Origin: Bradyrhizobium lupini
GTDB taxonomy: Bacteria > Pseudomonadota > Alphaproteobacteria > Rhizobiales > Xanthobacteraceae
Direction: 5' to 3'
Length of the DNA stretch: 64,000 nucleotides
Assembly (NCBI RefSeq): GCF_040939785.1
Contig: NZ_CP162553.1
Coordinates: 310,001-374,000, forward strand
Shown here piece after piece: positions 1-64,000 of the stretch. The notes under the pieces were generated by a model. That model had not been told where the DNA came from. It did not search any database and saw only the letters and a list, made by a program, of their open reading frames with translations. A program made the position numbers and the translations under genes. Within the stretch, counting starts at the first letter, position 1, and every line of letters begins with the position of its first letter.

Positions 1-328
1 CCAGACTCAGCAGGAACAGGTCGCCGCCGGGATCGGGAGCGAAGGGGCAGCTCAGTCGGGGAATTCGATTCATGCCCCGATACACATCGTAATTGTCGAT
101 GACGCCGTAGCTGTCGGTCGGATGCGTCGTGAACAGCACGTCCAAAACGGTGCGGTCGTTGCGCCAAGGCAGCTCGACGCCGCAGCGGTCGAAGCCGCCG
201 CCGTCCGATTGCGCCAGTAGCTCCTTGTAGGGCGCGGGCAACGGCGCACCGATGTGTTGCTCCAGCGCACGGATGGCGTTGGAGGGCGCCGGTGGCCGTC
301 GGTCGTCCATGAGATCCAGATAGTTCAT
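1..328 (-). CDS. SMI1/KNR4 (SUKH) family protein, 3' part outside window
   Basis: The reading frame opens at the ATG at 328 and runs off the left edge, giving 109 residues. It begins MNYLDLMDDRRPP, continues with an ALEQHIGAPLPAPYKELLAQSDGGGF stretch in two halves, and ends near CPFAPDPGGDLFLLSL. This is the SUKH layout: an amphipathic start, the 'P..YKELL..SDGGG' core, and a late 'IP....DPGGDL' strand. SUKH proteins are often immunity proteins against contact-dependent toxins, but many are stand-alone and uncharacterised. No toxin gene is visible in the window, so an immunity role is only a possibility. The family call is from motif recall, not a search. Confidence 0.6.
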   Translation of the reverse strand, partial: MNYLDLMDDRRPPAPSNAIRALEQHIGAPLPAPYKELLAQSDGGGFDRCGVELPWRNDRTVLDVLFTTHPTDSYGVIDNYDVYRGMNRIPRLSCPFAPDPGGDLFLLSL

Positions 329-451
329 CGGCCTAACTTTGTGCCCCGTGGGTCATCAAAGCGCCCGCGCCAGTGAGCCAACCGCCTCACCACACAACCA
401 GATTGGTGTGGCCGAATCCCTTGGCGTAGTGGAACACCGAGCCCGTATGCT

Positions 452-1477
452 TCAGACCATCGCTTCGGTATCTGCCACTGGACGTTTTCCGCCGTCCGGA
501 TCTCCCGAGCGAAGCGTCCGGCTTCCGGCAGAGAAAATGTCCTGCACCAACCCGAGCTTGCCGAGTCCCAAAATGATCAGGCCGTTGATGTCGATCTCGT
601 ACCAGGCGTGCGAAATGTAGGCGTCGCGCGGAAACCGGTGATGGTTGTTGTGCAGGCCTTCACCGAAAGTGAGGATCGTGGTCACGAACTCGTTGGTGGT
701 GCCGTCGTCGAGATCGAAGCGGCGGTAGCCGTAGCGGCCGTCGCTGTGGCAGACCGAGTTGACCAGTGATGTCGCCATGGTCATGAGGTAACTGCGGAAC
801 AGGCCGGAGAACAGGATGCAGCCGGTCATCGTGTGCACGCCGCCAAACGCGTAGCCGATCGCGCCCGGAATAATCACTGCCGAGAGCGCGTACCAGTACC
901 AGCGCGTCCTGGTGAAGAACATGGCGATCGGATCGGCCAGGATATCCTTGGCGTAGTATTCGGCATCCGTGGTGGCCTGGTCCCACACCCAGCCGCCTTG
1001 CGCATGCATCATCCCCTTGGCGAAGGTGACATAGGGGTTGCCGTCGCCGTCATAGTAAGGGCTGTGGACGTCGCCGGGCTTGTCGGAGTGAAGATGATGC
1101 CGGCGATGATTGCTCACCCATTTCAGGATCGAGCCCTGCACCGCCATGGTGGCGATGGCCGCGAACAGCGTCCGCATCACCGGACCGCAGCGGAAGCTGC
1201 GGTGCACGAAGTAGCGGTGCATGAAGCCGATGCCGACCGTGGAAAGCGCGAACGTGCCGGCGAAGACCGAAACCTCCACCCAGCCGATGCCTTGCCAGAA
1301 GGCCCAGACCAGCGCCGCGATCGACCCACCGATCATGATGACGAAGGAGATGTAGGAATCGCGAAACTTGGCGTCGACCACGGGACCTTCGACCAGTACG
1401 CCCGGCGGCATTTTCCGCTCCGCAGCTTCCGCCGGCACCACGCTTTCGATTACGGTCATTCCAGCCGATCCATTCAC
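452..1477 (-). CDS. Acyl-CoA/fatty acid desaturase
   Basis: A 341-residue integral membrane di-iron desaturase. The three histidine boxes of the stearoyl-CoA desaturase type are present: HRYFVH at about 87-92, HRRHH at 124-128 and HNNHH at 276-280, the last followed by RFPRDAY as usual. Hydrophobic segments near 40-60 and 70-85 and in the 185-235 region fit four membrane spans. It would introduce a cis double bond (typically delta-9) into saturated acyl chains and so adjust membrane fluidity. A second Met at residue 7 (MTVIES) is an alternative start. The gene is monocistronic. The exact regiospecificity cannot be read from sequence. Confidence 0.9.
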   Translation of the reverse strand: MNGSAGMTVIESVVPAEAAERKMPPGVLVEGPVVDAKFRDSYISFVIMIGGSIAALVWAFWQGIGWVEVSVFAGTFALSTVGIGFMHRYFVHRSFRCGPVMRTLFAAIATMAVQGSILKWVSNHRRHHLHSDKPGDVHSPYYDGDGNPYVTFAKGMMHAQGGWVWDQATTDAEYYAKDILADPIAMFFTRTRWYWYALSAVIIPGAIGYAFGGVHTMTGCILFSGLFRSYLMTMATSLVNSVCHSDGRYGYRRFDLDDGTTNEFVTTILTFGEGLHNNHHRFPRDAYISHAWYEIDINGLIILGLGKLGLVQDIFSAGSRTLRSGDPDGGKRPVADTEAMV

Positions 1478-1664
1478 ACAAAATTAACCCTGCTGCGGCG
1501 CACAGTACAACCTCGGGTTATTTCCATCAAGGATTCGAGCTGCCGTGGGAGTACGGAGCGGCGACTTGAAAACAGGCGACCAGAGGAAAAAGAAGCCGGA
1601 TTTCAAGGCCTGGTGACAGCGTTAACCAGGTACAAAGCCTCCGCAATGCACTCCCAGAAGACCG

Positions 1665-2462
1665 ATGCCAGGACAAAGCAAGCGCCCCCTCCCTCGCCTT
1701 CGCAAGCTCCGGCGTAGCGCGCGATCGATGCGAAAGACCTTCGCCCGCGCACCGCGGATGGTTCGGATCGCGGGCGGCGCGGCGATGCTGCTTGCGGTCC
1801 TCGTCCTCGTGAACATCGCCTATCAAACGGTGCGCAAGCCGACCGAGCTGTTCGTCCTAGTCGGCCATGCGCTCGACAAGGAGCCATCGGACACGTGGCG
1901 GCAATACGGGCCGCTGTTCCGCAAGCATTCCACCGCGACGATCACGCCGGAATTGCTGGCCGCGCTGGCGCAGGTCGAGACATCGGGCAATCCGCTCGCG
2001 CGCACCTACTGGCGCTGGCGATGGAGCTTCAATCCGCTCGCGATCTATCGGCCCGCATCGAGCGCCGTCGGCCTCTTCCAGATGCTGGACGCAGCCTTTG
2101 CTGACGCCGCGCGGTTCTGCGTTCGTGGCAACGCGGTCACGGAGGCCGGCTGCGGCTCGACCTTCCTCTATAGCCGCGCGATTCCGAGCCACGCCATCGA
2201 GCTGGCATCGGTGTATCTCGACCGCAATCTCGCCGATGTTCTCGCCCGCGCGGGCGATGTGAAGGCGAGTGCACGCGAGAGGCAGGATCTCGCCGCCTTC
2301 ATCCATCTCTGCGGCGCAGGCCCCGCAACGGCCTTCGCACGCCGCAAGTTTCAAATGGCCGCCGACGAACGCTGCGGCGATCACCTCGTCGCGAGCTATG
2401 TCGCCAGGGTCAACGCGATGAAGCGGCAGTTTGTGCGGCTCGCCGCGGAGGACGGCGACTAG
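1665..2462 (+). CDS. Lytic transglycosylase SLT domain protein
   Basis: A 265-residue predicted membrane-anchored murein transglycosylase. After a basic N-terminus a single hydrophobic segment (about 34-52) anchors it. The SLT-like domain follows, with the probable catalytic Glu in LAQVETSGNP (about residue 105) and the glycine-rich SSAVGLFQM motif near 130. Cysteines in the second half may form disulfides in the periplasm. An internal ATG at 1728 (MRKTFARAP) would give a shorter, equally plausible protein. The start at 1665 has a weak agaag upstream. It lies alone, convergent with the next gene, with a palindromic repeat after its stop. Confidence 0.8.
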   Translation: MPGQSKRPLPRLRKLRRSARSMRKTFARAPRMVRIAGGAAMLLAVLVLVNIAYQTVRKPTELFVLVGHALDKEPSDTWRQYGPLFRKHSTATITPELLAALAQVETSGNPLARTYWRWRWSFNPLAIYRPASSAVGLFQMLDAAFADAARFCVRGNAVTEAGCGSTFLYSRAIPSHAIELASVYLDRNLADVLARAGDVKASARERQDLAAFIHLCGAGPATAFARRKFQMAADERCGDHLVASYVARVNAMKRQFVRLAAEDGD

Positions 2463-2471
2463 CAAAGGAGC

Positions 2472-2547
2472 GTAGCCCGGATGAGCGAAGCGACATCCGG
2501 GAATGCTGCGGCAACGTCCCGGATATCGCTTCGCTCATCCGGGCTAC
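2472..2547. repeat. REP-type palindromic repeat pair (gtagcccggatgagcgaagcg)
   Basis: Two head-to-head copies of the gtagcccggatgagcgaagcg unit form a long imperfect palindrome immediately after the transglycosylase stop codon, with about ten bases between the arms. Transcribed, it would fold into a strong hairpin. The same unit recurs at 31321, 46530, 47109, 47156 and 47227, so this is an interspersed family rather than a gene-specific terminator. It probably also protects or terminates the upstream mRNA. Confidence 0.85.
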
Positions 2548-2581
2548 AGGAGCCAATCAATTCCGCGTCCGTCGGTGGCCT

Positions 2582-2857
2582 TCACCACCAGTACGGCCAG
2601 CGCCATCCCTCGTAGCGGACATATGACGATACCAAGGGCGGGCCGTAGGGATCGACCCGGTCGTCTTCCGGGCGATAACGATAGCGTGGAACGATATTGT
2701 AATCCCACGGCGTCGGCCGGAGCACGGGGACATCCACCCTCAGCCGTTGTTCATCCACCACTCGCGCCTTCCGCGCCCGGGCTTCGGCATCCGATATCCC
2801 GAGATTGCACAGCACCAGGGCGGTTCCGAGCGCACACGCGACAGTCATGATCTTCAT
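2582..2857 (-). CDS. Small secreted hypothetical protein, Tyr/Trp/Arg-rich
   Basis: A 91-residue protein starting MKIMTVACALG with an aaggaga ribosome site eight bases upstream of the ATG at 2857. An upstream in-frame start at 2878 is less likely. The first 22 residues form a Sec signal peptide (hydrophobic core then DAEARA). The mature part is basic with many Tyr, Pro and Trp residues and ends in WRWPYWW. I do not recognise the family. Proteins of this look are common and uncharacterised in Bradyrhizobium. Confidence 0.7.
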   Translation of the reverse strand: MKIMTVACALGTALVLCNLGISDAEARARKARVVDEQRLRVDVPVLRPTPWDYNIVPRYRYRPEDDRVDPYGPPLVSSYVRYEGWRWPYWW

Positions 2858-2956
2858 GCGTTGGTCTCCTTCCCCCAAGAGTGCAAAAGGACGTCAAGCA
2901 AGGCAAGCGAATTTGCGATCAAGCTTTGCCGGAATGACCGATGCCGGCCGCCCCGC

Positions 2957-2987
2957 CGTCATTGCGAGCGGAGCGGAGCAATCCAGA
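2957..2987. repeat. Interspersed repeat fragment (tcattgcgagcg...gcaatccag)
   Basis: The string cgtcattgcgagcggagcgg followed by agcaatccaga matches a repeat core widespread in alphaproteobacterial intergenic regions. Only one arm is present here, between two small genes. Confidence 0.6.
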
Positions 2988-3003
2988 CTGTCGACCGCGG
3001 CCC

Positions 3004-3652
3004 CTACTCCCGCGCGCGCCGCACCGCCTCCGTCAGCTTCATCCTCTGCTTGTCCCACCGGCTCTGCTCCGTCTCGGCACGCTCCTCGAGCGCCGCGCGC
3101 TCAGCTTCGATCGCCTCCGCCCGCGATTCGTGCTGCCGCCTCGCGTCGTCCAGCGCCGCCTGCGCGTTCGCGACTGCCTTGTCGCGGCGCGCGCGCTCCT
3201 TGGCGCGAGCGGCCTCCTCCTTGCGGCGCTCGGCTTCCCGCCGCCGCTCTTCCTTCTCGAACGCCGCGGCGGCCTTGCGCGCCTGTTGATCGTCGACCTT
3301 GCGGGATGGTTGCTTTGCAGCCTTCGCCGGAAGCTTTCTCGGCTTGGACTTCGCTTTGGGCTTTTTTGGCTTGGCCTCGTCGTCAGCGAGATCGGTCGGC
3401 AACTCGGAATGCTCGGTGAACGGGCCGTCGAGCCGACCGGACGCCGGAGCACCACGCCCGGCTTCTCCATCGTTGCCGCGACGATGTCGGGGTCGTCGGT
3501 CTCCTTCGCGGCGCCCTGATGGAACAGATTGGACCTGGCGCCCCAGGCGTCCAGTGCCGCCTTCATCGAGGGCGCGGCGATCGCCTGGTCGTAGAAGCCG
3601 AGCGAGGTCTGGTAGGTCTTGAGTTTTCTTTTGGTTTTGCTTTTTTCGGCAT
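3004..3652 (-). CDS. Lysine-rich coiled-coil protein, frameshifted twice as sequenced
   Basis: The natural start is the ATG at 3652 (MPKK...), with GGAG upstream. One extra A in the A6 tract at 3641-3646 would join it to a frame reading KSKTKRKLKTYQTSLGFYDQ. That frame contains a conserved-looking segment (FYDQAIAAPSMKAALDAWG...GVVLRRPVGS). A missing G near 3430 would then join it to GPFTEHSELPTDLADDE and a Lys/Arg/Glu/Ala-rich coiled coil ending EAVRRARE. The repaired product is about 215 residues. The family is not recognised by function; similar rhizobial proteins are annotated as hypothetical. Both breaks are single-base, so sequencing error is as likely as real decay. Confidence 0.6.
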
Positions 3653-3873
3653 GTCGCTCCGCAGCTGGCAAGCCACCAGCTTCCTGCGGCGCCATCATGC
3701 CATACTGCCCCTGTTTTGCCCGACGAGTCAAATTCGATTCGGTATCGCCGAAGTCGATACCGGGCGCGGAGGCCCAATACCAACGTTTTCGGATTTCCAA
3801 CACACTGAAATCCCTCGAGATTTCTACTGTGCATGGGGTTGTTTTCGACGTTTTTGTTTTGACGGCTCGCCAC

Positions 3874-4411
3874 CTACGCTGCGTCGACATCCTCAGGCGC
3901 CGGCCCCGCGACGAGCCCGTCGAGGCCGACCATCAGGAGATCGGCGATGTGCATGAGCTGGTAGAGCGGAATGTCCGCCTCACCCTGCTCGGCCAGCGAC
4001 ACGAAGACCGGCGTGGCGCCGATCAGCTCTGCGAGCTGCGTTTGCGTGTAGCCGCGCCTCTCGCGCGCGCTTCTCACGCGCGCACCGATCCCGAGCCGGT
4101 GCCGGGACTGCTCGTCCGCGGTCATCATCACGGCCTGCTCGTCCGCGCTGGCATAGCCGTCCGCGAACGCGCTGCCGATCAGCCTCCCCTTGCGCCAGGC
4201 GACCCGGCAGTCCTTCCGCAGTCCGCTGCTGAAGACCAGCGTGAACTGCTCGGCGACCCAGAGCGAGGCGTTGAGGCCGAGGCGCGCGCCGGTGCCGGAG
4301 ACATCGCGGATCGTGCAGGGCGCGCTGATGACCTTGCCGGTGCCGTTGTCGAACTCGACAATGCCGGTCCGCAAAATGTGATGTTCTGACGGCGGCGCGA
4401 TGCTCGCTCAT
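3874..4411 (-). CDS. PilZ domain - XRE helix-turn-helix fusion regulator, N-terminal frame break
   Basis: Residues from about 10 to 75 resemble a PilZ domain (RTGIVEFDNGTG...CTIRDVSGTGARL, then a V..F.L.F.S...C.V.W pattern). A linker leads to a classical XRE/Cro HTH (IGARVRSARERRGYTQTQLAELIG...). PilZ domains bind c-di-GMP, so this may be a nucleotide-responsive DNA-binding protein. The ATG at 4411 (MSEHRAA) has AAGGAG ten bases upstream but is one base out of frame with the rest. Removing one base between 4375 and 4405 restores it. Read as sequenced, translation would have to start at the TTG at 4374. The canonical RxxxR of PilZ is at best partial, so c-di-GMP binding is uncertain. Confidence 0.7.
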
Positions 4412-4601
4412 GACGGGACGCTCCTTGCGCGGCGACGTCGCAGCCGCAAATTCGGACCTCGATACCGCAGAGTTTTTCCTGAACTCCTAAATTTCCAAGG
4501 GTTCGACCAGGACTGAAAGCCATGGTAAAGGATTTGCTCCCAATCCACCTTTATCCGGCGGACAGCGTGCGGCGCGCCCGTGACGGGCGACGAGGCGAAT
4601 A

Positions 4602-4952
4602 ATGACCGACGCGATGAAATGCCCGACCTGCAACTCCGAGCACGCCTATCAGGATCGCGGCCTCTGGGTCTGCCCGGAATGCGGCCATGAATGGAGCGGC
4701 ACGGCAGAGGCCGTCGCGGACGCCGCGCAAGAGGCCGGCGTGCGCGATGCCAACGGCAATGCGCTCGCCGACGGCGACAGCGTCATCGTGATGAAGGATC
4801 TCAAGGTCAAGGGCTCCTCCTCCGTGGTCAAGGGTGGCACCAAGGTCCGCAACATCCGCCTGCAGGACGCCACCGACGGCCACAACATCGCCTGCAAGAT
4901 CGACGGCATCGGCGCGATGAACCTGAAATCGGAGTTCGTGAGGAAGGCGTAG
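4602..4952 (+). CDS. phnA: PhnA/YjdM zinc-ribbon protein
   Basis: A 116-residue protein with an N-terminal zinc ribbon (CPTC at 7-10, CPEC at 24-27) and the C-terminal PhnA domain ([17 protein letters not shown]...GTKVRNIRL...[18 protein letters not shown]). Length and motifs match the YjdM/PhnA family throughout. Despite the historical 'alkylphosphonate utilization' name, its biochemical role is not settled and it is distinct from phosphonoacetate hydrolase. No phn genes surround it. After its TAG the same frame stays open for 33 codons (see findings). Confidence 0.9.
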
Positions 4953-5075
4953 CCGAGGCCCCGGACTCGCGGCAAATCCGCCAGCGAGCGCGCCGAACGG
5001 CTGGGGCGGGAGCTGACCTGCCGCGGCGTCAAGTTTACCACCATCGAATGGTAAGCGCCGTCTGGAGGCTGCGAT

Positions 5076-5996
5076 CTATCGCTGTCTCTGCGCCAGATAG
5101 AATCCGCACAGCACGGTCACCAATCCCGCCGTCTGCAATAGTGTTGGCGGCTCGCCGAGCAGGAGCCAGCCGGTGAGCACCGTCAGCGCGGGCACGCAGG
5201 CGGGGACAACGGCGGCGCGGGCGACGCCGAGGCGTTGGACCGAGACGGCGAACAGATAAAGCGCAGCCGGGCCGGCGAGCACGCCCTGTGCCAGCGCCTG
5301 GATGGCGTTCTCACTGAACCCGATCGACGCGATCCGCGCGAGTCCGCCGGTCATGAGGTAGATCGGCAGCAGCAACAGCGACAGCACGTTGATGACGAGC
5401 GCAGCCGACACGGCGGAGACCCGCCAGTGGCGCACCAGCGCGCCGAAACCCGCGAACATCAACCCGGTCAGCACGAAGGTCAGATCGCCGAGCACGCCGT
5501 CAACGCCGATATGACCGATCGATTCCGCGCTGATCACGCCGAGCCCGCCGACGATGACGACAGCGCCGGCGATGCGCGACCAGGAGACATGCTCTTTCAG
5601 GAACAAGGCCGCGAGCAGCAGGCCGCCAAGCGTCGCGCAGGAGGGCTGGATCACGCTGCCATGGCCGAGCGGCACGAACAGAAAGCCAGTGTAGGAGATC
5701 AGCGACATCACGGGGCCGCCGAGCACCATCAGCGCAAGGCCCCTGCCCCAGCCGATGCCGCAGAGATCGGAGATTCCGCCGCGTATCACCAGCGGCAGGA
5801 ACGCGATGCCGGACCAGACATAGCGATGCACGAGCAGATCGACCGGCGTGAAGCCGAGCTTGAGGCCATGCCGCGTGCCGGCAAAGCCGAGCGCCCAGAA
5901 CAGCGCCGCGGCGAGGCCGCAGAGCACGCCGACAAGCGCCGGCGCTTGATCGTTCTTCCGAATGGGAGCGTCAGCGCCGCTCGTCCGCTGATCCAT
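5076..5996 (-). CDS. DMT-superfamily (EamA) transporter
   Basis: A 306-residue inner-membrane protein of ten hydrophobic segments arranged as two EamA repeats (about 22-155 and 168-300). It starts MDQRTSGADAP with a polar tail, then GVLCGLAAALFWALGFAGTR, and the second repeat ends GWLLLGEPPTLLQTAGLVTV, the usual LGEp..... signature. Such proteins export small metabolites or amino acids, but the substrate cannot be deduced. It is monocistronic, convergent with phnA. Confidence 0.85.
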   Translation of the reverse strand: MDQRTSGADAPIRKNDQAPALVGVLCGLAAALFWALGFAGTRHGLKLGFTPVDLLVHRYVWSGIAFLPLVIRGGISDLCGIGWGRGLALMVLGGPVMSLISYTGFLFVPLGHGSVIQPSCATLGGLLLAALFLKEHVSWSRIAGAVVIVGGLGVISAESIGHIGVDGVLGDLTFVLTGLMFAGFGALVRHWRVSAVSAALVINVLSLLLLPIYLMTGGLARIASIGFSENAIQALAQGVLAGPAALYLFAVSVQRLGVARAAVVPACVPALTVLTGWLLLGEPPTLLQTAGLVTVLCGFYLAQRQR

Positions 5997-6086
5997 GGGA
6001 CAAAGCGGTACGCCGACAGAGGCCGTCGCTCAACCCATGTGCCTGCAAGGCTGGCACGCAAGCGAGAGACGCCAGCGCGCCTTCGC

Positions 6087-6233
6087 TCAGAAAAATCCCG
6101 GGCTGAGATCGAGCCCATACGTCAGGCCGAGCACGAACACGAACAGCGCGGCGGCTGCGAACAAGGCGAGATGCTTGAGAATGAACGCGCGGGGCGAGAC
6201 GCTTGCAACAACGGCTTTCTGTGCAACGGGCAT
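6087..6233 (-). CDS. Small single-span membrane protein (48 aa)
   Basis: ATG at 6233 with GGAG five bases upstream. The product begins MPVAQKAVVASVSPRAFILK, has one membrane span (HLALFAAAALFVFVLGLTYG) and ends LDLSPGFF. Codon use is like the neighbours. I do not recognise the family. The 5' flank (6234-6256) contains attatgaaaatgattct, which loosely resembles a Fur-type box, so iron regulation is possible but unproven. Confidence 0.6.
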   Translation of the reverse strand: MPVAQKAVVASVSPRAFILKHLALFAAAALFVFVLGLTYGLDLSPGFF

Positions 6234-6386
6234 GACTACTCCATTATGAAAATGATTCTTGGCTGCTCAATATGCGGCGCCCGCATCAAGCGCCGCGATC
6301 TGGAAAGCAACTATTAAAGAGATCACACTCGCTTTGAACGGCCGTACACAACCGGCACGTGATCATGACTCGCTGCGCCAAAAAAA

Positions 6387-6414
6387 GACCGCGCTCCCGA
6401 AAGGGAACGCGGTC
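6387..6414 (-). terminator. Rho-independent terminator
   Basis: GC-rich stem (gaccgcg...cgcggtc with a ccc/ggg extension and GAAA-type loop). On the minus strand it is followed by seven T. It lies about 65 bases after the stop of the gene at 6481-6735, which it would terminate. Confidence 0.85.
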
Positions 6415-6480
6415 CGGGCAGACTCGGAGAAAGCGAGCCTGCATCACATTGGCTTGACGTTGGCTTGTGGCGTCCCCAGA

Positions 6481-6735
6481 TCAGCGGGCGCTGCCCGTCG
6501 TGACGTCAGCCGTCTTCACCTGGCGCGGCGACAGAACGCGGGCCTGGTGGACCGAAGCGACAGTAGTGGGCGCCGAGGCCTGCTGCTCGACATGCGCGGC
6601 ACCGAGCACGCGCACCTGCATCGGGGAGACCGGAAAGCCGTTGGCCTCATAAGTCGGCAGTTCGGCGGCGAAAGCCGCGGTGCTGCCCGCGATCGTCAGG
6701 ATGGCGGCGGCGATTGACAGAGTCTTCTTGTTCAT
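6481..6735 (-). CDS. Small secreted hypothetical protein
   Basis: An 84-residue product starting MNKKTLSIAAAILTIAG with GAAGGAG nine bases upstream of the ATG at 6735. The signal peptide probably ends AAFA-AELPTY. The mature part (about 60 residues) is Val/Ala/Thr-rich with PVSPMQVRVLG and RVLSPRQVKTAD as two similar segments, hinting at an internal repeat. Function unknown. A clear terminator follows at 6387-6414. Confidence 0.7.
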   Translation of the reverse strand: MNKKTLSIAAAILTIAGSTAAFAAELPTYEANGFPVSPMQVRVLGAAHVEQQASAPTTVASVHQARVLSPRQVKTADVTTGSAR

Positions 6736-6882
6736 GGGTGATGCTCCTTCAGTGGAAGATTCGGAGCACATTTAAGCGCATTTTGCTGCATTGCGACATG
6801 CGTTGTTGCAATGCAACAACGCGCCGGGTGCATGGCAAATATGTTTAATGCGCGCAATGTCTTGGCAAAATCACCGCCCCGG

Positions 6883-6914
6883 CGCGAAATGACACTCTCG
6901 CGAAATGACACTCT
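6883..6914. repeat. 16-bp tandem duplication
   Basis: cgcgaaatgacactct occurs twice head to tail (6883-6898 and 6899-6914) in the intergenic stretch just after the stop codon of the small minus-strand gene at 6927. No function is evident. Confidence 0.8.
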
Positions 6915-6926
6915 AATGAGCGGCGG

Positions 6927-7130
6927 TCAGCCGCCGAGCACGTGGCCCCAGCCGTCGAAAACGTAGCCTTTCCAAATCACGGTTCCGTCTTGGCCCGGCC
7001 GGCTGGCACGCCTGAAATCGTCGGCCTGCTCAGCAGTCCAGGTGATGATCGTATCGGAGAGTTGGTCGTGCAGGATGGCGGGCTCGGTGGGATCAAAGGC
7101 GTCCATCGGACGAAGCGAGGAATGCGTCAT
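6927..7130 (-). CDS. Small hypothetical protein (67 aa)
   Basis: The product begins MTHSSLRPMDAFDPTEPAIL and contains a Trp-rich second half (TWTAEQADDFRR...VIWKGYVFDGWGHVLGG). Soluble, no signal peptide. The composition and codon pattern look coding and it fills the space between neighbours. I cannot assign a family. Confidence 0.55.
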   Translation of the reverse strand: MTHSSLRPMDAFDPTEPAILHDQLSDTIITWTAEQADDFRRASRPGQDGTVIWKGYVFDGWGHVLGG

Positions 7131-7459
7131 GCGCGCCTAACGCGCTAGCCGTGACAAGGTTGCCCAACGCGCCTGCGAAACACCGCCACGCGGCCCGCGC
7201 CAAAATATTCGCCTTTATCGAATTTTGCACAACGCTGGCGAGCAAGCGCCCGTGGAACCGCAATGGAACCCGCGTTGCCGCCGCGCAACACCTGCTCGAA
7301 AAGCCCGCTTTCGCCGAATTGCGCCATTGCGCCGCGACACCCTCCCCAGAACAATCGACGCGCGGCGTGCCTTTTCGTGCAAGACTGTTTGGCCAAGACT
7401 GTCTGGTCAGACTGTTCGGAGAAGACGAGGTTCAACAGAACCGTTTGGAGGCAGGGATC
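7131..7459. other. Intergenic region upstream of the M15-like peptidase gene
   Basis: 329 bases with no convincing gene. The frame of the downstream peptidase is open through much of it, but the good ribosome site (ggagg) lies only before 7460. It contains three agactgt units at 7382, 7396 and 7409, spaced 14 and 13 bases, a possible regulator-binding array. Confidence 0.5.
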
Positions 7460-8770
7460 ATGAATGATCGGCGGTCTCTTCTGGTGGCGGTCTCCTGCCC
7501 CTCGGCGGTTCTCGCCGGCTGGCTGGCGCTCTCTCTGTCCGCCTATGCCCCGGCCCTCATCGAGAACAGCGGCGCCAATGCTTCCGCCGTCTCGCGCGCG
7601 AAGGATCTCAGCCGACTTGACCTCGCCGACATCCCGCACGCTGCGGCCATCGAGGACGGCGTCGCCCTGACCTCCGATATCGCGGCCGCTGTCGCTGCGA
7701 CACCAGAATTGGTCAATGCTGAAGCGGCAGCGCCCGAGGCGCCAGCTCCGGCCATCAAGCTCGCCTCGGCCGACCCAGTGCTGATCTTGCCGACCGAAGC
7801 GCCGCTCGCGCCGCAGATGTCGCCTGACCCGACACCAGTCGCCAGCGAGGTTGCTCCGGCTCCGGCGCCGGAGCCCTTGGTAAAGCTCGCATCCGCCGAT
7901 CCCACTGAGATCGTGACGACGGAGGCGCTGTCGCCCGCGACAATCGCGACCGGCCCCGCGCCCGTGGCGAGCAAGGCCTCGCCGTCTGCGGACACGACCG
8001 CGGTCCTCGACGAATGCTACGTGATGGAAGCCTGCATCGACCGCTATCTCTGGGCGCTCTACCAGCGCACGGCCAAGGAAGACTCGATCAAGGTCACAGA
8101 TCGCCGGGCCGTCACCGTCAAGCGCAAGGGCAAGATGGTCACAGTGATGCGCAGCTTCACGAAGCTGGTTGACGAGGACTTTGGCTGGAAGGATCCGAAG
8201 GCGGCCGACCGCGCCGGCATGTCGATGATGGACTACGTCATCGGCGGCATGGACAAGAGTTTCAAGAAAAAGCTGTTTCGCACACTGCTCGCGGCTGAGG
8301 CTGCCGGGCTTTCGCCGGGCATCACCAGCGCGTTCCGCGACGACTATCGCCAGTCGATCGCGAGTGGCCTGAAGGCCGCCTCCGACCGTTCCTATCACGG
8401 CGGCAGCACGCGCGGCGGCTACGGGCACGGCATGGCGGCCGACATCGTCAGCACCAAGGGCGACAACCGCGCGCAGCGCTGGGTCTCGACCGAGGTGCTG
8501 TGGAAGTGGGTCGACGCCAATGGCAAGGCGCTCGGCATCGGCCGCCCCTATCTCGGCCGCGATCCCCCGCATGTCGGCCCGGTCGATGGTACGGAATACG
8601 TCTCGCGCCGAGGCACGTCGGACCGCAAGGAAGCCAACGTCAAGCCGAGAAAAGCGCGGGCCGTGGCAAGCGCAAAGCCGCCGAAGGCGAAGGCACAGGC
8701 GACGCGCGAGCAGAAGGTCCCCGCGAAGCCGCAGAAATCAGCGCAATCAGCCACGAAGCGCGCGACCTGA
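7460..8770 (+). CDS. Secreted peptidase M15-like (D-Ala-D-Ala carboxypeptidase type) protein
   Basis: A 436-residue exported protein. The ATG at 7460 has ggagg nine bases upstream. An N-terminal hydrophobic segment (LLVAVSCPSAVLAGWLALSLSAYA) leads into an Ala/Pro-rich linker of about 150 residues with two similar KLASADP... units. The C-terminal domain carries ITSAFRDDYRQ, then GGYGHGMAADIV and RDPPHVGP. These resemble the G.R....Q, SxHxxGxAxD and late His motifs that bind zinc in the M15/VanY group. A Lys/Ala-rich basic tail follows. It probably trims or binds peptidoglycan. Catalysis is inferred from motifs only. Confidence 0.7.
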   Translation: MNDRRSLLVAVSCPSAVLAGWLALSLSAYAPALIENSGANASAVSRAKDLSRLDLADIPHAAAIEDGVALTSDIAAAVAATPELVNAEAAAPEAPAPAIKLASADPVLILPTEAPLAPQMSPDPTPVASEVAPAPAPEPLVKLASADPTEIVTTEALSPATIATGPAPVASKASPSADTTAVLDECYVMEACIDRYLWALYQRTAKEDSIKVTDRRAVTVKRKGKMVTVMRSFTKLVDEDFGWKDPKAADRAGMSMMDYVIGGMDKSFKKKLFRTLLAAEAAGLSPGITSAFRDDYRQSIASGLKAASDRSYHGGSTRGGYGHGMAADIVSTKGDNRAQRWVSTEVLWKWVDANGKALGIGRPYLGRDPPHVGPVDGTEYVSRRGTSDRKEANVKPRKARAVASAKPPKAKAQATREQKVPAKPQKSAQSATKRAT

Positions 8771-8780
8771 GTTTGACGGC

Positions 8781-9593
8781 TTATCGTCGCGGCGTCGGCA
8801 ACGGCACAAGCCGCATCTCCGCGGTGCCTGCTTCCTGCGTGCGCACCAGCACCGCATAGATGGTTTCGACTGCGAGCCGCACCGCCGCCTCGGTCGCTGT
8901 GCCCTTGGCCAGATGCGCCGCGATCAGGCCGGTGAGAAGATCGCCGGTGCCTGAGGGGCGGATCGGAAGGCGCGGCGTCGCAAAGCGCGACAACTGACCG
9001 CCGGCGCACAGAATCGTTTCCACCTGCCCTTCCGCCGTATCAGTGAGCGTGCAACCGGTGGCGACCACGTCGATGCGCCCAGTCCCGGCCAGCGCCGCGC
9101 ACGCCGCGCGCAGGCCCTGCGCATCCGCGATGTCGAGGCCTGCGAGCAGCCCGAGCTCGAACTGGTTCGGCGTGGTCAGATTGGCGGCGGGCAGCAGCCG
9201 GTGCCGGACCACGTCCAGGATGCCGTCGGCGACATAAACCCGGCCGTCATCGCCGATCACGGGGTCGCAGAGATAGACCAGCTTCGAATTGCGGGTCAGC
9301 GCCCGCTCGACGAAATCGGCAATGACAGCGGCATTGCTGGGCGAACCGAGATAGCCGGTAACGAGGACCGCAGCCTCGTCGACGAGATCGCGCTCTTCGA
9401 CGCCTCTCAGCAGATCTGAAACGAGCTCTGTCTCCAGCACCCGCCCGCGCAAGGTCGGATAGCGCGGATGGTTCGACAGCAGCGTTGTCGGCACGGCCGC
9501 GACATTCACCCCTTCCGCCTGCATCGCATAGGCGGCGGCGCTGTTGCCGACATGGCCGTGGACCACCTGGCTTTGAATGGAGATGACGAGCAT
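8781..9593 (-). CDS. pdxY: Pyridoxal kinase
   Basis: A 270-residue cytosolic ribokinase-fold enzyme that phosphorylates pyridoxal to PLP in the B6 salvage pathway. Visible features: the N-terminal MLVISIQSQVVHGHVGNSAA with the substrate-binding VxGxVGN pattern, LCDPVIGDDGRVYV, the TPNQFELGLLAG segment, and the anion-hole/catalytic motif PSGTGDLLTGLI near 220-232. Length fits PdxY. The start at 9593 is chosen by alignment to family N-termini; the frame is open further upstream. It lies 49 bases downstream of a PaiB-like gene on the same strand, probably one transcript. Confidence 0.92.
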   Translation of the reverse strand: MLVISIQSQVVHGHVGNSAAAYAMQAEGVNVAAVPTTLLSNHPRYPTLRGRVLETELVSDLLRGVEERDLVDEAAVLVTGYLGSPSNAAVIADFVERALTRNSKLVYLCDPVIGDDGRVYVADGILDVVRHRLLPAANLTTPNQFELGLLAGLDIADAQGLRAACAALAGTGRIDVVATGCTLTDTAEGQVETILCAGGQLSRFATPRLPIRPSGTGDLLTGLIAAHLAKGTATEAAVRLAVETIYAVLVRTQEAGTAEMRLVPLPTPRR

Positions 9594-9642
9594 GAGGGAG
9601 GTCCGTAGGAGTAATTGTCTAGCGAGAGAAGGGTCGCCCGGA

Positions 9643-10284
9643 TCACGAAAACTCATATCCAAGTCCCGGCCGCAGCGCTTGCATCTTCCGCGCCAGCCGC
9701 CGATGCCCGCTCTCCTCCGACCGCGCAAGCCGGCCGGCGACCGCGACGTGGTCCACATCGCTCTTGTGCTGATTGAGCTTGGCCTGCCCCTCGACGGTAT
9801 CCACCACGAGATCGACGACGCGGATCACAGCCAGCATGCTCTCGCGCTTGCCGGGCTCCATCTGTGCGAGGTCCCAAGGTTTTTTTGGCAAGCGCGCTTC
9901 CGAGACCGCGAGTAGTGCATCGCCGTGCCTGCGGTTCTCGTCGAGCCCGCGCAGATGCGCTACGCCCGACAGGTGCACGGCCTCGTAAAGCCAGGTCGAG
10001 ACGTTGTCGCGCGAAGAATACCAGTCATTGGAGATGTAGGCGTCGTCGCCGGCAACGATCAGCAGAAAGCGCCCCGCACCATCCGCGAGCGGGACGAGCG
10101 GATTCCTGGCGGTGAAATGGATTTGCACGATCGTGTGCCCGTCGCGCTGCTCCAGCACGAAGGGCACATGCGAGGCGCGTGGACCGCGCTCATCCGCCGC
10201 GACGATCGTGCCGAAGCCGCGCTGGCTTGCGAATTCCAGCGCTTGCTGCTCCTCGATGCGGAATTGGGGGCGGAGGACATGCAT
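9643..10284 (-). CDS. FMN-binding PaiB-like protein
   Basis: A 213-residue protein of the FMN-binding negative transcriptional regulator (PaiB) family. It begins MHVLRPQFRIEEQQALEF and has the family hallmarks ASHVPFVLEQRDGHTIVQIHFTARNPL, YISNDWYSSRDNVSTWLYEAVHLSG and the KLNQHKSDVDH helix near the C-terminus. The split-barrel fold resembles pyridoxamine phosphate oxidases and binds FMN. In Bacillus PaiB was linked to repression of protease and sporulation genes, but the activity here is unknown. Co-transcription with pdxY is suggested by the short gap, though a functional link is only inferred. Confidence 0.88.
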   Translation of the reverse strand: MHVLRPQFRIEEQQALEFASQRGFGTIVAADERGPRASHVPFVLEQRDGHTIVQIHFTARNPLVPLADGAGRFLLIVAGDDAYISNDWYSSRDNVSTWLYEAVHLSGVAHLRGLDENRRHGDALLAVSEARLPKKPWDLAQMEPGKRESMLAVIRVVDLVVDTVEGQAKLNQHKSDVDHVAVAGRLARSEESGHRRLARKMQALRPGLGYEFS

Positions 10285-10376
10285 GGCGGGGCGCTCGTTG
10301 ACTGGCTGAAGGACAAACCGAGGCTAACTCATGATCCAGTCAAGTCAGAAGGGGTATTGGCCCGCAAACGCGGATG

Positions 10377-11021
10377 TCAGGAATGATCCCGGAGTCGTGC
10401 CAGCTCATCGATATAGGCGCAGAACATGTCGGCCATTGCGTCGGCGTGACGCGCGATCTCCGCCTCGTTGCGCGGTGTCTCCGAGAACTGCTTGCCAACC
10501 TCGCTCAGCGTTGTCTTGATCAACTCGCCGGCAAGCGCCCGCGTCGCATCCGGCGCCCTGGGCAGGGCCTCCCGCATGAAGGCCGCGACGATGCCCTTAC
10601 CGGCGGCCCGCGCGTCGTGTGCTTCGGGCGCATCGCGATAGAGCGGCGCGGCGTCGCTGAGCGCCGTGCGGATCGCAGCCTCCTCGCACTCGGAACGAAT
10701 GAAGGCGTGGACGAGCGCGCGCAGCCGTACCAGTGGCGGTTTCGCCCGGTCCGCCAGGATGCCGCGCAGGAGCTCGCTCGTGCGCCGCCACTCGTCGCTC
10801 GGGAGGCGGAACAGGATCGACGCCTTGTTCGGAAAATATTGATAGAGCGACCCGACGCTCACCCCGGCCCGCTCGGCCACTCGCGCCGTCGTGAAACGCT
10901 GCGCCCCCTCCTTGGCCAAGACCTGAACAGCCGCGTCCAGAATGGCCGCCACCAGCTCGTTCGAGCGGGCCTGCTGTGGCTGTTTTCGTGAGGAAACTGA
11001 ATGGCTTCGGCGATCTGCCAT
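10377..11021 (-). CDS. TetR/AcrR family transcriptional regulator
   Basis: A 214-residue repressor. N-terminal HTH: ARSNELVAAILDAAVQVLAKEG...TTARVAERAGVSVGSLYQYFPNK (about 18-65), a typical TetR signature, then an all-helical ligand domain. The ATG at 11021 is preceded by GAGGG; a TTG fifteen bases upstream is possible but less likely. It is divergent from the O-methyltransferase at 11119. The intergenic region has a 20-bp dyad, so it likely represses both genes. Confidence 0.88.
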   Translation of the reverse strand: MADRRSHSVSSRKQPQQARSNELVAAILDAAVQVLAKEGAQRFTTARVAERAGVSVGSLYQYFPNKASILFRLPSDEWRRTSELLRGILADRAKPPLVRLRALVHAFIRSECEEAAIRTALSDAAPLYRDAPEAHDARAAGKGIVAAFMREALPRAPDATRALAGELIKTTLSEVGKQFSETPRNEAEIARHADAMADMFCAYIDELARLRDHS

Positions 11022-11048
11022 GGCACCCTCGGGCAACGCGAATAGCGA

Positions 11049-11068
11049 ATGCGACGAATTAGTCGTAT
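11049..11068. promoter_or_regulatory. Candidate TetR operator dyad
   Basis: atgcgac-gaatta-gtcgtat, an inverted repeat matching at six of seven positions. It sits between the divergent starts at 11021 and 11119. Position and symmetry suit the adjacent TetR regulator. Confidence 0.6.
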
Positions 11069-11118
11069 TTCAATTCTCACGCAAGCACTCGCAGCACGGC
11101 GACATCTGGAGACTACAC

Positions 11119-11784
11119 ATGACCACCCCGACCATCACATCACTTGCGCCACTGCTCGATCGTCTGTTCGACCAGGACGAAGCGGCGCGCGGCGCGATGC
11201 GAGCCGCCTTCGCCGATGTGACCGACGCCGACCGCGCACGGATGATGCGGAGCAAGACCGCTTACCGCGACCTCTACGGGCGGCTGAAGGACGCACCGCT
11301 CGCGGTCTCCCGCGAGACCGGTCATCTGCTTTACATGCTCGCACGCAGCTCCCGCGCCAAAGCGATCGTCGAGTTCGGCACCTCGTTCGGCATCTCGACC
11401 CTGCACCTTGCCGCGGGCTTACGCGACAATGGCGGCGGCCGCCTCATCACCAGCGAATTCGAACCGTCCAAGGTGGCCCGGGCGCGCGAGAACCTCGCGG
11501 CCGGCGGGCTGCTGGACCTCGTCGAAATCCGCGAAGGCGACGCGCTGAAGATGCTTCAAGTCGACCTGCCCGACACGATCGATCTCGTGCTGCTCGACGG
11601 CGCCAAGGCGCTCTACCCCGATATCCTGGATCTGGTCGAAGGCCATCTCCGGCCGGGCGCGATCATCGTCGCCGACAACGCCGACGACAGCCCCGACTAT
11701 CTGGCGCGCATGCGCAGCCCCGGAAGCGGCTACATGTCCACGGCCTTTGCCGAGGACGTCGAACTCTCCGTGCGGATCAACTAA
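11119..11784 (+). CDS. Class I SAM-dependent O-methyltransferase
   Basis: A 221-residue enzyme. The ATG at 11119 begins MTTPTITSLAPLLDRLF. The SAM-binding motif I is VEFGTSFGISTLHLA (about 85-99), followed by the acidic loop SEFEP, motif GDALKML, and IDLVLLDGAKALYPDIL with the catalytic/metal Asp region, as in the COMT-like methyltransferase_3 family. Its substrate is unknown. Pairing with a divergent TetR gene suggests induction by a small aromatic or related compound. A hairpin terminator follows at 11815-11844. Confidence 0.85.
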   Translation: MTTPTITSLAPLLDRLFDQDEAARGAMRAAFADVTDADRARMMRSKTAYRDLYGRLKDAPLAVSRETGHLLYMLARSSRAKAIVEFGTSFGISTLHLAAGLRDNGGGRLITSEFEPSKVARARENLAAGGLLDLVEIREGDALKMLQVDLPDTIDLVLLDGAKALYPDILDLVEGHLRPGAIIVADNADDSPDYLARMRSPGSGYMSTAFAEDVELSVRIN

Positions 11785-11814
11785 CGCCACGTCAGATCGG
11801 CGCGACACCAATGA

Positions 11815-11844
11815 GCCGCCGCGCGAACCATCGCGCGGCGGTTT
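11815..11844 (+). terminator. Hairpin terminator after the O-methyltransferase
   Basis: gccgccgcgcga and its complement tcgcgcggcgg with a short loop, followed by a weak ttt tract. Confidence 0.65.
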
Positions 11845-11891
11845 CGTGCTGCGCTCCGCCGTGTCGCAGGTTCGTCACTGACGCGTGATAG

Positions 11892-11975
11892 TTGGACCCC
11901 GCCTTCGTCGGCATCGCGCTGATCGTGTCCGGAGTGGTGGTCATCAACCTGTTCTCGGCGGCCACGGTGCATTGA
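11892..11975 (+). pseudogene. SMR (EmrE/SugE-type) transporter remnant, last 27 codons
   Basis: Only the final membrane helix of a small multidrug resistance protein remains. It reads DPAFVGIALIVSGVVVINLF then SAATVH and a TGA. The 'IGIALIVAGVVVLNLFS...H' ending is characteristic of SMR proteins, which are about 105 residues long. No upstream part is present in any frame. This is a deletion relic, not a functional gene. Confidence 0.65.
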
Positions 11976-12024
11976 TGCCGGCAAGGCCTTCAGCTTCGCG
12001 ACGCCGTCTCGCAGCCGGCTCACG

Positions 12025-12354
12025 CTATTGGCTTTGCGACGGCTTGGGAGGATGCGGCCTGGATCGCTTCGCGCCAGGCTTGGCCGCAACTCGCGGCGGC
12101 GCCGCATCGACCGATTCCAGATAGGCGGCAAGTGCCTTGGCTGTATCCGAACTGGTTGCGTAATGGTCCTTCAGGAACCAGGACAGCGTCAGGTTGAAGC
12201 GCCCTTTGGCAAGGCCGCGGGGGCTGCGATGGCACGTCGTGCAACCATCGGCGAAGAGCTTTTGCGGCGACTTGCCGGCATCGAGATTTTGCGCGGCGGC
12301 AAATGTCGCCGTCAGAACGGCCGCGGCTGCAAGAGTCATCGTTGGAAAAGTCAT
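12025..12354 (-). CDS. Small exported cytochrome c-like protein
   Basis: A 109-residue product starting at 12354 (MTFPTMTLAAAAVLTATFA), with a signal peptide of about 20 residues. The single heme motif DGCTTCHRSPRGLA (CxxCH) follows, then a conserved-looking RFNLTLSWFLKDHYATS...ALAAYLESVD helix and a Pro/Lys-rich tail. No obvious distal Met ligand is seen, so it may be a short or bis-His type cytochrome. An internal Met at 12339 is an alternative start. Redox partner unknown. Confidence 0.7.
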   Translation of the reverse strand: MTFPTMTLAAAAVLTATFAAAQNLDAGKSPQKLFADGCTTCHRSPRGLAKGRFNLTLSWFLKDHYATSSDTAKALAAYLESVDAAPPRVAAKPGAKRSRPHPPKPSQSQ

Positions 12355-12422
12355 CAGGGGCGCGATCAGATCGCGCCCCGGTCGAAAGTACGAGATCAAT
12401 GTCGTCCTGCCCGGTCTTGCGG

Positions 12423-12602
12423 TCAGGCCGCCAATAGCTGATCGAAGTCGGGCGGCGCGTAGGCCTTGCCGTCCTGGTCGGTGATGACGACCTTCCACCC
12501 CTCGCTCGCCCAAACCTTCGCCTTCGCCACGATGAGCAAACGGCTCTCGCGGGCAAAACTGCACTTCTCGTTGTCGCGTTCTGCGATCATCTTGTAGGCC
12601 AA
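12423..12602 (-). CDS. Small hypothetical protein (59 aa)
   Basis: TTG start at 12602 with a GGGG-type site. The product reads MAYKMIAERDNEKCSFARES then RLLIVAKAKVWASEGWKVVITDQDGKAY. The pattern is familiar from small rhizobial proteins, and the codon pattern is clearly coding. Soluble, one Cys, alternating beta and alpha. Function unknown. Confidence 0.6.
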   Translation of the reverse strand: MAYKMIAERDNEKCSFARESRLLIVAKAKVWASEGWKVVITDQDGKAYAPPDFDQLLAA

Positions 12603-12740
12603 TGCGCATCCCCTTGCGTTGCCGTGCACCCGGTCTCGTCGTGGCAGCGGGCTTTGGCGGCAATTCGCCGGGAGCGTGGCAATTTGGTGCCATCCGCGGC
12701 AGCATTGTGCTTTGTTCCGGCTGAGCGAAGGAGATCGATC

Positions 12741-12983
12741 GTGCGCCGCTTCATCAATGCGATTCTGCTTGTCGCGGGCTTGTTTGGTGCGGGCCTGCTC
12801 GGCGTGCCGCCGACAGCCGCCCAGACCTACGATCCGCGCCATCCCGTCTGCATCGAGATCTACACGATCGACGGCCGCAGCATCGATTGCAGTTTTGCGA
12901 CGATCGCGCAGTGCGCCGCGACCGCCTCCGGGCAGTCCGCCCAGTGCTACGCCAATCCTATGCCACGCGGAGCAGACAGCTGA
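12741..12983 (+). CDS. DUF3551 domain secreted protein
   Basis: An 80-residue product. GTG at 12741 is preceded by AAGGAG at the right spacing, overriding longer upstream frames. Signal peptide MRRFINAILLVAGLFGAGLL...TAAQ, then the DUF3551 pattern: C in HPVCIEIY, C in SIDCSFATIAQC, and C in AQCYANP (four Cys, likely two disulfides). The family is abundant in Bradyrhizobium and periplasmic, with no known function. Confidence 0.8.
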   Translation: MRRFINAILLVAGLFGAGLLGVPPTAAQTYDPRHPVCIEIYTIDGRSIDCSFATIAQCAATASGQSAQCYANPMPRGADS

Positions 12984-13037
12984 GCCCGGTTCCGTCGCCG
13001 CCGCGACGAAGCCGATAGCATCAGGTCAGCGCTCCGA

Positions 13038-13325
13038 TCAGTGGACGCGAATGATATGGGGACGGCCAAGATCGATCAGCCCCTGCACCGCCGAGAGGCG
13101 GTCGTCGAGAGCTGCGATGGTCAGCAACAAATTGTTGCGGCGTTCGTCGAGAAGGCCCATCTCGGCGCCGGAGAGTTTGGTGCTCGATCGCTCCTTTTGA
13201 ATCACCTCGAGAGATTGGCGCAATCCGGCAATCAGGCCGGACAGCTGCTTGGCTTCCTTGGTCATCGACCGCTTGGCGACATTGTGGCGGCGCGTCTCCG
13301 CCTGGTTCTGTCTCATCGTCGTCAT
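13038..13325 (-). CDS. Hypothetical coiled-coil protein (95 aa)
   Basis: A soluble, mainly helical protein. It starts MTTMRQNQAETRRHNVAKRS and continues with a predicted long coiled coil (KEAKQLSGLIAGLRQSLEVI ... LLDERRNNLLLTIAALDDRL). No signal peptide or known motif. Codon bias supports coding. Function not recognised. Confidence 0.6.
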   Translation of the reverse strand: MTTMRQNQAETRRHNVAKRSMTKEAKQLSGLIAGLRQSLEVIQKERSSTKLSGAEMGLLDERRNNLLLTIAALDDRLSAVQGLIDLGRPHIIRVH

Positions 13326-13453
13326 CCTCCCGTGCCCCGCTGCCCCGAGTGGAATGCTTACAGCTTTGAGTAGACATATTACGATCGATGAAATCTGCCC
13401 GCGAAGAAGCTTCTTAAATTGTATGGGCAGGGAACCCGTTCCGGCCCAAACAG

Positions 13454-13479
13454 AAAGCCCGGCGCGAGGGCCGGGCTTT
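13454..13479. terminator. Bidirectional hairpin terminator
   Basis: aaagcccggc and gccgggcttt form a ten-base-pair stem with a short loop. It ends the minus-strand SH3 gene (stop at 13491). Confidence 0.85.
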
Positions 13480-13490
13480 CGTTGGCAACT

Positions 13491-14476
13491 TTAGTGCTTT
13501 TGGTGCCCGCCACCGGGACCGCCGGCCGGGGCACCGCCGCCGTGCGGCGCGGCGTTGATGTGAGGTGCGCCGCCGCCACCGCCGTGAGGCATCGCAGGCG
13601 CAGCCGCGCGCGGCGCAGGCATTTGGGCATGAGCGTTCATCGGCGAGCCGTGGCTCAAGTTGGGTTGGGCCACATGCGGCATCGCGGGCCGGCTCGCCGG
13701 CGCCGCTGATACACGCGGCACCTCATGCGGGCGCGCCATCGGCTGCGCACGCACAGCCGCGCGGTGTGCGGCCTGCTCGTGCATGATGCGCGCTTGTGCA
13801 TCGCGCGGATTGCGGCCCTGGAGATTGGTCCGCTCATGCGCGATGCGGTCGCTTCGTCCCGCACGGCTCCGGTCCGCCGTCACCGCAGTCTCGTGCCTCG
13901 CCATCGCGGCGTCGCGCCGTGAAGTTATGGCATCGCGACCGGAGACCGCGGCCGCGCCCTTGACACTTTCCTTGACATTCGCACCGTTGCGCCCGAGTGC
14001 GACCGCCGCATCGCGCGTTGCCGCGCGGCCGATGCGAGCCGCGCGCGGATCGATCGTCATCCGCATCGCGTCGCGCTGATGCGAAGTCCAGTAGCTATTC
14101 CAGTGGGCATGCCGCCGATACCAGGGCCGCCCCTGATAATAGCTCGACCAGTACGAGGTCAGCACGAAGGGGACGATTGGCACGTCGATCTCGTCGACAT
14201 AGTCGGGGAGATAGACGTAGTGATTGCGGTAGAGATATTCGAGGTATTGCGACGACACCCAGCCACGGTCATCCGAGAAGCTCACGTCGCACCAGGCGTT
14301 GCCGCGCAGGCAACCATGGATATCGACGCGGGCGCCCTCGGGGATGCGGTCGACCAGGGAAAGCCCGAACCCGGCCCGGCGCGCAGGCCGGTCGAGACGG
14401 TGACCATGCCCGGTGCGGCCAGCGCGGCGGTCGGGGCGATCAGCAATGCGGCTAACAACACGCTTCGGAATTTCAT
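13491..14476 (-). CDS. Secreted SH3-domain protein, one frameshift as sequenced
   Basis: The ATG at 14476 opens a signal peptide (MKFRSVLLAALLIAPTAALA) and a bacterial SH3 start (MVTVSTGLRAGPGSGFP). One base is missing in a C tract near 14358. Restoring it continues LVDRIPEGARVDIHGCLRGN then WCDVSFSDDRGWVSSQYLEY, the canonical end of an SH3_3 domain. About 60 residues with several Tyr/Trp follow (YRNHYVYLPDYVDEIDVPIV), then a His/Met/Pro/Ala-rich low-complexity tail ending GGGHQKH. The intact product is about 328 residues, probably periplasmic. The SH3 domain may bind peptidoglycan and the tail may bind metal; both are inference. Confidence 0.75.
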
Positions 14477-14644
14477 GGCGGAGTCCTCCTCTTTCGAGTC
14501 GGAACGCGCCAGCGGAACGGGCGTTCCGGGTACGAAGGTCTCATTCGTCGAAAGATCGAGACGGATGCCGCGCGCGGTTCAATATTCATTCGCCGTTCAT
14601 CGACACCGCGCGCAGAGAGAGCCTACGTGTGCGCCGCCGGCCCG

Positions 14645-16567
14645 TCAGTTCACTTGCAGCATGAAGCCGTCGAAGTACGCAGCAAGCGCAGCAAAATCAT
14701 CGAGCGGCAGCACGGTCGCGACATACTGATCCGGCCGCACCACGACCATGCAGCCCGCCTTGCGGTCAATGCCGCGCATGGTGAAAACGTCCTGACCATT
14801 CTTGAGGTCCGGACAGAACATCTTCTCGTAGTCGATCAGGCCGTAGCGGCCCTTGCGCGGCAGCAGCAGCGCAGGCATCGCCTCGAGAGCGAGCTCGCGA
14901 TGATCCTGCTGGAAGACCGCCCGCAGGTCGATCACGCTATCGATGTCGGCGACCGCGGGGGTGTAACGCCGGACCGGCGACTCCCGCGCATCGGAGAGAA
15001 AATTGCACAAGGCGCGAACGGCCGATCCGGTTGCTGCGGGATCCTCAGCGCCGGAGAAAGCGTAGATGCGGAAGCGGCCATCCGCCTGCGCAGCGTGACC
15101 GAGATGCACCGGCTTGGCATCCGCAAGCCGGATCACCGGTGCGGAATGAAATCGCGTGCCGATGACGAGGCCTTGCGCGAGATGCTGGTGGGACGTCGCT
15201 CCCGTCAGAACCGACGGGCGGTAATGCGTCGCCGTGCCCGCGGTGTAGCGACCGTGCCTCACGAAATAGTCCTGCGTCCTGGCGGCGTCGGCGCCGCCGG
15301 CCTTGGCGGCGGACGCAAGAATCCCCGCCCATTCCCGGTCGAAATCGATCAGCTCTTTGGCAACCGCCTGGCGCTCGGCCGAATAGGAATGCAGCAGGCT
15401 CGGCGCAGACTGCTTCCGCAAAACGGCAGCGAGCTTCCAGCCGAGATTGAAAGCGTCCTGCATCGAGACGTTCATGCCCTGCCCCGCCTTCGGGCTGTGG
15501 GTGTGGCAGGCATCGCCGGCGATGAATATCCGCGGCAGACGCGTAGCCGTCTCGGTCTCCGGCACGTCGTCGAACTTGTCGGTCAGGCGCTGGCCGATCT
15601 CGTAGACCGACCACCACGCGATCTCCTTCACATCGAGCGTATGCGGCTTCAGGATCCGCTGCGCTTTCGCGATCACGTCGTCGGCGGTGATATTGCGATT
15701 GGCGACGCGCTCGCCGATGTCGAGCTTGGCGAGCTCGACATAGAGGCGGACCATGTAGCCGCCCTCGCGCGGAATGATCAGCAGGCTACCGTCCTTCGCC
15801 GACTGAATCAGAGCCTTGAAGCGGATGTCGGGAAAATCGGTCACCGCCAGCACGTCCATCACGCCCCAGGCATGATTGGCGGAATCGCCGAGCAACTCGC
15901 GACCGATCGATTTGCGCACCGTGCTGCGGGCGCCGTCGCAGCCGACGACATAGCGCGCCTTGATGGTCTCGACCTTGCCCTCGTTCTCGGCATCGACCCG
16001 TTCGAGCCGCGCCGTCACGGCATGGTCGGCGGGACCCGCGGCCGGATCGACCTGAAGGTCGAGCAGGCGCCGACTGTAATGGGGCTCGAGCCTGCCCGGC
16101 GCCTTGCGCATGACGTCGAGAAAGCCGTCATGGATGCGCGCCTGGTTGAGAATAACGTGCGGGAATTCCGACAAACCGTCCTCGACGTCCTGCACCCGGC
16201 CGCTGCGGACGATATGTTCCGGCACCCGCTCGTCCGGCTTCCAGAATGTCGTCTCGTTCACCCAACAGGCTTCCTTCAGGACGCGCTCGCTGAATCCGAA
16301 GGCGTGGAACATCTCCATGGTGCGGCATGCGATGCCGTCGGCCTGCCCGACCAGCAAGCGGCCCGGCTTCTGCTCGACGATGCAGGTCTTGATGTCGGCA
16401 AACTGCGCAAGCTGGGCCGCAAGCGTCAGGCCCGCAGGGCCACAGCCGACGATGAGGACATCGACCTCTTCGGGCACGCCCCCCGTTGCGCCAGAAGGCT
16501 GAATGCGCGCGGCGGGATCGGCGATTTCGGGGTCGCCCGGCTGAAATCCATTGAGATGGAATTGCAT
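14645..16567 (-). CDS. FAD-dependent aromatic monooxygenase, 3-hydroxybenzoate 4-monooxygenase type
   Basis: A 640-residue flavoprotein. The ATG at 16567 has GGGAGAGG upstream. Motifs of the PHBH/phenol hydroxylase family: GCGPAGLTLAAQLA (FAD beta-alpha-beta, about 40-55), VGCDGARSTVRK (DG motif) and GDACHTHSPKAGQGMNVSMQ (GD motif). A C-terminal thioredoxin-like dimerisation domain follows (from about 440). Length and layout match 3-hydroxybenzoate 4-monooxygenase (MobA) and phenol 2-monooxygenase. It would hydroxylate a phenolic acid with NADPH and O2. The divergent MarR gene at 16671 is its likely regulator. The precise substrate is inferred from family resemblance. Confidence 0.82.
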   Translation of the reverse strand: MQFHLNGFQPGDPEIADPAARIQPSGATGGVPEEVDVLIVGCGPAGLTLAAQLAQFADIKTCIVEQKPGRLLVGQADGIACRTMEMFHAFGFSERVLKEACWVNETTFWKPDERVPEHIVRSGRVQDVEDGLSEFPHVILNQARIHDGFLDVMRKAPGRLEPHYSRRLLDLQVDPAAGPADHAVTARLERVDAENEGKVETIKARYVVGCDGARSTVRKSIGRELLGDSANHAWGVMDVLAVTDFPDIRFKALIQSAKDGSLLIIPREGGYMVRLYVELAKLDIGERVANRNITADDVIAKAQRILKPHTLDVKEIAWWSVYEIGQRLTDKFDDVPETETATRLPRIFIAGDACHTHSPKAGQGMNVSMQDAFNLGWKLAAVLRKQSAPSLLHSYSAERQAVAKELIDFDREWAGILASAAKAGGADAARTQDYFVRHGRYTAGTATHYRPSVLTGATSHQHLAQGLVIGTRFHSAPVIRLADAKPVHLGHAAQADGRFRIYAFSGAEDPAATGSAVRALCNFLSDARESPVRRYTPAVADIDSVIDLRAVFQQDHRELALEAMPALLLPRKGRYGLIDYEKMFCPDLKNGQDVFTMRGIDRKAGCMVVVRPDQYVATVLPLDDFAALAAYFDGFMLQVN

Positions 16568-16600
16568 GAGCACCTCTCCCGCCGATGTTCCGTTTGGATA

Positions 16601-16635
16601 TTGATCAGTATGCTGACTATCAGTATACTTGTCAA
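16601..16635. promoter_or_regulatory. Candidate MarR operator between monooxygenase and marR genes
   Basis: An AT-rich island contains two direct atcagtat units (16604-16611 and 16619-16626, 15 bases apart), an internal tcagtatgctga palindrome and outer ttga/tcaa arms. It lies between divergent starts at 16567 and 16671, where a MarR repressor would act. Confidence 0.55.
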
Positions 16636-16670
16636 CGATCCCGGCCGTCCCGCCCCAACGGAGAAATTCG

Positions 16671-17135
16671 GTGAAAGACAACAACGACATGCCCGGACAT
16701 CTGGCGCGCCGATTCCAGCAGATCGCGGTCGCGGTGTTTTTGGCCGAGGTCGGGGATGCCGGCTTCGACCTCACGCCGGTGCAATACGCCGCGCTCGCGA
16801 CCATCAAGGCCAATCCGGGGCTCGACCAGGTGACGCTCGCGGGATTGATCGCCTACGACCGCACCACCATCACCGGCGTGATCGACCGGCTCGTGCAGAA
16901 GGGGCTCGCGGAGCGCCGCGCCTCGCGCCGCGACCGCCGTGCCCGCGAGCTCGAGATCACCGACGAAGGCCGCCGCACGCTGCGCAAGATCACGCCGGCC
17001 GTCAGATCCGCGCAACGCATCATGCTGCGTGGCCTCAGCGCGAAGGAAGGTGAGGATCTGATGCGCCTCCTGCACAAGGCGATCGCCGCCGGCAACGAAC
17101 TCAGCCGCGCCCCGCTGCGCGGAGTGCAGGCATAG
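16671..17135 (+). CDS. MarR family transcriptional regulator
   Basis: A 154-residue winged-helix regulator. GTG at 16671 has GGAG nine bases upstream. The product starts MKDNNDMPGHLARRFQQ. The wHTH is seen in DLTPVQYAALATIKANPGLD...LIAYDRTTITGVIDRLVQKGL, followed by the wing RRASRRDRRARELEITDEGR. MarR proteins of this subtype commonly repress aromatic degradation genes and respond to phenolic ligands, which fits its divergent partner, the aromatic monooxygenase. Confidence 0.9.
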   Translation: MKDNNDMPGHLARRFQQIAVAVFLAEVGDAGFDLTPVQYAALATIKANPGLDQVTLAGLIAYDRTTITGVIDRLVQKGLAERRASRRDRRARELEITDEGRRTLRKITPAVRSAQRIMLRGLSAKEGEDLMRLLHKAIAAGNELSRAPLRGVQA

Positions 17136-17180
17136 AGCGTATTCGAGCGAGGTGGATACCGCTTCGCGTCAAGAAAACGT
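17135..17180. repeat. Interspersed repeat (gagcgtattcgagcgaggtgg...)
   Basis: gagcgtattcgagcgaggtgg followed by ataccgcttcgcgtcaagaaaacg resembles a short repeat frequently seen between rhizobial genes. It overlaps the stop codon region of the marR gene. Confidence 0.5.
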
Positions 17181-17314
17181 GCCAAGACAGAAAGCCCCGT
17201 AATTCTACCCCTCATTGTCGCAGTATCGCGAAACCAGGAACTAACCTTCGGCTGTTACGGTCGACGGCATTCGGCGTTTAACGCGCGATTAACTTTGCCG
17301 GTCTGGAGTTTCGG

Positions 17315-17743
17315 ATGTTCAGGTTCCTCATTGCGGCGGCGGCGATCGCGCTCTCGACCGCTCCGGCGCTCGCGAATGGCCATGGCGGCGGCGATGCCCC
17401 TCCGCCGCCGAAGCCCGCGACGTCACCGGCGAAAGTCATCCTGACCAAGCAGGGCCCCACGCTCGTGGACCTCAACGGCATGACGCTCTACTATTACGAG
17501 CGCGATACCACCGGCAAGACGTCGAACTGCAACGGGAAATGCGTCGAGAGCTGGGTGCCGCTGCCCGCAACGGCCGATGCCAAAGCGGTCGGCGACTTCA
17601 CCGTGATCAACCGTAACGACGGCAGCAAGATGTGGGCCTATCGCTATCGTCCGCTCTACACCTCGCCGGCCGACAAGGCGCCGGGCGAGGCCAATGGCAA
17701 TGCCACGACGCTGCAATGGCGCGTCGCCCGTCCCGAGAACTAG
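17315..17743 (+). CDS. Secreted COG4315-type protein
   Basis: A 142-residue product with a signal peptide (MFRFLIAAAAIALSTAPALA) and a mature domain of the COG4315 'secreted repeat' type: VDLNGMTLYYYERDTTGKTS, CNGKCVESWVPLPA, and WAYRYRPLYTSPAD as the second, similar unit. The CNGKC pair may form a disulfide. These periplasmic proteins are common in proteobacteria and have no firm function. A His/Gly/Pro-rich linker follows the signal peptide. Confidence 0.8.
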   Translation: MFRFLIAAAAIALSTAPALANGHGGGDAPPPPKPATSPAKVILTKQGPTLVDLNGMTLYYYERDTTGKTSNCNGKCVESWVPLPATADAKAVGDFTVINRNDGSKMWAYRYRPLYTSPADKAPGEANGNATTLQWRVARPEN

Positions 17744-17750
17744 GGCGACC

Positions 17751-18404
17751 TCACCCGCGCCAGCTGGGCCGCGCCTCGACTTGCGCGTTCTGTCCGGGCG
17801 GCAGCACCACGACCATTGAGTTGAGCTTCACCCGGTCATAGAGATCGATCACGTCCTCGTTGCGCATCCGGATGCATCCGGACGAGATCGCCTGCCCGAT
17901 ATATTCCGGCTGGTTGGTGCCGTGGATGCGGTAGAGCGTGTCCTTGTTGCCGGCATAGAGATAGATGCCCCGCGCGCCCAGCGGATTGGCGGGGCCTCCG
18001 GGCACCCGCGCCGGATAGGGCCCGAGCCGCGCCTGGATGTCCGCCGTCGGAACCCAATCCGGCCATTCCGCTAGACGACCGACCCGCGCGACTCCGGAGA
18101 ACGCCATGGCTTCCTCGCCGACCGCGACGCCGTAGCGGATCGCCTTGCCTTCGGGCAGCACGAAATAGAGATAGCGCGCATCGGTATCGACCAGGATCGT
18201 GCCCGGCTGCTCCTTGCGCGGATAATCGACGATATGACGGAGATATTGCTCGGGCACGTTTGCTTGCGCGTAAGGCGTATGCGCCAGCAACTGCCGGTCG
18301 CGGGTCGTCATGCTCGCGTCCGTCGATGGCGAAAGCGTCGTCTGCATGCAGCCGCCCAACGGAAGCATGGCAAGGACGAGTAGAACGAATAAGGATCTTG
18401 GCAT
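17751..18404 (-). CDS. L,D-transpeptidase (YkuD), putative lipoprotein
   Basis: A 217-residue product if it starts at the ATG at 18404 (MPRSLFVLLVLAMLPLGGC). That gives a lipoprotein signal with lipobox LGGC. The frame is open to 18488 and a longer form with an extra hydrophobic segment is possible. The YkuD domain holds DARYLYFVLPEGKAIRYGV, the RLAEWPDWVPT segment and the catalytic stretch IHGTNQPEYIG...SSGCIRM with the nucleophilic Cys. It would form 3-3 crosslinks in peptidoglycan or attach proteins to it. Confidence 0.88.
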   Translation of the reverse strand: MPRSLFVLLVLAMLPLGGCMQTTLSPSTDASMTTRDRQLLAHTPYAQANVPEQYLRHIVDYPRKEQPGTILVDTDARYLYFVLPEGKAIRYGVAVGEEAMAFSGVARVGRLAEWPDWVPTADIQARLGPYPARVPGGPANPLGARGIYLYAGNKDTLYRIHGTNQPEYIGQAISSGCIRMRNEDVIDLYDRVKLNSMVVVLPPGQNAQVEARPSWRG

Positions 18405-18734
18405 CGCCGGCCCCGATAGCGATAGCAGCGCCCCCAGCAACACCAGATGCTGCCAAAATCGTGCTGAAAACAAGGCATTGTGGAACAATTACGCGTGTTT
18501 TCTGAGGCGGGTTCCATCACCACAAACGGCGCAAGAGCGTCGCACAGTCTCCATCCCCTCGCCTTGCTTTGGTCAAACCCGGCTGGACTCGTGGGTCATG
18601 GTGCTTGGGCCTCATCGGATTTGGGGATTTGGATGGGCCCACCTCAACGGATCTGCTCGCGCCAATGCGAACGACCGATACCTCAATACTCAACACCTGG
18701 GGCTTCAAAACACCCAGGCTTCAAAGGAGCTGCG

Positions 18735-19757
18735 ATGCTCGCGACGCTGAACTCTCGGCAAATCGTCGATGAGATCGTGAAGGACACGGTCACGAACAAC
18801 GACCCGCACGACGCCGTGCAGATTTCGCCTGACATTTTGCTGGCCTCGCGCCCTCTCAGCGTTGCGCCCGCGCTCGCGCCTGAGATCACGACCCGTCCGG
18901 AACCCAAAATAGATCCGGCGTTCCTGCTGAAGCCCAGAATGAATCCGGAGCCGAAGTTCAGTCCCGTCGCGGAGCCGCAGCCGGCAGCGCCCTCGGTCGA
19001 CACCGCCGTGCGCGTCGCGGCCAGTGATGGCCTCAGCCGGCAGAAGCGCTCTTCCGCCGGCAAGTGGCTGCGCGGTGCGTTCGTCACGATGCTGTTTGCG
19101 GGCGGAAGCGCAGCCGCCACTGTCGCCTGGGAGAAACATGGCGACACCGCAAGACAGATGCTCGCCGAATGGACCCCGGCTTTGGCGTCGCTGTTGCCTT
19201 CGACGTCGCAGACGGCACCGGTCGCCGCCGCGCAGGCCGCGTCGCCTGCGGACCAGCCCGCAACTGATCAAGTCGCAACGGATCAAGCGGCCGACCAATC
19301 GGCGGCTCCGCCTGCAACCCAGGTTGCAGCAGCAGTGCCCCCGGCAACACAACCCGATCCTGTACAATCGGTGCAGTCGATGACGCGCGATCTCACCGCG
19401 ATGGCGCAACAGATCGAGCAGCTCAAGGCCAACATCGCCGAGTTGAAGGCCGGGCAGGAGCAGATGGCACGCGAGATGGCGAAGCCGCCCGCGCCGAAGC
19501 CGGTGGCCGATACGAAGCCGCGCGTCGATCCGCGCGCGCAAATGTCCGCGCTACCGCCGCGGCCCGCGGCGCCGCCGGTTCGCAAACCGAAGCCGGTCGT
19601 GTCGCACACCTACATGCCGGCTTATTCGCCGGCGCCGCTCGCTCCGCCGCCGCCGGCCTCGCAGGCTGCCGCAGCCCCACCGCCCGCTGCCATGACGACG
19701 CAAGCCGTTGCCGACGACGACGGACCTGTCGTACGCCCGCCAATGCCGCTGCGCTGA
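18735..19757 (+). CDS. Single-span membrane protein with coiled coil and Pro-rich tail
   Basis: A 340-residue product. ATG at 18735 is preceded by AAAGGAGC; longer upstream frames lack a ribosome site. Layout: cytosolic N-terminal 120 residues rich in Pro and Glu, one span (AFVTMLFAGGSAAATVAW, about 117-134), an Ala/Gln/Asp-rich region with repeated DQ(V/A)ATDQ units, a predicted coiled coil (QQIEQLKANIAELKAGQEQM) and a Pro/Ala-rich C-terminus. I do not recognise a family. The shape suggests an envelope-spanning structural or scaffold protein. Confidence 0.65.
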   Translation: MLATLNSRQIVDEIVKDTVTNNDPHDAVQISPDILLASRPLSVAPALAPEITTRPEPKIDPAFLLKPRMNPEPKFSPVAEPQPAAPSVDTAVRVAASDGLSRQKRSSAGKWLRGAFVTMLFAGGSAAATVAWEKHGDTARQMLAEWTPALASLLPSTSQTAPVAAAQAASPADQPATDQVATDQAADQSAAPPATQVAAAVPPATQPDPVQSVQSMTRDLTAMAQQIEQLKANIAELKAGQEQMAREMAKPPAPKPVADTKPRVDPRAQMSALPPRPAAPPVRKPKPVVSHTYMPAYSPAPLAPPPPASQAAAAPPPAAMTTQAVADDDGPVVRPPMPLR

Positions 19758-20127
19758 ACCATCGTCACGCGACGACGCGTCGCACCAGCGATGCTGTCAG
19801 AGTCGATGTGATGCGTTGAATCCGGATGACTACGGGAAGCGAGCTTCGATCGTTTTCCATCAAGAGAAAAGGCCGTCGGGATCTATGCCGGCGGCCTTCT
19901 CTGCAGCTGCCGGTTCCCGGAGCCCGGTTCTGCTGCAATTCCATGCCTCATGATCACGCCGACATATTTAATAAAATCTTAACACGCTTGAATGCTGCAC
20001 ATCATTTCTGCGCATAAGCAGAGAGATTGCGCGCGCCGTTCATTCGATAAACATCGACTCAGTGGTACCATCGGTCATGTGTTGAAACGTCCACCCGAAG
20101 CTCAATTCGTCACACCGGGGAATTCGG
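19758..20127. other. Intergenic region with a terminator hairpin
   Basis: 370 bases without a convincing gene. It contains the hairpin described at 19864-19901 and an AT-richer stretch (about 19960-20010) that probably holds the promoter of the DUF6894 gene. Nothing else recognised. Confidence 0.5.
19864..19901 (+). terminator. Hairpin, probable terminator
   Basis: gagaaaaggccg and cggccttctc pair with one bulge around a central gtcgggatctatgccgg element. There is no long T tract. Confidence 0.5.
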
Positions 20128-20358
20128 ATGCCTTACTATTCCTTCGATCTCGTGGTTGGTGAAGAGTTCAAGAACCAGGGCGGTATCATCCTCGAAGACA
20201 TCGAGGTCGCCTCCGATCGCGCCGTTCAACTGGCCACCGAGCTGTCGCAGGTGAAGCCCGAGCTGCAAAGCAAGGGTTGCGCTGTGCGCGTCACCGACCG
20301 CGATCACAAAGAGGTCTATCGCACGCCGCTCGATCCGGTGCCGGCCTGGCGGCGCTAA
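20128..20358 (+). CDS. DUF6894 family protein
   Basis: A 76-residue soluble protein reading MPYYSFDLVVGEEFKNQGGI, then LEDIEVASDRAVQLATELSQ and a final AVRVTDRDHKEVYRTPLDPV. The 'YYFD...G.....D..G.el.d...A...A...' layout is that of the small DUF6894 family, very common in Bradyrhizobium, usually stand-alone and of unknown function. Confidence 0.8.
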   Translation: MPYYSFDLVVGEEFKNQGGIILEDIEVASDRAVQLATELSQVKPELQSKGCAVRVTDRDHKEVYRTPLDPVPAWRR

Positions 20359-20450
20359 CCCGCCGGCCGGCTTCGCGGGCGCACGCTATCCCCATTGCGG
20401 AGCGGCGCGGCAGCCGCTAGCCTTCCCGAAAATTCGGGGAGGTACCAAGG

Positions 20451-20840
20451 ATGCGCACTGGTTTTCTGATGACGGCCCTGTTGCTGCTGGCCGCGTCCGC
20501 CCAAGCGGCCGACCATCCACGCTCGACCTATGTCACGTTGGTCTTGCAGGCCTTCGCCGCCAAGGTCGAATGTCCGGGCACCGATATCGCCTACCAGGAT
20601 CTGGTGCAGAAGGCGGAGCAGATGCAGCTGCCCGAAGGCACCACCGAGAAGGTCCGCAAGGCGATCGCCTGGATGCACACGGGTGGCAAGATGGGCGAGA
20701 AGCAGGACGACGATCTGATGGCCGAGGTCGCGGTGGCCACCCAGGCGACCGACCTCAACCAACGCCGCCTCGGCATGCCCAACTGGTGCGAGGCCCAGAA
20801 GACCAACCTCGCCGGCCTGATCCGCAGCAAGGGCGGCTAG
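20451..20840 (+). CDS. Small secreted hypothetical protein (129 aa)
   Basis: A signal peptide (MRTGFLMTALLLLAASAQAA) precedes a helical mature domain of about 108 residues with two Cys (KVECPGTDI and NWCEAQKT) that may pair in the periplasm. A ribosome site (ggggagg) lies just upstream. Family not recognised. It shares strand with the next small secreted gene at 20949 but with a 108-base gap. Confidence 0.7.
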   Translation: MRTGFLMTALLLLAASAQAADHPRSTYVTLVLQAFAAKVECPGTDIAYQDLVQKAEQMQLPEGTTEKVRKAIAWMHTGGKMGEKQDDDLMAEVAVATQATDLNQRRLGMPNWCEAQKTNLAGLIRSKGG

Positions 20841-20948
20841 CGTGATCGTGCGGCGTTAAGCACGCCGCGCCGGAATTTTTGCTTCGGCCAATAATCGTCA
20901 CATTTCTCGCCAGCATGCGGCTCTTTCGAACTCGAACAGGGGAGCTCC

Positions 20949-21200
20949 ATGCGGATCAACCATGTCCTTCTCGCGGTCGCGTTTGCCGTCGCACCGATGC
21001 TGACTGCGCCCGTGCTGGCGAAGAATTCCAATGCCCAGAAGGGCGAGGACAAATCGACCTCGTCTTCGTCGTGTAGCGCTTATCAGCAGGCGCCGGATGG
21101 CTCGTGGGAGCCGCTCCCCTGCAAGGAGACGGGCGAGCGCTCCCAGCCGCAGACACAGAATCGCACCTCGCCGCAGGGCGCTGACCGCGGGGAGCGTTGA
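20949..21200 (+). CDS. Small secreted hypothetical protein (83 aa)
   Basis: The product starts MRINHVLLAVAFAVAPMLTA and a signal peptide ends near PVLA-KNSNAQ. The mature part is hydrophilic, Ser/Gln-rich, with two Cys (SSSCSAYQQAPDGSWEPLPC) forming a short module, then a disordered tail. GGGGAG upstream supports the start. Function unknown. Confidence 0.7.
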   Translation: MRINHVLLAVAFAVAPMLTAPVLAKNSNAQKGEDKSTSSSSCSAYQQAPDGSWEPLPCKETGERSQPQTQNRTSPQGADRGER

Positions 21201-21213
21201 ACGCGGGGGAGTG

Positions 21214-21399
21214 TCAGCTCTGGTGCGGACCGCGGATGATCTTCATCGCGTCCGCGATGTGACGCCACTCTTTGGCCTCGTCGGCCTCGCCGCGGCCCTC
21301 ACAAGCCCTGGCCTGTTCGGCGGCCTTCGCGATCGCAGCAAAACCATGCTGTTCCAGCATCTGGCGCGCGACGGTGTGGACCTGGACCTCGGTCATCAT
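21214..21399 (-). CDS. Small hypothetical protein (61 aa)
   Basis: ATG at 21399 with GGGAGAA upstream. The product reads MMTEVQVHTVARQMLEQHGF, then AAIAKAAEQARACEGRGEAD and EAKEWRHIADAMKIIRG. All helical and soluble. The pattern is familiar from short rhizobial proteins of unknown function. Confidence 0.65.
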   Translation of the reverse strand: MMTEVQVHTVARQMLEQHGFAAIAKAAEQARACEGRGEADEAKEWRHIADAMKIIRGPHQS

Positions 21400-21502
21400 G
21401 GGCGTTCTCCCGTTTGACGAAACCGCGGTGCATCGCGCCGCCGCGGGTTGTTCACAACGATTGAGCCCCGGACCTCGTTCCGTAGCGTTCACGTCAGCAA
21501 GC

Positions 21503-21538
21503 AAAAGGCGGCCCGCTATGCCCAGCGGACCGCCTTTT
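21503..21538 (-). terminator. Terminator of the min operon
   Basis: aaaaggcggcccgct and agcggaccgcctttt form a stem with one mismatch. On the minus strand it ends in TTTT, 39 bases after the minE stop. Confidence 0.85.
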
Positions 21539-21576
21539 CACCAACCCCAAATTTGAAGCGTCGCGGCCGAGGTCCC

Positions 21577-21858
21577 CTAGCCGGCCGCCGCGCGCTTGCG
21601 CTCGAAATCGTTGGGCACCTCGATATCGACCTCGAGGGTCGAGACCTCGTCGCCGCGATCGAGCCGGACGATGACCTTGGTCGGGTCCAGCGTGACGTGC
21701 CTGGAGACGACCGCGAGAATTTCCTCACGCAGCACACCGAGCAGATCGGGCTGGCCGCGCAGTCCGCGTTCATGGGCAAGCAGGATCTGCAACCGTTCGC
21801 GCGCGACGGGTGCAGAGGCCTTGTTGCCGCGGAGAAGCCGAAGCAGACCCATGCTCAT
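21577..21858 (-). CDS. minE: Cell division topological specificity factor MinE
   Basis: A 93-residue protein starting [20 protein letters not shown], with the membrane-targeting/anti-MinCD helix ([14 protein letters not shown]) and the dimerisation domain ([16 protein letters not shown]...[19 protein letters not shown]). It displaces MinC and stimulates the MinD ATPase, setting up the oscillation that places the Z ring. Its ATG overlaps the minD stop (ATGA), indicating translational coupling. Confidence 0.97.
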
Positions 21859-22670
21859 GCGGCCCTCCGTCGCAGCAGGCGGTCCATGAAGCCCTTGCGC
21901 TCGGTCGGCACCTGCATGGGCACGGTGTCGCCGCACAGCCGTCGGGCCGCGTCGATATAGGCCCGCGCCGGTGCGCCTTCCGCGTTCGACAGCGTCACGG
22001 GCGTGCCGACGTTGGAGGCGCGCAGCACGTCCTGGCTCTCCGGGATGATGCCGAGCAGGGGCGTTGCAAGAATTTCGAGGATGTCCTCGATGGTCAGCAT
22101 CTCGCCGCGCGCGGCGCGCGAGGGATCATAGCGGGTGATGAGAATGTGCTTCTCGACCCGCTCGCCCTTCTCGGCCCGCACCGTCTTGGAATCGAGCATG
22201 CCGATGATGCGATCGGAATCGCGCACCGAGGAGACTTCGGGATTGGTGACGATCACGGCTTCGTCGGCAAAGCGCATCGCCATGGAGGCGCCGCGCTCGA
22301 TGCCGGCCGGACTGTCGCAGATCACCCAGTCGAAACGGCTGCGCAGATCGTCGATGACCTTGCCCACGCCCTCTTCGGTCAGCGCGTCCTTGTCGCGGGT
22401 TTGCGAGGCCGGCAGCAGCCAGAGGTTCTCCAGCCGCTTGTCCTTGATCAGGGCCTGCGGCAGCTTTGCGACGCCCTGCACCACGTTGATGAGGTCGAAC
22501 ACGACGCGGCGTTCGGCGCCCATCACGAGGTCGAGGTTGCGCAAGCCGACGTCGAAATCGACGACGACGACCTTTTCGCCGCGCTGCGCGAGCGCAGCCC
22601 CCAGTGCGGCGGTCGTCGTGGTCTTTCCGACGCCCCCCTTGCCTGACGTCACGACCAGTACCTTGGCCAT
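21855..22670 (-). CDS. minD: Septum site-determining ATPase MinD
   Basis: A 271-residue ParA-type ATPase. The deviant Walker A is [16 protein letters not shown] at about 9-24, followed by [16 protein letters not shown] and the [12 protein letters not shown] switch II. The amphipathic membrane-targeting helix is at the C-terminus ([15 protein letters not shown]). It recruits MinC to the membrane at the poles and is released by MinE. It sits 19 bases after minC. Confidence 0.97.
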
Positions 22671-22689
22671 CTCTCAAATCTCCTTCTGG

Positions 22690-23388
22690 TCAGTTCAGCG
22701 CAGTAATTCGCATGGTGTTGCCCTGCAGCCAGGCCTGGGCCGGCTTGCCGCGCAGGGCCGCGTCGATATCGTCGGCGGTCTGGTAAAAACCATCGATTGC
22801 AAGCAGTTCGGCCTCGATCTTCTGACAATAGATGCGCGCGCTCGTGTGACCGTTCACGCCCGCCATGGCGCGACCGCGTAGCGCGCCGTAAATGTGAATG
22901 GAGCCGCCGGCAACGACCTCGGCGCCGGAGCCGACAGAGCCCAAAATGGTGACGTCACCCTCGGGGAAGATCACGGTCTGGCCCGACCGCACGGGGCTTT
23001 CGAGCAGCAGCGAGGTCGGCTTGGTCTCGACCTTTGCCTCGACCTTCTTGGGCGCACTCGGCTCGACCACGCAGCTGCGCCCGCCCGAAAGCAGCGGCGG
23101 CATCATGGGGTTCAACCGGCCCTCCTCCACGCCCTCGATCCCGAGCACGCGGATGTTGCGGTCCTGAAGGCTGGTGAGCAGATGGCCGATGCCGGACTGG
23201 CTGAGATCGACCGAGGACAGGTCGATCACCACGGGGCGGCCGGCGAAGAAGCCCGGCGAGCGCGCGATGGTGGTGTCGATCTCCTGCAGCCAGTCCTGGA
23301 TGGGAACCGTCGGCACGAAGACGAAGGCCACATAGGAGCGCCCGCGCAGGCGAACCATTTGGCGTTGAGGTTTTACTGCAGCCTCCAT
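22690..23388 (-). CDS. minC: Septum formation inhibitor MinC
   Basis: A 232-residue inhibitor of FtsZ assembly. An N-terminal domain (RLRGRSYVAFVFVPTVPIQD...VVIDLSSVDLS) is joined by a variable linker to the C-terminal beta-helix domain (QTVIFPEGDVTILGSVGSGA, GGSIHIYGALRGRAMAGV), which binds MinD and FtsZ filaments. First gene of the minCDE operon. Start MEAAVKPQRQ is consistent with family length. Confidence 0.95.
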   Translation of the reverse strand: MEAAVKPQRQMVRLRGRSYVAFVFVPTVPIQDWLQEIDTTIARSPGFFAGRPVVIDLSSVDLSQSGIGHLLTSLQDRNIRVLGIEGVEEGRLNPMMPPLLSGGRSCVVEPSAPKKVEAKVETKPTSLLLESPVRSGQTVIFPEGDVTILGSVGSGAEVVAGGSIHIYGALRGRAMAGVNGHTSARIYCQKIEAELLAIDGFYQTADDIDAALRGKPAQAWLQGNTMRITALN

Positions 23389-23527
23389 AGCGGCCGACTC
23401 GTCCCCTGTTATTGAATGGTTAACGATGCCGCCGATATGGTTAATGGCCGGTTAATTTCTCCGTGGGGTTACGTGGCATGGAAGCGCACCAAGGGCGTTG
23501 AGCAGGCGCTCTCGCCCCGCACAACGG

Positions 23528-23628
23528 TCATCGCCCGCGAAGGCGGGCGATCCAGTACTCCGAGACGGTTGCGGGTCAGCCGAAAGGCTGCGGCGTACTG
23601 GATGCCCCGGTCAAGCCGGGGCATGACA
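23528..23628. repeat. Long imperfect palindromic repeat
   Basis: An outer stem (tccagtactc.../...gtactggat) encloses a second region. It is bordered by two GC hairpins (tcgcccgcgaaggcgggcga and gccccggtcaagccggggc). This is a typical Bradyrhizobium intergenic element. It lies after the stop of the ABC binding-protein gene and could act as its terminator. Confidence 0.7.
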
Positions 23629-23661
23629 GCGGAATGTGGGGCCGGCGCGGCGACCAGCCCC

Positions 23662-24677
23662 CTACTTCTTCACCTTGCTCGCATCCATCTTGATGGCGGG
23701 GTCCAGCATCTTGGTCGTGAACGCCGTCGTGACGTCGAACGGCTTCTCCATGCCGAGATAGGTCTGGACCAGATCGTAGTCCTTCTTCATCCGCTCGCCG
23801 TCGATCCAGCCGAGTGCCTTCGTCGTCGTGAATTCGTCCGTCATCAGGGACTTGATGCGCTCCCACTGGCGCTCCTGGTTCTCCTTGTCGAGACCGGAGA
23901 CCTGATCGAGCAGCGCCTTCAGGCAGGGCGCGGCGTCGGCGACGCAGGTCGCGAAGGCCTTTGCGTGACCCGCACGAACGCCTCGACCAGCTTCGGGTTC
24001 TTCTGCAGATAGCCGCCGTTGACGATCAGCGAATTGCCGTAAGGGTTGAGCCCGATGTCCTTCCAATTGACGTAGCCGAGATCGCTTCCGAACTCGATCA
24101 CCTTCAAATCGTGCTCGTTGTAGAAGTCGCTGATGATGTCGACCGTATGGCTCTTGAGCGCGGCGATCTTCGCCGTCGGCCCGACATTGACGAAGCCGAC
24201 GGAGTCGGGCGCAAGCCCTGCAGCCTTGGCGAAGGCCGGCCACATCACACGCGAGGCGTCCCCGGGCGGATTGCCGATCTTGTGGCCGGCAAAATCCTTC
24301 ACCCCGTTCACGCCGTAGCTCTTCAACCAGTAGAAGGTCTGGCCGGTGTTGGCGTAGACGCTCATCACGGCAACAGCGTCAGCCCCCTTGCTCTTCGCCA
24401 CCAGCATGGTGGCGAGATCGGCGACGCCGAAGGGCGAGCCGCCGGAGCCGACCTTGGCGGCGGAGACGCCGGAGCCCTTGCCGACCTCGATGGTCAGATC
24501 GATGCCCGCTTTCTCGTACCAGCCTTGCGCCTTGGCGTAATAATAGGGCGAGTGATCGGCCGTCGGCGCCCAGTTCAGAATCAGATTGACCGCCTCGCCC
24601 GCGTTCGCGGGCACGACTGGTGATCCGAGCATCAGGGCCACCGCCAGGGCCGAGCCCGCCGCCTGCAAACGCTTCAT
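23662..24677 (-). CDS. NMT1/THI5-like ABC transporter substrate-binding protein, one frameshift as sequenced
   Basis: ATG at 24677 with GAGGAGAG upstream opens a signal peptide (MKRLQAAGSALAVALMLGSP). The NMT1-like domain follows: LNWAPTADHSPYYYAKAQGW, YEKAGIDLTIEVGKGSG, ATMLVAKSKGADAVAV, and SLIVNGGYLQKNPKLVEAFV. One A is missing from an AAA tract near 23961. Restoring it continues VTQKAFATCVADAAPCLKAL to the stop at 23662, about 338 residues in all. It is the periplasmic receptor of the NitT/TauT-type importer whose permease and ATPase lie divergently at 25510 and 29194. Related proteins bind pyrimidines, riboflavin precursors or sulfonates; the ligand here is unknown. Confidence 0.85.
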
Positions 24678-24759
24678 CGCATCTCTCCTCGTTGCCCGCG
24701 ACCGGCTTGTCGCTCTCCCCCCGTGAGGATACCAATGCAACAAGGCCGCCCTCAACTTG

Positions 24760-24775
24760 TCAACTGTTTGGTTGG
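24760..24775. promoter_or_regulatory. Candidate TetR operator, site 1 (tcaac-N5-ggttg)
   Basis: tcaactgtttggttgg, sharing tcaac-N5-ggttg with the perfect palindrome at 25426. It lies between the divergent starts of the binding protein (24677) and the TetR gene (24778). Confidence 0.65.
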
Positions 24776-24777
24776 AA

Positions 24778-25425
24778 ATGCCCGCAAAACGTTCAGGCGA
24801 CACCGTGCCGCAGCGGCGCGACCCGGTCGCCACACGCAAGAAGCTGCTCACCGCGGCGCGCGAGGAGTTCGCCCGGCACGGCTTTGCCGGCGCCCGCGTC
24901 GACGAGATCGCAGAGCGCGCCGGTGTCAACAAGCAGCTCGTCTACCACTATTTCGGCGACAAGGACGCGCTCTATCTCGCCGTGCTCGAATGGGTTTACG
25001 CCGATATCCGCGAGCAGGAACGTCAGCTCAATCTCGAAGGCCTGCCGCCGGGAAAGGCGATCCGGAAACTGATCGAGGCCTCGTTCGATTACCTCGCGAC
25101 GAACCCCGATTTCATCGTGCTTCTGAACGACGAGAACCGCGGCGGTGCCCGCCACGTCCGCGGCTCGACGCGGCTGGAGGCGATGCATTCGCCGCTGGTG
25201 AAGAGCGTGTCCCACATCCTTCACGAAGGCGTCCGCGCCGGCATGTTCCGCAAGGGGATCGACCCGATCCAGCTCTATATCTCCATCGCGGGCCTCAGCT
25301 ATTTCTATCTCTCCAACACGCCGACGCTGTCGGCGATCTTCGGCAAGGACCTGTCGAGCCGGGCCGCGCGCCGCGCCCGCCGCCGGCACGTCGCCGATCT
25401 CGTGCTGCATTCGCTCCGGCCATAA
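24778..25425 (+). CDS. TetR family regulator of the ABC/aldolase locus, RutR-like
   Basis: A 215-residue repressor. The ATG at 24778 (MPAKRSGDTVPQ) is preferred to a TTG at 24757, which lies within the operator. The HTH reads VATRKKLLTAAREEFARHGF then GVNKQLVYHYFGDKDALYLAVL, with the LVYHYFGDKDALY signature seen in RutR-type regulators of pyrimidine use. The C-terminal domain (YLATNPDFIVLLNDENRGGA, LISIAGLSYFYLSNTPTLS type) is the ligand-binding part. It is bracketed by two copies of a tcaac-N5-ggttg palindrome, so autoregulation and control of both the divergent binding protein and the downstream operon are likely. Confidence 0.85.
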   Translation: MPAKRSGDTVPQRRDPVATRKKLLTAAREEFARHGFAGARVDEIAERAGVNKQLVYHYFGDKDALYLAVLEWVYADIREQERQLNLEGLPPGKAIRKLIEASFDYLATNPDFIVLLNDENRGGARHVRGSTRLEAMHSPLVKSVSHILHEGVRAGMFRKGIDPIQLYISIAGLSYFYLSNTPTLSAIFGKDLSSRAARRARRRHVADLVLHSLRP

Positions 25426-25441
25426 TCAACCAACTGGTTGA
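25426..25441. promoter_or_regulatory. Candidate TetR operator, site 2 (perfect 16-bp palindrome)
   Basis: tcaaccaactggttga is a perfect palindrome directly after the TetR stop codon and 68 bases before the permease start. It shares half-sites with site 1 at 24760. Confidence 0.7.
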
Positions 25442-25509
25442 AACTTCCCTCCGGGACGGCTAGGCTTGCGACCAGCGGCAAGGTGGCCGCTGACAGCAGG
25501 GGGTAACCG

Positions 25510-26280
25510 GTGACAGGAGACGGCGCCCGCAATACGCGCAGCTTTGCGATCGTCCTAATCGTGCACTTCGCCGTGCTGGTGCTCTGGCAGGTGCTGGTCG
25601 ATGCCTTCCACGTCCCGAAGTTCATCCTGCCCTCGCCGCTCGCGACAATCCAGACGCTGGGAACCGCGAGCTACGCCTGGGGCGCCAACACGCTGGTGAC
25701 GGCGATCGAGATCCTCGGCGGCTTTGCGCTCGGCGCCTTCGTCGGCGTGACGCTGGCCGTCATCTTCAGCTGGGCGCCGCTGATCAGCCTCGTGCTGCTG
25801 CCGCTGTTCGTGACGCTGAACATGATCCCGAAGGTCGCGCTTGGTCCGCTCCTCATCGTCTGGTTCTCCTACGGCATCGTGCCGAACATCCTGATCGCCT
25901 TCAGCATCTGCTTCTTCCCGATCCTGCTCACCACCGCGCGGGGCTTGCGCGAGGTCGAGCCGGATCTGCTCGACCTCGTCAAATCGCTGCGCGGCTCGCG
26001 CTGGACGCTGTTCCGCAAGATCCAGCTGCCGGGATCGCTGCCTTACATCTTCTCCGGAATGAAGGTCGGCGCCATCCTCGCGGTCGCCGGCGCCATAGTC
26101 GGCGAGTTCATCGCCTCCGAGCGCGGGCTCGGCTACCTCATGATCCAGGTGCAGTCGTCGCTCGACACGCCCGCGATGGTGATGGCCGTCGTGCTGCTCA
26201 CCCTGCTCGGCGTCGCGCTTTACGGCTTCGTGCTCGTCCTCGAACGCATCTTCGTCGTCGGCGACGCAAGACAAACTTGA
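25510..26280 (+). CDS. ABC transporter permease (NitT/TauT type)
   Basis: A 256-residue inner-membrane permease. GTG at 25510 follows a purine-rich cagggggtaacc. Six hydrophobic segments are visible, starting SFAIVLIVHFAVLVLWQVLV. The EAA loop that contacts the ATPase is seen in LREVEPDLLDLVKSLRGSRW...KIQLPGSLPYIFSGMKVG. Family BPD_transp_1 (SsuC/TauC/ThiX-like). First gene of the rightward operon, 18 bases before the SDR gene. Confidence 0.92.
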   Translation: MTGDGARNTRSFAIVLIVHFAVLVLWQVLVDAFHVPKFILPSPLATIQTLGTASYAWGANTLVTAIEILGGFALGAFVGVTLAVIFSWAPLISLVLLPLFVTLNMIPKVALGPLLIVWFSYGIVPNILIAFSICFFPILLTTARGLREVEPDLLDLVKSLRGSRWTLFRKIQLPGSLPYIFSGMKVGAILAVAGAIVGEFIASERGLGYLMIQVQSSLDTPAMVMAVVLLTLLGVALYGFVLVLERIFVVGDARQT

Positions 26281-26298
26281 AGATCAAGGACCAAAACC

Positions 26299-27336
26299 AT
26301 GCTCCTCACCCGCCACAACCTGCCGAAGACCATCCCTGATATCGCTGCGCTCGACGATCTCCTGTGCCGGCCGACCCAGGCATTGATCGACGACCTCGCC
26401 CGGGTCGACGGCGACATCATGATCCTCGGCGTCGCCGGCAAGATGGGGCCGACGCTTGCGGGGCTTGCCAAGGCCGCAGCGCCCGATCGCCGTGTCATCG
26501 GCGTCGCCCGCTTCAGCGACGCCGGCGTCAAGGACTGGCTGCACGCGCGTGGCGTCGAGACTATCAATTGCGACCTAATGGACGAGACCGCGATTCAGGC
26601 GCTGCCGAAGGCGCCCAACATTGTCTTCATGGCCGGCCGCAAATTCGGCGCTGAGGGCGATCTCTCGCTGACCTGGGCGATGAATGCGCACGTGCCGGCA
26701 CTGATCGCGCAGGCCTTCCCCTCGTCGCGGATCGTGGCGTTCTCGACCGGCTGCATCTATCCGTTCGTCCCCGTCGACGGCAAAGGATCGGGCGAGGACA
26801 TGGCGCCGAACCCGCCCGGCGAGTACGCCCAGTCCTGCGTGGGCCGCGAGCGCATGTTCGAGTATTTTTCGCGCAAGTTCGGAACGCCCGGGCGGCTATT
26901 CCGCCTCAACTACGCGATCGACATGCGCTATGGCGTGCTGCACGACATCGCCTTGAAAGTGCTCACGGGCACGCCGATCGACCTCAGCATCGGTCATGTC
27001 AATTTCATCTGGCAGGGCGATGCCTCATCGCAGGCGCTGCGCTGCCTCGCGCATTGCACAGCGCCGACCTCGCCGATCAATGTCAGCGGCCACGAGATTT
27101 TGGCGGTGCGCGACCTCGCAGCAAGATTCGGCGCCAGGTTCGGCCGTATGCCGGTGCTGACAGGAAACGAAGAGCCGACCGCGTGGCTGACCGACACGTC
27201 CAAGGCAGTCGAGCTTTTCGGCCTGCCGGTCGTCGACACCGAGCAGCTGATCGCCTGGACGGCGGATTGGGTGTCGCGCGCCATGCCGAGCCTCGGCAAG
27301 CCCACCAAATACGAGGTGCGCGATGGACGCTACTGA
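26299..27336 (+). CDS. NAD(P)-dependent epimerase/dehydratase-like protein (extended SDR)
   Basis: A 345-residue Rossmann protein. The nucleotide motif is ILGVAGKMGPTLAGLA (about 42-57; GxxGxxG). NIVFMAGRKFG follows beta-4, and the serine strand reads AFSTGCIYPFVP (148-158). The catalytic YxxxK is not conserved: Tyr176 is followed by AQSC, so Cys stands where Lys is expected. Later SPINVSGHEILAVRDLA matches the epimerase C-terminal half. The missing Lys suggests altered catalysis or a binding role. Gene order with transporter, GNAT and aldolase points to one pathway. Confidence 0.75.
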   Translation: MLLTRHNLPKTIPDIAALDDLLCRPTQALIDDLARVDGDIMILGVAGKMGPTLAGLAKAAAPDRRVIGVARFSDAGVKDWLHARGVETINCDLMDETAIQALPKAPNIVFMAGRKFGAEGDLSLTWAMNAHVPALIAQAFPSSRIVAFSTGCIYPFVPVDGKGSGEDMAPNPPGEYAQSCVGRERMFEYFSRKFGTPGRLFRLNYAIDMRYGVLHDIALKVLTGTPIDLSIGHVNFIWQGDASSQALRCLAHCTAPTSPINVSGHEILAVRDLAARFGARFGRMPVLTGNEEPTAWLTDTSKAVELFGLPVVDTEQLIAWTADWVSRAMPSLGKPTKYEVRDGRY

Positions 27337-28144
27337 CGATCCGCGCATCATCCAGCTTGGCGTCGAGGATGCTGCGGCGGGCCTCGCGCTCTCGACAGAG
27401 GCGCACTGGAACCAGAATGAAGACGACTGGCGGTTTTTCTTGAGCGACGGCGTCGCGTTCGGCATCCGTGATGGCGCGCAACTGGTCGCGACCGCAGCAC
27501 TCCTGCCCTACCCCGGCGACAACGCCTGGATCAGCATGGTGCTGGTGACGGCAAGCCATCGCCGACGCGGTCTCGCCACGCGGCTCGTCGACGCCTGCCT
27601 GGCGATGGCGCGCGAACGCGGCCTGACGAGCTGGCTCGACGCAACCCCGGACGGTGCTGCCGTCTATGGGCCGCTCGGGTTCACGCCGACCCTGCAATTG
27701 CGCCGGCTCAAGCTGGTGAAATCGGCATCCGCGTCCGGGCAGGCACCTTCGTCCGCGACGCTCGACGCGCTCCGCGCGCGCGACCGGCGCGCCACGGGCC
27801 TCGATCGAACCGCCCTGCTCTCCAACTTCGCGCAGCGTTCCGGCTCGCGCATCGTCGCCGCGAACGGCGCCATCGCGCTGGTTCGCGACGGACGTACCGC
27901 GCGCCATATCGGCCCGCTGCTTGCCGACGACGCGGCAGCCGCGCTGACCCTGGTCGATGCCATCGCGCGATCGGAGACCGGACCGCTGCTGCTCGATGCC
28001 GTCGCGTCGCAAGCCGCGTTCCCTGAAGGATTGACCGCATCCGGCTGGATCATCGAGCGCCCGTTCCAGCGCATGCGGTTCGGCCCCGCTAAGACCGCGG
28101 GTGAAGACATGCCATTCGCCGTCGCCGGCCCTGAATTCGGATAG
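27323..28144 (+). CDS. GNAT family N-acetyltransferase
   Basis: A 273-residue two-part protein. Residues 1-130 form a GNAT domain with acetyl-CoA motif VTASHRRRGLATRLVDACL (about 76-94) and the YGPLGFTPT segment near 115. The second half resembles the C-terminal domain of YitH-type acetyltransferases (GSRIVAANGAIALVRDGRTA...). The start overlaps the preceding SDR by 14 bases, showing tight coupling. It probably acetylates an amine, either the imported compound or an intermediate; this is inference. Confidence 0.82.
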   Translation: MDATDDPRIIQLGVEDAAAGLALSTEAHWNQNEDDWRFFLSDGVAFGIRDGAQLVATAALLPYPGDNAWISMVLVTASHRRRGLATRLVDACLAMARERGLTSWLDATPDGAAVYGPLGFTPTLQLRRLKLVKSASASGQAPSSATLDALRARDRRATGLDRTALLSNFAQRSGSRIVAANGAIALVRDGRTARHIGPLLADDAAAALTLVDAIARSETGPLLLDAVASQAAFPEGLTASGWIIERPFQRMRFGPAKTAGEDMPFAVAGPEFG

Positions 28145-28150
28145 GACATC

Positions 28151-29206
28151 ATGCACCACAGCCAGATCAACAGCGAGATCCGCAAGCTGATCGCCGACGG
28201 CACCGTGCTGCCGGCGCATCCCCTCGCGCTCACCGCCGAACGCCAGCTCGACAAAAAGCATCAGCGCGCGCTGACGCGCTATTACATCGAAGCCGGCTCC
28301 GGCGGCCTTGCGGTCGGCGTGCACACCACGCAGTTCGCGATCCGTGACGTCGGCCTCTATCGTCCCGTGCTGGAGCTCGCCGCCGAGACGGCGGCGAACT
28401 GGACCAAGCGTCCGCTGGCGCTGGTCGCGGGCATCGCCGGTCCGACTAGGCAGGCCACCGCTGAAGCCCGCACCGCGCGCGACATCGGCTATCACGCAGG
28501 GCTCCTCAGTCTCGCTGCGATGAAGAGGGCGTCGGAGGACGAGATCATCGCGCATTGCGCAGCGGTCGCAGCCGAAATTCCGCTGGTCGGCTTCTATCTT
28601 CAGCCGGCGGTCGGCGGCGTGGTCCTGTCGAGCCGGTTCTGGCAGCGCTTTGCCTCGATCGACAATGTCATCGCGATCAAGATCGCGCCGTTCAACCGCT
28701 ACCGGACCCTTGATGTTTTGCGCGGCGTCGCAGCAGCCGGCGCGCTCGACCGCGTTGCGCTCTATACCGGCAATGATGACCACATCCTGCTCGATTTGAT
28801 GCTGCCGTTCGACCTCCGCGACAACGGCGTCACCACGCGCACTTATTTCAAAGGCGGCCTGCTCGGCCACTGGTCGGTGTGGACGGCGAGCGCGATCAAA
28901 CAGTTCGAGCGCTGCAAAGCGGCACGGCACAAGGACAGCGTGCCGGCCGATTTGCTCGCGCTCGATGCCCGCGTCACCGATTGCAACAGCGCCTTCTTCG
29001 ACGTCGCCAACGATTTTCACGGCTGCATCGCCGGCTGCCATGAGGTGCTGCGACGGCAGGGCCTGATGCAGGGCCTGTGGTGCCTCGATCCGAACGAGGG
29101 CCTGAGCCCCGGCCAGAAGGACGAGATCGAGCGCGTGTACCGCGAGCATTCCGACCTCAGCGACGACGCGTTCGTGGCCGCAAACTTGGATAAATGGCTG
29201 GCATGA
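28151..29206 (+). CDS. Dihydrodipicolinate synthase (DapA)-family aldolase/lyase
   Basis: A 351-residue TIM-barrel protein, longer than DapA (about 290). The Schiff-base Lys is in VIAIKIAPFNRY (Lys177) and a Tyr in VGFYLQPAVGG (Tyr149) takes the DapA Tyr133 place. N-terminal AHPLALTAERQLDKKHQRAL and the AGSGGLAVGVHTTQF loop replace the usual G-T-TGE motif, so the substrate is not the usual one. A C-terminal extension includes DCNSAFFDVANDFHGCIAGC. Such proteins cleave or form C-C bonds of 2-oxo acids. It lies six bases after the GNAT gene and overlaps the ATPase gene by 13. Confidence 0.82.
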   Translation: MHHSQINSEIRKLIADGTVLPAHPLALTAERQLDKKHQRALTRYYIEAGSGGLAVGVHTTQFAIRDVGLYRPVLELAAETAANWTKRPLALVAGIAGPTRQATAEARTARDIGYHAGLLSLAAMKRASEDEIIAHCAAVAAEIPLVGFYLQPAVGGVVLSSRFWQRFASIDNVIAIKIAPFNRYRTLDVLRGVAAAGALDRVALYTGNDDHILLDLMLPFDLRDNGVTTRTYFKGGLLGHWSVWTASAIKQFERCKAARHKDSVPADLLALDARVTDCNSAFFDVANDFHGCIAGCHEVLRRQGLMQGLWCLDPNEGLSPGQKDEIERVYREHSDLSDDAFVAANLDKWLA

Positions 29207-29976
29207 GCTCAAGCCCCTTCATCAGCCTGCACGGCGTCCGCAAGGTCTATCGCAGCGGCGGCGCCGAATTCCTCGCGGTGTCCGACGTCACCATGGACGT
29301 GCAGGAGGGTGAGCTGGTCTCGCTGGTCGGCCCGTCCGGCTGCGGCAAGACCACCGTGATGAAGATTTTGGCCGGCTTGCACGACGCCGACGGCGGCACG
29401 GTGAAGATCGGCAACGCCAAAAGCCCGTTCGATCCGACCCGCGACATTGGCATGGTGTTCCAGCAGGCGTTGCTGCTGAAATGGCGGACCATCCTGGACA
29501 ACGTGCTGCTGCCGGCAGAGATCGTCGGTCTTCCGATGAAGGCCGCGCGCGAGCGGGCGCGCGATCTGCTCAATCTGGTGGGTCTTGCCGGGTACGAGCA
29601 GAAATATCCGCGCGAGCTGTCCGGCGGCATGCAGCAGCGCACCGCCATCGCGCGCGCCTTCATTCACGACCCGAAACTGATCCTGATGGACGAGCCGTTC
29701 GGCGCGCTCGACGCCTTGACGCGCGAGCAGATGAATCTGGAGATGCTGCGGATCTGGCGCGAGAGCGGCAAGACCATCATCTTCATCACGCACTCGATCC
29801 AGGAGGCCGTGTTCCTGTCCTCGCACTGCGCCGTGCTGACGGCCGGACCTGCGAAGATGGCCGATTATTTCCCCATCGACCTGCCCTTCCCACGGGCTCT
29901 GCCGCTGAAAACGACGGACGCGTTCGGCGCCTATGCGCGGCGGATTTACGAGAAGCTGGGTTTGGGCGCGGCTTAA
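29194..29976 (+). CDS. ABC transporter ATP-binding protein (NitT/TauT type)
   Basis: A 260-residue nucleotide-binding subunit. Walker A GPSGCGKTT, Q-loop MVFQQALLLKW, signature LSGGMQQR, Walker B LILMDEPFGALD and the H-loop ITHSIQEA are all intact. It energises import with the permease at 25510 and the divergent binding protein. The start at 29194 overlaps the aldolase gene; an ATG nine bases later (MSSSPF) is an alternative. Last gene of the operon, followed by a palindromic repeat. Confidence 0.93.
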   Translation: MAGMSSSPFISLHGVRKVYRSGGAEFLAVSDVTMDVQEGELVSLVGPSGCGKTTVMKILAGLHDADGGTVKIGNAKSPFDPTRDIGMVFQQALLLKWRTILDNVLLPAEIVGLPMKAARERARDLLNLVGLAGYEQKYPRELSGGMQQRTAIARAFIHDPKLILMDEPFGALDALTREQMNLEMLRIWRESGKTIIFITHSIQEAVFLSSHCAVLTAGPAKMADYFPIDLPFPRALPLKTTDAFGAYARRIYEKLGLGAA

Positions 29977-29996
29977 TTCACCGCACGATAGATGCT

Positions 29997-30117
29997 GTAG
30001 GGTGGGCAAAGCGACTTGTCCGCTGTAGCTCGAAGAGCGAAGGAGGAAGCGTGCCCACCATGGCGAGGCAAGCAAGCAGTGGTGGGCACGGCGCAAGTGC
30101 GCCTTTGCCCCACCCTA
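29997..30117. repeat. 121-bp palindromic repeat (gtagggtgggcaaagcg)
   Basis: gtagggtgggcaaagcg at the left and cgcctttgccccaccctac at the right form terminal inverted repeats. An inner gtgcccacca/tggtgggcac pair makes a second stem. This MITE-like, gene-free element is common between Bradyrhizobium genes. It separates the ATPase gene from the convergent TRAP gene and may terminate both. Confidence 0.8.
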
Positions 30118-30132
30118 CGGGAGTTTGCGCGA

Positions 30133-31224
30133 TCAAGCCTTGTTGCGCATCTTGCCGAGCAGATAATTGTCGTAAAAATTCTCCGCGATCTGCGTGTAGA
30201 ACAGCAGCTCCTTCATATAGGCGTCGTGGCTTTCCTTGGTGCGCTTGAACAGGTCGCTCTTGATGGCGAGCTCGTTCAGATGGTCCTGGGTCGCGGTGTA
30301 GCAGGCCTCCAGCACCGGCTGCGGAAACGCCTTCAGCTCCGCGCCGTTGGCGATCAGCCGCTTCAGCGCCGCCGGATTCACGCTGTCGTATTTCTCGAGC
30401 ATCCAGGCGCCCGCGGCCGACGCGGCCTGGTTGACGATCGCCTGGTACTGCTTCGGCAGCGACGCCCACTTCTCGTCGTTGACGATCATGTGCAGCATGG
30501 CGCCGCCTTCCCACCAGCCGGGGAAGTAGTAATATTTGGCGACCTTCTGGAAGCCGAGCTTCTCGTCGTCATAGGGGCCGACGAATTCGACTGCGTCGAT
30601 CGTGCCCTTCTCCAGCGCCGGATAGATGTCGCCGCCCGCGATCTGCTGCGGGACCACGCCGAGCCGCGCCAGCACATGACCACCCATCCCGGCGATGCGG
30701 AATTTCAGGCCCTTGAGATCGTCGACGGTCTTGATCTCCTTGCGGAACCAGCCGCCCATCTGGGTGCCGGAATTGCCGCAGAGGATGGCATGCGCCTTGA
30801 ACGGCTTCAGCGCCTCATTGGTGAGGTCGGCGCCGCCGCCGAAATGCCACCAGGATTCCTGATGGCGATGGTTCATGCCGAACGGCGCGCCGGTGGCATA
30901 GGCCAGCGCCGGCTCCTTGCCGATGTAGAAATAGAGCGGGGTCTGCGCCATGTCGACAGAAGCGGTGCTGACCGCATCGAGCGCCTGCAGGCCGGGAACG
31001 AGCTCGCCGGCCGCGAAGGTCTGGATCTGGAATTTGTTGTCGGTGGCCTCGGCAACATATTTCGCAAAAGTCTGAGCGGTGCCGTAGATAGTGTCCAGCG
31101 ACTTCGGGAAGCTCGAGGTCAGGCGCCATTTGATCTCGGGCGCGCTTTGCGCGATCGCAGGTGCGGCAACCAGCGTCGTCGCGCCGGCAACCGCGCCGCC
31201 CTTGAGGAATGTACGGCGTTTCAT
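30133..31224 (-). CDS. TRAP transporter substrate-binding protein (DctP family), Tat-exported
   Basis: A 363-residue periplasmic receptor. The N-terminus MKRRTFLKGGAVAGATTLVA is a twin-arginine signal ending APAIA-QSA. The DctP fold shows SSFPKSLDTIYGTAQTFAKY, the conserved Arg in GLKFRIAGMGGHVLARLGV, and EFVGPYDDEKLGFQKVAKYY with FPGWWEGGAMLH, typical of TakP-like receptors for 2-oxo acids or related carboxylates. No DctQ or DctM gene is adjacent, so it is an orphan receptor or works with a distant membrane subunit. Confidence 0.9.
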   Translation of the reverse strand: MKRRTFLKGGAVAGATTLVAAPAIAQSAPEIKWRLTSSFPKSLDTIYGTAQTFAKYVAEATDNKFQIQTFAAGELVPGLQALDAVSTASVDMAQTPLYFYIGKEPALAYATGAPFGMNHRHQESWWHFGGGADLTNEALKPFKAHAILCGNSGTQMGGWFRKEIKTVDDLKGLKFRIAGMGGHVLARLGVVPQQIAGGDIYPALEKGTIDAVEFVGPYDDEKLGFQKVAKYYYFPGWWEGGAMLHMIVNDEKWASLPKQYQAIVNQAASAAGAWMLEKYDSVNPAALKRLIANGAELKAFPQPVLEACYTATQDHLNELAIKSDLFKRTKESHDAYMKELLFYTQIAENFYDNYLLGKMRNKA

Positions 31225-31320
31225 GATGGTCTCTCCCTGAACTATGTTTCAACGTATCGGCTTGAGCGCGATCTTCGCAGACCATGGCCTGTTGCTATAG
31301 CGGAGTTCAACTAGTGAGCG

Positions 31321-31351
31321 GTAGCCCGGATGGAGCGCGGCGCAATCCGGG
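31321..31351. repeat. REP-type repeat, single arm
   Basis: gtagcccggatggagcgcgg then cgcaatccggg: one copy of the family found next to the RAYT gene, between two minus-strand genes. Confidence 0.75.
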
Positions 31352-31378
31352 AATCTTCCCAAATTTCCCGTGTCGCTC

Positions 31379-31636
31379 TCAGAGCAGCTTGGCGCTCACA
31401 AACAGCGCGCGCACGGCGTTGGTCGCCTGCACCACGAGCATGGCGTTCTCGGCGGCGCCTTCGAGCGCCGCGACCGCGTCTTCATGCAGCGAGCGGAATT
31501 CCATCCACTCGACCGATTTGAAATTGGTGAGGAATTGATAGGCCTGGCCGACGGTCGCGATCGCCAGCGTGTCGCCGTTCAGCTTGATCTTGAACGTCGT
31601 GCGCAGCGGGGTCTCGGAACTTTGCGGATCACTCAT
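31379..31636 (-). CDS. DUF982-like small protein (85 aa)
   Basis: A soluble protein beginning MSDPQSSETPLRTTFKIKLN, followed by TLAIATVGQAYQFLTNF and HEDAVAALEGAAENAMLVVQ. This fits the DUF982 pattern (short beta hairpin, 'v.s...a...L', then a helix starting with 'A...c..aL.g'). The family is widespread in rhizobia, of unknown function. Confidence 0.6.
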   Translation of the reverse strand: MSDPQSSETPLRTTFKIKLNGDTLAIATVGQAYQFLTNFKSVEWMEFRSLHEDAVAALEGAAENAMLVVQATNAVRALFVSAKLL

Positions 31637-31715
31637 GGGCTGCTTCTGGACGATGACGGCTTAACGAAAGGAAAACGGCAGCCCCGCCGTAGCAGGCCAA
31701 TATCCGGAGCAGATA

Positions 31716-32735
31716 TCAGGACTCGGTGCTCGCGCGCTGCGAGGCGGTCGCCGATGGGGTCAGCCTCGGCACCACGACCAGACGGTTGAACTCACCGTTG
31801 TCGTAGGCTTTCATGAATCGATCATAGTCCTTGATCGAAACGCAGCCGTTGGAGTCGCCACGAGGCCCGAGCATGTAATTGTGGGTGAGCAGGCCGACGC
31901 GGCCGAGCGCGCTGGTGCCCTCGGTGGGCGTCAAGCGCAGTGCGCGGACGCCGTGAAACAGTTTTTCGCGCGGCTTCAGGTCGTAGGTCGCAGGCGGGGT
32001 CGCGCCAACCATGCGCTGGTCGACGTGCTCCGGGTCGTCCATCAGCGCGCCCATGCCGGAATGCGCTTCCAGCGCGATGCCGCTCGGCAGGTAAAGCGCC
32101 TTGGCCGAGATGTCGTAGACCGCGGTGCGCGAATCGTAGCCAAGCGCGGCGAGATCCGGCGCCTTGCCGAACAGGCCGCTGTCGGGCGTCAGCGAGGCCA
32201 GCCTGATCTTGTCGGTGAATTTTTCGAAGAAATTGCGGTTGTCGACACGGGGGTTGGTCTCGGCATAAGCCTGGCTTGAGGCAATCTGGGCGGAGATGTC
32301 CGCCTGGGGCGGGCGCGAGCGCGGCATCGGGATGGCGTCAGCACGCTGCGATTGTCTCGTCTCCTCGGACATATGCCGGTCGTCATCGGTCAGGGTCGAG
32401 CGCCAGTCGTCGCCCTGGAGCTTCTGGGCGAGCATCGCCTTGGCATCGCGCAATTTGAGCTGGACTGCATTGACCGCGGAGCGCTCCAGCGTTCGCAGGC
32501 CGAGCTCGCGGGCGGGCGGACTGCTGGAAGCCGAAGCGAATCGATCATCGAACGAAGGCGCATTGGCCGGCGGCAGTGCGGCGGTGACCAGCGAGGCCGA
32601 ACCGCCGATATCCGCGACCCAGGCGGCAGCGCCCAGTGCCAGCGCGACGGCGGCCAGAGACAGCAATATCGTCTCGGCTCGCCCAATACGGCGGCGCGAC
32701 AATAGCCCCTCGGCTCGTGCCCGGTCGGAAACCAT
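31716..32735 (-). CDS. DUF2778 membrane-anchored L,D-transpeptidase-like protein
   Basis: A 339-residue product with one N-terminal membrane span (ETILLSLAAVALALGAAAWV), a periplasmic linker of about 170 residues, and a C-terminal DUF2778 domain: VYDISAKALYLPSGIALEAH, REKLFHGVRALRLTP, and LGPRGDSNGCVSIKDYDRF with the catalytic-type SNGCVS Cys. The domain resembles L,D-transpeptidases and probably acts on peptidoglycan. It is the second such enzyme in the window after 17751. Confidence 0.8.
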   Translation of the reverse strand: MVSDRARAEGLLSRRRIGRAETILLSLAAVALALGAAAWVADIGGSASLVTAALPPANAPSFDDRFASASSSPPARELGLRTLERSAVNAVQLKLRDAKAMLAQKLQGDDWRSTLTDDDRHMSEETRQSQRADAIPMPRSRPPQADISAQIASSQAYAETNPRVDNRNFFEKFTDKIRLASLTPDSGLFGKAPDLAALGYDSRTAVYDISAKALYLPSGIALEAHSGMGALMDDPEHVDQRMVGATPPATYDLKPREKLFHGVRALRLTPTEGTSALGRVGLLTHNYMLGPRGDSNGCVSIKDYDRFMKAYDNGEFNRLVVVPRLTPSATASQRASTES

Positions 32736-32878
32736 CAGATCCCCAAAATCGACCCCCGAGGGGACCCACCCCCACCCGGAGATCTTCTACCAGCTACCAC
32801 ATTGGGAGCCAAAAGTTAGGCATAATCGCGGCCGGCAAGGGCCCCGGCAAGCCATTCCAGGGTATCCCGAGGTATCTT

Positions 32879-33319
32879 ATGACCGATCCGTTCGATCTAG
32901 AGCGCTTTGTCCGGGCCCAGGACCCGGTCTATGGCGACGTCCAGGGGGAGCTGACCCGGGGCCGAAAGCAGAGCCACTGGATGTGGTTCGTCTTCCCGCA
33001 GGTCGCCGGTCTCGGCTTCAGCGCCATGTCCCAGCGCTACGCCATCACCTCCCGCGCCGAGGCCCAGGCCTACCTCGCCCACCCCATCCTCGGTCCGCGC
33101 CTGATCGAATGCACGCGGCTCGTGCTCGCCGTCGAGGGCCGGACCATCAACGCCATCCTCGGCGCGCCCGATGATGCCAAATTCCGCTCGTCGATGACGC
33201 TGTTCGACGCGGTGTCCGACGAGCCCGTTTTCGACGAGGCGCTCGCCCGGTATTTTTCGGGCAAGCGCGATCAGGCAACGCTCGATATCCTCGCGGCCCT
33301 TGAGCGACAGCCCAAGTGA
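32879..33319 (+). CDS. DUF1810 family protein
   Basis: A 146-residue soluble protein starting MTDPFDLERFVRAQDPVYGD, with the family signature GRKQSHWMWFVFPQVAGLGF and SQRYAITSRAEAQAYLAHPI. The C-terminal KFRSSMTLFDAVS completes the domain. DUF1810 proteins are helical and of unknown biochemical role, sometimes fused to nucleotide-metabolism enzymes. The start is the ATG at 32879; the frame is open further upstream but without family similarity. Confidence 0.88.
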   Translation: MTDPFDLERFVRAQDPVYGDVQGELTRGRKQSHWMWFVFPQVAGLGFSAMSQRYAITSRAEAQAYLAHPILGPRLIECTRLVLAVEGRTINAILGAPDDAKFRSSMTLFDAVSDEPVFDEALARYFSGKRDQATLDILAALERQPK

Positions 33320-33406
33320 CCGCAGCCACCAGCGTAAACCCGGGATTAACATCGCCTGCCTATTGTCCGTGCAAATAATTTCCCGCGCCAGTTGCCGGAC
33401 AGAATC

Positions 33407-35488
33407 ATGAAAATCGGTACGCTCCTGACCACCGCCATCGTCTCGCTCTCGACAGTGGGCGGCGGCCTCGCCGTCTACGTCGCCGTGACGAAATACCAGA
33501 CGATGGAACGGATCACCGAAGCGCAGGGGCGGCTGGCGATCGTCCGCGCCGTCAGCGACATCCCGCGCTACCTCAATCCCGAGCGCGGCTTTTCCACCAA
33601 CATCCTCTACGGCCCTCCCGCGGTCGACCCGGCGCTGCTTGCCGAGCAGGACAAGCTGCGCAAGCAGACCGATGCCGCCCGCGAAAGGATGAACGCGCTG
33701 CGCAAGGACCTGCCCGGCCCGTTCGATGACGGCAACACCACCGGCGGCAACATCGACGCCATCAATTCGAAGTTCACGGCGCTGCGCGAAGCCATCGACA
33801 AGGCGATGGCAGGCCCGCCGGAGGCGCGCAAGGATGCCGCCAAGAAGATCGTCGCCGACAACGCCGTGCTCAACGCCGGCGTGACCGCGCTGCTCAACGA
33901 GCAGGTTCGCCGCATGGCGATCCTCAACGGCGATGCCTACCGGCAGGCAAGCTACGCCAACATCGCGATGACATTGCGCGACGTGGGCGGCTTCAACTCC
34001 AGCCTGCACAAGAATCTCGTCGGCGGCAAGAAACCGGCGACCGATGCCGAGAAGGCCGAGATCAGCCGCTCGCAGGGCCGCAACGATCAGATCGTGATGT
34101 CGCTGCTGGAGTTGCGCGGCAATCCCGCAACGCCGGCGAACGTCGCCGCCGCGCTGGAGAAATTCAACGCGATCTACATCGAAGAGTTCGGCCGCGAGCT
34201 CAAGCTGGTGAAGGAGGGTGCGGTCAGCGGCAAGTACGAACACGACATGGACACCTATTACACCGCCACGCAGCGCGGCCTCAGCACCATTATCGAGGTC
34301 CGCGACGCCTTCTACGACAACGCCGAGCAGATTCTCGCCGGTGCCTCCACTGCGGCCCACACCAGCTTCACCATCGCACTCGCGGGCCTCCTCGCCGTGC
34401 TGATCGCCAGCGCCGGCCTCATCGTCACGGTCCGCCGCCGCGTCTGCGCCCCGATCGTCAACCTGACGACGCGGATGTCGCGGCTTGCCGAAGGCGAGGT
34501 CACGGAAGAGATTCCCGGCGCCGAGCGTTCCGACGAAATCGGTGCCATGGCCGCGGCGGTCCGGGTCTTCAAGGACAACATGATCCGGGCCGACAGCCTC
34601 GCGGCGGAGAAGCAGGCCGAGAACGACGGCAAGATGCGCCGCGCACAGGCGCTCGACGGGATCACCCGCGCGTTCGAAGCCAAGGTCACCGAGCTCGTCG
34701 GCGGCTTGTCCCGCGCTTCAGCCACCATGGAAAGCACGGCGCAGTCGATGACCTCGACGGCTGCCCAGACCAACAGCCAGGCCGCCGTCGTCGCCGCCGC
34801 CTCACAGCAGACATCGAGCAACGTGCAGACGGTCGCGAGCGCCACCGAGGAGCTGACCTCTTCGATTTCGGAGATCGGCCGTCAAGTGGCCCAGTCCACC
34901 GAGATCGCGGCCCGCGCCGTCGACAACGCCCGCCGCACCGGCGACACCGCCCGTGCGCTGGCCGAGGGCGCGCAGAAGATCGGCGACGTCGTCACGCTGA
35001 TCCAGAGCATCGCCGAGCAGACCAATTTGCTGGCGTTGAACGCGACCATCGAGGCCGCCCGCGCCGGCGACGCCGGCCGCGGCTTCGCGGTAGTTGCTGC
35101 CGAGGTGAAATCGCTGGCGGGCCAGACCGCCAAGGCCACCACCGAAATCTCCGAGCAGATTTCGGCGATCCAGGCCGCGAGCGACGAGACCGTCACCGCG
35201 ATCCGCAACGTCGCCGACGTCATCGGCGAGATCGACCAGATCGGCACCGCGATCGCGGCCGCGATCGAGGAACAGGGCTCGGCGACCAAGGAGATCGCCC
35301 GCAGCGTCCAGGAAGCCGCGCGCGGCACCCAGGAGGTCAACACCAACATTTCAGGCGTGCAGCGCGCCGCCGACGACACCGGTACGGCCGCGCGGGAGGT
35401 GCTGGGCGCAGCCGAGCAGCTCTCGTCCCAGTCACGCGATCTCGCCGGACAGTTCGACCGCTTCCTCGGTGAGGTCAGGTCGGCGTAA
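33407..35488 (+). CDS. Methyl-accepting chemotaxis protein
   Basis: A 693-residue chemoreceptor. TM1 ([20 protein letters not shown]) at about 5-25, a periplasmic helical sensor of about 290 residues, TM2 ([20 protein letters not shown]) near 320-345, a HAMP domain ([18 protein letters not shown]) and the cytoplasmic signalling hairpin whose tip reads [20 protein letters not shown]. No CheR-binding pentapeptide is seen at the C-terminus. It modulates CheA in response to an unknown ligand. The ATG at 33407 is preferred over a TTG five codons earlier. Confidence 0.95.
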
Positions 35489-35492
35489 GGGC

Positions 35493-36083
35493 TTAGTACG
35501 GCGGCGCCTTGCGCGCCTGCTGCGCCTTGGCCGCCTCGATCCACCATGCGAGATCGTCGGCGAAGCGCGGGAACGAGCGTTCCAGCGCTTTGCCGCCCTC
35601 GCCGATCGGTTCACCCGCTTCCGACAGCGTCTGTGCGATCGGGCCGACGCCGATGGTGCTCGACACCACCACCATGCCCATCTCCGACAACGTGCCATGC
35701 CAGGCGGTCGAGGCACGCGCGCCGGACAGGCGGCCGGCCGAGTAGCTCACGATCGCGGCTGGGCGCCAGAACCACTCCTCGAGGAAGTGGTCGGTAAGAT
35801 TCTTCAGGCCCGGCTGGATGCCCCAATTGTATTCGCCAGTGACGAAGACGAAACCATCGGCGCCGCGGATCTCTCCGGCGAGCTTCTCCAGCGCCTCGGG
35901 TGCGGAGCCCTTGGGGTATTCCTTGTACATGCGATCGAGCATCGGCAGGCCGATCGCCTTGGCGTCGATAAACACGACGTCGTCGCCGCGGGCGCGCAGG
36001 CGATCGATGACGAAATTCGCCAGGCGTATGCCCATGCGGTCGGAACGGTAGGAACCGTAGAGGACGAGAATGCGATTGCTCAT
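35493..36083 (-). CDS. NADPH-dependent FMN reductase
   Basis: A 196-residue flavodoxin-fold oxidoreductase. It starts MSNRILVLYGSYRSDRMGIR, where LYGSYRSDR is the FMN phosphate loop, and contains FVTGEYNWGIQPGLKNLTDH, the conserved GEYN motif of the FMN_red family. It likely reduces FMN, quinones or chromate-like acceptors with NAD(P)H. The frame is open to 36122, but family N-termini favour the ATG at 36083. Next to a divergent-in-function AraC gene on the same strand, 51 bases apart. Confidence 0.88.
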   Translation of the reverse strand: MSNRILVLYGSYRSDRMGIRLANFVIDRLRARGDDVVFIDAKAIGLPMLDRMYKEYPKGSAPEALEKLAGEIRGADGFVFVTGEYNWGIQPGLKNLTDHFLEEWFWRPAAIVSYSAGRLSGARASTAWHGTLSEMGMVVVSSTIGVGPIAQTLSEAGEPIGEGGKALERSFPRFADDLAWWIEAAKAQQARKAPPY

Positions 36084-36134
36084 GGGCAGCAGTCTAGCAC
36101 GGATCATCAGGCCGGCCCTCAACGTTTTGACGCG

Positions 36135-37082
36135 CTAAGTTCGCCGTCCGGATTCAAGCGTTTGCGACGGTGTCTCGCCGAACTGGTCGCGATAGCTTCT
36201 GGAGAAGTCGCCGAGATGCCAGAAGCCGAACGCCAGCGCGACGGCCTTGACACTATCGGCACCCGCGAGCAGCCGCTGACGCACCAGCCACAGCCGCCGC
36301 AGGCGCAAGTAGCGGTGCAGGCTCATTCCACGATAGCGGCGGGCGACGTCGTGCATGGTGCGAACGGACAAGCCGAGTTTGCGCGCGATCTCGTCGCTGT
36401 AGATGGGCAGCGAGAGGTCGTCGGAAAGCAGCGCGCGGATGTCCTGAAAGACTTTGAAGTTGCGCTCGTCATTGGGGCGCAGGGTCCATCGCGCGGGAAC
36501 GATACTTTCGAAAATTGCGTCCACAGCGCCGAGCAGGGTCTCCTTCATGCCGGCCGCCTTCAGCGGCAAGTCGGGCGAGGCGACGGGCTCCGACGCGGCT
36601 TCCAAGACTTCCCGGACCACACCGCGAAGCCGGCTCAAGCCCGCAGCGGTCGTTTCGAAGATGTTGAAGCAGAGGGTTGCTTGTGGCCAGCCGCGATCCG
36701 TCACCTCCGGCCTGAACACCACCGAGGCGATTTGCCGCTGCACCTCCTCGATGATGGTGTAAGCCGCGCCGCCGCTGCCGATGACGATAACGGGTCGTAT
36801 ACGCCGCGCGCCGTTGAATCGAACGGTCACGTCCAAATCGTCCATCGTGAATCCGATCGCGGTACAATTCTCGACGAGCTGTGCGTCGACGACCCGCGGA
36901 AATGCCCGCGTCAAATTCACGTCGCAGCCGGGTAGCGACAGAATACTCTGCTCGGCCGAAATCCTCCGTACAAAAGGCGTGAACTCGAAGTCGAGCCCTC
37001 GTATGGCGTTTCGAAATTCATCGACGTCGGTGAAGCGAAATACCTTTGGCGCCAGCGTCGGCGGATCATCACTTCTATTCAT
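36135..37082 (-). CDS. AraC family transcriptional regulator
   Basis: A 315-residue regulator. The C-terminal double HTH (from about 215) includes SDEIARKLGLSVRTMHDVAR and the second helix-turn-helix VKAVALAFGFWHLGDFSRSY with the classic GF....FSR.FR....TPS ending (YRDQFGETPSQTLE). The N-terminal 200 residues form an AraC-binding-like-14 type sensor (FRNAIRGLDFEFTPFVRRIS). Start at 37082 (MNRSDDPPTLAP); an upstream start at 37109 is possible. Target unknown; the FMN reductase downstream may be one. Confidence 0.85.
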   Translation of the reverse strand: MNRSDDPPTLAPKVFRFTDVDEFRNAIRGLDFEFTPFVRRISAEQSILSLPGCDVNLTRAFPRVVDAQLVENCTAIGFTMDDLDVTVRFNGARRIRPVIVIGSGGAAYTIIEEVQRQIASVVFRPEVTDRGWPQATLCFNIFETTAAGLSRLRGVVREVLEAASEPVASPDLPLKAAGMKETLLGAVDAIFESIVPARWTLRPNDERNFKVFQDIRALLSDDLSLPIYSDEIARKLGLSVRTMHDVARRYRGMSLHRYLRLRRLWLVRQRLLAGADSVKAVALAFGFWHLGDFSRSYRDQFGETPSQTLESGRRT

Positions 37083-37378
37083 GGCAATGTGAACTTCGCG
37101 TCGCAACACACGCGTCCGGCGACGATGCCGGCCCGCTTCTGCGCTCCGTGTGCCTTAAGTCTGAAAGAATCACTTCGAACTATGCCGACCAGTTGGCGAG
37201 CGTCGAAGTCCAAGGACAAGGCGGCGCATCAAATCTCGCCAATTTTCGATAGCGTTTTCCGTGTGGCCAGCGGTGCAGGTATACCTAGACGAGCAAAATC
37301 CAAACTTCAAATTAACGTCTGTCGGGCGGAATAGGTGCAGTTCGATAGTCCAAATTAATTTTAGGTCAGGCCCCTGCC

Positions 37379-38476
37379 ATGATGGCAAATTCGCCTGCTG
37401 ATATTCTTGCTGAATTGGAAGAGGTGGTCGCAACCTACCCACCGCACCGTTGCGCACGCATTCTCGCCGGCATGGTGCAGTTGCTCACTGGCAGCCGCGG
37501 CCAGTGCCGGGAATTGCTCGTCAACGTGGTCGACGGTGTTCTGCTGCGATTGACGGAACGGGTCGAGGCCAGCGCACTGGTTCAGCTCAGCACGGCGCTC
37601 GCGGAACTTGACATCGCGCCTCCCGAAACATTGTGGCGTCTCGCCTCGCACGATAGTCCGGACGTGGCATGTCCTGTGTTGCTCAAGTCGCGTGCACTTT
37701 CCGCAGCCGATCTCGAGGCTGTCATTGACTCCCGTGGCGAGTGGCATCGACGCGCGATCGCCGCGCGCAGCGACATCGCGCCGACGGTGACTGAGGCGCT
37801 GATCAAGCACGGCGGCCCGATCTGCCTTGACCTGATCAAGAACCAGGGAACGAAATTCTCCGACGCAGCCTATGCAGCGCTAATTGCCAAGGCCGACCAG
37901 GACGGCGAGATCGCGAAGGCGCTGGTGCTCCGGCCCGGCACGCCCGATCTGGTCGTGCGCAAGCTGCTCTCCGCCCCACCAGCCCGGAAGGCACCCGCCC
38001 CGTCCGCCGCAGCGCCGGTGCCGGAAGCGGAGCCGGCTCCGCCAAAGCGGCCTTGCCGGGCCGACTACGCGGGCGCGAGGCCGGAGATCGTCGCCCTCAA
38101 CCGCGTCGGCAAGCTCAACGATTCCACGGTGAACCGCTTTGCGATCCGCGGCGAGACGGCCAATTTGTTCACGGCGCTGTCGGTGCTTTCAGGGGCGCCG
38201 CTCGAAATTATCGAGCATGTCGCGAGCGATGACGATTGCGAGGGGCTGGTCATGGCGTGCCGGGCGTCGCGGCTAAACTGGCAGACCACCCTTACCATCC
38301 TGAGCAACCGCAGCGGAAAAAGGCTCTCCTATTCCGAGCGCGAGCGCGCGCAACGGATCTTCGAGACGCTGCTTCTGTCCACCAGCCAATGGACAGTGCG
38401 ATGGGGGCAAATAGTAGCAAACGCCAGCACAGGCGACCCGGGAAATTGCAGCCCGAAGATGGGGGTTAGCCGATGA
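37379..38476 (+). CDS. DUF2336 domain protein
   Basis: A 365-residue cytosolic helical-repeat protein. Its first 200 residues show the DUF2336 pattern of repeated helices (VDGVLLRLTERVEASALVQL, SPDVACPVLLKSRALSAADL, IAARSDIAPTVTEALIKHG). A Pro/Ala linker follows (about 203-225), then a second helical part (VNRFAIRGETANLFTALSVL, GLVMACRASRLNWQTTLTIL). DUF2336 proteins are alphaproteobacterial and often near signalling genes. Its stop overlaps the PilZ start (ATGA), so the two are co-translated. Confidence 0.82.
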   Translation: MMANSPADILAELEEVVATYPPHRCARILAGMVQLLTGSRGQCRELLVNVVDGVLLRLTERVEASALVQLSTALAELDIAPPETLWRLASHDSPDVACPVLLKSRALSAADLEAVIDSRGEWHRRAIAARSDIAPTVTEALIKHGGPICLDLIKNQGTKFSDAAYAALIAKADQDGEIAKALVLRPGTPDLVVRKLLSAPPARKAPAPSAAAPVPEAEPAPPKRPCRADYAGARPEIVALNRVGKLNDSTVNRFAIRGETANLFTALSVLSGAPLEIIEHVASDDDCEGLVMACRASRLNWQTTLTILSNRSGKRLSYSERERAQRIFETLLLSTSQWTVRWGQIVANASTGDPGNCSPKMGVSR

Positions 38477-38794
38477 AGTTCGACGGTCGCAAAGCGATGC
38501 GCGTAAAAATGGATCACAAGCAGCCTGTCAATCTAATGGGCTCGGACGGCACTTGGCGGCGCAGTTGCGTTTTGCTCGACATATCGCAAAGCGGTGCCAA
38601 GATCGAGGTCGAGGGCACGCTCGACGTGCTCCAGGCCAAGGAATTCTTCCTGCTGCTGTCCTCGACGGGGCTTCGCCTACCGGCGCTGCGAACTGGTCTG
38701 GATCGACGGCACCACGGCCGGCGTGCACTTCGTCACCGCAGACGGCAAGAAGAAACCGGCAGCCTCTGTGCAGGCTGCCGCTCAGAACAAATAG
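38473..38794 (+). CDS. PilZ domain protein, one frameshift as sequenced
   Basis: The product starts MKFDGRKAMRVKMDHKQPVN and runs through CVLLDISQSGAKIEVEG. One extra G in the GGGG tract at 38667-38670 breaks the frame; removing it continues FAYRRCELVWIDGTTAGVHF to a stop at 38794, about 106 residues. The DxSxxG motif (DISQSG) of PilZ is present, with R-A-M-R as a possible RxxxR-type arginine site near residue 6-10. It probably binds c-di-GMP and relays to its DUF2336 neighbour or another effector. Confidence 0.8.
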
Positions 38795-38844
38795 GCCCAA
38801 GGATTCATCAGCCCGATCCAACTCCAGCATGATTCAGGTCAACC

Positions 38845-39966
38845 GTGCAGAACGCGCGAACTATATCCCGCCCCGTCAAAGGCGACGGCGGCATCCGAGA
38901 GAAGGAAGCGGCACGCCCATTCGTGCATGTGCTGGCTGACTCCTCGGAAAAATTGTCGAGCGTCTGTTCGATTCTCGAGCAACGGTTTGCCGTCGCAGGC
39001 GAACGGCTCGACGCAGAAGCCAAGCTGTCCCAGATGCCGTTCGCGATCGTCATCCGTGCGGAATTGCGTGACGTCCACACCATCGCGGCCATCAAGAAAC
39101 GAGCCATAAAGTTCGCAAAGGCAACGAAGCGCATCTTCCTGGTCGAGCACCCCTCTCACATGAGTATCTCGCAGGCCTACGCGCTCGGGGCCACGCTCGT
39201 CCTTCCCGGGACGATCGACAAGATCAAGCTGCTGGCAGCGCTGGCTGATTCCGCCGAAGAGGCGTCTGCTTCCTCAGGTCAGGCGCCGCAGCAGGACAAT
39301 GCCGTCGAGGCCGCGGCGACGGCGATCGCGTCGATGTTCACGGCCGTCGCGCTCGGCGAGCCCATCGATGTCGACGGCACGAAGGAAGCCGGCCGCAAGA
39401 TCGCTGATCGCATCACCCAGCATGGCTTGTCCGAGTGGCTCACCACTGTGCGGCGCCACCACGAGGGAACCTACCAGCACTGCCTGCTCGTGACCGGCGT
39501 TGCGATCGACTTCGGACTGAGTCTCGGTGTGGGCCGCGCCGATCTCGAGCGGCTGTATTCGGCGGCCATGTTCCACGACCTCGGCAAGGCCCGGATCCCG
39601 CTTGCCATCCTCGACAAGCCCGGCCGTCTCGATCCGGCCGAACGTGCCATGATCGAGACTCACCCGATTGCGGGTTACGATTTCCTGAAAGACCACGACA
39701 ATATCTCACCGGAGATCCTCGATGCCGTGCGGCATCATCACGAATTTCTTGACGGCAGCGGCTATCCGGATGCACTCGGGGCCGAGAGTATTGGCGACAT
39801 CGTGCGGATTCTCACGATCTCGGACATCTTCGCGGCCCTGATCGAGTATCGGCACTACAAGCCGACGCTGCCACGCAGCGAAGCCTATGACATCCTATGC
39901 GGGATGAGCGGAAAGTTGGAGAAGGCGCTGCTGACCGCGTTCAGGCAGGTCGCTCTCACGAGGTAA
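38845..39966 (+). CDS. HD-GYP domain c-di-GMP phosphodiesterase
   Basis: A 373-residue cytosolic protein. Residues 25-140 look like a degenerate receiver-type domain (FVHVLADSSEKLSSVCSILE...). The HD-GYP domain (about 185-370) keeps the metal and catalytic residues: HHEGTYQHCLLV, FHDLGK (244-245 HD), HHHEFLDGSGYP (GYP intact) and ISDIFAAL. It should hydrolyse c-di-GMP. GTG start at 38845. It lies 50 bases after the PilZ gene, in the same operon, so the three genes form a c-di-GMP signalling module. Confidence 0.88.
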   Translation: MQNARTISRPVKGDGGIREKEAARPFVHVLADSSEKLSSVCSILEQRFAVAGERLDAEAKLSQMPFAIVIRAELRDVHTIAAIKKRAIKFAKATKRIFLVEHPSHMSISQAYALGATLVLPGTIDKIKLLAALADSAEEASASSGQAPQQDNAVEAAATAIASMFTAVALGEPIDVDGTKEAGRKIADRITQHGLSEWLTTVRRHHEGTYQHCLLVTGVAIDFGLSLGVGRADLERLYSAAMFHDLGKARIPLAILDKPGRLDPAERAMIETHPIAGYDFLKDHDNISPEILDAVRHHHEFLDGSGYPDALGAESIGDIVRILTISDIFAALIEYRHYKPTLPRSEAYDILCGMSGKLEKALLTAFRQVALTR

Positions 39967-39992
39967 GCGCAGCAACCCGTCTCGACCCCAGT

Positions 39993-40196
39993 CTAGTGCG
40001 CGGCGCGATGTCTGGTGCGGCGCGGAACGGTCCGGCAGGCGAGCCCTTCGGCCAGCAGCTTCATGTCCTCGTGCCGGCCGCTGCGGATCAGCCGGCCGAA
40101 CTCTTCGGGTGTGAAAGGAAGACTTGGATCATCATCGATCGGACGCCGCACTCGCGGGCCGAAGAACCGTCGAACCAGGCTAGCGAGCCGCCGCAT
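39993..40196 (-). CDS. Small basic hypothetical protein (67 aa)
   Basis: ATG at 40196 one base after the stop of a 13-codon ORF, with GAGGGAATTGAC upstream. The product starts MRRLASLVRRFFGPRVRRPI, an amphipathic basic helix, then DDDPSLPFTPEEFGRLIRSG and a short Arg-rich tail. Not recognised. Confidence 0.5.
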   Translation of the reverse strand: MRRLASLVRRFFGPRVRRPIDDDPSLPFTPEEFGRLIRSGRHEDMKLLAEGLACRTVPRRTRHRAAH

Positions 40197-40197
40197 G

Positions 40198-40239
40198 TCA
40201 ATTCCCTCGCGCCAGCATCAAACCTTTCAGTCCGCACAT
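40198..40239 (-). CDS. Putative 13-aa leader peptide
   Basis: A perfect AGGAGG stands five bases before the ATG at 40239, giving MCGLKGLMLARGN and TGA. The stop is separated by one base from the ATG of the next gene (40196), a layout seen in translationally coupled leader peptides. No attenuator hairpin is obvious. Confidence 0.45.
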   Translation of the reverse strand: MCGLKGLMLARGN

Positions 40240-40327
40240 TGTTCCTCCTGCACGATCGAGATTGCAAGAGGCCGCCAAGCGGTCCGCACCAAAAATTTCG
40301 GCGAGAGAATAATCTCCTCTGCCCGCA

Positions 40328-41005
40328 CTACTCGGCGAATCCGACGTAGCGCACGAAATCGTCGTTGCCCTCGCGATCGGAGCGCACCGCGTTCGCGGCA
40401 AAGTTGTCGTCAGGATAGCCCATCGCGACGCAGGTAATGATCACCTCGTCCTCCGGAATGTTTACGACCTCGCGCACGATGTCAGAGCGCATGATGCCCT
40501 GCCCGTTGATCACCGAACCGAGACCGCGGTCCCAGGCCGCGAGCACGATGCCGTAGCAGAGCGCGCCCAGGTCGAAATGGCAGACCGCGCCGGGATCGAG
40601 CACGCGGTCATAGGTCAAGACCAGCGACACCGGCGCATCGAACTGGCGGAAGCCGCGCAGCACCCAGTCCTGCCGCATCGGCTTGTCGTCGCGCGCGATC
40701 CCCATCGCGCCGAACAGTTTCTTGGCGACGTCGACTTGCCGGGTCCGGTGCACGCCCTGATACTCGCCGTGACTGACGATGTCGCGCTTCACCTTGGCGC
40801 CGCCAACCATCTCCTCCATGTTGCGTCGGCGCAGCCGTTCCAGCGGACCGCCCGTGAGCACGTGGACGTGCCAGGGCTGGGTGTTCATCGACGAGGGCGC
40901 ACGCTTGGCGCTGTCGATGATCGCTTCGATCACCGCGCGCGGCACCGGCTCGTTCCTGAAGCCGCGCACGCTGCGGCGCGACTGGACCAGCGTTTCGAAT
41001 TCCAC
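40328..41005 (-). CDS. Nitroreductase family protein
   Basis: A 225-residue FMN enzyme if it starts at the GTG at 41005 (MEFETLVQSRRSVRGFRN), which has GGGAGG seven bases upstream. An upstream ATG at 41029 is less well placed. Motifs: SRRSVRGF at the FMN phosphate, SAKRAPSSMNTQPWHVHVL, and CYGIVLAAWDRGLGSVINGQ with the C-terminal AMGYPDD. It would reduce nitroaromatics, quinones or enones with NAD(P)H. Divergent from the esterase gene at 41122. Confidence 0.9.
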   Translation of the reverse strand: MEFETLVQSRRSVRGFRNEPVPRAVIEAIIDSAKRAPSSMNTQPWHVHVLTGGPLERLRRRNMEEMVGGAKVKRDIVSHGEYQGVHRTRQVDVAKKLFGAMGIARDDKPMRQDWVLRGFRQFDAPVSLVLTYDRVLDPGAVCHFDLGALCYGIVLAAWDRGLGSVINGQGIMRSDIVREVVNIPEDEVIITCVAMGYPDDNFAANAVRSDREGNDDFVRYVGFAE

Positions 41006-41121
41006 CTCAAGACCTCCCTGCCCGTTCATCCCCTGGCGCGCCAACACGCGAGCGGTTGCCGATGCGGCGCGCAATATCTATGCTAACCCGCAAGCAAGAC
41101 CAAGAACCCTGTGAGGATCCC

Positions 41122-42096
41122 ATGAAAGCCAACATGGCTGCACCGCTCGATCCCGTCATCGCCCAGATCATTCCGCTGCTGCCAATGCGCGATGCCACGA
41201 CGATGACGCCACAGAGCGCCCGCGATTCCTTGCGTGCACTGGCTGCCTCACGCGCGGCCATAGCGCCACCACCGGTCGACATCATCGCGAATATCAAGGT
41301 GAAAGGCGGCGCCGGTCCGCTGGATGCACGGGTCTACCGCGTCGGCACCACGCCGGCGCCGACCGTGGTGTTCTTCCATGGTGGCGGCTGGGTCGCGGGC
41401 GACCTCGAGACCCACGACCGGCAGGCACGCAACCTTGCGATCGAGACGGGCGCGGTCGTCGTCTCCGTCGATTATCGCCGTCCGCCCGAAACGCGTTTTC
41501 CCGGCGCGTTCGAGGACGCCTTTGCCGCGGTCAGCGACGTGTTTGGCCGCGTCGCGGAATTTGGCGGCGATGCAAAACGCTTCGGCGTTGCCGGCGACAG
41601 CGCCGGCGGCAATCTCGCCGCCACCACCGCGATCGCCTGCCGCGACGCCGGCATCAAGCTCGCGGCGCAACTCCTGGTCTACCCCGTGACCGACGTCCTC
41701 GGGAGTTATGCGGACGCGCGCGAGAACGCACGCTTCCCCTCGCGCGCCGAGAATGCCGAAGGCTACTTCCTCTCGCGCGCCGTGATGGAGTGGTTTTGCG
41801 GTCATTATCTCGCCGATCCCTCTCATGCGACCGACTGGCGCGTTTCACCGCTGCGCGCGGCTTCGCTCGCCGGCGTCGCGCCCGCGATCGTCACCACCGC
41901 CTGGTTCGATCCCCTGCGCGACGAAGGTGCAGCCTACGCACGGGCGCTGGAGGCAGCCGGTGTGCCGGTGAAGCATCATGAAGGCCCCGGCCTGATCCAC
42001 GGCTATTTCGGCCTCGGCGACGCCTCCGAGGTGGCGCGAGCCGAAGCGCAGCGCGCACGCGCGGACTTCAAGGCGCTTCTCGCGCGCGGCGCCTGA
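41122..42096 (+). CDS. Alpha/beta hydrolase (HSL-type esterase)
   Basis: A 324-residue esterase. ATG at 41122 (MKANMAAPLDPVIAQ) follows a TGAGG site. The HSL-family oxyanion motif FFHGGGWV (about 92-99), the nucleophile motif GDSAGGNLA (about 162-170), the Asp in WFDPLRDEG and the His in LIHGYF form a complete catalytic set. It hydrolyses short-chain esters or lactones; the natural substrate is unknown. Confidence 0.92.
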   Translation: MKANMAAPLDPVIAQIIPLLPMRDATTMTPQSARDSLRALAASRAAIAPPPVDIIANIKVKGGAGPLDARVYRVGTTPAPTVVFFHGGGWVAGDLETHDRQARNLAIETGAVVVSVDYRRPPETRFPGAFEDAFAAVSDVFGRVAEFGGDAKRFGVAGDSAGGNLAATTAIACRDAGIKLAAQLLVYPVTDVLGSYADARENARFPSRAENAEGYFLSRAVMEWFCGHYLADPSHATDWRVSPLRAASLAGVAPAIVTTAWFDPLRDEGAAYARALEAAGVPVKHHEGPGLIHGYFGLGDASEVARAEAQRARADFKALLARGA

Positions 42097-42142
42097 GGGC
42101 GATATCCGGAGCGGCAGGATCGACCGCCGCGCCGGCCGGCGT

Positions 42143-42514
42143 TCAGGACTTGGCAGCGGGCACCTCGAAGAAGCCCGTCGCCTGAACGAGGCGGCCATCG
42201 TCGCCGAAACGGCCGAAGCTCTCGCCCGTGACGAACACGCGACCGGCGCCGTCATACATCGTCCAGCGAAAAAGCCCTTGATCATGGTGCTCGAGGAAGC
42301 TGTCATTCCTGAAATGCGCGCCAGGAAACTTGAGCTGGGTTTGACCGATGCGCGCCATCAAGGCGTCGCGTCCCTCAACCTGCGAGCCCGGATCGGTATA
42401 CACGCAGTCCGCGACCACGCTTTGCTCGAGCAGCCGACGCCGCTCGTCCTCATCGATGGGTCCCCACGCCGCCTGATAGGTGTTCCAGGTCTTCAGTCGC
42501 GCTTCATCGTTCAT
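42143..42514 (-). CDS. SnoaL-like/NTF2-fold protein
   Basis: A 123-residue NTF2-like protein: MNDEARLKTWNTYQAAWGPI, then CVYTDPGSQVEGRDALMARI and the cone-shaped barrel strands FRNDSFLEHHDQGLFRWTMY. SnoaL-like proteins act as isomerases or simply bind small ligands. It is divergent from the TetR gene at 42618, whose operator lies between them, so it is probably regulated by it. Confidence 0.82.
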   Translation of the reverse strand: MNDEARLKTWNTYQAAWGPIDEDERRRLLEQSVVADCVYTDPGSQVEGRDALMARIGQTQLKFPGAHFRNDSFLEHHDQGLFRWTMYDGAGRVFVTGESFGRFGDDGRLVQATGFFEVPAAKS

Positions 42515-42555
42515 CTCGCAGAACCTCTCGTGGCTTCATGCCGCTTTCGGTCATA

Positions 42556-42580
42556 TTGACAATTATTGATACTTTGTCAA
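42556..42580. promoter_or_regulatory. Candidate TetR operator (ttgacaa-N11-ttgtcaa)
   Basis: ttgacaa and ttgtcaa form a perfect inverted repeat around 11 AT-rich bases. It lies between the divergent SnoaL-like gene (42514) and TetR gene (42618). Confidence 0.65.
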
Positions 42581-42617
42581 TTTGACCCGACGTTCAGTTC
42601 CGACGCTTGTGAGGCTC

Positions 42618-43181
42618 ATGGCTCGTTCCAGCATTTCGAAAGAAGAGCTCGCCGTCGAGGCTGCGACGGAGGTCTTCTCCCGCTACGGCCATGCCCGCAC
42701 GACGATGGGCGACATCGCCGCCAGGGCGGGAATGTCGCGGCCGGCGCTGTATTTGCTCTTCCCCGACAAGGACGCCGTGTTCGCGGCGGTGATCCAGCGA
42801 ATGGACGAGCAGAAGCATCGGGAGATCAGGGCCGCAATCGCGCGCCTCGACGGCCTTCACGCCAGGCTGCTCCACGCCTGTAAATCCTGGGGATCGCATG
42901 GCTTCGACCTGATCGAGGCGCATCCCGATTCGGCAGATCTGTTCGACCTCCGTTTCCCCGCAGTTCGGAAGGTCTACGACAACTTCCAGTGTTTGGTCGC
43001 CGACCTCATCCGCGATCAGGTGAATGCCGCCGGGATAGCGGTCGAGCCGGAGGTGCTGGCGCGATGCCTGGTGTTCGGCATGCGGGGACTGCGCGAAACC
43101 GCCAGGAACGGCAAGGAGATGCGGCGGCTGATCGCCGTTCAGGTCACCACGCTCGTCAGAAGCATCAATGACGGCACTTGA
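42618..43181 (+). CDS. TetR family transcriptional regulator
   Basis: A 187-residue repressor. ATG at 42618 (MARSSISKEELAVEAATEVF) follows GAGG. The HTH reads RTTMGDIAARAGMSRPALYL then LFPDKDAVFAAVI. The C-terminal domain resembles TetR_C regulators of the AcrR group. It is divergent from the SnoaL-like gene with an operator dyad between them. Confidence 0.88.
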   Translation: MARSSISKEELAVEAATEVFSRYGHARTTMGDIAARAGMSRPALYLLFPDKDAVFAAVIQRMDEQKHREIRAAIARLDGLHARLLHACKSWGSHGFDLIEAHPDSADLFDLRFPAVRKVYDNFQCLVADLIRDQVNAAGIAVEPEVLARCLVFGMRGLRETARNGKEMRRLIAVQVTTLVRSINDGT

Positions 43182-43196
43182 GCTTCGAAGAGCCGC

Positions 43197-43667
43197 CTAC
43201 CGCGCCTTCCCCGCCCGCTGCGCGTCGGTGTGCCCCCAAGTTTGGTCCCAATCCTGACCGGCGGCATCGACGACGCGGCCGTCGGCTTCGAAGAACTTGT
43301 TCGGCACCTGGAAGATCGCCAGGATCAGGGCGCCCTCCGGGCACCAGGCGGCATGCCGGCTGCCCGCCTCGCGCCAGATGAATTCGCCGGCCTTGCAGGT
43401 AATCCCCTTGGCCGGTCCCTCGTTGTCGACGAGAGCGCCCTCGATGACATAACTCTGCTCGACGCCGACATGCTCGTGATCGGGCAGCACCGATCCCGGC
43501 GCAAAGCGCATCAAGGCCGTCATCAGACCGCTGCTGCGATCGAACAGCAGCGTCTTGGCCTCGCAGCCGGGAAAGCGCGTCTTCTGCCATTCCATCTCTT
43601 GCGGCCGAACCAGGTGAGAATGCCGGTCAGAAGCGGCATCCGGCATGTTCGCAATCAGGGTCTCCAT
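43197..43667 (-). CDS. ChrR-like cupin protein
   Basis: A 156-residue single-domain cupin. Metal-ligand motif LPDHEHVGVEQSYVIEG (H-x-H-x4-E type) and the second cupin strand FIWREAGSRHAAWCPEG are present, with sequence like the ChrR anti-sigma C-terminal cupin. No sigma factor or zinc-binding anti-sigma domain is nearby, so it more likely acts as a metal-dependent sensor or small enzyme. Convergent with the TetR gene, 15 bases apart. Confidence 0.82.
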   Translation of the reverse strand: METLIANMPDAASDRHSHLVRPQEMEWQKTRFPGCEAKTLLFDRSSGLMTALMRFAPGSVLPDHEHVGVEQSYVIEGALVDNEGPAKGITCKAGEFIWREAGSRHAAWCPEGALILAIFQVPNKFFEADGRVVDAAGQDWDQTWGHTDAQRAGKAR

Positions 43668-43870
43668 TACGATGCTCCCTTTCGGCTAAACTCGCCTGAA
43701 GCTAGCAGGATCGCCCGTCCCGGTCAGCGAGCAGTGCAGCAGGCGTCGGCCCTTTCGTACCCGCGGTCGGAAATCGCCAGCAAGACCGGGCGGCAGGCGC
43801 TCATCCAGCTTGATTGCGCCACGATTTCCGGCTCCAATCCGCGTGCCATTTCTGGTTTAGGGAGACAATC

Positions 43871-44119
43871 ATGATGAAGCGGATTTTCCTGGCTGCGATC
43901 GTTGCCACGTTCGCAGCGGGTTCGGCCCTCGCGGAGGACACCTGCGAAAGCAAGGCGGTCGGCAAGGACGGCAAGGCCCTGGCTGGCGCCGCCAAGACCT
44001 CGTTCATGAAGAAGTGCAAAGCCGAAGCCTGCGCGCCCAAGGCCGTCAGCGCCGAGGGCAAGCCGCTCGCCGGCGCCGCCAAGAACAGCTTTATGAAGAA
44101 GTGCGAGATGGGCGCGTAA
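43871..44119 (+). CDS. PsiF-like small periplasmic protein
   Basis: An 82-residue product. ATG at 43871 has GGGAG upstream. Signal peptide MMKRIFLAAIVATFAAGSALA, then two copies of a module of about 28 residues, K-x-VGKDGKALAGAAKTSFMKK and KAVSAEGKPLAGAAKNSFMK, each ending in KKC with paired cysteines. This duplicated K/A-rich form matches PsiF proteins, induced by phosphate starvation in E. coli. The function is unknown. Confidence 0.8.
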   Translation: MMKRIFLAAIVATFAAGSALAEDTCESKAVGKDGKALAGAAKTSFMKKCKAEACAPKAVSAEGKPLAGAAKNSFMKKCEMGA

Positions 44120-44172
44120 GGCGCCGCAAATTCGCTGCTGCTTTAGCGAGCAATCGCCAGACGAACTGCCAC

Positions 44173-44195
44173 ATGGCCGGGCTTGTCCCGGCCAT
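44173..44195. repeat. Short palindromic repeat (atggccgggcttgtcccggccat)
   Basis: A perfect hairpin of the same family as the longer element at 45465-45550. It lies after the psiF-like gene. Confidence 0.7.
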
Positions 44196-44342
44196 TCGCG
44201 TGTGTGTTTCCGTGTGCCGGCTTCCAGACCAAATCATCCGAAAGCAGCGTCGCCCTAGACAGGAGCTCTCGACTGACCGATCATGCGGTGCTGAGCGAAA
44301 CGGGGCGCATCGACAAGGCTTTCTAGCAAAGGGAACGTCAAG

Positions 44343-45433
44343 ATGTGGCAACCTCGAGTGCGTCATCACTTCATCGCGGCAATGAGCTTGCTCTTCGCGC
44401 TGCTCATCGGACTTGAAGCCGCGAACGCGCGGGGCCCGGGACTGCCCAATGTCATGGTGCTCGCAACCGGCGGCACGATCGCCGGCAGCGGGGCGAGCAG
44501 CACCACCGTGGTCGGCTACACCGCCGCCACGGTGGGCATTGAGACGCTCCTGAATGCCGTCCCCGAACTGAAAACGGTGGCTAACGTCAAGGGCGAGCAG
44601 GTTTTCCAGATCGCCAGCGAGAACATGAACAATGACTACTGGCTCAAGCTTGCCAAGCGCGTCAACACGCTGCTCGCGCAGGACGACGTCGATGGCATTG
44701 TGATCACGCACGGGACCGATACGATCGAAGAAACCAGTTATTTTCTGGACCTCGTCGTCAAGAGCAAGAAACCTGTCGTCGTCGTCGGCGCGATGCGGCC
44801 GTCGACGGCGATCAGCGCGGATGGGCCGATCAACCTCTTCAATGCGGTGATCCTCGCAGGCAGTGACGAGGCCGTCGGCAAGGGCGTGCTCGTTGCTCTC
44901 AACGATCAGATCAACGCGGCTCGCGATGTCACCAAGAACAACACCTCGACGGCGGACACCTTCCGTACCCCGGAACTCGGCTTTCTCGGCTACATGCAGG
45001 GCAACAAGCCGTACTTCTATCGTCAATCGACGCGCCGGCACACGGCGGACTCGAATTCGACGTCTCCAGCCTCGATGTCCTGCCGCAAGTCGACATCGTG
45101 TACGGCTACGCCAACATGAACCGGGTCGCGATCGACGCGTTTGTCGCCGCCGGGGCCAAGGGGATCGTGCATGCCGGCGTCGGTGACGGCAGCCTGGCTC
45201 GCCCCGCGGTCGAGCCGGCCCTCGACGAGGCCCGCAAGAAGGGTGTCGTGATCGTGCGCAGCAGCCGGGTCGGCAACGGCATCGTCGCGCGCAACGGCGA
45301 GGCCAAGGACGACGAGCATGACTTCGTCGTCTCGGATACGCTCAATCCTCAAAAGGCGCGTATTCTGCTGATGCTGGCGCTGACCAAGACGACCGACACC
45401 AAGGAAATCCAGCGGATGTTCTATACGTACTAG
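44343..45433 (+). CDS. Type II (periplasmic) L-asparaginase, one frameshift as sequenced
   Basis: ATG at 44343 opens a signal sequence (FIAAMSLLFALLIGLEAANA). Catalytic motifs are intact: VLATGGTIAGSG (nucleophilic Thr) and VITHGTDTIEET (Thr-Asp pair). One G is missing near 45053. Restoring it joins RQSTRRHTADS to EFDVSSLDVLPQVDIVYGYA and the C-terminal part ending EIQRMFYTY, about 363 residues. It hydrolyses asparagine (and some glutamine) in the periplasm. The frame is normal on both sides of a single break, so the gene may well be functional. Confidence 0.88.
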
Positions 45434-45464
45434 AGCATTCGACGCGCGGTCGCTCCACGAACTC

Positions 45465-45550
45465 GTCATGCCCGGGCTTGTCCCGGGCATCCACGTTCTT
45501 GTTTCGTGCAGCCATGGTCGTGGATGGCCGGGACAAGCCCGGCCATGACG
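45465..45550. repeat. Palindromic repeat (tcatgcccgggcttgtcccgggca)
   Basis: Outer arms read tcatgcccgggcttgtcccg and gccgggacaagcccggccatga, with an inner dyad (cacgttc/gtggatg region). It lies between convergent asparaginase and MBL genes and probably terminates both. Confidence 0.75.
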
Positions 45551-45562
45551 GCGACCCAGTGG

Positions 45563-46438
45563 TCAATCCCGCTTGAAACGATAATCAAAGGCGGCGCCGA
45601 GCGGCCTGATCAGCCCGACCGTCGGCGCCGGAAAATGAATCGGCAGGATCAGCGTGTCGGTGTCGGCGACGGAAGCAAAAAACTTTCGCCGCGACACCGC
45701 CGACTGCTTCGCATCCCAATCCGGCTTGGCCGACCAGTCCGGCTCGCGGCACTGGATCTGATGATGCATGAGGTCGCCGGCGACCACCGCGCGGCGCCCC
45801 TTCGAAAAGATGTTCACGCAGCAATGGCAGGGCGAATGCCCCGGCGTCGGCGTCAGCGTGACGGTGTCGTCGAGCGCGTAATCGTCATCGACCAGCAGCG
45901 CTTGGCCTGCCTCGACGATCGGCAGGCAATTGTCGCGAAACACGGTGCCGGGCGGGTTGCGGCCCTTGGCATGCTCGGCCTCCCAGGCCGCATATTCACC
46001 CTTGTGGAAGACGTATTTCGCATTCGGAAACGTCGGCACCCAACGGCCATCGCCCAAGGTCGTGTTCCAGCCGGTGTGGTCGATATGAAGATGCGTGCAG
46101 AACACGTAGTCGATCTGCTCGAAGCCGATGCCGAGCGCGAACAGCTCGTTGCGCCAGCGCTCCTTGCCGGGAAAATCGAACGGCGGCGGATGGCCCTTGT
46201 CCTCGCCGGTGCAGGTGTCGACCAGGATGGTATAGCGCGGCGTGCGCACCACGAAGGTCTGATAGGTGATGACCATCATGCCGCGCGCGGCATCGAACAC
46301 CTCCGGCTCCATGGTCGGCAGATGGTGCCTGAACACACCCTCGTCATAAGCCGGGAAAAAATCCTGCGGCCGCCGCCACGGTCCCTCCCGCTCGATCACC
46401 GCATCGATGGTGATGTCGCCGATCCGCAGCTGCTTCAT
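45563..46438 (-). CDS. MBL-fold metallo-hydrolase
   Basis: A 291-residue enzyme. ATG at 46438 (MKQLRIGDITIDAVIEREG) has GGAG upstream. The zinc motif CTHLHIDHTGW (HxHxDH), the downstream TPTPGHSPCH His, VVAGDLMHHQIQ with the bridging Asp, and a terminal LPIHFPAP complete the site. It resembles lactonase-like members, so quorum-signal or other lactone hydrolysis is conceivable. The substrate is not determinable here. Confidence 0.88.
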   Translation of the reverse strand: MKQLRIGDITIDAVIEREGPWRRPQDFFPAYDEGVFRHHLPTMEPEVFDAARGMMVITYQTFVVRTPRYTILVDTCTGEDKGHPPPFDFPGKERWRNELFALGIGFEQIDYVFCTHLHIDHTGWNTTLGDGRWVPTFPNAKYVFHKGEYAAWEAEHAKGRNPPGTVFRDNCLPIVEAGQALLVDDDYALDDTVTLTPTPGHSPCHCCVNIFSKGRRAVVAGDLMHHQIQCREPDWSAKPDWDAKQSAVSRRKFFASVADTDTLILPIHFPAPTVGLIRPLGAAFDYRFKRD

Positions 46439-46529
46439 GGCTATTTCGCTCCGCTTTTTTGAAACAGCGTAGCGAGAGCCCCTGAAACGTGCAAGCAAGC
46501 GAATGGATTGCAAATCTCTCGATCTGGTT

Positions 46530-46561
46530 GTAGCCCGGATGGAGCGAAGCGTAATCCGGGA
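46530..46561. repeat. REP-type repeat, upstream of RAYT
   Basis: gtagcccggatggagcgaag then cgtaatccggg. It ends ten bases before the RAYT GTG start. Same family as 2472, 31321 and the downstream copies. Confidence 0.85.
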
Positions 46562-46571
46562 AGGTGCTCGC

Positions 46572-47103
46572 GTGGTTCGCTATCGGCGCAATCTTCTCCT
46601 GGTGGGACCTTCTTTTTCACCGTGACGCTGGATGATCGAAGATCATCCGTGTTGGTCGATCATGTGGACAAGCTGCGCCACGCATTCCGGGTGGCGCGCG
46701 CTGAAAGGCCATTCACGATCGAAGCAATCGTGGTCCTCCCTGATCATCTGCACGTCATCATGACGCTGCCGGACAATGACGCTGATTTTTCCGGCCGATG
46801 GCGGCGGATCAAGAGCTCCTTCACGCATCAACTGCTGTTTCAGGTGCCCCCATCTCCCGCAATCGTCGGGGGGAGTTCTCTCTGTGGCAAAGGCGGTTTT
46901 GGGAGCACACGATTCGTGACGACGCCGATTTCGAACGCTGCGCCGACTACATCCACTTTAACCCGGCCAAGCACGGGTATGTCTCTTCGCCGGCAGACTG
47001 GCCGCATTCATCGCTTCACCGCTACGTCCGCGAAGGCGTGCTTCCGCCCGATTGGGGAGGAGCTGGAGAGATAGTTGGTAGCTTCGGCGAACGCGAAGAC
47101 TGA
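46572..47103 (+). CDS. REP-associated tyrosine transposase (RAYT), two frameshifts as sequenced
   Basis: Likely start GTG at 46572 reading MVRYRRNLL. One C missing near 46593 restores [20 protein letters not shown], and one T missing near 46839 joins SSFTHQLLF to [20 protein letters not shown]. The Y1 nuclease motifs are intact: the HUH pair in [13 protein letters not shown] and the catalytic Tyr in [14 protein letters not shown]. The product is about 178 residues, the usual size. RAYTs bind and nick REP hairpins. REP copies flank the gene on both sides, forming a REPtron. Whether it is active depends on whether the two single-base breaks are real. Confidence 0.8.
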
Positions 47104-47108
47104 CCCAG

Positions 47109-47134
47109 ATTACGCTTACGCTCCATCCGGGCTA
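47109..47134. repeat. REP-type repeat, inverted copy
   Basis: attacgcttacgctccatccgggctac, reverse orientation of the family unit, six bases after the RAYT stop. Confidence 0.75.
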
Positions 47135-47155
47135 CGAGATTTCCACGGACTCCTG

Positions 47156-47185
47156 TCGCCCGGATGAGCGAAGCGACATCCGGGG
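47156..47185. repeat. REP-type repeat
   Basis: tcgcccggatgagcgaagcg followed by acatccgggg, direct orientation, second downstream copy. Confidence 0.75.
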
Positions 47186-47226
47186 CCGGACCATCCGCAG
47201 CGCACGACTAGCCACGCGGCACGAAA

Positions 47227-47257
47227 CCCGGATTACGCTTCGCTCCATCCGGGCTAC
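47227..47257. repeat. REP-type repeat, inverted copy
   Basis: cccggattacgcttcgctcc followed by atccgggctac, reverse orientation. With 47156 it forms an inverted pair (REPIN-like). Confidence 0.8.
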
Positions 47258-47266
47258 CGCCGATCA

Positions 47267-48890
47267 CTACGACCGCAATCCCGGCGCTTCCTGCCCAGTG
47301 CGCGCGACATATTCGGTGTAGCCACCGCCGAACTGGTGGATGCCTTCGGGCGTCAGCTCCAGCACGCGGTTCGACAGGACGCTGAGAAAATGCCGGTCAT
47401 GCGAGACGAACAGCATGGTGCCCTCGAAATCCGACAGCGCCGTAATCAGCATCTCCTTGGTGGCGAGGTCGAGATGGTTGGTCGGCTCGTCCAGCACCAG
47501 GAAGTTCGGGGGATCGAACAGCATCTTGGCCATCACCAGGCGCGCCTTCTCGCCGCCCGAGAGCACGCGGCAGCGCTTCTCGACGTCGTCGCCGGAGAAG
47601 CCGAAGCAGCCGGCGAGCGCGCGCAGGGAGCCCTGCCCCGCGGTCGGAAACGCATATTCGAGTGACCTCGAACACCGTCTGCTCGCCGTCGAGCAAATCC
47701 ATCGCGTGCTGCGCGAAATAGCCCATTTTGACGCTGCCGCCGACTGCAACGGTGCCCTCGTCCGGCTCGCTCGCACCGGCGACGAGCTTGAGTAGCGTCG
47801 ATTTGCCGGCGCCGTTGACGCCCATCACGCACCAGCGCTCCCTGCGGCGGATCATGAAATCGAGCCCGTCATAGATCCGCTTGCTGCCGTAGCCCTTGAA
47901 GACCTTTTTGAGCGCAACGACGTCCTCGCCCGAGCGCGGCGCCGGTGGGAAGTCGAACGCCACCGTCTGGCGGCGGCGCGGCGGCTCCACCCGCTCGATC
48001 TTGTCGAGCTTCTTCACCCGGCTCTGAACCTGCGCCGCATGAGATGCGCGCGCCTTGAACCGCTCGATGAATTTGATCTCCTTGGCGAGCATGGCCTGCT
48101 GGCGCTCGAACTGCGCCTGTTGCTGCTTCTCGCTCAACGCCCGCTGCTGCTCGTAGAACTCGTAATTGCCGGCGTAGGTCGTAAGCGAGCCGGAATCGAT
48201 CTCGACCACTTTCGAGATCACGCGGTTGATGAACTCGCGATCGTGCGAGGTCATCAGCAGGGTGCCTTCGTAATCGTGCAAGAACTTCTCCAGCCAGATC
48301 AGGCTTTCTAGATCGAGATGGTTGCTGGGTTCGTCGAGCAGCATGACGTCGGGACGCATCAAGAGAATACGCGCCAGCGCCACGCGCATCTTCCAGCCGC
48401 CGGAGAGTTTTCCGACGTCGCCGTCCATCATCTCCTGGCTGAAGCCGAGGCCGGATAGCGCCTCGCGCGCACGGCCGTCGAGCGCGTAGCCGTCGAGCTC
48501 CTCGAACGCGTGCTGCACCTCGCCGTACCGCGCGATGATCTCGTCCATCTGGTCGGCCTTATCAGGGTCGGCCATTGCCGTCTCGAGCTCGCGCAGCTCG
48601 GCGGCCACCGCACTCACCGGTCCCGCCCCGTCCATGACCTCGGCCACGGCGCTGCGGCCGGCCATCTCGCCGACATCCTGGTTGAAATAGCCGATGGTGA
48701 TGCCGCGATCGGTCGAGACCTGCCCCTCATCGGGCAGTTCCTCGCCGGCGATCATCCGGAACAGCGTGGTCTTGCCCGCGCCGTTCGGGCCGACGAGCCC
48801 GATCTTCTCGCCCTTGTTGAGGGCGGCGGAGGCTTCGATGAACAGGATCTGGTGGCCGGCTTGCTTGCTGACGTTGTCGAGGCGGATCAT
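47267..48890 (-). CDS. ABC-F family ATPase, one frameshift as sequenced
   Basis: A protein of about 540 residues with two ABC domains and no membrane spans. Domain 1: GLVGPNGAGKTTLFRM, LSGGWKMRVALARILL, VMLLDEPSNHLDLES. A linker with many Gln/Lys/Arg (the ribosome P-site tRNA-interacting region) follows, then domain 2: VMGVNGAGKSTLLKLV, VLSGGEKARLVMAKML, LVLDEPTNHLDLAT. One extra G near 47666 separates DGEQTVFE from SLEYAFPTAGQ; removing it restores the frame. ABC-F proteins act on the ribosome, rescuing stalled translation or giving drug tolerance. Subfamily seems YheS/YdiF-like. Confidence 0.9.
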
Positions 48891-49150
48891 GAGGTCTTTT
48901 TGGGGGATTGTTGCGTTGCAGCGTCATAGGCCATGCAGGCCGCCAGGGGAAGCCCGGCCGAGCCCGTGTTGTCTGCTCGGAGAGACCTTGGCCGCACGCC
49001 GAAGTTGCTGCCTGTGGCTGAAATGACGCACGCCGCCAGCAATGGCCTCGGCTGCGAACAACGGTTCATTGTTCCAGGGGTTCCACTCCGATAGCGTCGC
49101 CATGTCGTGCCGCCAATGGCCTGGCAGTCAACAAGACGTCAGGTGGGCAA
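48891..49150. other. Intergenic region before autotransporter A
   Basis: 260 bases containing the divergent promoters of the ABC-F gene and autotransporter A. The last 40 bases (caacaagacgtcaggtggg) are similar to the corresponding region of autotransporter B. Confidence 0.4.
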
Positions 49151-52023
49151 GTGTCGGGATTTCGGCGGATTTCAACCAAGCGGGCAGCGTGGCTGGCTTC
49201 GACTGCCTTGGCGGCGACGCTGGCCGGTACGGCGGCGGCGCAGGCCGCAGATCTCGACCTGGTCGACCAGCCCAGGCACGGGCGACTTCAACACCGCCGC
49301 CAATTGGAGCCCGGCCGTGGTGCCAACTGGCACCGCGTTCTTTGGCACCTCCAGCACGACGGCAGTTTCATTCTCGGCCGACGCCAGCTTCGGCGGCTGG
49401 ACCTTCAACAGCGGCGCGTCGACTTACCACTTCACCAATAGCCGGTCTCTTTCCTTCATCGACGCTGGTATCAATGCCCAGGGCGGCCAAGCCTTTATAC
49501 GCAACGACACAAATGCTCTGAATTTCTACAACAGCAGCACGGCCGGCGCAGGAGTTGCTCCTGCAACTCAATTTGACATCCAGAACGGCGGCAGCGTCAA
49601 CTTTTACGACACCAGCACGGCCGGTAATTCCCGCATTAGCTTAGGCGGCGGTGGCGCTGCCAACAGGATCTATTTCAACAATTCTAGCACGGCCGGGAAC
49701 GCGCAAATCAACGCCTTCAGCGGCAGCCCCGCTGTGGTGTTCAAGGACACCAGCTCAGCCGGCACTGCAAGGATCTTGGTGAACAGCACCGCCACGTTCA
49801 GCAACGCGAGCAGCGCCGGCAGCGCCGCATTCAACGGCAGTGGCGTTCTGCAATTCTTCAATAACAGCACAGCCAGCAGCGCCGATGTCACCCTGCAATT
49901 GGTCCAGTTTTTCGACACGAGCAGTGGCGGCAATGCAACTCTGAGGACTTTTGCGGGCGGTGTCGTTGATTTCTCGACCCTAACATCCGCGGGGACGACT
50001 GCCGGCTCGATCAGTGGCACGGGCAGGTTCAACTTTGGCACGAAAACGATCACGGTTGGCGGCAACAACCAGTCGACCACAGTTGCTGGTACGATCGAAG
50101 GAATCGGCGGTGCGCTGGTCAAGACCGGCACCGGCATGCTGACGCTGTCGGGCACAAACACCTACGCTGGCGGCACCACGATTTCCGCAGGAACCTTGCA
50201 GATCGGCGATGGCGGCACCACCGGCTCGGTCCTCGGCAACATCACCAACAACGCGGCGCTAATTTTCAACCGCTCGGATGCGGTCACCTTTGGCAGCGCC
50301 ATCGGCGGCAGCGGATTGGTCTCTGTCGGGCACCAACACCTACACCGGCGGCACGACTGTCAACGTAGGCGAGCTTGTGGTGAACGGCTCGATCGCATCG
50401 TCGGTGCTGACCGCCGTCAGCAGCGGCGCCACGCTGTCGGGCGTCGGCACCGTCGGCAATACGGTTATCAACACCGGCGGCACCCTGGCGGCGGGCAACG
50501 GCGCCGCAGGCACGTCGCTGAACGTAACCGGCAGTCTCGCCCTTCAGTCCGGCGCCATCTACATGGTGCAGATCAATCCGACGACTTCGAGCTTCATCGG
50601 CGTGACGGGTTCGGCCACGCTCGGCGGCGCCACGGTGAACGCGACCTACGCGAATGGCAGCTACGTCGCCAAGCAGTACACGATCCTCACAGCAGGCAGC
50701 GTCAGCGGCACCTTCGGATCAGTGGTCGAGACCAACCTGCCGACGAACTTCCATACGACGCTGAGCTATGATCCCACCCACCCCTATCTGAACCTGGTCC
50801 TGAACTTCGTCCCGCCAGGCGGCAGTTTGACTGGCAACCAGAACGGGGTCGGCAATGCCATCGTCGGCTACTTCAACACCAATGGCGGCATTCCGCTGGT
50901 CTATAGCGGGCTGACACCGGCCGGCCTGACCCAGGCCTCGGGCGAGACCGCGACGGGGTCGCAGCAGACCACTTTCAACGCCATGACCCAGTTCATGAGC
51001 ATCATGACCGATCCGTTCACGCCCGGACGCGGCGACGGCGTCCATGCGCCGGCCTATGCCGAGGATAATGTTGCCGCCAACGCCTACGCCTCGTCAGGCA
51101 AGCCGCGCAGCAAGAACGAGCGCGACGCTTATGCTGCGATCTACAGCAAGGCGCCGCTGCGGAGCAATTACGATCCGCGCTGGAGCGTGTGGGCGGCCGG
51201 CTTCGGCGGCGCGCAAACCACCGATGGCAACCTCGCGGCAGGCTCCAACACCAGCACCAGCCGCATCTTTGGCATGGCGGCCGGTGCCGACTATATCCTT
51301 TCACCCAACACCGTCGCAGGCTTTGCGCTCGCTGGTGGCGGCACCAGTTTCAGCGTCGTCAATGGCGGCAGCGGTCGCTCCGACCTATTCCAGGCCGGCG
51401 CCTTCGTGCGTCACACCATCGGCGCGGCCTATGTCTCGGGCGCGCTGGCCTATGGCTGGCAGGACGTCACCACCGACCGCACCGTGACGATTGCCGGCGT
51501 CGATCGCTTGCGCGCGCAGTTCAATGCGAACGCCTATTCCGGTCGCCTCGAAGGCGGCTATCGCATCGTGACGCCGTGGATCGGCGGCATCGGCCTCACG
51601 CCCTATGCGGCCGGGCAGTTCACAACGTTCGACCTGCCTGCCTATGCCGAGTCCGTCGTCTCCGGCACCAACACCTTTGCGCTAGCCTATGGCTCCAAGA
51701 GCGTCACGGACAGCAGGAGCGAACTCGGCATCCGCGCCGACAAATCCTGGGCGATGCCGAACGCGATCCTCACCTTGCGCGGCCGTGCGGCCTGGGCGCA
51801 CGACTTCAACCCGGATCACGCCATCAACTCCGCCTTCCAGGCGCTGCCCGGCGCCAGCTTCACCGTCAACGGCGCAAGACAGGCCAGCGAGTCCGCGCTG
51901 ACGACGGCGTCCCTCCAAATGAAATGGATGAACGCCTGGTCTGCGGCCGGCACCTTCGAGGGCGAGTTCTCCGACGTCACGCGCTCCTATGCCGGCAAGG
52001 GCGTGGTCAGATACGCCTGGTGA
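49151..52023 (+). CDS. Autotransporter A (type Va), two frameshifts as sequenced
   Basis: GTG at 49151 opens a signal peptide ([20 protein letters not shown]...AQAAD). One extra base near 49256 leads into [20 protein letters not shown], and one extra base near 50321 joins SAIGGSGLV to [20 protein letters not shown]. The passenger is a predicted beta-helix with seven or so units of the form F-(D/N)-(T/N)-S-(T/S)-AG-x-A-x-(I/F), then PATR motifs ([20 protein letters not shown]). The last 300 residues are a beta-barrel (from [20 protein letters not shown]) ending in VVRYAW with the C-terminal aromatic needed for BAM. About 955 residues. It is a paralogue of the gene at 57919. Confidence 0.85.
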
Positions 52024-52042
52024 GAGGCGTCCTCCCAGAAGC

Positions 52043-53650
52043 TTACGGCTTATAGACCTCGACCGTCTGCATCATGCCCATCTCCTCGTGGTTCATCATG
52101 TGGCAGTGGAGCATGTAGACACCGGTGAAATCGATAAAGCGCGAGCGGAACACGACCACGCCGCCCTTGCGCTCCACGATCACGGAATCCCGCCATTCCG
52201 GCACCGCCAGCGCCTTGCCGTTGGCCGAGATCACCTGGAACGGGTTGGTGTGGATGTGGAAGACGTGGTCGTCATGCTCATGCGTATTGACGATGGTCCA
52301 CTCCTCGACCGCGCCCAGCTTGACCCGCTGATCGATGCGGCCGGGGTCGAACTTCTTGCCGTCGACGAAGAACTCGAATTCCTGCCAATGGCCGGCGGCA
52401 TCGGCCTCCGGCGCGGTGGCCGACAGCACCACCTTGCGGCGGTTGGTGATCTCGGAGTCCTTGATGGTCGCGAGCGGCGCTGGTGGCAGGGCGCGCGGCA
52501 GTTGCATGTCCATCGGCGCGCCTGACACCACGACCCGCGCCAGAGGCCCCACCGGCGAAGGATGCCCCTGGTCGTAGGGCGCCGCGTTGAAGGCGTAGGT
52601 GCCGGGGCTGCCTGCTTTGACCAGAATATCGGCGCGCTGCCCCGGCGCGATCAGGACCTGCTTGAGCGGCTGCATGGCACCGAGCTGGATGCCGTCATAG
52701 GCGATCGCATGCAGATCGTGCTTTTCGAGGTCGAGCAGCATGTCGTCCTGATAGGCGGCGTTGAGGATGCGCCAACGCTGCACCTCGCCGGGCCGCATCT
52801 CGATCATTGGCCGGCGCTGGCCGTTGATGGCGAGAAAGCGCGTCGCAGTCTCGGGAAACAGCGTCTCGAAATTTTCGACCATGCCGTTGGCATCGTAGAC
52901 CACCTGGGTCAGCACCATGAGGCGTTCGCGGGCTGTCGCGATCTCGGGGACGTCGGCGAAATCGCCCTCGATGACGACGGCGCCGACCATGCCGGAGGAC
53001 ATCTGGATGTCGGCGCTGCCGTGGTGATGCGGGTGATACCAGTAGGTGCCCCTGGTGTGGTCGGCCGGCAGGGCGATTTCGATGTTGTAGCTGCGGCCCG
53101 GCGCCATCGAGCGCATGACGTTGTCGGAAATCCCGCTCGGGCTGGTATGCGCGCCGTGGAAATGGAAATTGGTGTTGTTGAACTGGTGCGGATGGCTGAT
53201 GTCGGCCGGCAATCCGTCGCGGTTCGGCGGCAGATCGTTGATCATCTTGATGCGCAGGGTTTCGCCGGGCTTCATGCGCAAGGTCGGGCCGGGGCTGCCG
53301 CCGTCATAGGATCTGACATAGAGCCGGACGCCGCCGATCTGGCGATAGGCGTAGCCGACCCGCAACGTCGTGCTCAGCACGCCATTGACGGACCGCCGCA
53401 CCTCGGGCTCGACCAGCGCCTGGTCCATGGCAGGAACGGGCGTTTCAGCGACCATCCCCATGGTCGGCGACATGTCCGCGGTGTGGGACATGCCAGCATG
53501 GTCGTGCACGGCGTGCTGGGCGTTCGCGGCACCTGCGAACAGCGACAACGCGCCGGCTTTGAGACCGCAATCGAGCAACTGGCGGCGCGACAATGTCCTA
53601 GTCCCTGTCATGCTGGTGACTGAAGCTGCACCGTTCGAATCGTGCTGCAT
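52043..53650 (-). CDS. Multicopper oxidase (CueO/laccase-like)
   Basis: A 535-residue exported oxidase. A twin-arginine-like signal (TLSRRQLLDCGLKAGALSLF) leads to a His/Met-rich segment (HDHAGMSHTADMSPTMGM). Three cupredoxin domains hold all copper ligands: NFHFHGAH, YWYHPHHHG, HVFHIHTNPF and MLHCHMMNHEEMGM (type 1 Cys516, His521, Met526). It oxidises Cu(I), phenols or metals with reduction of O2 to water in the periplasm. It is divergent from the molybdenum hydroxylase at 53883 and convergent with autotransporter A. No cop genes are adjacent. Confidence 0.93.
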   Translation of the reverse strand: MQHDSNGAASVTSMTGTRTLSRRQLLDCGLKAGALSLFAGAANAQHAVHDHAGMSHTADMSPTMGMVAETPVPAMDQALVEPEVRRSVNGVLSTTLRVGYAYRQIGGVRLYVRSYDGGSPGPTLRMKPGETLRIKMINDLPPNRDGLPADISHPHQFNNTNFHFHGAHTSPSGISDNVMRSMAPGRSYNIEIALPADHTRGTYWYHPHHHGSADIQMSSGMVGAVVIEGDFADVPEIATARERLMVLTQVVYDANGMVENFETLFPETATRFLAINGQRRPMIEMRPGEVQRWRILNAAYQDDMLLDLEKHDLHAIAYDGIQLGAMQPLKQVLIAPGQRADILVKAGSPGTYAFNAAPYDQGHPSPVGPLARVVVSGAPMDMQLPRALPPAPLATIKDSEITNRRKVVLSATAPEADAAGHWQEFEFFVDGKKFDPGRIDQRVKLGAVEEWTIVNTHEHDDHVFHIHTNPFQVISANGKALAVPEWRDSVIVERKGGVVVFRSRFIDFTGVYMLHCHMMNHEEMGMMQTVEVYKP

Positions 53651-53882
53651 TTGCGTTTCGCCCCCTGTTGCCTGACGGTCTTCCGTTCGATTCGATTTTA
53701 AAGCAAGCTCGAAACCGCAATTCGAGCCGTAAGCGTATCACATTCATTGGTTGTAAACCTCCTCGCCCGTTCTATCGTCAATGAATCGTAACGGATTCGG
53801 CGCTCGCGCTGGTCCGTGGCCTGCGTACATCGAATGCTGCCAGCATCCCGATGTTCTCGAAACTCTGTCCAAGGATCTGATC

Positions 53883-56654
53883 ATGACGCCTTCGCGACGT
53901 GAGTTCGTGAAGTGGTTATCGGCGGGAGGCATCTCGGTCAGCCTGTCACATCTGGCGTCCGCGGCGGGCGTTCCCTTCGCAGCGCACGAAACGCTGCCTG
54001 GACGCGGCAAGTTCAATCCCGCGACAACGGGCGCCGGCCGTGTCGACGGCGTCGCCAAGGTCACCGGTGCGAAGCTTTACGCGTCCGACTTCCGCGCCAA
54101 CGACCTGCCGGGCTGGCCGCAAGCCACCTCGCACGCCATCCTGGTCCGCGCCAATGACGCCACGCATGTCTATACCGGGCTGGACCTCGGCCGCCTCGGC
54201 GGCGCGCTCAAGCCGTCGGTGGTGGTGACAGCCGCCGATCTCGATCGGATCGGGACGCAGGTGCCGGAATTCTATGCGGGCGACCTGTTCTGTCCGATCG
54301 GCAAGACGCCGCATTATCTCGGGCAGCCGGTCGCGCTTTTGATCTTCGAAAAGTTCGATGCCTTCGACCAGGCGCGTCTCGCGCTGCGCGACGGCACGTT
54401 CGTCCAATTCGGCGAGGAGACCGGGCCTGTCGTGGTGCCCGATTACGGGGCCTTCCGCTTCACCCGCGTGGCAGGTCCCTCGCCTGACCAACCGGACGTC
54501 TATTCGCCGCTCCAGGCCGGCTGGGTCTCGCCCAAGAAGGTGCAGAGCGCGGCGCTGCCGGTGTGGTCGCCGCTCGCGAAGGACACGCCGGCGGATTACG
54601 CAAAGGCGGCGAAATATGGCGAGCAGATCCGCGCCGAGCTTGCAGCGGATGACCCATCCATGCTGGTGCTCGACCGCGAGTTCGAGACGCAATCGGTCGA
54701 CCCGATGTTCCTGGAGCCGGAATGCGGGCTCGCCTGGTACGACGGCAAGGGCGGCAATCTCGAACTGCTGCTCGGCGTCCAGTCGCCCTACGAAGCGGCG
54801 GAGTCGATCGCGCATCTCTTCGGCAAGGCCCGCGCGCCCTACAAGCCGGCACACATCAACGCGCAGTTCGCCCATGTCGGCGGCGGCTTTGGTGGCCGCG
54901 ATCACACGCCTTTCATTCTGTATGTGGCGCTCGCGGCGGTCTGCTTTCCCGGCAAGCCGGTGCGGCTCGCGCATGACCGTTACCAGCAGTTTCAGGCCGG
55001 CATCAAACGCCACGCGATCAAGATGCGCTCGCGCATCGGCATCGATCGCGCGACCGCCAAGATCAAGGGGTTCGCTGCCGATCACGTGCTCGACGGCGGC
55101 GGGCTCGCCCATTTCTCGGCCAGCGTCGCCGTCGTCGCAGCCACCGGCGCGATCGGCATCTACGACATTCCGAAGGTCGACGTCAGGACCGTCGCGGTGC
55201 ACTCGCGCGGCGTGAGCGCAGGCTCGATGCGGGGCTACGGCATCCTGCAAGCCATGACGGCGCTGGAGGTCCTGATCGACGAAGCCGCCTCCGAGCTCAA
55301 GCGCGATCCGATCGAATTCCGGCGGCGTAACGCGCTGCCGCAGAACGGTCGGACCATGACGGGCAATCCCTACATCGTCTCGGTGCGCACGCCCGAAATC
55401 CTCGACAAGCTCGAGAAGCACCCGATCTGGCAGCAGCGGGCACAGTTCAAGCAGACCTCGTCGGATCGGCTGGTCGGCACCGGCGTTGCCTGCGTGACGA
55501 AAGACTATGGCTCCGGTGCGGACGGCTCGCTCGGACGCGTTGAGCTCGCCCCCGACGGCAGGATCGTCATCTATTGCGATCACGTCGAGATGGGCAACGG
55601 CATCGGGACGGCGCTGGCCAACCGGGTCGCCGGCCATCTCGGCGCCATCGCCGACGAGGTCTCGGTCGCTCGCGTCGACAGCTATGACATGCTCGGGCTG
55701 GTCACATCAGGCGATCCCTCCACCATGGACCAGAAGACCCAGGACGCCGCGGAGAAAAATCCGCGCTGGGTGCCCGCGATCAGCTCGCCGACGAGCTCCT
55801 CGATCGGCGCGCATGTCGGCACGCATTCGGCCGCGGAAGCCGCCCGCGTGATTTTCCGCTTCGGCCTGTGGCCCGCGGCGCTTGAGCTGTGGCGCGTCGC
55901 AAAGACCGATCGGCGCGCGGGGCAATGGGACGCCGCAAGCTGGCAGAACGGCCAGCTCACCATGCCCGGCCTCGAACCGCTGGCGCTGCCGGTACTGGCC
56001 GCAACAGCTCACGCGCGCGGCTTCGTCACCGGTGCGGTTGCGCACAGCTTCTCGCGCTGGGCGTGGTCACGGGCACGCTTCCCGGTGTCCGGCGAGCAAT
56101 ACCGCGCCGAGATCGATGCGCTGGCGATCCGCAAAGGCAACGGCAAGTTCGAGCGGATCAACCGCACCAGCGTCAAGTTTCCGCCGACCGACAACAACCG
56201 GATTGGCACCGCCTACACCTCGATGTGCGGCACGGTCGTCCGCGTCGAGATCGAGCGCGCAACCGGGAGCTTGCGCATCGCCAAGGCCTACAGTGTGTTC
56301 GAATGCGGCACCGCGCTCGTGCCCGAGGTCGTGATGGGCCAGGCCCAGGGCGGCTTCGCCATGGGCGTCGGCTACGCGCTGCTCGAAACCCTCCCACCGT
56401 TCGAGGGCGGCCCCGGCAACGGCGAATGGAATCTCGGGCGCTATCTGGTCGCACGCGGCTCCGACCTGCCGCTCCGCGATCTCGAGATCGAGATGCTGAA
56501 GCCGCTAGTACCAGACGAAGCGCCGAAGGGCATGGCGGAGGTCGTGATGATCCCGATCGTGCCGGCGCTGATCAACGCCATCCACGACGCCACCGGCCAT
56601 CGCTTCCGTGCGCTGCCGGTCACCGCAAGCCTATTGAAGGGAGTGCTCGCGTGA
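53883..56654 (+). CDS. Tat-exported xanthine dehydrogenase-family molybdopterin-binding subunit
   Basis: A 923-residue molybdenum hydroxylase large subunit. ATG at 53883 follows AGGA; MTPSRREFVKWLSAGGISVS is a twin-arginine signal. Motifs of the family: AHVGGGFGGRDHTPFILYVA (Moco loop), SRGVSAGSMRGYG, CDHVEMGNGIGTALANRVAG, and APKGMAEVVMIPIVPALINA with the catalytic Glu near residue 880. Such enzymes oxidise aldehydes or N-heterocycles (isoquinoline oxidoreductase type) with water as oxygen source. The gene lacks an FAD subunit partner; electrons should pass through the 2Fe-2S subunit to cytochrome c. The 3' end overlaps the next start (GTGA). Confidence 0.9.
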   Translation: MTPSRREFVKWLSAGGISVSLSHLASAAGVPFAAHETLPGRGKFNPATTGAGRVDGVAKVTGAKLYASDFRANDLPGWPQATSHAILVRANDATHVYTGLDLGRLGGALKPSVVVTAADLDRIGTQVPEFYAGDLFCPIGKTPHYLGQPVALLIFEKFDAFDQARLALRDGTFVQFGEETGPVVVPDYGAFRFTRVAGPSPDQPDVYSPLQAGWVSPKKVQSAALPVWSPLAKDTPADYAKAAKYGEQIRAELAADDPSMLVLDREFETQSVDPMFLEPECGLAWYDGKGGNLELLLGVQSPYEAAESIAHLFGKARAPYKPAHINAQFAHVGGGFGGRDHTPFILYVALAAVCFPGKPVRLAHDRYQQFQAGIKRHAIKMRSRIGIDRATAKIKGFAADHVLDGGGLAHFSASVAVVAATGAIGIYDIPKVDVRTVAVHSRGVSAGSMRGYGILQAMTALEVLIDEAASELKRDPIEFRRRNALPQNGRTMTGNPYIVSVRTPEILDKLEKHPIWQQRAQFKQTSSDRLVGTGVACVTKDYGSGADGSLGRVELAPDGRIVIYCDHVEMGNGIGTALANRVAGHLGAIADEVSVARVDSYDMLGLVTSGDPSTMDQKTQDAAEKNPRWVPAISSPTSSSIGAHVGTHSAAEAARVIFRFGLWPAALELWRVAKTDRRAGQWDAASWQNGQLTMPGLEPLALPVLAATAHARGFVTGAVAHSFSRWAWSRARFPVSGEQYRAEIDALAIRKGNGKFERINRTSVKFPPTDNNRIGTAYTSMCGTVVRVEIERATGSLRIAKAYSVFECGTALVPEVVMGQAQGGFAMGVGYALLETLPPFEGGPGNGEWNLGRYLVARGSDLPLRDLEIEMLKPLVPDEAPKGMAEVVMIPIVPALINAIHDATGHRFRALPVTASLLKGVLA

Positions 56655-57175
56655 CGACCCTCAGCCTCACCATCAACGGCCAGAAGCACGGCCCGATGGA
56701 CGTCCGCGACGATCTCTCGATGAACGATTTTCTGCGCGAGATGCTGGGCATGACCGGCACCAAGTTCGGCTGCGGCGCCGCGCAATGCCTGAGCTGCGCC
56801 GTCATCATCGATGCGCCCGACGGCACCAGCACCACCAGCCCGACCTGCGTCGCGCCGGCCGTGAATTTCGACGGCAAGTCGATCCGCACCGTCGAGGGGC
56901 ACGCGCGGGACGGCGAGCTCTCGACCCTGCAAAAGGCCTTCATCGAGCATTTCGCCTTTCAGTGCGGCTATTGCACCGCCGGCTTCCTCAATGAGGGCCA
57001 GGTCCTGCTGGAGCGCCTGTCGCGGACACCGGTCGCGCGCGAGGCGCTGGAGCAGACCATCGCGGATGCGCTCGACGGTCATCTCTGTCGCTGCACCGGC
57101 TACGTCAAATATCACGAGGCGGTGCGCGACGTGATCCTCGCCGACTCGAAGCGCTACCTCATGGCCACCAAGTGA
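56651..57175 (+). CDS. (2Fe-2S)-binding subunit of the periplasmic molybdenum hydroxylase
   Basis: A 174-residue iron-sulfur subunit. GTG at 56651 overlaps the large-subunit stop. The plant-type ferredoxin domain has KFGCGAAQCLSCAVII and the fourth Cys in SPTC. The C-terminal helical domain has QCGYCTAGFL and LCRCTGY. It has no signal peptide and must be co-exported with the Tat-signal-bearing partner. It carries electrons from the Moco site. Confidence 0.95.
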   Translation: MTTLSLTINGQKHGPMDVRDDLSMNDFLREMLGMTGTKFGCGAAQCLSCAVIIDAPDGTSTTSPTCVAPAVNFDGKSIRTVEGHARDGELSTLQKAFIEHFAFQCGYCTAGFLNEGQVLLERLSRTPVAREALEQTIADALDGHLCRCTGYVKYHEAVRDVILADSKRYLMATK

Positions 57176-57801
57176 AGCGCATCATGATCTCCGACGTGCG
57201 GTTCAAGATGATTGCCGTGGTCGCCGCCCTCGCCGGCAGTTTCGGTGCAGGCTACGCGGCGTCGGAGACGGCAGGTCACGCCCTCGCCTCGCCCGAGAGC
57301 TTTGCCTCGATCGGCGACACAGAGAAGCGCTCGGCCGCAATCGTCACCGAGCTCGGCAAGGTGCTGACGCATCCGCGTTGCACCAATTGCCATCCGGCCG
57401 GCGACAGGCCGCACCAGGGCGACAATGCCCGCCTGCATCAGCCGCCGGTGACGCGCGGCGCTGACGGCCACGGGCTCGAGGCGATGCGCTGCAACACCTG
57501 CCACCAGAAGGCCAATTTCGAGCCCGGCCGCATACCCGGCCATCCCGAATGGCATCTCGCCCCGCGCGAGATGGCCTGGGAGGGCAAGACCGTCGGCGAG
57601 ATCTGCGAGCAGATCAGGGATCCCGCGCGCAATGGCGGGCGCAAGGTGGAAGACCTGATCGACCATATCGGCAAGGACACCCTCGTCGGCTGGGCCTGGA
57701 AGCCCGGCTTCGGCCGCTCGCCCGTGCCGGGCACGCAACAGCAGGCCGGCGCGCTGGTCGAGGCCTGGGTGAAGACCGGAGCGGCCTGCCCGGCGCCGTG
57801 A
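57172..57801 (+). CDS. Diheme cytochrome c subunit (isoquinoline oxidoreductase-type locus)
   Basis: A 209-residue exported cytochrome. GTG at 57172 overlaps the upstream stop. The N-terminal signal-anchor is [20 protein letters not shown]. Two heme motifs are present, [10 protein letters not shown] (about 70) and [10 protein letters not shown] (about 108). The remaining half has conserved [15 protein letters not shown] and [19 protein letters not shown]. It would accept electrons from the 2Fe-2S subunit and feed the respiratory chain. Confidence 0.85.
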
Positions 57802-57831
57802 CGTCGAAGCGGTCCGTCCCGCGAACGGAGT

Positions 57832-57887
57832 TCAGTCGAACTTGTAGTTCACGCCGAGCGTCATCAAGTCATGGCACTGCTTGATCG
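57832..57887 (-). pseudogene. C-terminal remnant of an outer-membrane beta-barrel protein
   Basis: The frame reads IKQCHDLMTLGVNYKFD and a TGA. A terminal strand ending in an aromatic-x pattern (V-x-Y-x-F) is typical of outer-membrane beta-barrel proteins. No upstream part of such a gene remains. It abuts the 3' end of autotransporter B, suggesting an insertion or deletion joint. Confidence 0.5.
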
Positions 57888-57918
57888 TTTCCAACGGCAC
57901 CGCTGCCACCCGAGGGGT

Positions 57919-60656
57919 TCACCACGCATATCGCACCACGCCCTTGCCGGCGTAGCTGCGCGTCACGCTGGAGAACTCGCCTTCGAATGTCGCGGCGGTC
58001 GACCAGCCGTTCATCCATCTGGTTTCGGCGGATGCCGTGACCAGCGCGGAGTCGGAAGCCTGCGCCGCGCCGTTGACGAAGAAGCTGGCGCCCGGCAGCG
58101 TCTGGAACGTCGCACCAATGCCGCGCTCGGGATTGAAATCATGCGCCCAGGCCACGCGGCCGCGCAGCGTCAGCATCGCGCTCTGCATGGCAAAGGATTT
58201 GTCGGTGCGCAGACCGAGTTCGCTGCGGGTGTCGGTCACGCTCTTCGCATTATAAGCGAGTGCAAAGGTGTTGGCGCCCGAGACGATACCTTCCGCATAG
58301 GCCGGCAGGTCGAAGGTGGTGAACTGGCCTGCCGCATACGGCGTGAAGCCAATCCCGCCGATCACGGGCACCACGAAGCGGTAGCCGCTCTCGACACGGC
58401 CGGACCAGGCATTGGCATTGAACTGCGCGCGCAGGCGATCGATGCCGGCAATCGTCACGGTGCGATTGGTGGTGACGTCCTGCCAGCCATAGGCGAGCGC
58501 GCCGGAGACATAAGCCGCGCCGAGCGTGTGCCGGACGAAGGCGCCGGCCTGGAACAGGTCGGACCGTCCGCCGCCACCGTTGACGACGCTGAAATTGGTG
58601 CCGCCGCCGGCAAGTGCAAAGCCGACCAGCGTGTCGCGCGAGATGCGATAGTCGGCGCCGACAGCGGTGCCATAGAGGCTGCTGCTGGTGTTGTTCGAGC
58701 CGGCGATCGAGTTGCCGTCGGTTTTCTGCGAGCCGCCGAAGCCGGCCGCCCACACGCTCCAGCGCTGCTGGAACGGCACCGCAGCTGGTGCCTTGGTATA
58801 GATCGCCGCCAGCGCGTCGTTCGGGCTGCGCTTCCTCGCGGCATAGGCCAGCGCTTGCTCGTCGGCGTAACCGGTTGCGTTGCCGCCGGCGGTTGCACCG
58901 TCACCGCGCCCGGCGATGAACGGATCGGTCATCACCCCCATGAACTGGTTCATCGCATTGAAGGTGGACTGCTGCGACCCGGTCGCGGTTTCGCCGGAGA
59001 CCTGCGTCAGGGCGTTGGCGAGACCGGAGCCGGTCAGAGCGAACAGCGCGTTGAAGCCCGCCGGCATGTTGGCGCCGGCCAGGAGCGCATTGTCGATTCC
59101 GGCCGCGACGTTCTTCTGGTTGATATTGGCGTTGGCGGGCAGGTTGGGCGACAGCAGGCCGGGATCGACCGTCAGTAATACCTCGTTGCCGACATAACTC
59201 ACCCGCGCATTGCGGGCGAAACTGTTGCCGGCGAGAACGCCTGCCGTGTCGAAGGTGCCGTTGACGGTGCCCGCGATCATGATGGTGTAGGTGGTGGTTG
59301 CGCTGATGCGCGCCAGCGGATCGACCGTGACCTTGCCCGCAAGGTTGGCGGTGCCGGTCACAACCGTCATGTCGCTCGATGCGCCCGATATCTGCACCAG
59401 ATAGGTCGATGCCGCCGTCAATGTCAGGCTGCCGCTGACCGTCAGCGTGCCGATCGAATTGCCAGGCGCCAGCGTGCCGCCGTTGACGTTGGTGTTGCCG
59501 ACCGTGCCGATGCCGCCGAGCGTGCCGCCGGCGTTGACGATGACGCCGCTTGCCGAGGTGATATCGCCGTTGACCGCCAGCGTGCCGCCGTTCACGGTGG
59601 TCGCGCCGGTGTATGTGTTGATAGCGGACAGCGTCATCGTGCCGGTACCAACCTTGACGAGTGAGGCGCCGGTGCCGCCGACAGCGCCACCGTCGGCAAT
59701 GACACCGGTGACGTTGGTGGAGAGGTTGTTGCCGCCGACCGTCAATTCGTTCTGACCAAGGCTGAAGAGCCCGGCGCCATTGATCGAGCCGGCGCTGAGC
59801 TTGTGATCATTGTTGGGCCCTGTCGAGTCGCTGAAATCCGTAACGCTCGAAGCGCCGTTGGTGATGGCGGCGTTGCCGCCCGTCGCGAAGTTAGCGAATT
59901 CCAGGCTGCCGTTGTTGATGATGGTGGCGCTGCCGCCTGTGCTGGTGTCAGCGAATTGCAGCCCGTTGTTGTTGATGATGGTGGCGCTGCCGGCGGTGCT
60001 GGCGTCCAGGAAGTCGAACCGCCACCGTTGGTAATGGCGGCGCTGCCGGCCGTGCTGCTGTTAGCGAAACTGATGGTGCTGCTGAAGCTGTTGGTGATGG
60101 TGGCGCTGCCGGCCGTGCTGCTGTCGTTGAAACCGATCGTGATGCCGTTTGCAGTGTCAGTGATGGTGGCGCCGCCCGCCGAGCTGCTGCCGTTGAAAGC
60201 GATGGAGCTCCGGAAGCCGCTGTTGGTGATCGTGGCGCTGCCGCCCTGAACGCTGATGCCGGCACCGCTGAAAGTGAGAGTTTGAAGGAAGTTGTGGTTG
60301 TCGAGAACATAGTTCGAGGCGCCTGGACTGAAGGTCCAGCCGCCGACCGTGGTGTCGGCCGAGAGCGTCAGCGCGGTCGTGCTCGAGCTGCCAAAAAATG
60401 CGGTGCCGACTGGCACCGTCGCCGGGGCCCAGTTTGCGGTGGTGTTGTAATCGGCAGTGCCAGGGTTGGCCAGCCAGGTCGCATCCTGTCCCAACGCCGG
60501 GACCGCGATCCCGACCAATCCGGTTGATGCCAAAGCCAGCAGCGCGGCCCGTCCGTTCGAAAACCGTCCAAAGCCCGACATTGCCCCACCTGACATCTTG
60601 TTGTGAATGCTGCTGCTGTTTTGCAGCCGCGTCGTCGAACCGAGCTTGACCTTCAT
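57919..60656 (-). CDS. Autotransporter B (type Va), one frameshift as sequenced
   Basis: ATG at 60656 (MKVKLGSTTRLQNSSSIHNK) has GGAG seven bases upstream and gives a long signal region before LLALASTGLVGIAVPALGQD. An internal ATG at 60581 (MSGFGRF) matches the start of autotransporter A. The passenger has NPGTADYNTTANWAPATVPV and ITNS/STAGSATI beta-helix units. One base is missing near 60015; restoring it continues FDFLDASTAGSATIINNNG to GQNELTVGGNNLSTNVTGVI, PATR units (LVKVGTGTMTLSAINTYTGA) and a barrel ending VVRYAW. About 910 residues. The barrel is nearly identical in sequence to that of autotransporter A, in the opposite orientation. Confidence 0.85.
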
Positions 60657-61102
60657 GACGTAACTCCAGAAACGCTCGTGTTTGCCGTGTCGACGACAGG
60701 AAATGTCTCGCGACGGGAGCGCGAAACAGATAGGCGTTCCATGGCTGCATCCTTGAAAACGGCGAACAATCGTCACGGCGCGACGATTGCGAGGCGGGGT
60801 GGTATATCGGCAACGTGTTCTGCACGCGCTTAAGTTCTGCGGAGGCCCGCTCAACTATGTCGTTACGCAGAGAGAATCCGTTTTCCCAGTCACCGTGCCG
60901 AATATCGCGCCACCCGAGGGGTCTGAGAACTACCTAGAAAGGTGGTTCGCTGTGCTTTCTGAGCCGGCGTATCGACTCCGCGGATCGGTTTGCAATCCAG
61001 GAGCGCCGTCAATCGCACGACAGGCATATCGGCTCAGGTTGGAAATGCGCGCCCTCGTTGCTCGAAACATGTCCGCAGATGGTCCAGGCGGCGGCGTGCA
61101 CG
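60657..61102. other. Regulatory/intergenic region upstream of autotransporter B
   Basis: About 450 bases with no convincing gene. It holds copy 1 of a repeat of roughly 100 bases (60856-60955; see the second copy at 61625-61728) including the gaactacct...aggtggttc palindrome. Presumably contains the promoter of autotransporter B. Confidence 0.5.
60927..60948. promoter_or_regulatory. Candidate LuxR-type operator, copy 1
   Basis: gaactacct-agaa-aggtggttc, 8 of 9 positions symmetric, inside a duplicated stretch of about 100 bases. It lies upstream of autotransporter B (start 60656, minus strand). Confidence 0.5.
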
Positions 61103-61498
61103 ATGAGGAATGCGGCGGCGACTGCCAGCAGCCAGCCCGTTTCATTGTGGGCATGGGATCGGGCCGCCAATCTTGTTTGCGTCGCTCTGCTCGTCACCAT
61201 TCTTGTTCTCCGGACGTTTTTTGGCTTCGTTTCCGAGCAAATGCTCACATTGGCGTATGACGCGGCTTGCCAGGCGGCGCCGCGACGCATGCAGTGCCGA
61301 GATGATGAAAGCGACGATGCCGTGCTCTTCTGGCTCGACGAGCCGATCAGAAACCCGGCAGGCTGGCCGGATCATGAGATTTCCATGCCAATCGACTTCC
61401 GAGAGCGACGGAAACGCGTGCAAAAGCGGCTTGATCAGGGAACGCTAACGCCCGGGGCGGATCGACACCCTTGCCGGTGGATGCTGCGCAAAGGCTGA
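61103..61498 (+). CDS. Possible small membrane protein (131 aa), uncertain
   Basis: A frame with coding-like codon use from ATG at 61103 (MRNAAATASSQPVSLW) to 61498. It has one hydrophobic segment (ANLVCVALLVTILVLRTFFG) and a hydrophilic C-terminus (DDAVLFWLDEPIRNPAGWPD). No good ribosome site and no recognised family. GC content is lower than in neighbouring genes. It may be a degraded or chance frame. Confidence 0.35.
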   Translation: MRNAAATASSQPVSLWAWDRAANLVCVALLVTILVLRTFFGFVSEQMLTLAYDAACQAAPRRMQCRDDESDDAVLFWLDEPIRNPAGWPDHEISMPIDFRERRKRVQKRLDQGTLTPGADRHPCRWMLRKG

Positions 61499-61799
61499 GA
61501 GTGTAATCAGCACCGCGGATGACAGGGCGAGGAAAAAACCGCGCCGCCGTCGCCTCTCCGTCCGGCCTTCGCCAGGCCTTTTAGGCCGGCGCGCGCCCGT
61601 CGTTGTACGCGTCGTCGATCTCCCAATGTCGTTACGCTGAGAGAATCTGTATTCCCGGTAACCGGGCCGATATCGCGCCATTTTGTGCATCTGAGAACTA
61701 CCTGGAAAGGTGGTTCGCTGTACTTTATGTATGCTCGCGCAGGTCGGAGGCCTCTGGGGTCGCCTCTGAGCTCGGCGGCCGGCACAATCTGGAAATGAC
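61499..61799. other. Intergenic region upstream of the LuxR gene, repeat copy 2
   Basis: 301 bases. It contains the second copy of the ~100-base repeat (61625-61728) and the LuxR-type palindrome at 61695. No gene is supported. Confidence 0.5.
61695..61716. promoter_or_regulatory. Candidate LuxR-type operator, copy 2
   Basis: gaactacct-ggaa-aggtggttc, the same palindrome as at 60927, 84 bases before the LuxR start at 61800. The context suggests autoregulation. Confidence 0.55.
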
Positions 61800-62597
61800 A
61801 TGCATCTCTCCACGGATCCCATCGATCCGCTAAATCAAGACGTCTATGCGCTCTGGGATCAGCTGGCCGACTTCTCGGTCGCCGACAGTGACGCTGCGCT
61901 GACCCACCTGCTGTCCGCACTGCGCACCATGTTGTCGGCACGCAATGTGCTGTGGGGCGTGGTCGTGCGATTGCCTTCGCCGAAGCGGACCGATCCCCTG
62001 CTCGGCTGGCGTCCGCGTCTCGTCAGGGTGCTGGACCCGATACCGGCGGTGGCGGCATCCGTGCAGAAGCAGTACGATACGCTCTGGTCCGACGACGTCG
62101 ATCTGTCCCAGATCCTGTCAATGTCGGGCGACGAGCCGTTCCGCGTCCGCCTGCTGTTCGAAACGCTGCCGCCGGAATGGTTCAAGGGCAAGCACTATCG
62201 GCGCCACTATCTGGACGTTGGCTTCGCCGACAGCATCTCCGTGCGCATTGCGCTCAATGACGATTTGAGGATTCGCCTGTTCGTATTTCGTGATGCGCAG
62301 CAACCCCGCTTTACGGCACGGGACGGCCAGCGTCTGGGCTTCGTGATGCGCGCCTTGAGATGGTTTCACCGTCAACAATTGCTCAGCCACGGACTGCTCA
62401 TCGCCAACGCGCCCCTCACACCCGCTGAACGCCGCGTGTTGCTCGGACTGCTCGCCGGGGACACGGAAAGGCAGATCGCGCAGAAGCTCGAGCAAAGTCC
62501 GAACACCACGCATTTCCACGTCAAGTCGATCTACGCCAAGTTCGCCGTGCGCAGTCGCCAGTCCCTCGCCGCGCTGTGGCTCGGCAGGCTGCGATAA
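61800..62597 (+). CDS. LuxR family transcriptional regulator
   Basis: A 265-residue regulator starting MHLSTDPIDPLNQDVYALWD. The C-terminal LuxR HTH (about 206-265) reads LTPAERRVLLGLLAGDTERQ, IAQKLEQSPNTTHFHVKSIY and AKFAVRSRQSLAALWLG, a full match to the GerE fold. The N-terminal 190 residues form an unrecognised sensor with no obvious AHL-binding or receiver motifs. It is flanked by a palindrome also found upstream of autotransporter B, so that gene is its most likely target. Confidence 0.85.
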   Translation: MHLSTDPIDPLNQDVYALWDQLADFSVADSDAALTHLLSALRTMLSARNVLWGVVVRLPSPKRTDPLLGWRPRLVRVLDPIPAVAASVQKQYDTLWSDDVDLSQILSMSGDEPFRVRLLFETLPPEWFKGKHYRRHYLDVGFADSISVRIALNDDLRIRLFVFRDAQQPRFTARDGQRLGFVMRALRWFHRQQLLSHGLLIANAPLTPAERRVLLGLLAGDTERQIAQKLEQSPNTTHFHVKSIYAKFAVRSRQSLAALWLGRLR

Positions 62598-63253
62598 CGG
62601 CTGAAGCCGCAGGGCTGCCCTGGATGCCCTTCCCTTTCTGGCTCGTCTCGGACCTCGCTGAGATGCAGGAAGATGAATACGACAGCGATCGTTGGTCACG
62701 TTGGCGCTCGTAGACTTGCCGAGGACAGCCAATTCTCGATTCGATGCGCACTTTCGGTTAGTCCCGCTGCGCGGATCATGGCTTCCCGAAGGGGCCATGG
62801 GGCAGCCTGTTTGCATCGCCTTCGAGGCGGTTAGCCTCGAGCATAAGCCTATTCTGCAACGACAATGTGGGTTGTACGGCTTTGGTGCGCATAGTGCTCT
62901 CCGGGTAGGAGGCGGGAGCGCGATACTCTCAGTCACCGATAGATGCCGATGGCGGGGCGGTGATCGGCTGAGTCTACGCCCTATATGTGGGTTAAGCCAC
63001 TGATGCCTTGGACAAGCTGAGCGATTGCGACAAAGAAAGGCAGGACGGGGCTAAAATCAAACCGGGCCACTGAGGTGGGAAACAGGCCAGCGCCCCTATC
63101 GAGGCCGAAATAGGCCGCTCTGAGTTTCGAAATTCCCCCTAAACGAAAACGCCACCAAGCCCAATAATGCTCAGTGGCGCCACGTTGGAACTGGAAACCG
63201 CAATCCTCCAGTAGACATTGGTCGGACCGCCGGCGTTTAGGTTCAACGCGGCC
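62598..63253. other. Low-coding region with a diverged direct repeat
   Basis: 656 bases with no supportable gene. It contains copy A (about 62909-63095) of a diverged repeat whose copy B is at 63434-63580. The shared pieces are ggcgggagcg, ctctc(a/t)gtcaccgata, gcgg(t/c)gatc and gtgggaaac. Confidence 0.4.
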
Positions 63254-63412
63254 TCATTGTTGCTCGGGTTTGCAATGGAAAGCGGCCTTCTTGGCAGGCG
63301 CAGCTTCGATTAATTCAGTTATGCCATCGAGCGTAATTCGGTCGGTGATACGTGATGCTATGTACTTGTACCGCGCAATGCGCTGGTCGATCTCGTCACA
63401 TTTCTCACACAT
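63254..63412 (-). CDS. Small protein with CxxC (52 aa)
   Basis: Start ATG at 63412 with GGTGAG upstream. The product reads MCEKCDEIDQRIARYKYIAS, then RITDRITLDGITELIEAAPA and ends HCKPEQQ. The MCEKC start and the following helix pattern (dxxIxxYrxLxxxixDxlTxxgixxLI) match a small protein type I recall from Bradyrhizobium genomes. Function unknown; the CxxC may bind metal. Confidence 0.6.
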   Translation of the reverse strand: MCEKCDEIDQRIARYKYIASRITDRITLDGITELIEAAPAKKAAFHCKPEQQ

Positions 63413-63819
63413 AGCTCACCGCGATTGTCAAAGGCGGGAGCGTGCAGGACTCTCTGTCACCGATAAAAGCCAAGGACCGGGCGGCGATCACGAGACTCTA
63501 AACCAGATACTCAGTTCCAGATACAGGAACGAATTTGGGCCACTTCTTAATCAACTTGGGCCGGTAGCGTGGGAAACCGGCTCAACGAAGCAATCTTAGA
63601 AGTGATCGCCAGCTCGGAATTTGCAGGTCATGGTCCGCCTTGGGTCACCTGACGAGATCGCCGTCCGGGTCTAGAATGCAGACCTCCGGACATCCTGCCG
63701 TGGCAGGCCGCGCTGTCGCCGCGCTTCACGCAGGAGCGCCGAGGGCGAGAACACTGAAGGGATGGAGTAATGCTTGCGGTCGAGTATTGGCGGGGTCAGC
63801 ATGGAAGGGATCGGGTTTC
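63413..63819. other. Intergenic region before the methyltransferase
   Basis: 407 bases. It holds copy B of the diverged repeat (63434-63580). A short open stretch before 63757 ends PWQAALSPRFTQERRGREH and looks like the tail of an unrecognised gene. Otherwise nothing is supported. Confidence 0.35.
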
Positions 63820-64000
63820 ATGACGATTTCAGGCCGGGCGGCCCATTGGGAGAACGTATACGAGAGCAAGGGCGAACGCGAGTTAAGCTGGTTCCAGGAG
63901 AGCCCGTCGCCTTCGCTCGAATTGATCGCACTGGCCGCCGCAGAGCTTACCTCACCGATTGTTGACATCGGCGGTGGGGCGGCTCGGCTGGTCGATGCGC
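63820..64000 (+). CDS. Class I SAM-dependent methyltransferase, 3' part outside window
   Basis: ATG at 63820 with GGAAGGGA about nine bases upstream. The first 60 residues read MTISGRAAHWENVYESKGER, ELSWFQESPSPSLELIALAA and then IVDIGGGAARLVDA. HWENVY..KGE.E.SWFQE followed by the SAM motif IVDIGGGAARLVD is the classic N-terminus of a family of small class I methyltransferases related to thiopurine/tellurite-type enzymes. The substrate is unknown. Confidence 0.8.
   Translation, partial: MTISGRAAHWENVYESKGERELSWFQESPSPSLELIALAAAELTSPIVDIGGGAARLVDA

What the first reader, a model, noticed from the sequence alone, without database searches (positions are those of the whole stretch)
23662..29976. 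Uncharacterised uptake and catabolic locus: NMT1-type ABC importer with SDR, GNAT and DapA-like aldolase under a RutR-like TetR regulator
Seen: a binding protein (minus), then TetR, permease, SDR, GNAT, DapA-like protein and ATPase (plus), with overlaps of 14 and 13 bases and gaps of 18 and 6 bases, so the metabolic genes are embedded between the transporter subunits in one operon. Known: NitT/TauT importers carry pyrimidines, sulfonates, nitrate and similar small molecules; DapA-family lyases act on 2-oxo acids; GNATs acetylate amines. Inference: the compound imported is an amine or N-heterocycle that is acetylated, oxidised or epimerised and then cleaved. I know of no described pathway with this exact gene set. 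The 351-residue aldolase keeps Lys177 but has a changed active-site loop, which points to a new substrate.
Basis: partly seen in the sequence, partly recalled or inferred. Interest (0 to 1): 0.72.

Follow-up and report, generated by a model that had tools for sequence, protein, structure and literature searches.

The report
Uncharacterised sugar-acid-type uptake and breakdown operon
This Bradyrhizobium-type stretch holds a real, widely conserved but unstudied operon that imports a small molecule and probably breaks it down like a sugar acid; its dehydrogenase-like enzyme has lost a residue normally needed for catalysis and usually sits beside the same lyase, even in distant bacteria.

Summary
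The genes are there as described: SBP(-), TetR, permease, SDR, GNAT, DapA-like, ATPase, with gaps 18, -14, 6, -13. One correction: the SBP gene is broken by a one-base frameshift here; relatives carry an intact 338-aa copy. It is not a chance grouping: all 41 genomes with a strong DapA-like match in a 198-genome family draw carry the SDR, 39 of 41 within 8 kb; 19 of 20 plasmid records with the DapA-like protein also match the SDR, across four phyla. The amine/N-heterocycle inference is not supported. Recurrent neighbours are Gfo/Idh/MocA dehydrogenases, xylose-isomerase-like barrels, an enolase-superfamily enzyme and DUF993. This genome has such a second module 1.16 Mb away, with its own NMT1 importer and a TetR 50% identical; in Rhodopseudomonas the two modules are adjacent. 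In 5 of 7 inspected SDR-only genomes the partner is an FAH-family hydrolase. The SDR's YxxxK lysine is Cys or Val in 40 of 40 aligned members. Best reading: an uncharacterised non-phosphorylative, 2-oxo-3-deoxy-acid-type catabolic route; substrate unknown.

The parts
23662..24677 (-). NMT1/NitT-TauT-type solute-binding protein gene, split by a one-base frameshift (N part 23919-24677, C part from about 23990 down to 23662)
   Evidence: PF09084 over cut-off on the N part; both parts match one intact 338-aa gene in relatives; frames printed
24759..24776 (.). operator-like half-palindrome GTCAACTGTTTGGTTGGA just upstream of tetR
   Evidence: site upstream of TetR in 59 of 60 Bradyrhizobium-type loci with TetR
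24778..25425 (+). TetR-family regulator, RutR-like (TetR_C_29), 215 aa
25425..25442 (.). operator-like palindrome ATCAACCAACTGGTTGAA between tetR and the permease gene
   Evidence: exact core match; downstream site in 58 of 60 Bradyrhizobium-type loci with TetR
25510..26280 (+). ABC permease, 256 aa
   Evidence: PF00528
26299..27336 (+). extended-SDR-fold protein, 345 aa; GxxGKMG motif; Y176-A-Q-S-C180 in place of YxxxK
27323..28144 (+). GNAT acetyltransferase with a second GNAT domain, 273 aa
   Evidence: PF00583 and PF18014; conserved residues
28151..29206 (+). DapA/NAL-superfamily lyase, 351 aa, Lys177, Tyr149, HTTQF loop
29194..29976 (+). ABC ATPase, 260 aa
   Evidence: PF00005

Best explanation
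An operon under a local RutR-like TetR repressor imports a small organic acid or polyol through an NMT1-type ABC importer and degrades it by a non-phosphorylative, 2-oxo-3-deoxy-acid-type route. Proposed order: a Gfo/Idh/MocA dehydrogenase and a xylose-isomerase-like barrel, with an enolase-superfamily enzyme (all in the second module of this genome, 1.495-1.504 Mb), prepare a 2-oxo acid; the SDR-fold protein acts on it; the DapA-fold lyase forms a Schiff base at Lys177 and cleaves or dehydrates it. Shown here: gene conservation, SDR-DapA linkage, second module, predicted folds and conserved residues. Inferred: chemistry, step order, substrate class, that TetR is a repressor, roles of GNAT and DUF993.
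For: SDR in 41 of 41 genomes with a DapA-like match at E below 1e-40 (23 weaker matches set aside), 39 of 41 within 8 kb; in the other two the DapA gene lies within 2.6 kb of a contig start. Both proteins match 19 of 20 plasmid records found with DapA, from Alphaproteobacteria, Actinomycetota, Bacillota and Planctomycetota. Class draw: 35 of 385 genomes positive; within 10 kb in 33 fetched regions: SDR 28, GNAT 27, GfoA 18, MR490 16, isoD 15, DUF993 13. Own second module TetR-permease-SBP-ATPase-MR490-GfoA-DUF993-isoD, adjacent to the window-type module in Rhodopseudomonas L085; SDR, DapA, GfoA, DUF993, isoD and MR490 all in one locus in 8 of the 136 scanned. FAH hydrolase beside the SDR in 5 of 7 fetched SDR-only genomes; the two scanned reach 409 and 423 bits to NF053535. 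Lys177 in 28 of 28. Fates of 2-keto-3-deoxy acids (Routes I-III): PMC6336799 (abstract parts and passages).
Against: No substrate or activity is known for any member. GfoA also occurs in 56 of 157 DapA-negative genomes, so module 2 stands alone too. The family is sparse (5 of 150 in a phylum draw). GNAT, PhyH, MetE-like and amidase neighbours do not fit a simple sugar-acid route; two of three haloarchaeal SDRs sit near DegT aminotransferases. NMT1 importers and the ThiY-like nearest solved SBPs do not point to sugars. The SDR lacks the catalytic lysine. The MR490 invariants resemble the muconate-lactonising type (recalled), not classical acid-sugar dehydratases. Neighbour families match curated sugar-enzyme models only below their cut-offs. 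The window's own SBP is broken.
Confidence: 0.58

Rival explanations
1. One reading: an amine or N-heterocycle is imported, acetylated by the GNAT, oxidised or epimerised by the SDR and cleaved by the aldolase.
For: GNAT within 10 kb in 27 of 33 class regions and next to the pair in a planctomycete; amidase near 7 of 33, some at low identity; SBP nearest, after 4nmy, to pyrimidine-binding ThiY/THI5 among solved structures; DegT aminotransferases beside two of three haloarchaeal SDRs.
Against: GNAT was found near the pair in only 4 of 13 fetched plasmid regions, not in those of Streptomyces, Rhodococcus, Bacillota or Nitratireductor; neighbours are Gfo/Idh, sugar-isomerase-like, enolase-superfamily and carbohydrate ABC genes; alternative partner is a diketo-acid-type hydrolase.
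Confidence: 0.2
2. A cyclitol or methylated-cyclitol (for example inositol ether or aminocyclitol) pathway: GfoA oxidises the ring, barrels epimerise or dehydrate, and the DapA lyase cleaves the opened 2-oxo acid; PhyH and MetE-like enzymes would remove methyl groups.
For: GfoA of L107 matches the inositol 2-dehydrogenase and levoglucosan dehydrogenase models below cut-off; isoA matches 5-keto-L-gluconate epimerase below cut-off; scyllo-inositol dehydrogenases among solved relatives of GfoA; PhyH near 9 and MetE-like near 8 of 33 regions.
Against: All matches are far below curated cut-offs; no ring-opening enzyme identified; tripartite tricarboxylate transporter genes (carboxylates) near 5 (SBP) and 4 (TctA) of 33.
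Confidence: 0.17
3. The SDR-fold protein is not an oxidoreductase but a cofactor-bound lyase, isomerase or scaffold for the DapA-like lyase.
For: Catalytic Lys replaced in 40 of 40 aligned members; close linkage to the lyase.
Against: The nested SDR clade that pairs with FAH hydrolase (support 0.992, midpoint rooting) fits a retained enzyme step independent of DapA; Rossmann motif (32 of 32) and Tyr176 (40 of 40) are kept.
Confidence: 0.15

Closest known systems
Non-phosphorylative 2-keto-3-deoxy acid-sugar pathways, Routes I-III (PMC6336799, abstract parts and passages seen)
   Same: Cluster logic of transporter, regulator, SDR and either an aldolase/dehydratase or an FAH hydrolase; enolase-superfamily dehydratases pair with dehydrogenases in such routes (PMC10444878, passages seen)
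   Different: SDR here is an extended-SDR-fold protein without YxxxK, not a COG1028 dehydrogenase; NMT1 importer; GNAT, DUF993 and Gfo/Idh genes added; the enolase-superfamily member matches Pfam only below its cut-off
DHDPS/N-acetylneuraminate lyase superfamily (DapA, NanA, L-KDA dehydratase)
   Same: Fold, PF00701 over cut-off, aligned Lys and Tyr
   Different: HTTQF instead of GTTGE; 351 residues against 291 for the best PDB sequence match 3pud; below every NCBIfam cut-off it matched
TerB oxidoreductase (PDB 6d2v, 6nd7)
   Same: Best sequence and fold match of the SDR in the PDB
   Different: About 20% identity; TerB keeps YxxxK; the p-terphenyl partner DatC/EchC is described as a limonene-1,2-epoxide hydrolase, not DapA-like (PMC9379647 passages; equating it with TerC is recalled)
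RutR
   Same: TetR fold, TetR_C_29, similar palindromic operator (RutR operator recalled)
   Different: Far below the RutR cut-off; of two exact operator matches in the genome the other lies, by eye, inside a reading frame

Membership tests
SDR superfamily (catalytically classical) | GxxGxxG Rossmann motif and fold | tested here: met
   G44, G47, G50 in 32 of 32; extended-SDR fold in a model of pLDDT 89.7
SDR superfamily (catalytically classical) | YxxxK active site | tested here: not met
   Tyr176 in 40 of 40 but position 180 Cys in 38 and Val in 2, never Lys; aligned to TerB's Lys
DHDPS/NAL superfamily | PF00701 domain and barrel fold | tested here: met
   36 bits, cut-off 22.1; fold match of the model
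DHDPS/NAL superfamily | Schiff-base lysine | tested here: met
   Lys177 in 28 of 28, aligned; presence only, Schiff base not shown
DapA, NanA or KdgD (specific enzymes) | curated NCBIfam cut-off | tested here: not met
   best 23.8 bits against 278
RutR | equivalog cut-off 368 bits | tested here: not met
   68.7 bits
NitT/TauT-type ABC importer | NMT1 SBP, permease and ATPase together | tested here: met
   SBP gene frameshifted in this genome
NitT/TauT-type ABC importer | membership of a characterised receptor (SsuA, TauA) | tested here: not met
   48.7 against 163.5 and 24.6 against 304 bits, for the N part only
Route III (diketo-hydrolase) pathway | FAH hydrolase over NF053535 cut-off in SDR-only loci | tested here: not met
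   408.8 and 422.9 bits against 500 for the two FAH proteins scanned
Route III (diketo-hydrolase) pathway | dehydrogenase activity on a 2-keto-3-deoxy acid | not testable with these tools
   needs an assay

The most novel reading that the evidence does not exclude
The SDR-fold protein with its catalytic lysine replaced by cysteine and the HTTQF DapA-fold lyase form a two-enzyme unit for an undescribed C-C cleavage, the core of an undescribed catabolic pathway spread over four bacterial phyla, whose lyase step has been swapped for an FAH hydrolase in one SDR clade.
Probability: 0.4. Interest if true: 0.72.

Novelty: new variant of a known kind. Interest (0 to 1): 0.52.

Why it matters
It turns a loosely annotated operon into a defined, testable pathway: two modules, seven enzymes, two importers and a candidate operator. 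The family recurs in Alphaproteobacteria, Betaproteobacteria, Actinomycetota, Bacillota and Planctomycetota, many of them soil or plant-associated, so the substrate may be common in soil. It would give functions to DUF993 (a relative is solved as 4dnh, named uncharacterized), the Gfo/Idh protein solved as 3oqb ('oxidoreductase') and an SDR subfamily that lacks the textbook lysine.

Tried and rejected
TerB/TerC analogy: the SDR's best PDB match is TerB, but PMC9379647 (passages) names the partner DatC a limonene-1,2-epoxide hydrolase (that TerC corresponds to DatC/EchC is recalled), so the pair is not a TerB/TerC pair. Other phyla as whole genomes were not reached, so Actinomycetota, Bacillota, Planctomycetota and haloarchaea are known here from plasmid records only. 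Operator regulon: the second exact match (L130) lies, by eye, inside a long reading frame and is taken as chance; the one single-mismatch site (L131) and 32 two-mismatch sites were not inspected one by one. The operator is weak outside the window-type loci (up 7, down 5, both 4 of 27 loci with TetR in L134-L173). Plain ORF calling gave many antisense ORFs and was replaced by a codon-position score, which still misses some genes. No Rfam search, no PADLOC or PHROGs search and no third protein-database search was made. Haloarchaeal SDRs without a DapA-like match were seen but not resolved. Of the 12 SDR-only genomes 5 were not fetched. Paper searches returned no paper; others returned papers, none seen (listing or passages) that describes this gene set; the library lacks most subscription journals.
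Full report
Observation. The window lies in a 7.83 Mb single-contig genome whose nearest named relatives are Bradyrhizobium. Two corrections: the binding-protein gene is split by a one-base frameshift (N part in one minus-strand frame, C part in another) while relatives hold an intact 338-aa gene, and TetR most likely starts at 24778. Upstream lie MinC and a MinD-like frame (named by eye), downstream a TRAP DctP-type binding protein, all on the minus strand.

Is it chance? No. Of the other 17, SDR is in 15, GNAT in 13 and TetR in 12. In a draw of 198 genomes of the family, 41 have the DapA-like protein at E below 1e-40; 23 further genomes with weaker matches were set aside. All 41 have the SDR, 39 within 8 kb on the same contig; in the other two the DapA gene lies within 2.6 kb of a contig start. 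The Fisher value there (5e-32) ignores relatedness. In a phylum draw only 5 of 150 genomes have it. In PLSDB plasmids 20 records match the DapA-like protein and 26 the SDR; 19 of the 20 are shared, the exception being a 504-base record. They come from Alphaproteobacteria, Streptomyces, Rhodococcus, Prescottella, Glaciihabitans, Nonomuraea, Paenibacillus, Mesobacillus, Subdoligranulum and a planctomycete. In the 13 plasmid regions fetched, the SDR lies beside or one gene from DapA in 13 of 13; 11 of the 13 have annotated neighbourhoods, two have none.

What surrounds it. In a draw of 385 Alphaproteobacteria, 35 have the DapA-like protein at E<=1e-60 (query from L102). I fetched regions for 33 of these 35 (the window genome and G024 left out). 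Within 10 kb: SDR 28, GNAT 27, ATPase 22, NMT1 SBP 19, permease 19, GfoA (Gfo/Idh/MocA) 18, MR490 (enolase superfamily) 16, isoD (xylose-isomerase-like) 15, DUF993 13, isoA 12, PhyH 9, MetE-like 8, amidase 7 of 33. Some regions are cut by contig ends. Five of 33 show no SDR within 10 kb. In Gram-positives and Nitratireductor the pair sits with carbohydrate ABC, MFS or tripartite tricarboxylate transporters, and in several with Gfo/Idh and sugar-isomerase-like genes.

The second module. The window genome has one MR490 relative and one close GfoA relative besides two weak ones; the two lie side by side at 1,497,377-1,499,922. The full set there, all on the minus strand, is TetR (50% identical to the window TetR), permease, NMT1 SBP, ATPase, MR490, GfoA, DUF993, isoD (1,495,298-1,503,641). 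In L085 (Rhodopseudomonas palustris 2.1.18) MR490-GfoA-DUF993-isoD lies directly next to SBP-TetR-permease-SDR-GNAT-DapA-ATPase. SDR, DapA, GfoA, DUF993, isoD and MR490 occur together in 8 of 136 scanned loci (L085, L105, L107, L142, L143, L144, L156, L165). Against tight coupling: GfoA (E<=1e-100) occurs in 36 of 41 DapA-positive genomes but also in 56 of 157 DapA-negative ones.

The partner swap. Twelve genomes of the family draw have the SDR without the DapA-like protein. I fetched 7 of the 12 and one second SDR copy (G067). In 5 of 7 and in that copy, the SDR is followed by a frame of 228-285 aa and an FAH-family hydrolase; MR490 and a module-2-type NMT1 importer are adjacent in 4 of 7. 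Two of these FAH proteins scanned against NCBIfam reach 409 and 423 bits against 2,4-didehydro-3-deoxy-L-rhamnonate hydrolase, cut-off 500. The two remaining genomes have SDR and GNAT without either lyase in the fetched stretch. In one haloarchaeal plasmid too the SDR is followed by an FAH-family gene. FAH-type SDRs form one nested clade (7 sequences, including the second SDR of L107, for which FAH was not shown; support 0.992, midpoint rooting). PMC6336799 (abstract parts and passages) describes three fates of 2-keto-3-deoxy acids: aldol cleavage, dehydration, or dehydrogenation by an SDR plus hydrolysis by an FAH-type enzyme. The swap fits this logic and is the best clue to the chemistry.

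The enzymes. SDR: AlphaFold2 model pLDDT 89.7 from a 34-row alignment, extended-SDR fold, best TerB and NDP-sugar epimerases. Of 32 aligned members Tyr176, Arg183, Glu184, Lys48 and Lys115 are invariant (in another set of 34, Glu184 is Asp once). Position 180, which aligns with TerB's catalytic Lys, is Cys in 38 and Val in 2 of 40, FAH-type members included, never Lys. DapA-like: pLDDT 89.2, DapA/NanA/L-KDA dehydratase fold; Lys177, His58, Thr60, Gln61, Phe62 in 28 of 28, Tyr149 in 26 of 28. MR490: KxK, D, E, D/E and K kept in at least 24 of 25, resembling the muconate-lactonising subgroup (recalled). GNAT: ordinary GNAT with a second domain, least conserved of the set.

Regulation. A RutR-like palindrome (16 fixed letters) lies on both sides of tetR. 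In 60 Bradyrhizobium-type loci with TetR, 59 have the upstream and 58 the downstream site (12 of 16 or better), 57 both, against shuffle rates of 0.004 and 0.000. Elsewhere it weakens: both sites in 7 of 15 (L094-L122) and 4 of 27 (L134-L173) loci with TetR. In the genome the pattern has two exact matches, one with one mismatch and 32 with two, 35 in all against 9 for the reversed control pattern; the other exact one lies, by eye, in a long reading frame.

Transport. The intact SBP of a relative is nearest to 4nmy and ThiY/THI5 among solved chains, and the window N part is below all SsuA/TauA cut-offs. In a screen of R. palustris binding proteins, five of this type (COG0715) bound asparagine, malate, citrate, guanine or thiamine (PMC3223731, passages), so an acid ligand is possible but not shown for this one; I did not find whether the relative of this SBP was in that screen.

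Verdict. The pathway appears undescribed within the limits of the searches named above. I rate it a new variant of the known non-phosphorylative acid-sugar-type pathways, with moderate confidence, the substrate being open.

Noticed in passing
window 23662-24677 (-): SBP gene carries a one-base frameshift in a gene intact in relatives; error or real loss unknown.
   Followed up: partly
G000:C1:1495298-1503641 (locus L180): Second NMT1 importer module with TetR paralogue, MR490, GfoA, DUF993 and isoD; a cytochrome P450 and a glyoxalase-type gene lie beside it.
   Followed up: yes
L181, L182, L183, L184, L187, L188, L107 (next to SDR): Frames of about 220-285 aa beside FAH-type SDRs; the three scanned (L181, L107, L188) have no Pfam hit.
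   Followed up: partly
L105, L107, L140, L147, L149, L150, L153, L157, L159, L161, L170-L172: Cobalamin-independent methionine-synthase-like catalytic domain (334 aa in L105), in seven of these loci together with a PhyH dioxygenase, linked to the cluster; role unknown.
   Followed up: no
L082:11955-12965: Second SBP copy (72-76% to the window SBP pieces) just downstream of the operon.
   Followed up: no
L125, L126, L127: Haloarchaeal plasmids carry the same lysine-less SDR (42-44%) with no DapA-like match in their records; one has an FAH-family gene next to it, two have DegT aminotransferases nearby.
   Followed up: partly
window 30133-31224 (-): TRAP DctP-type binding protein gene just downstream, also found in 27 of the 31 loci L031-L061; relation to the operon unknown.
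   Followed up: no
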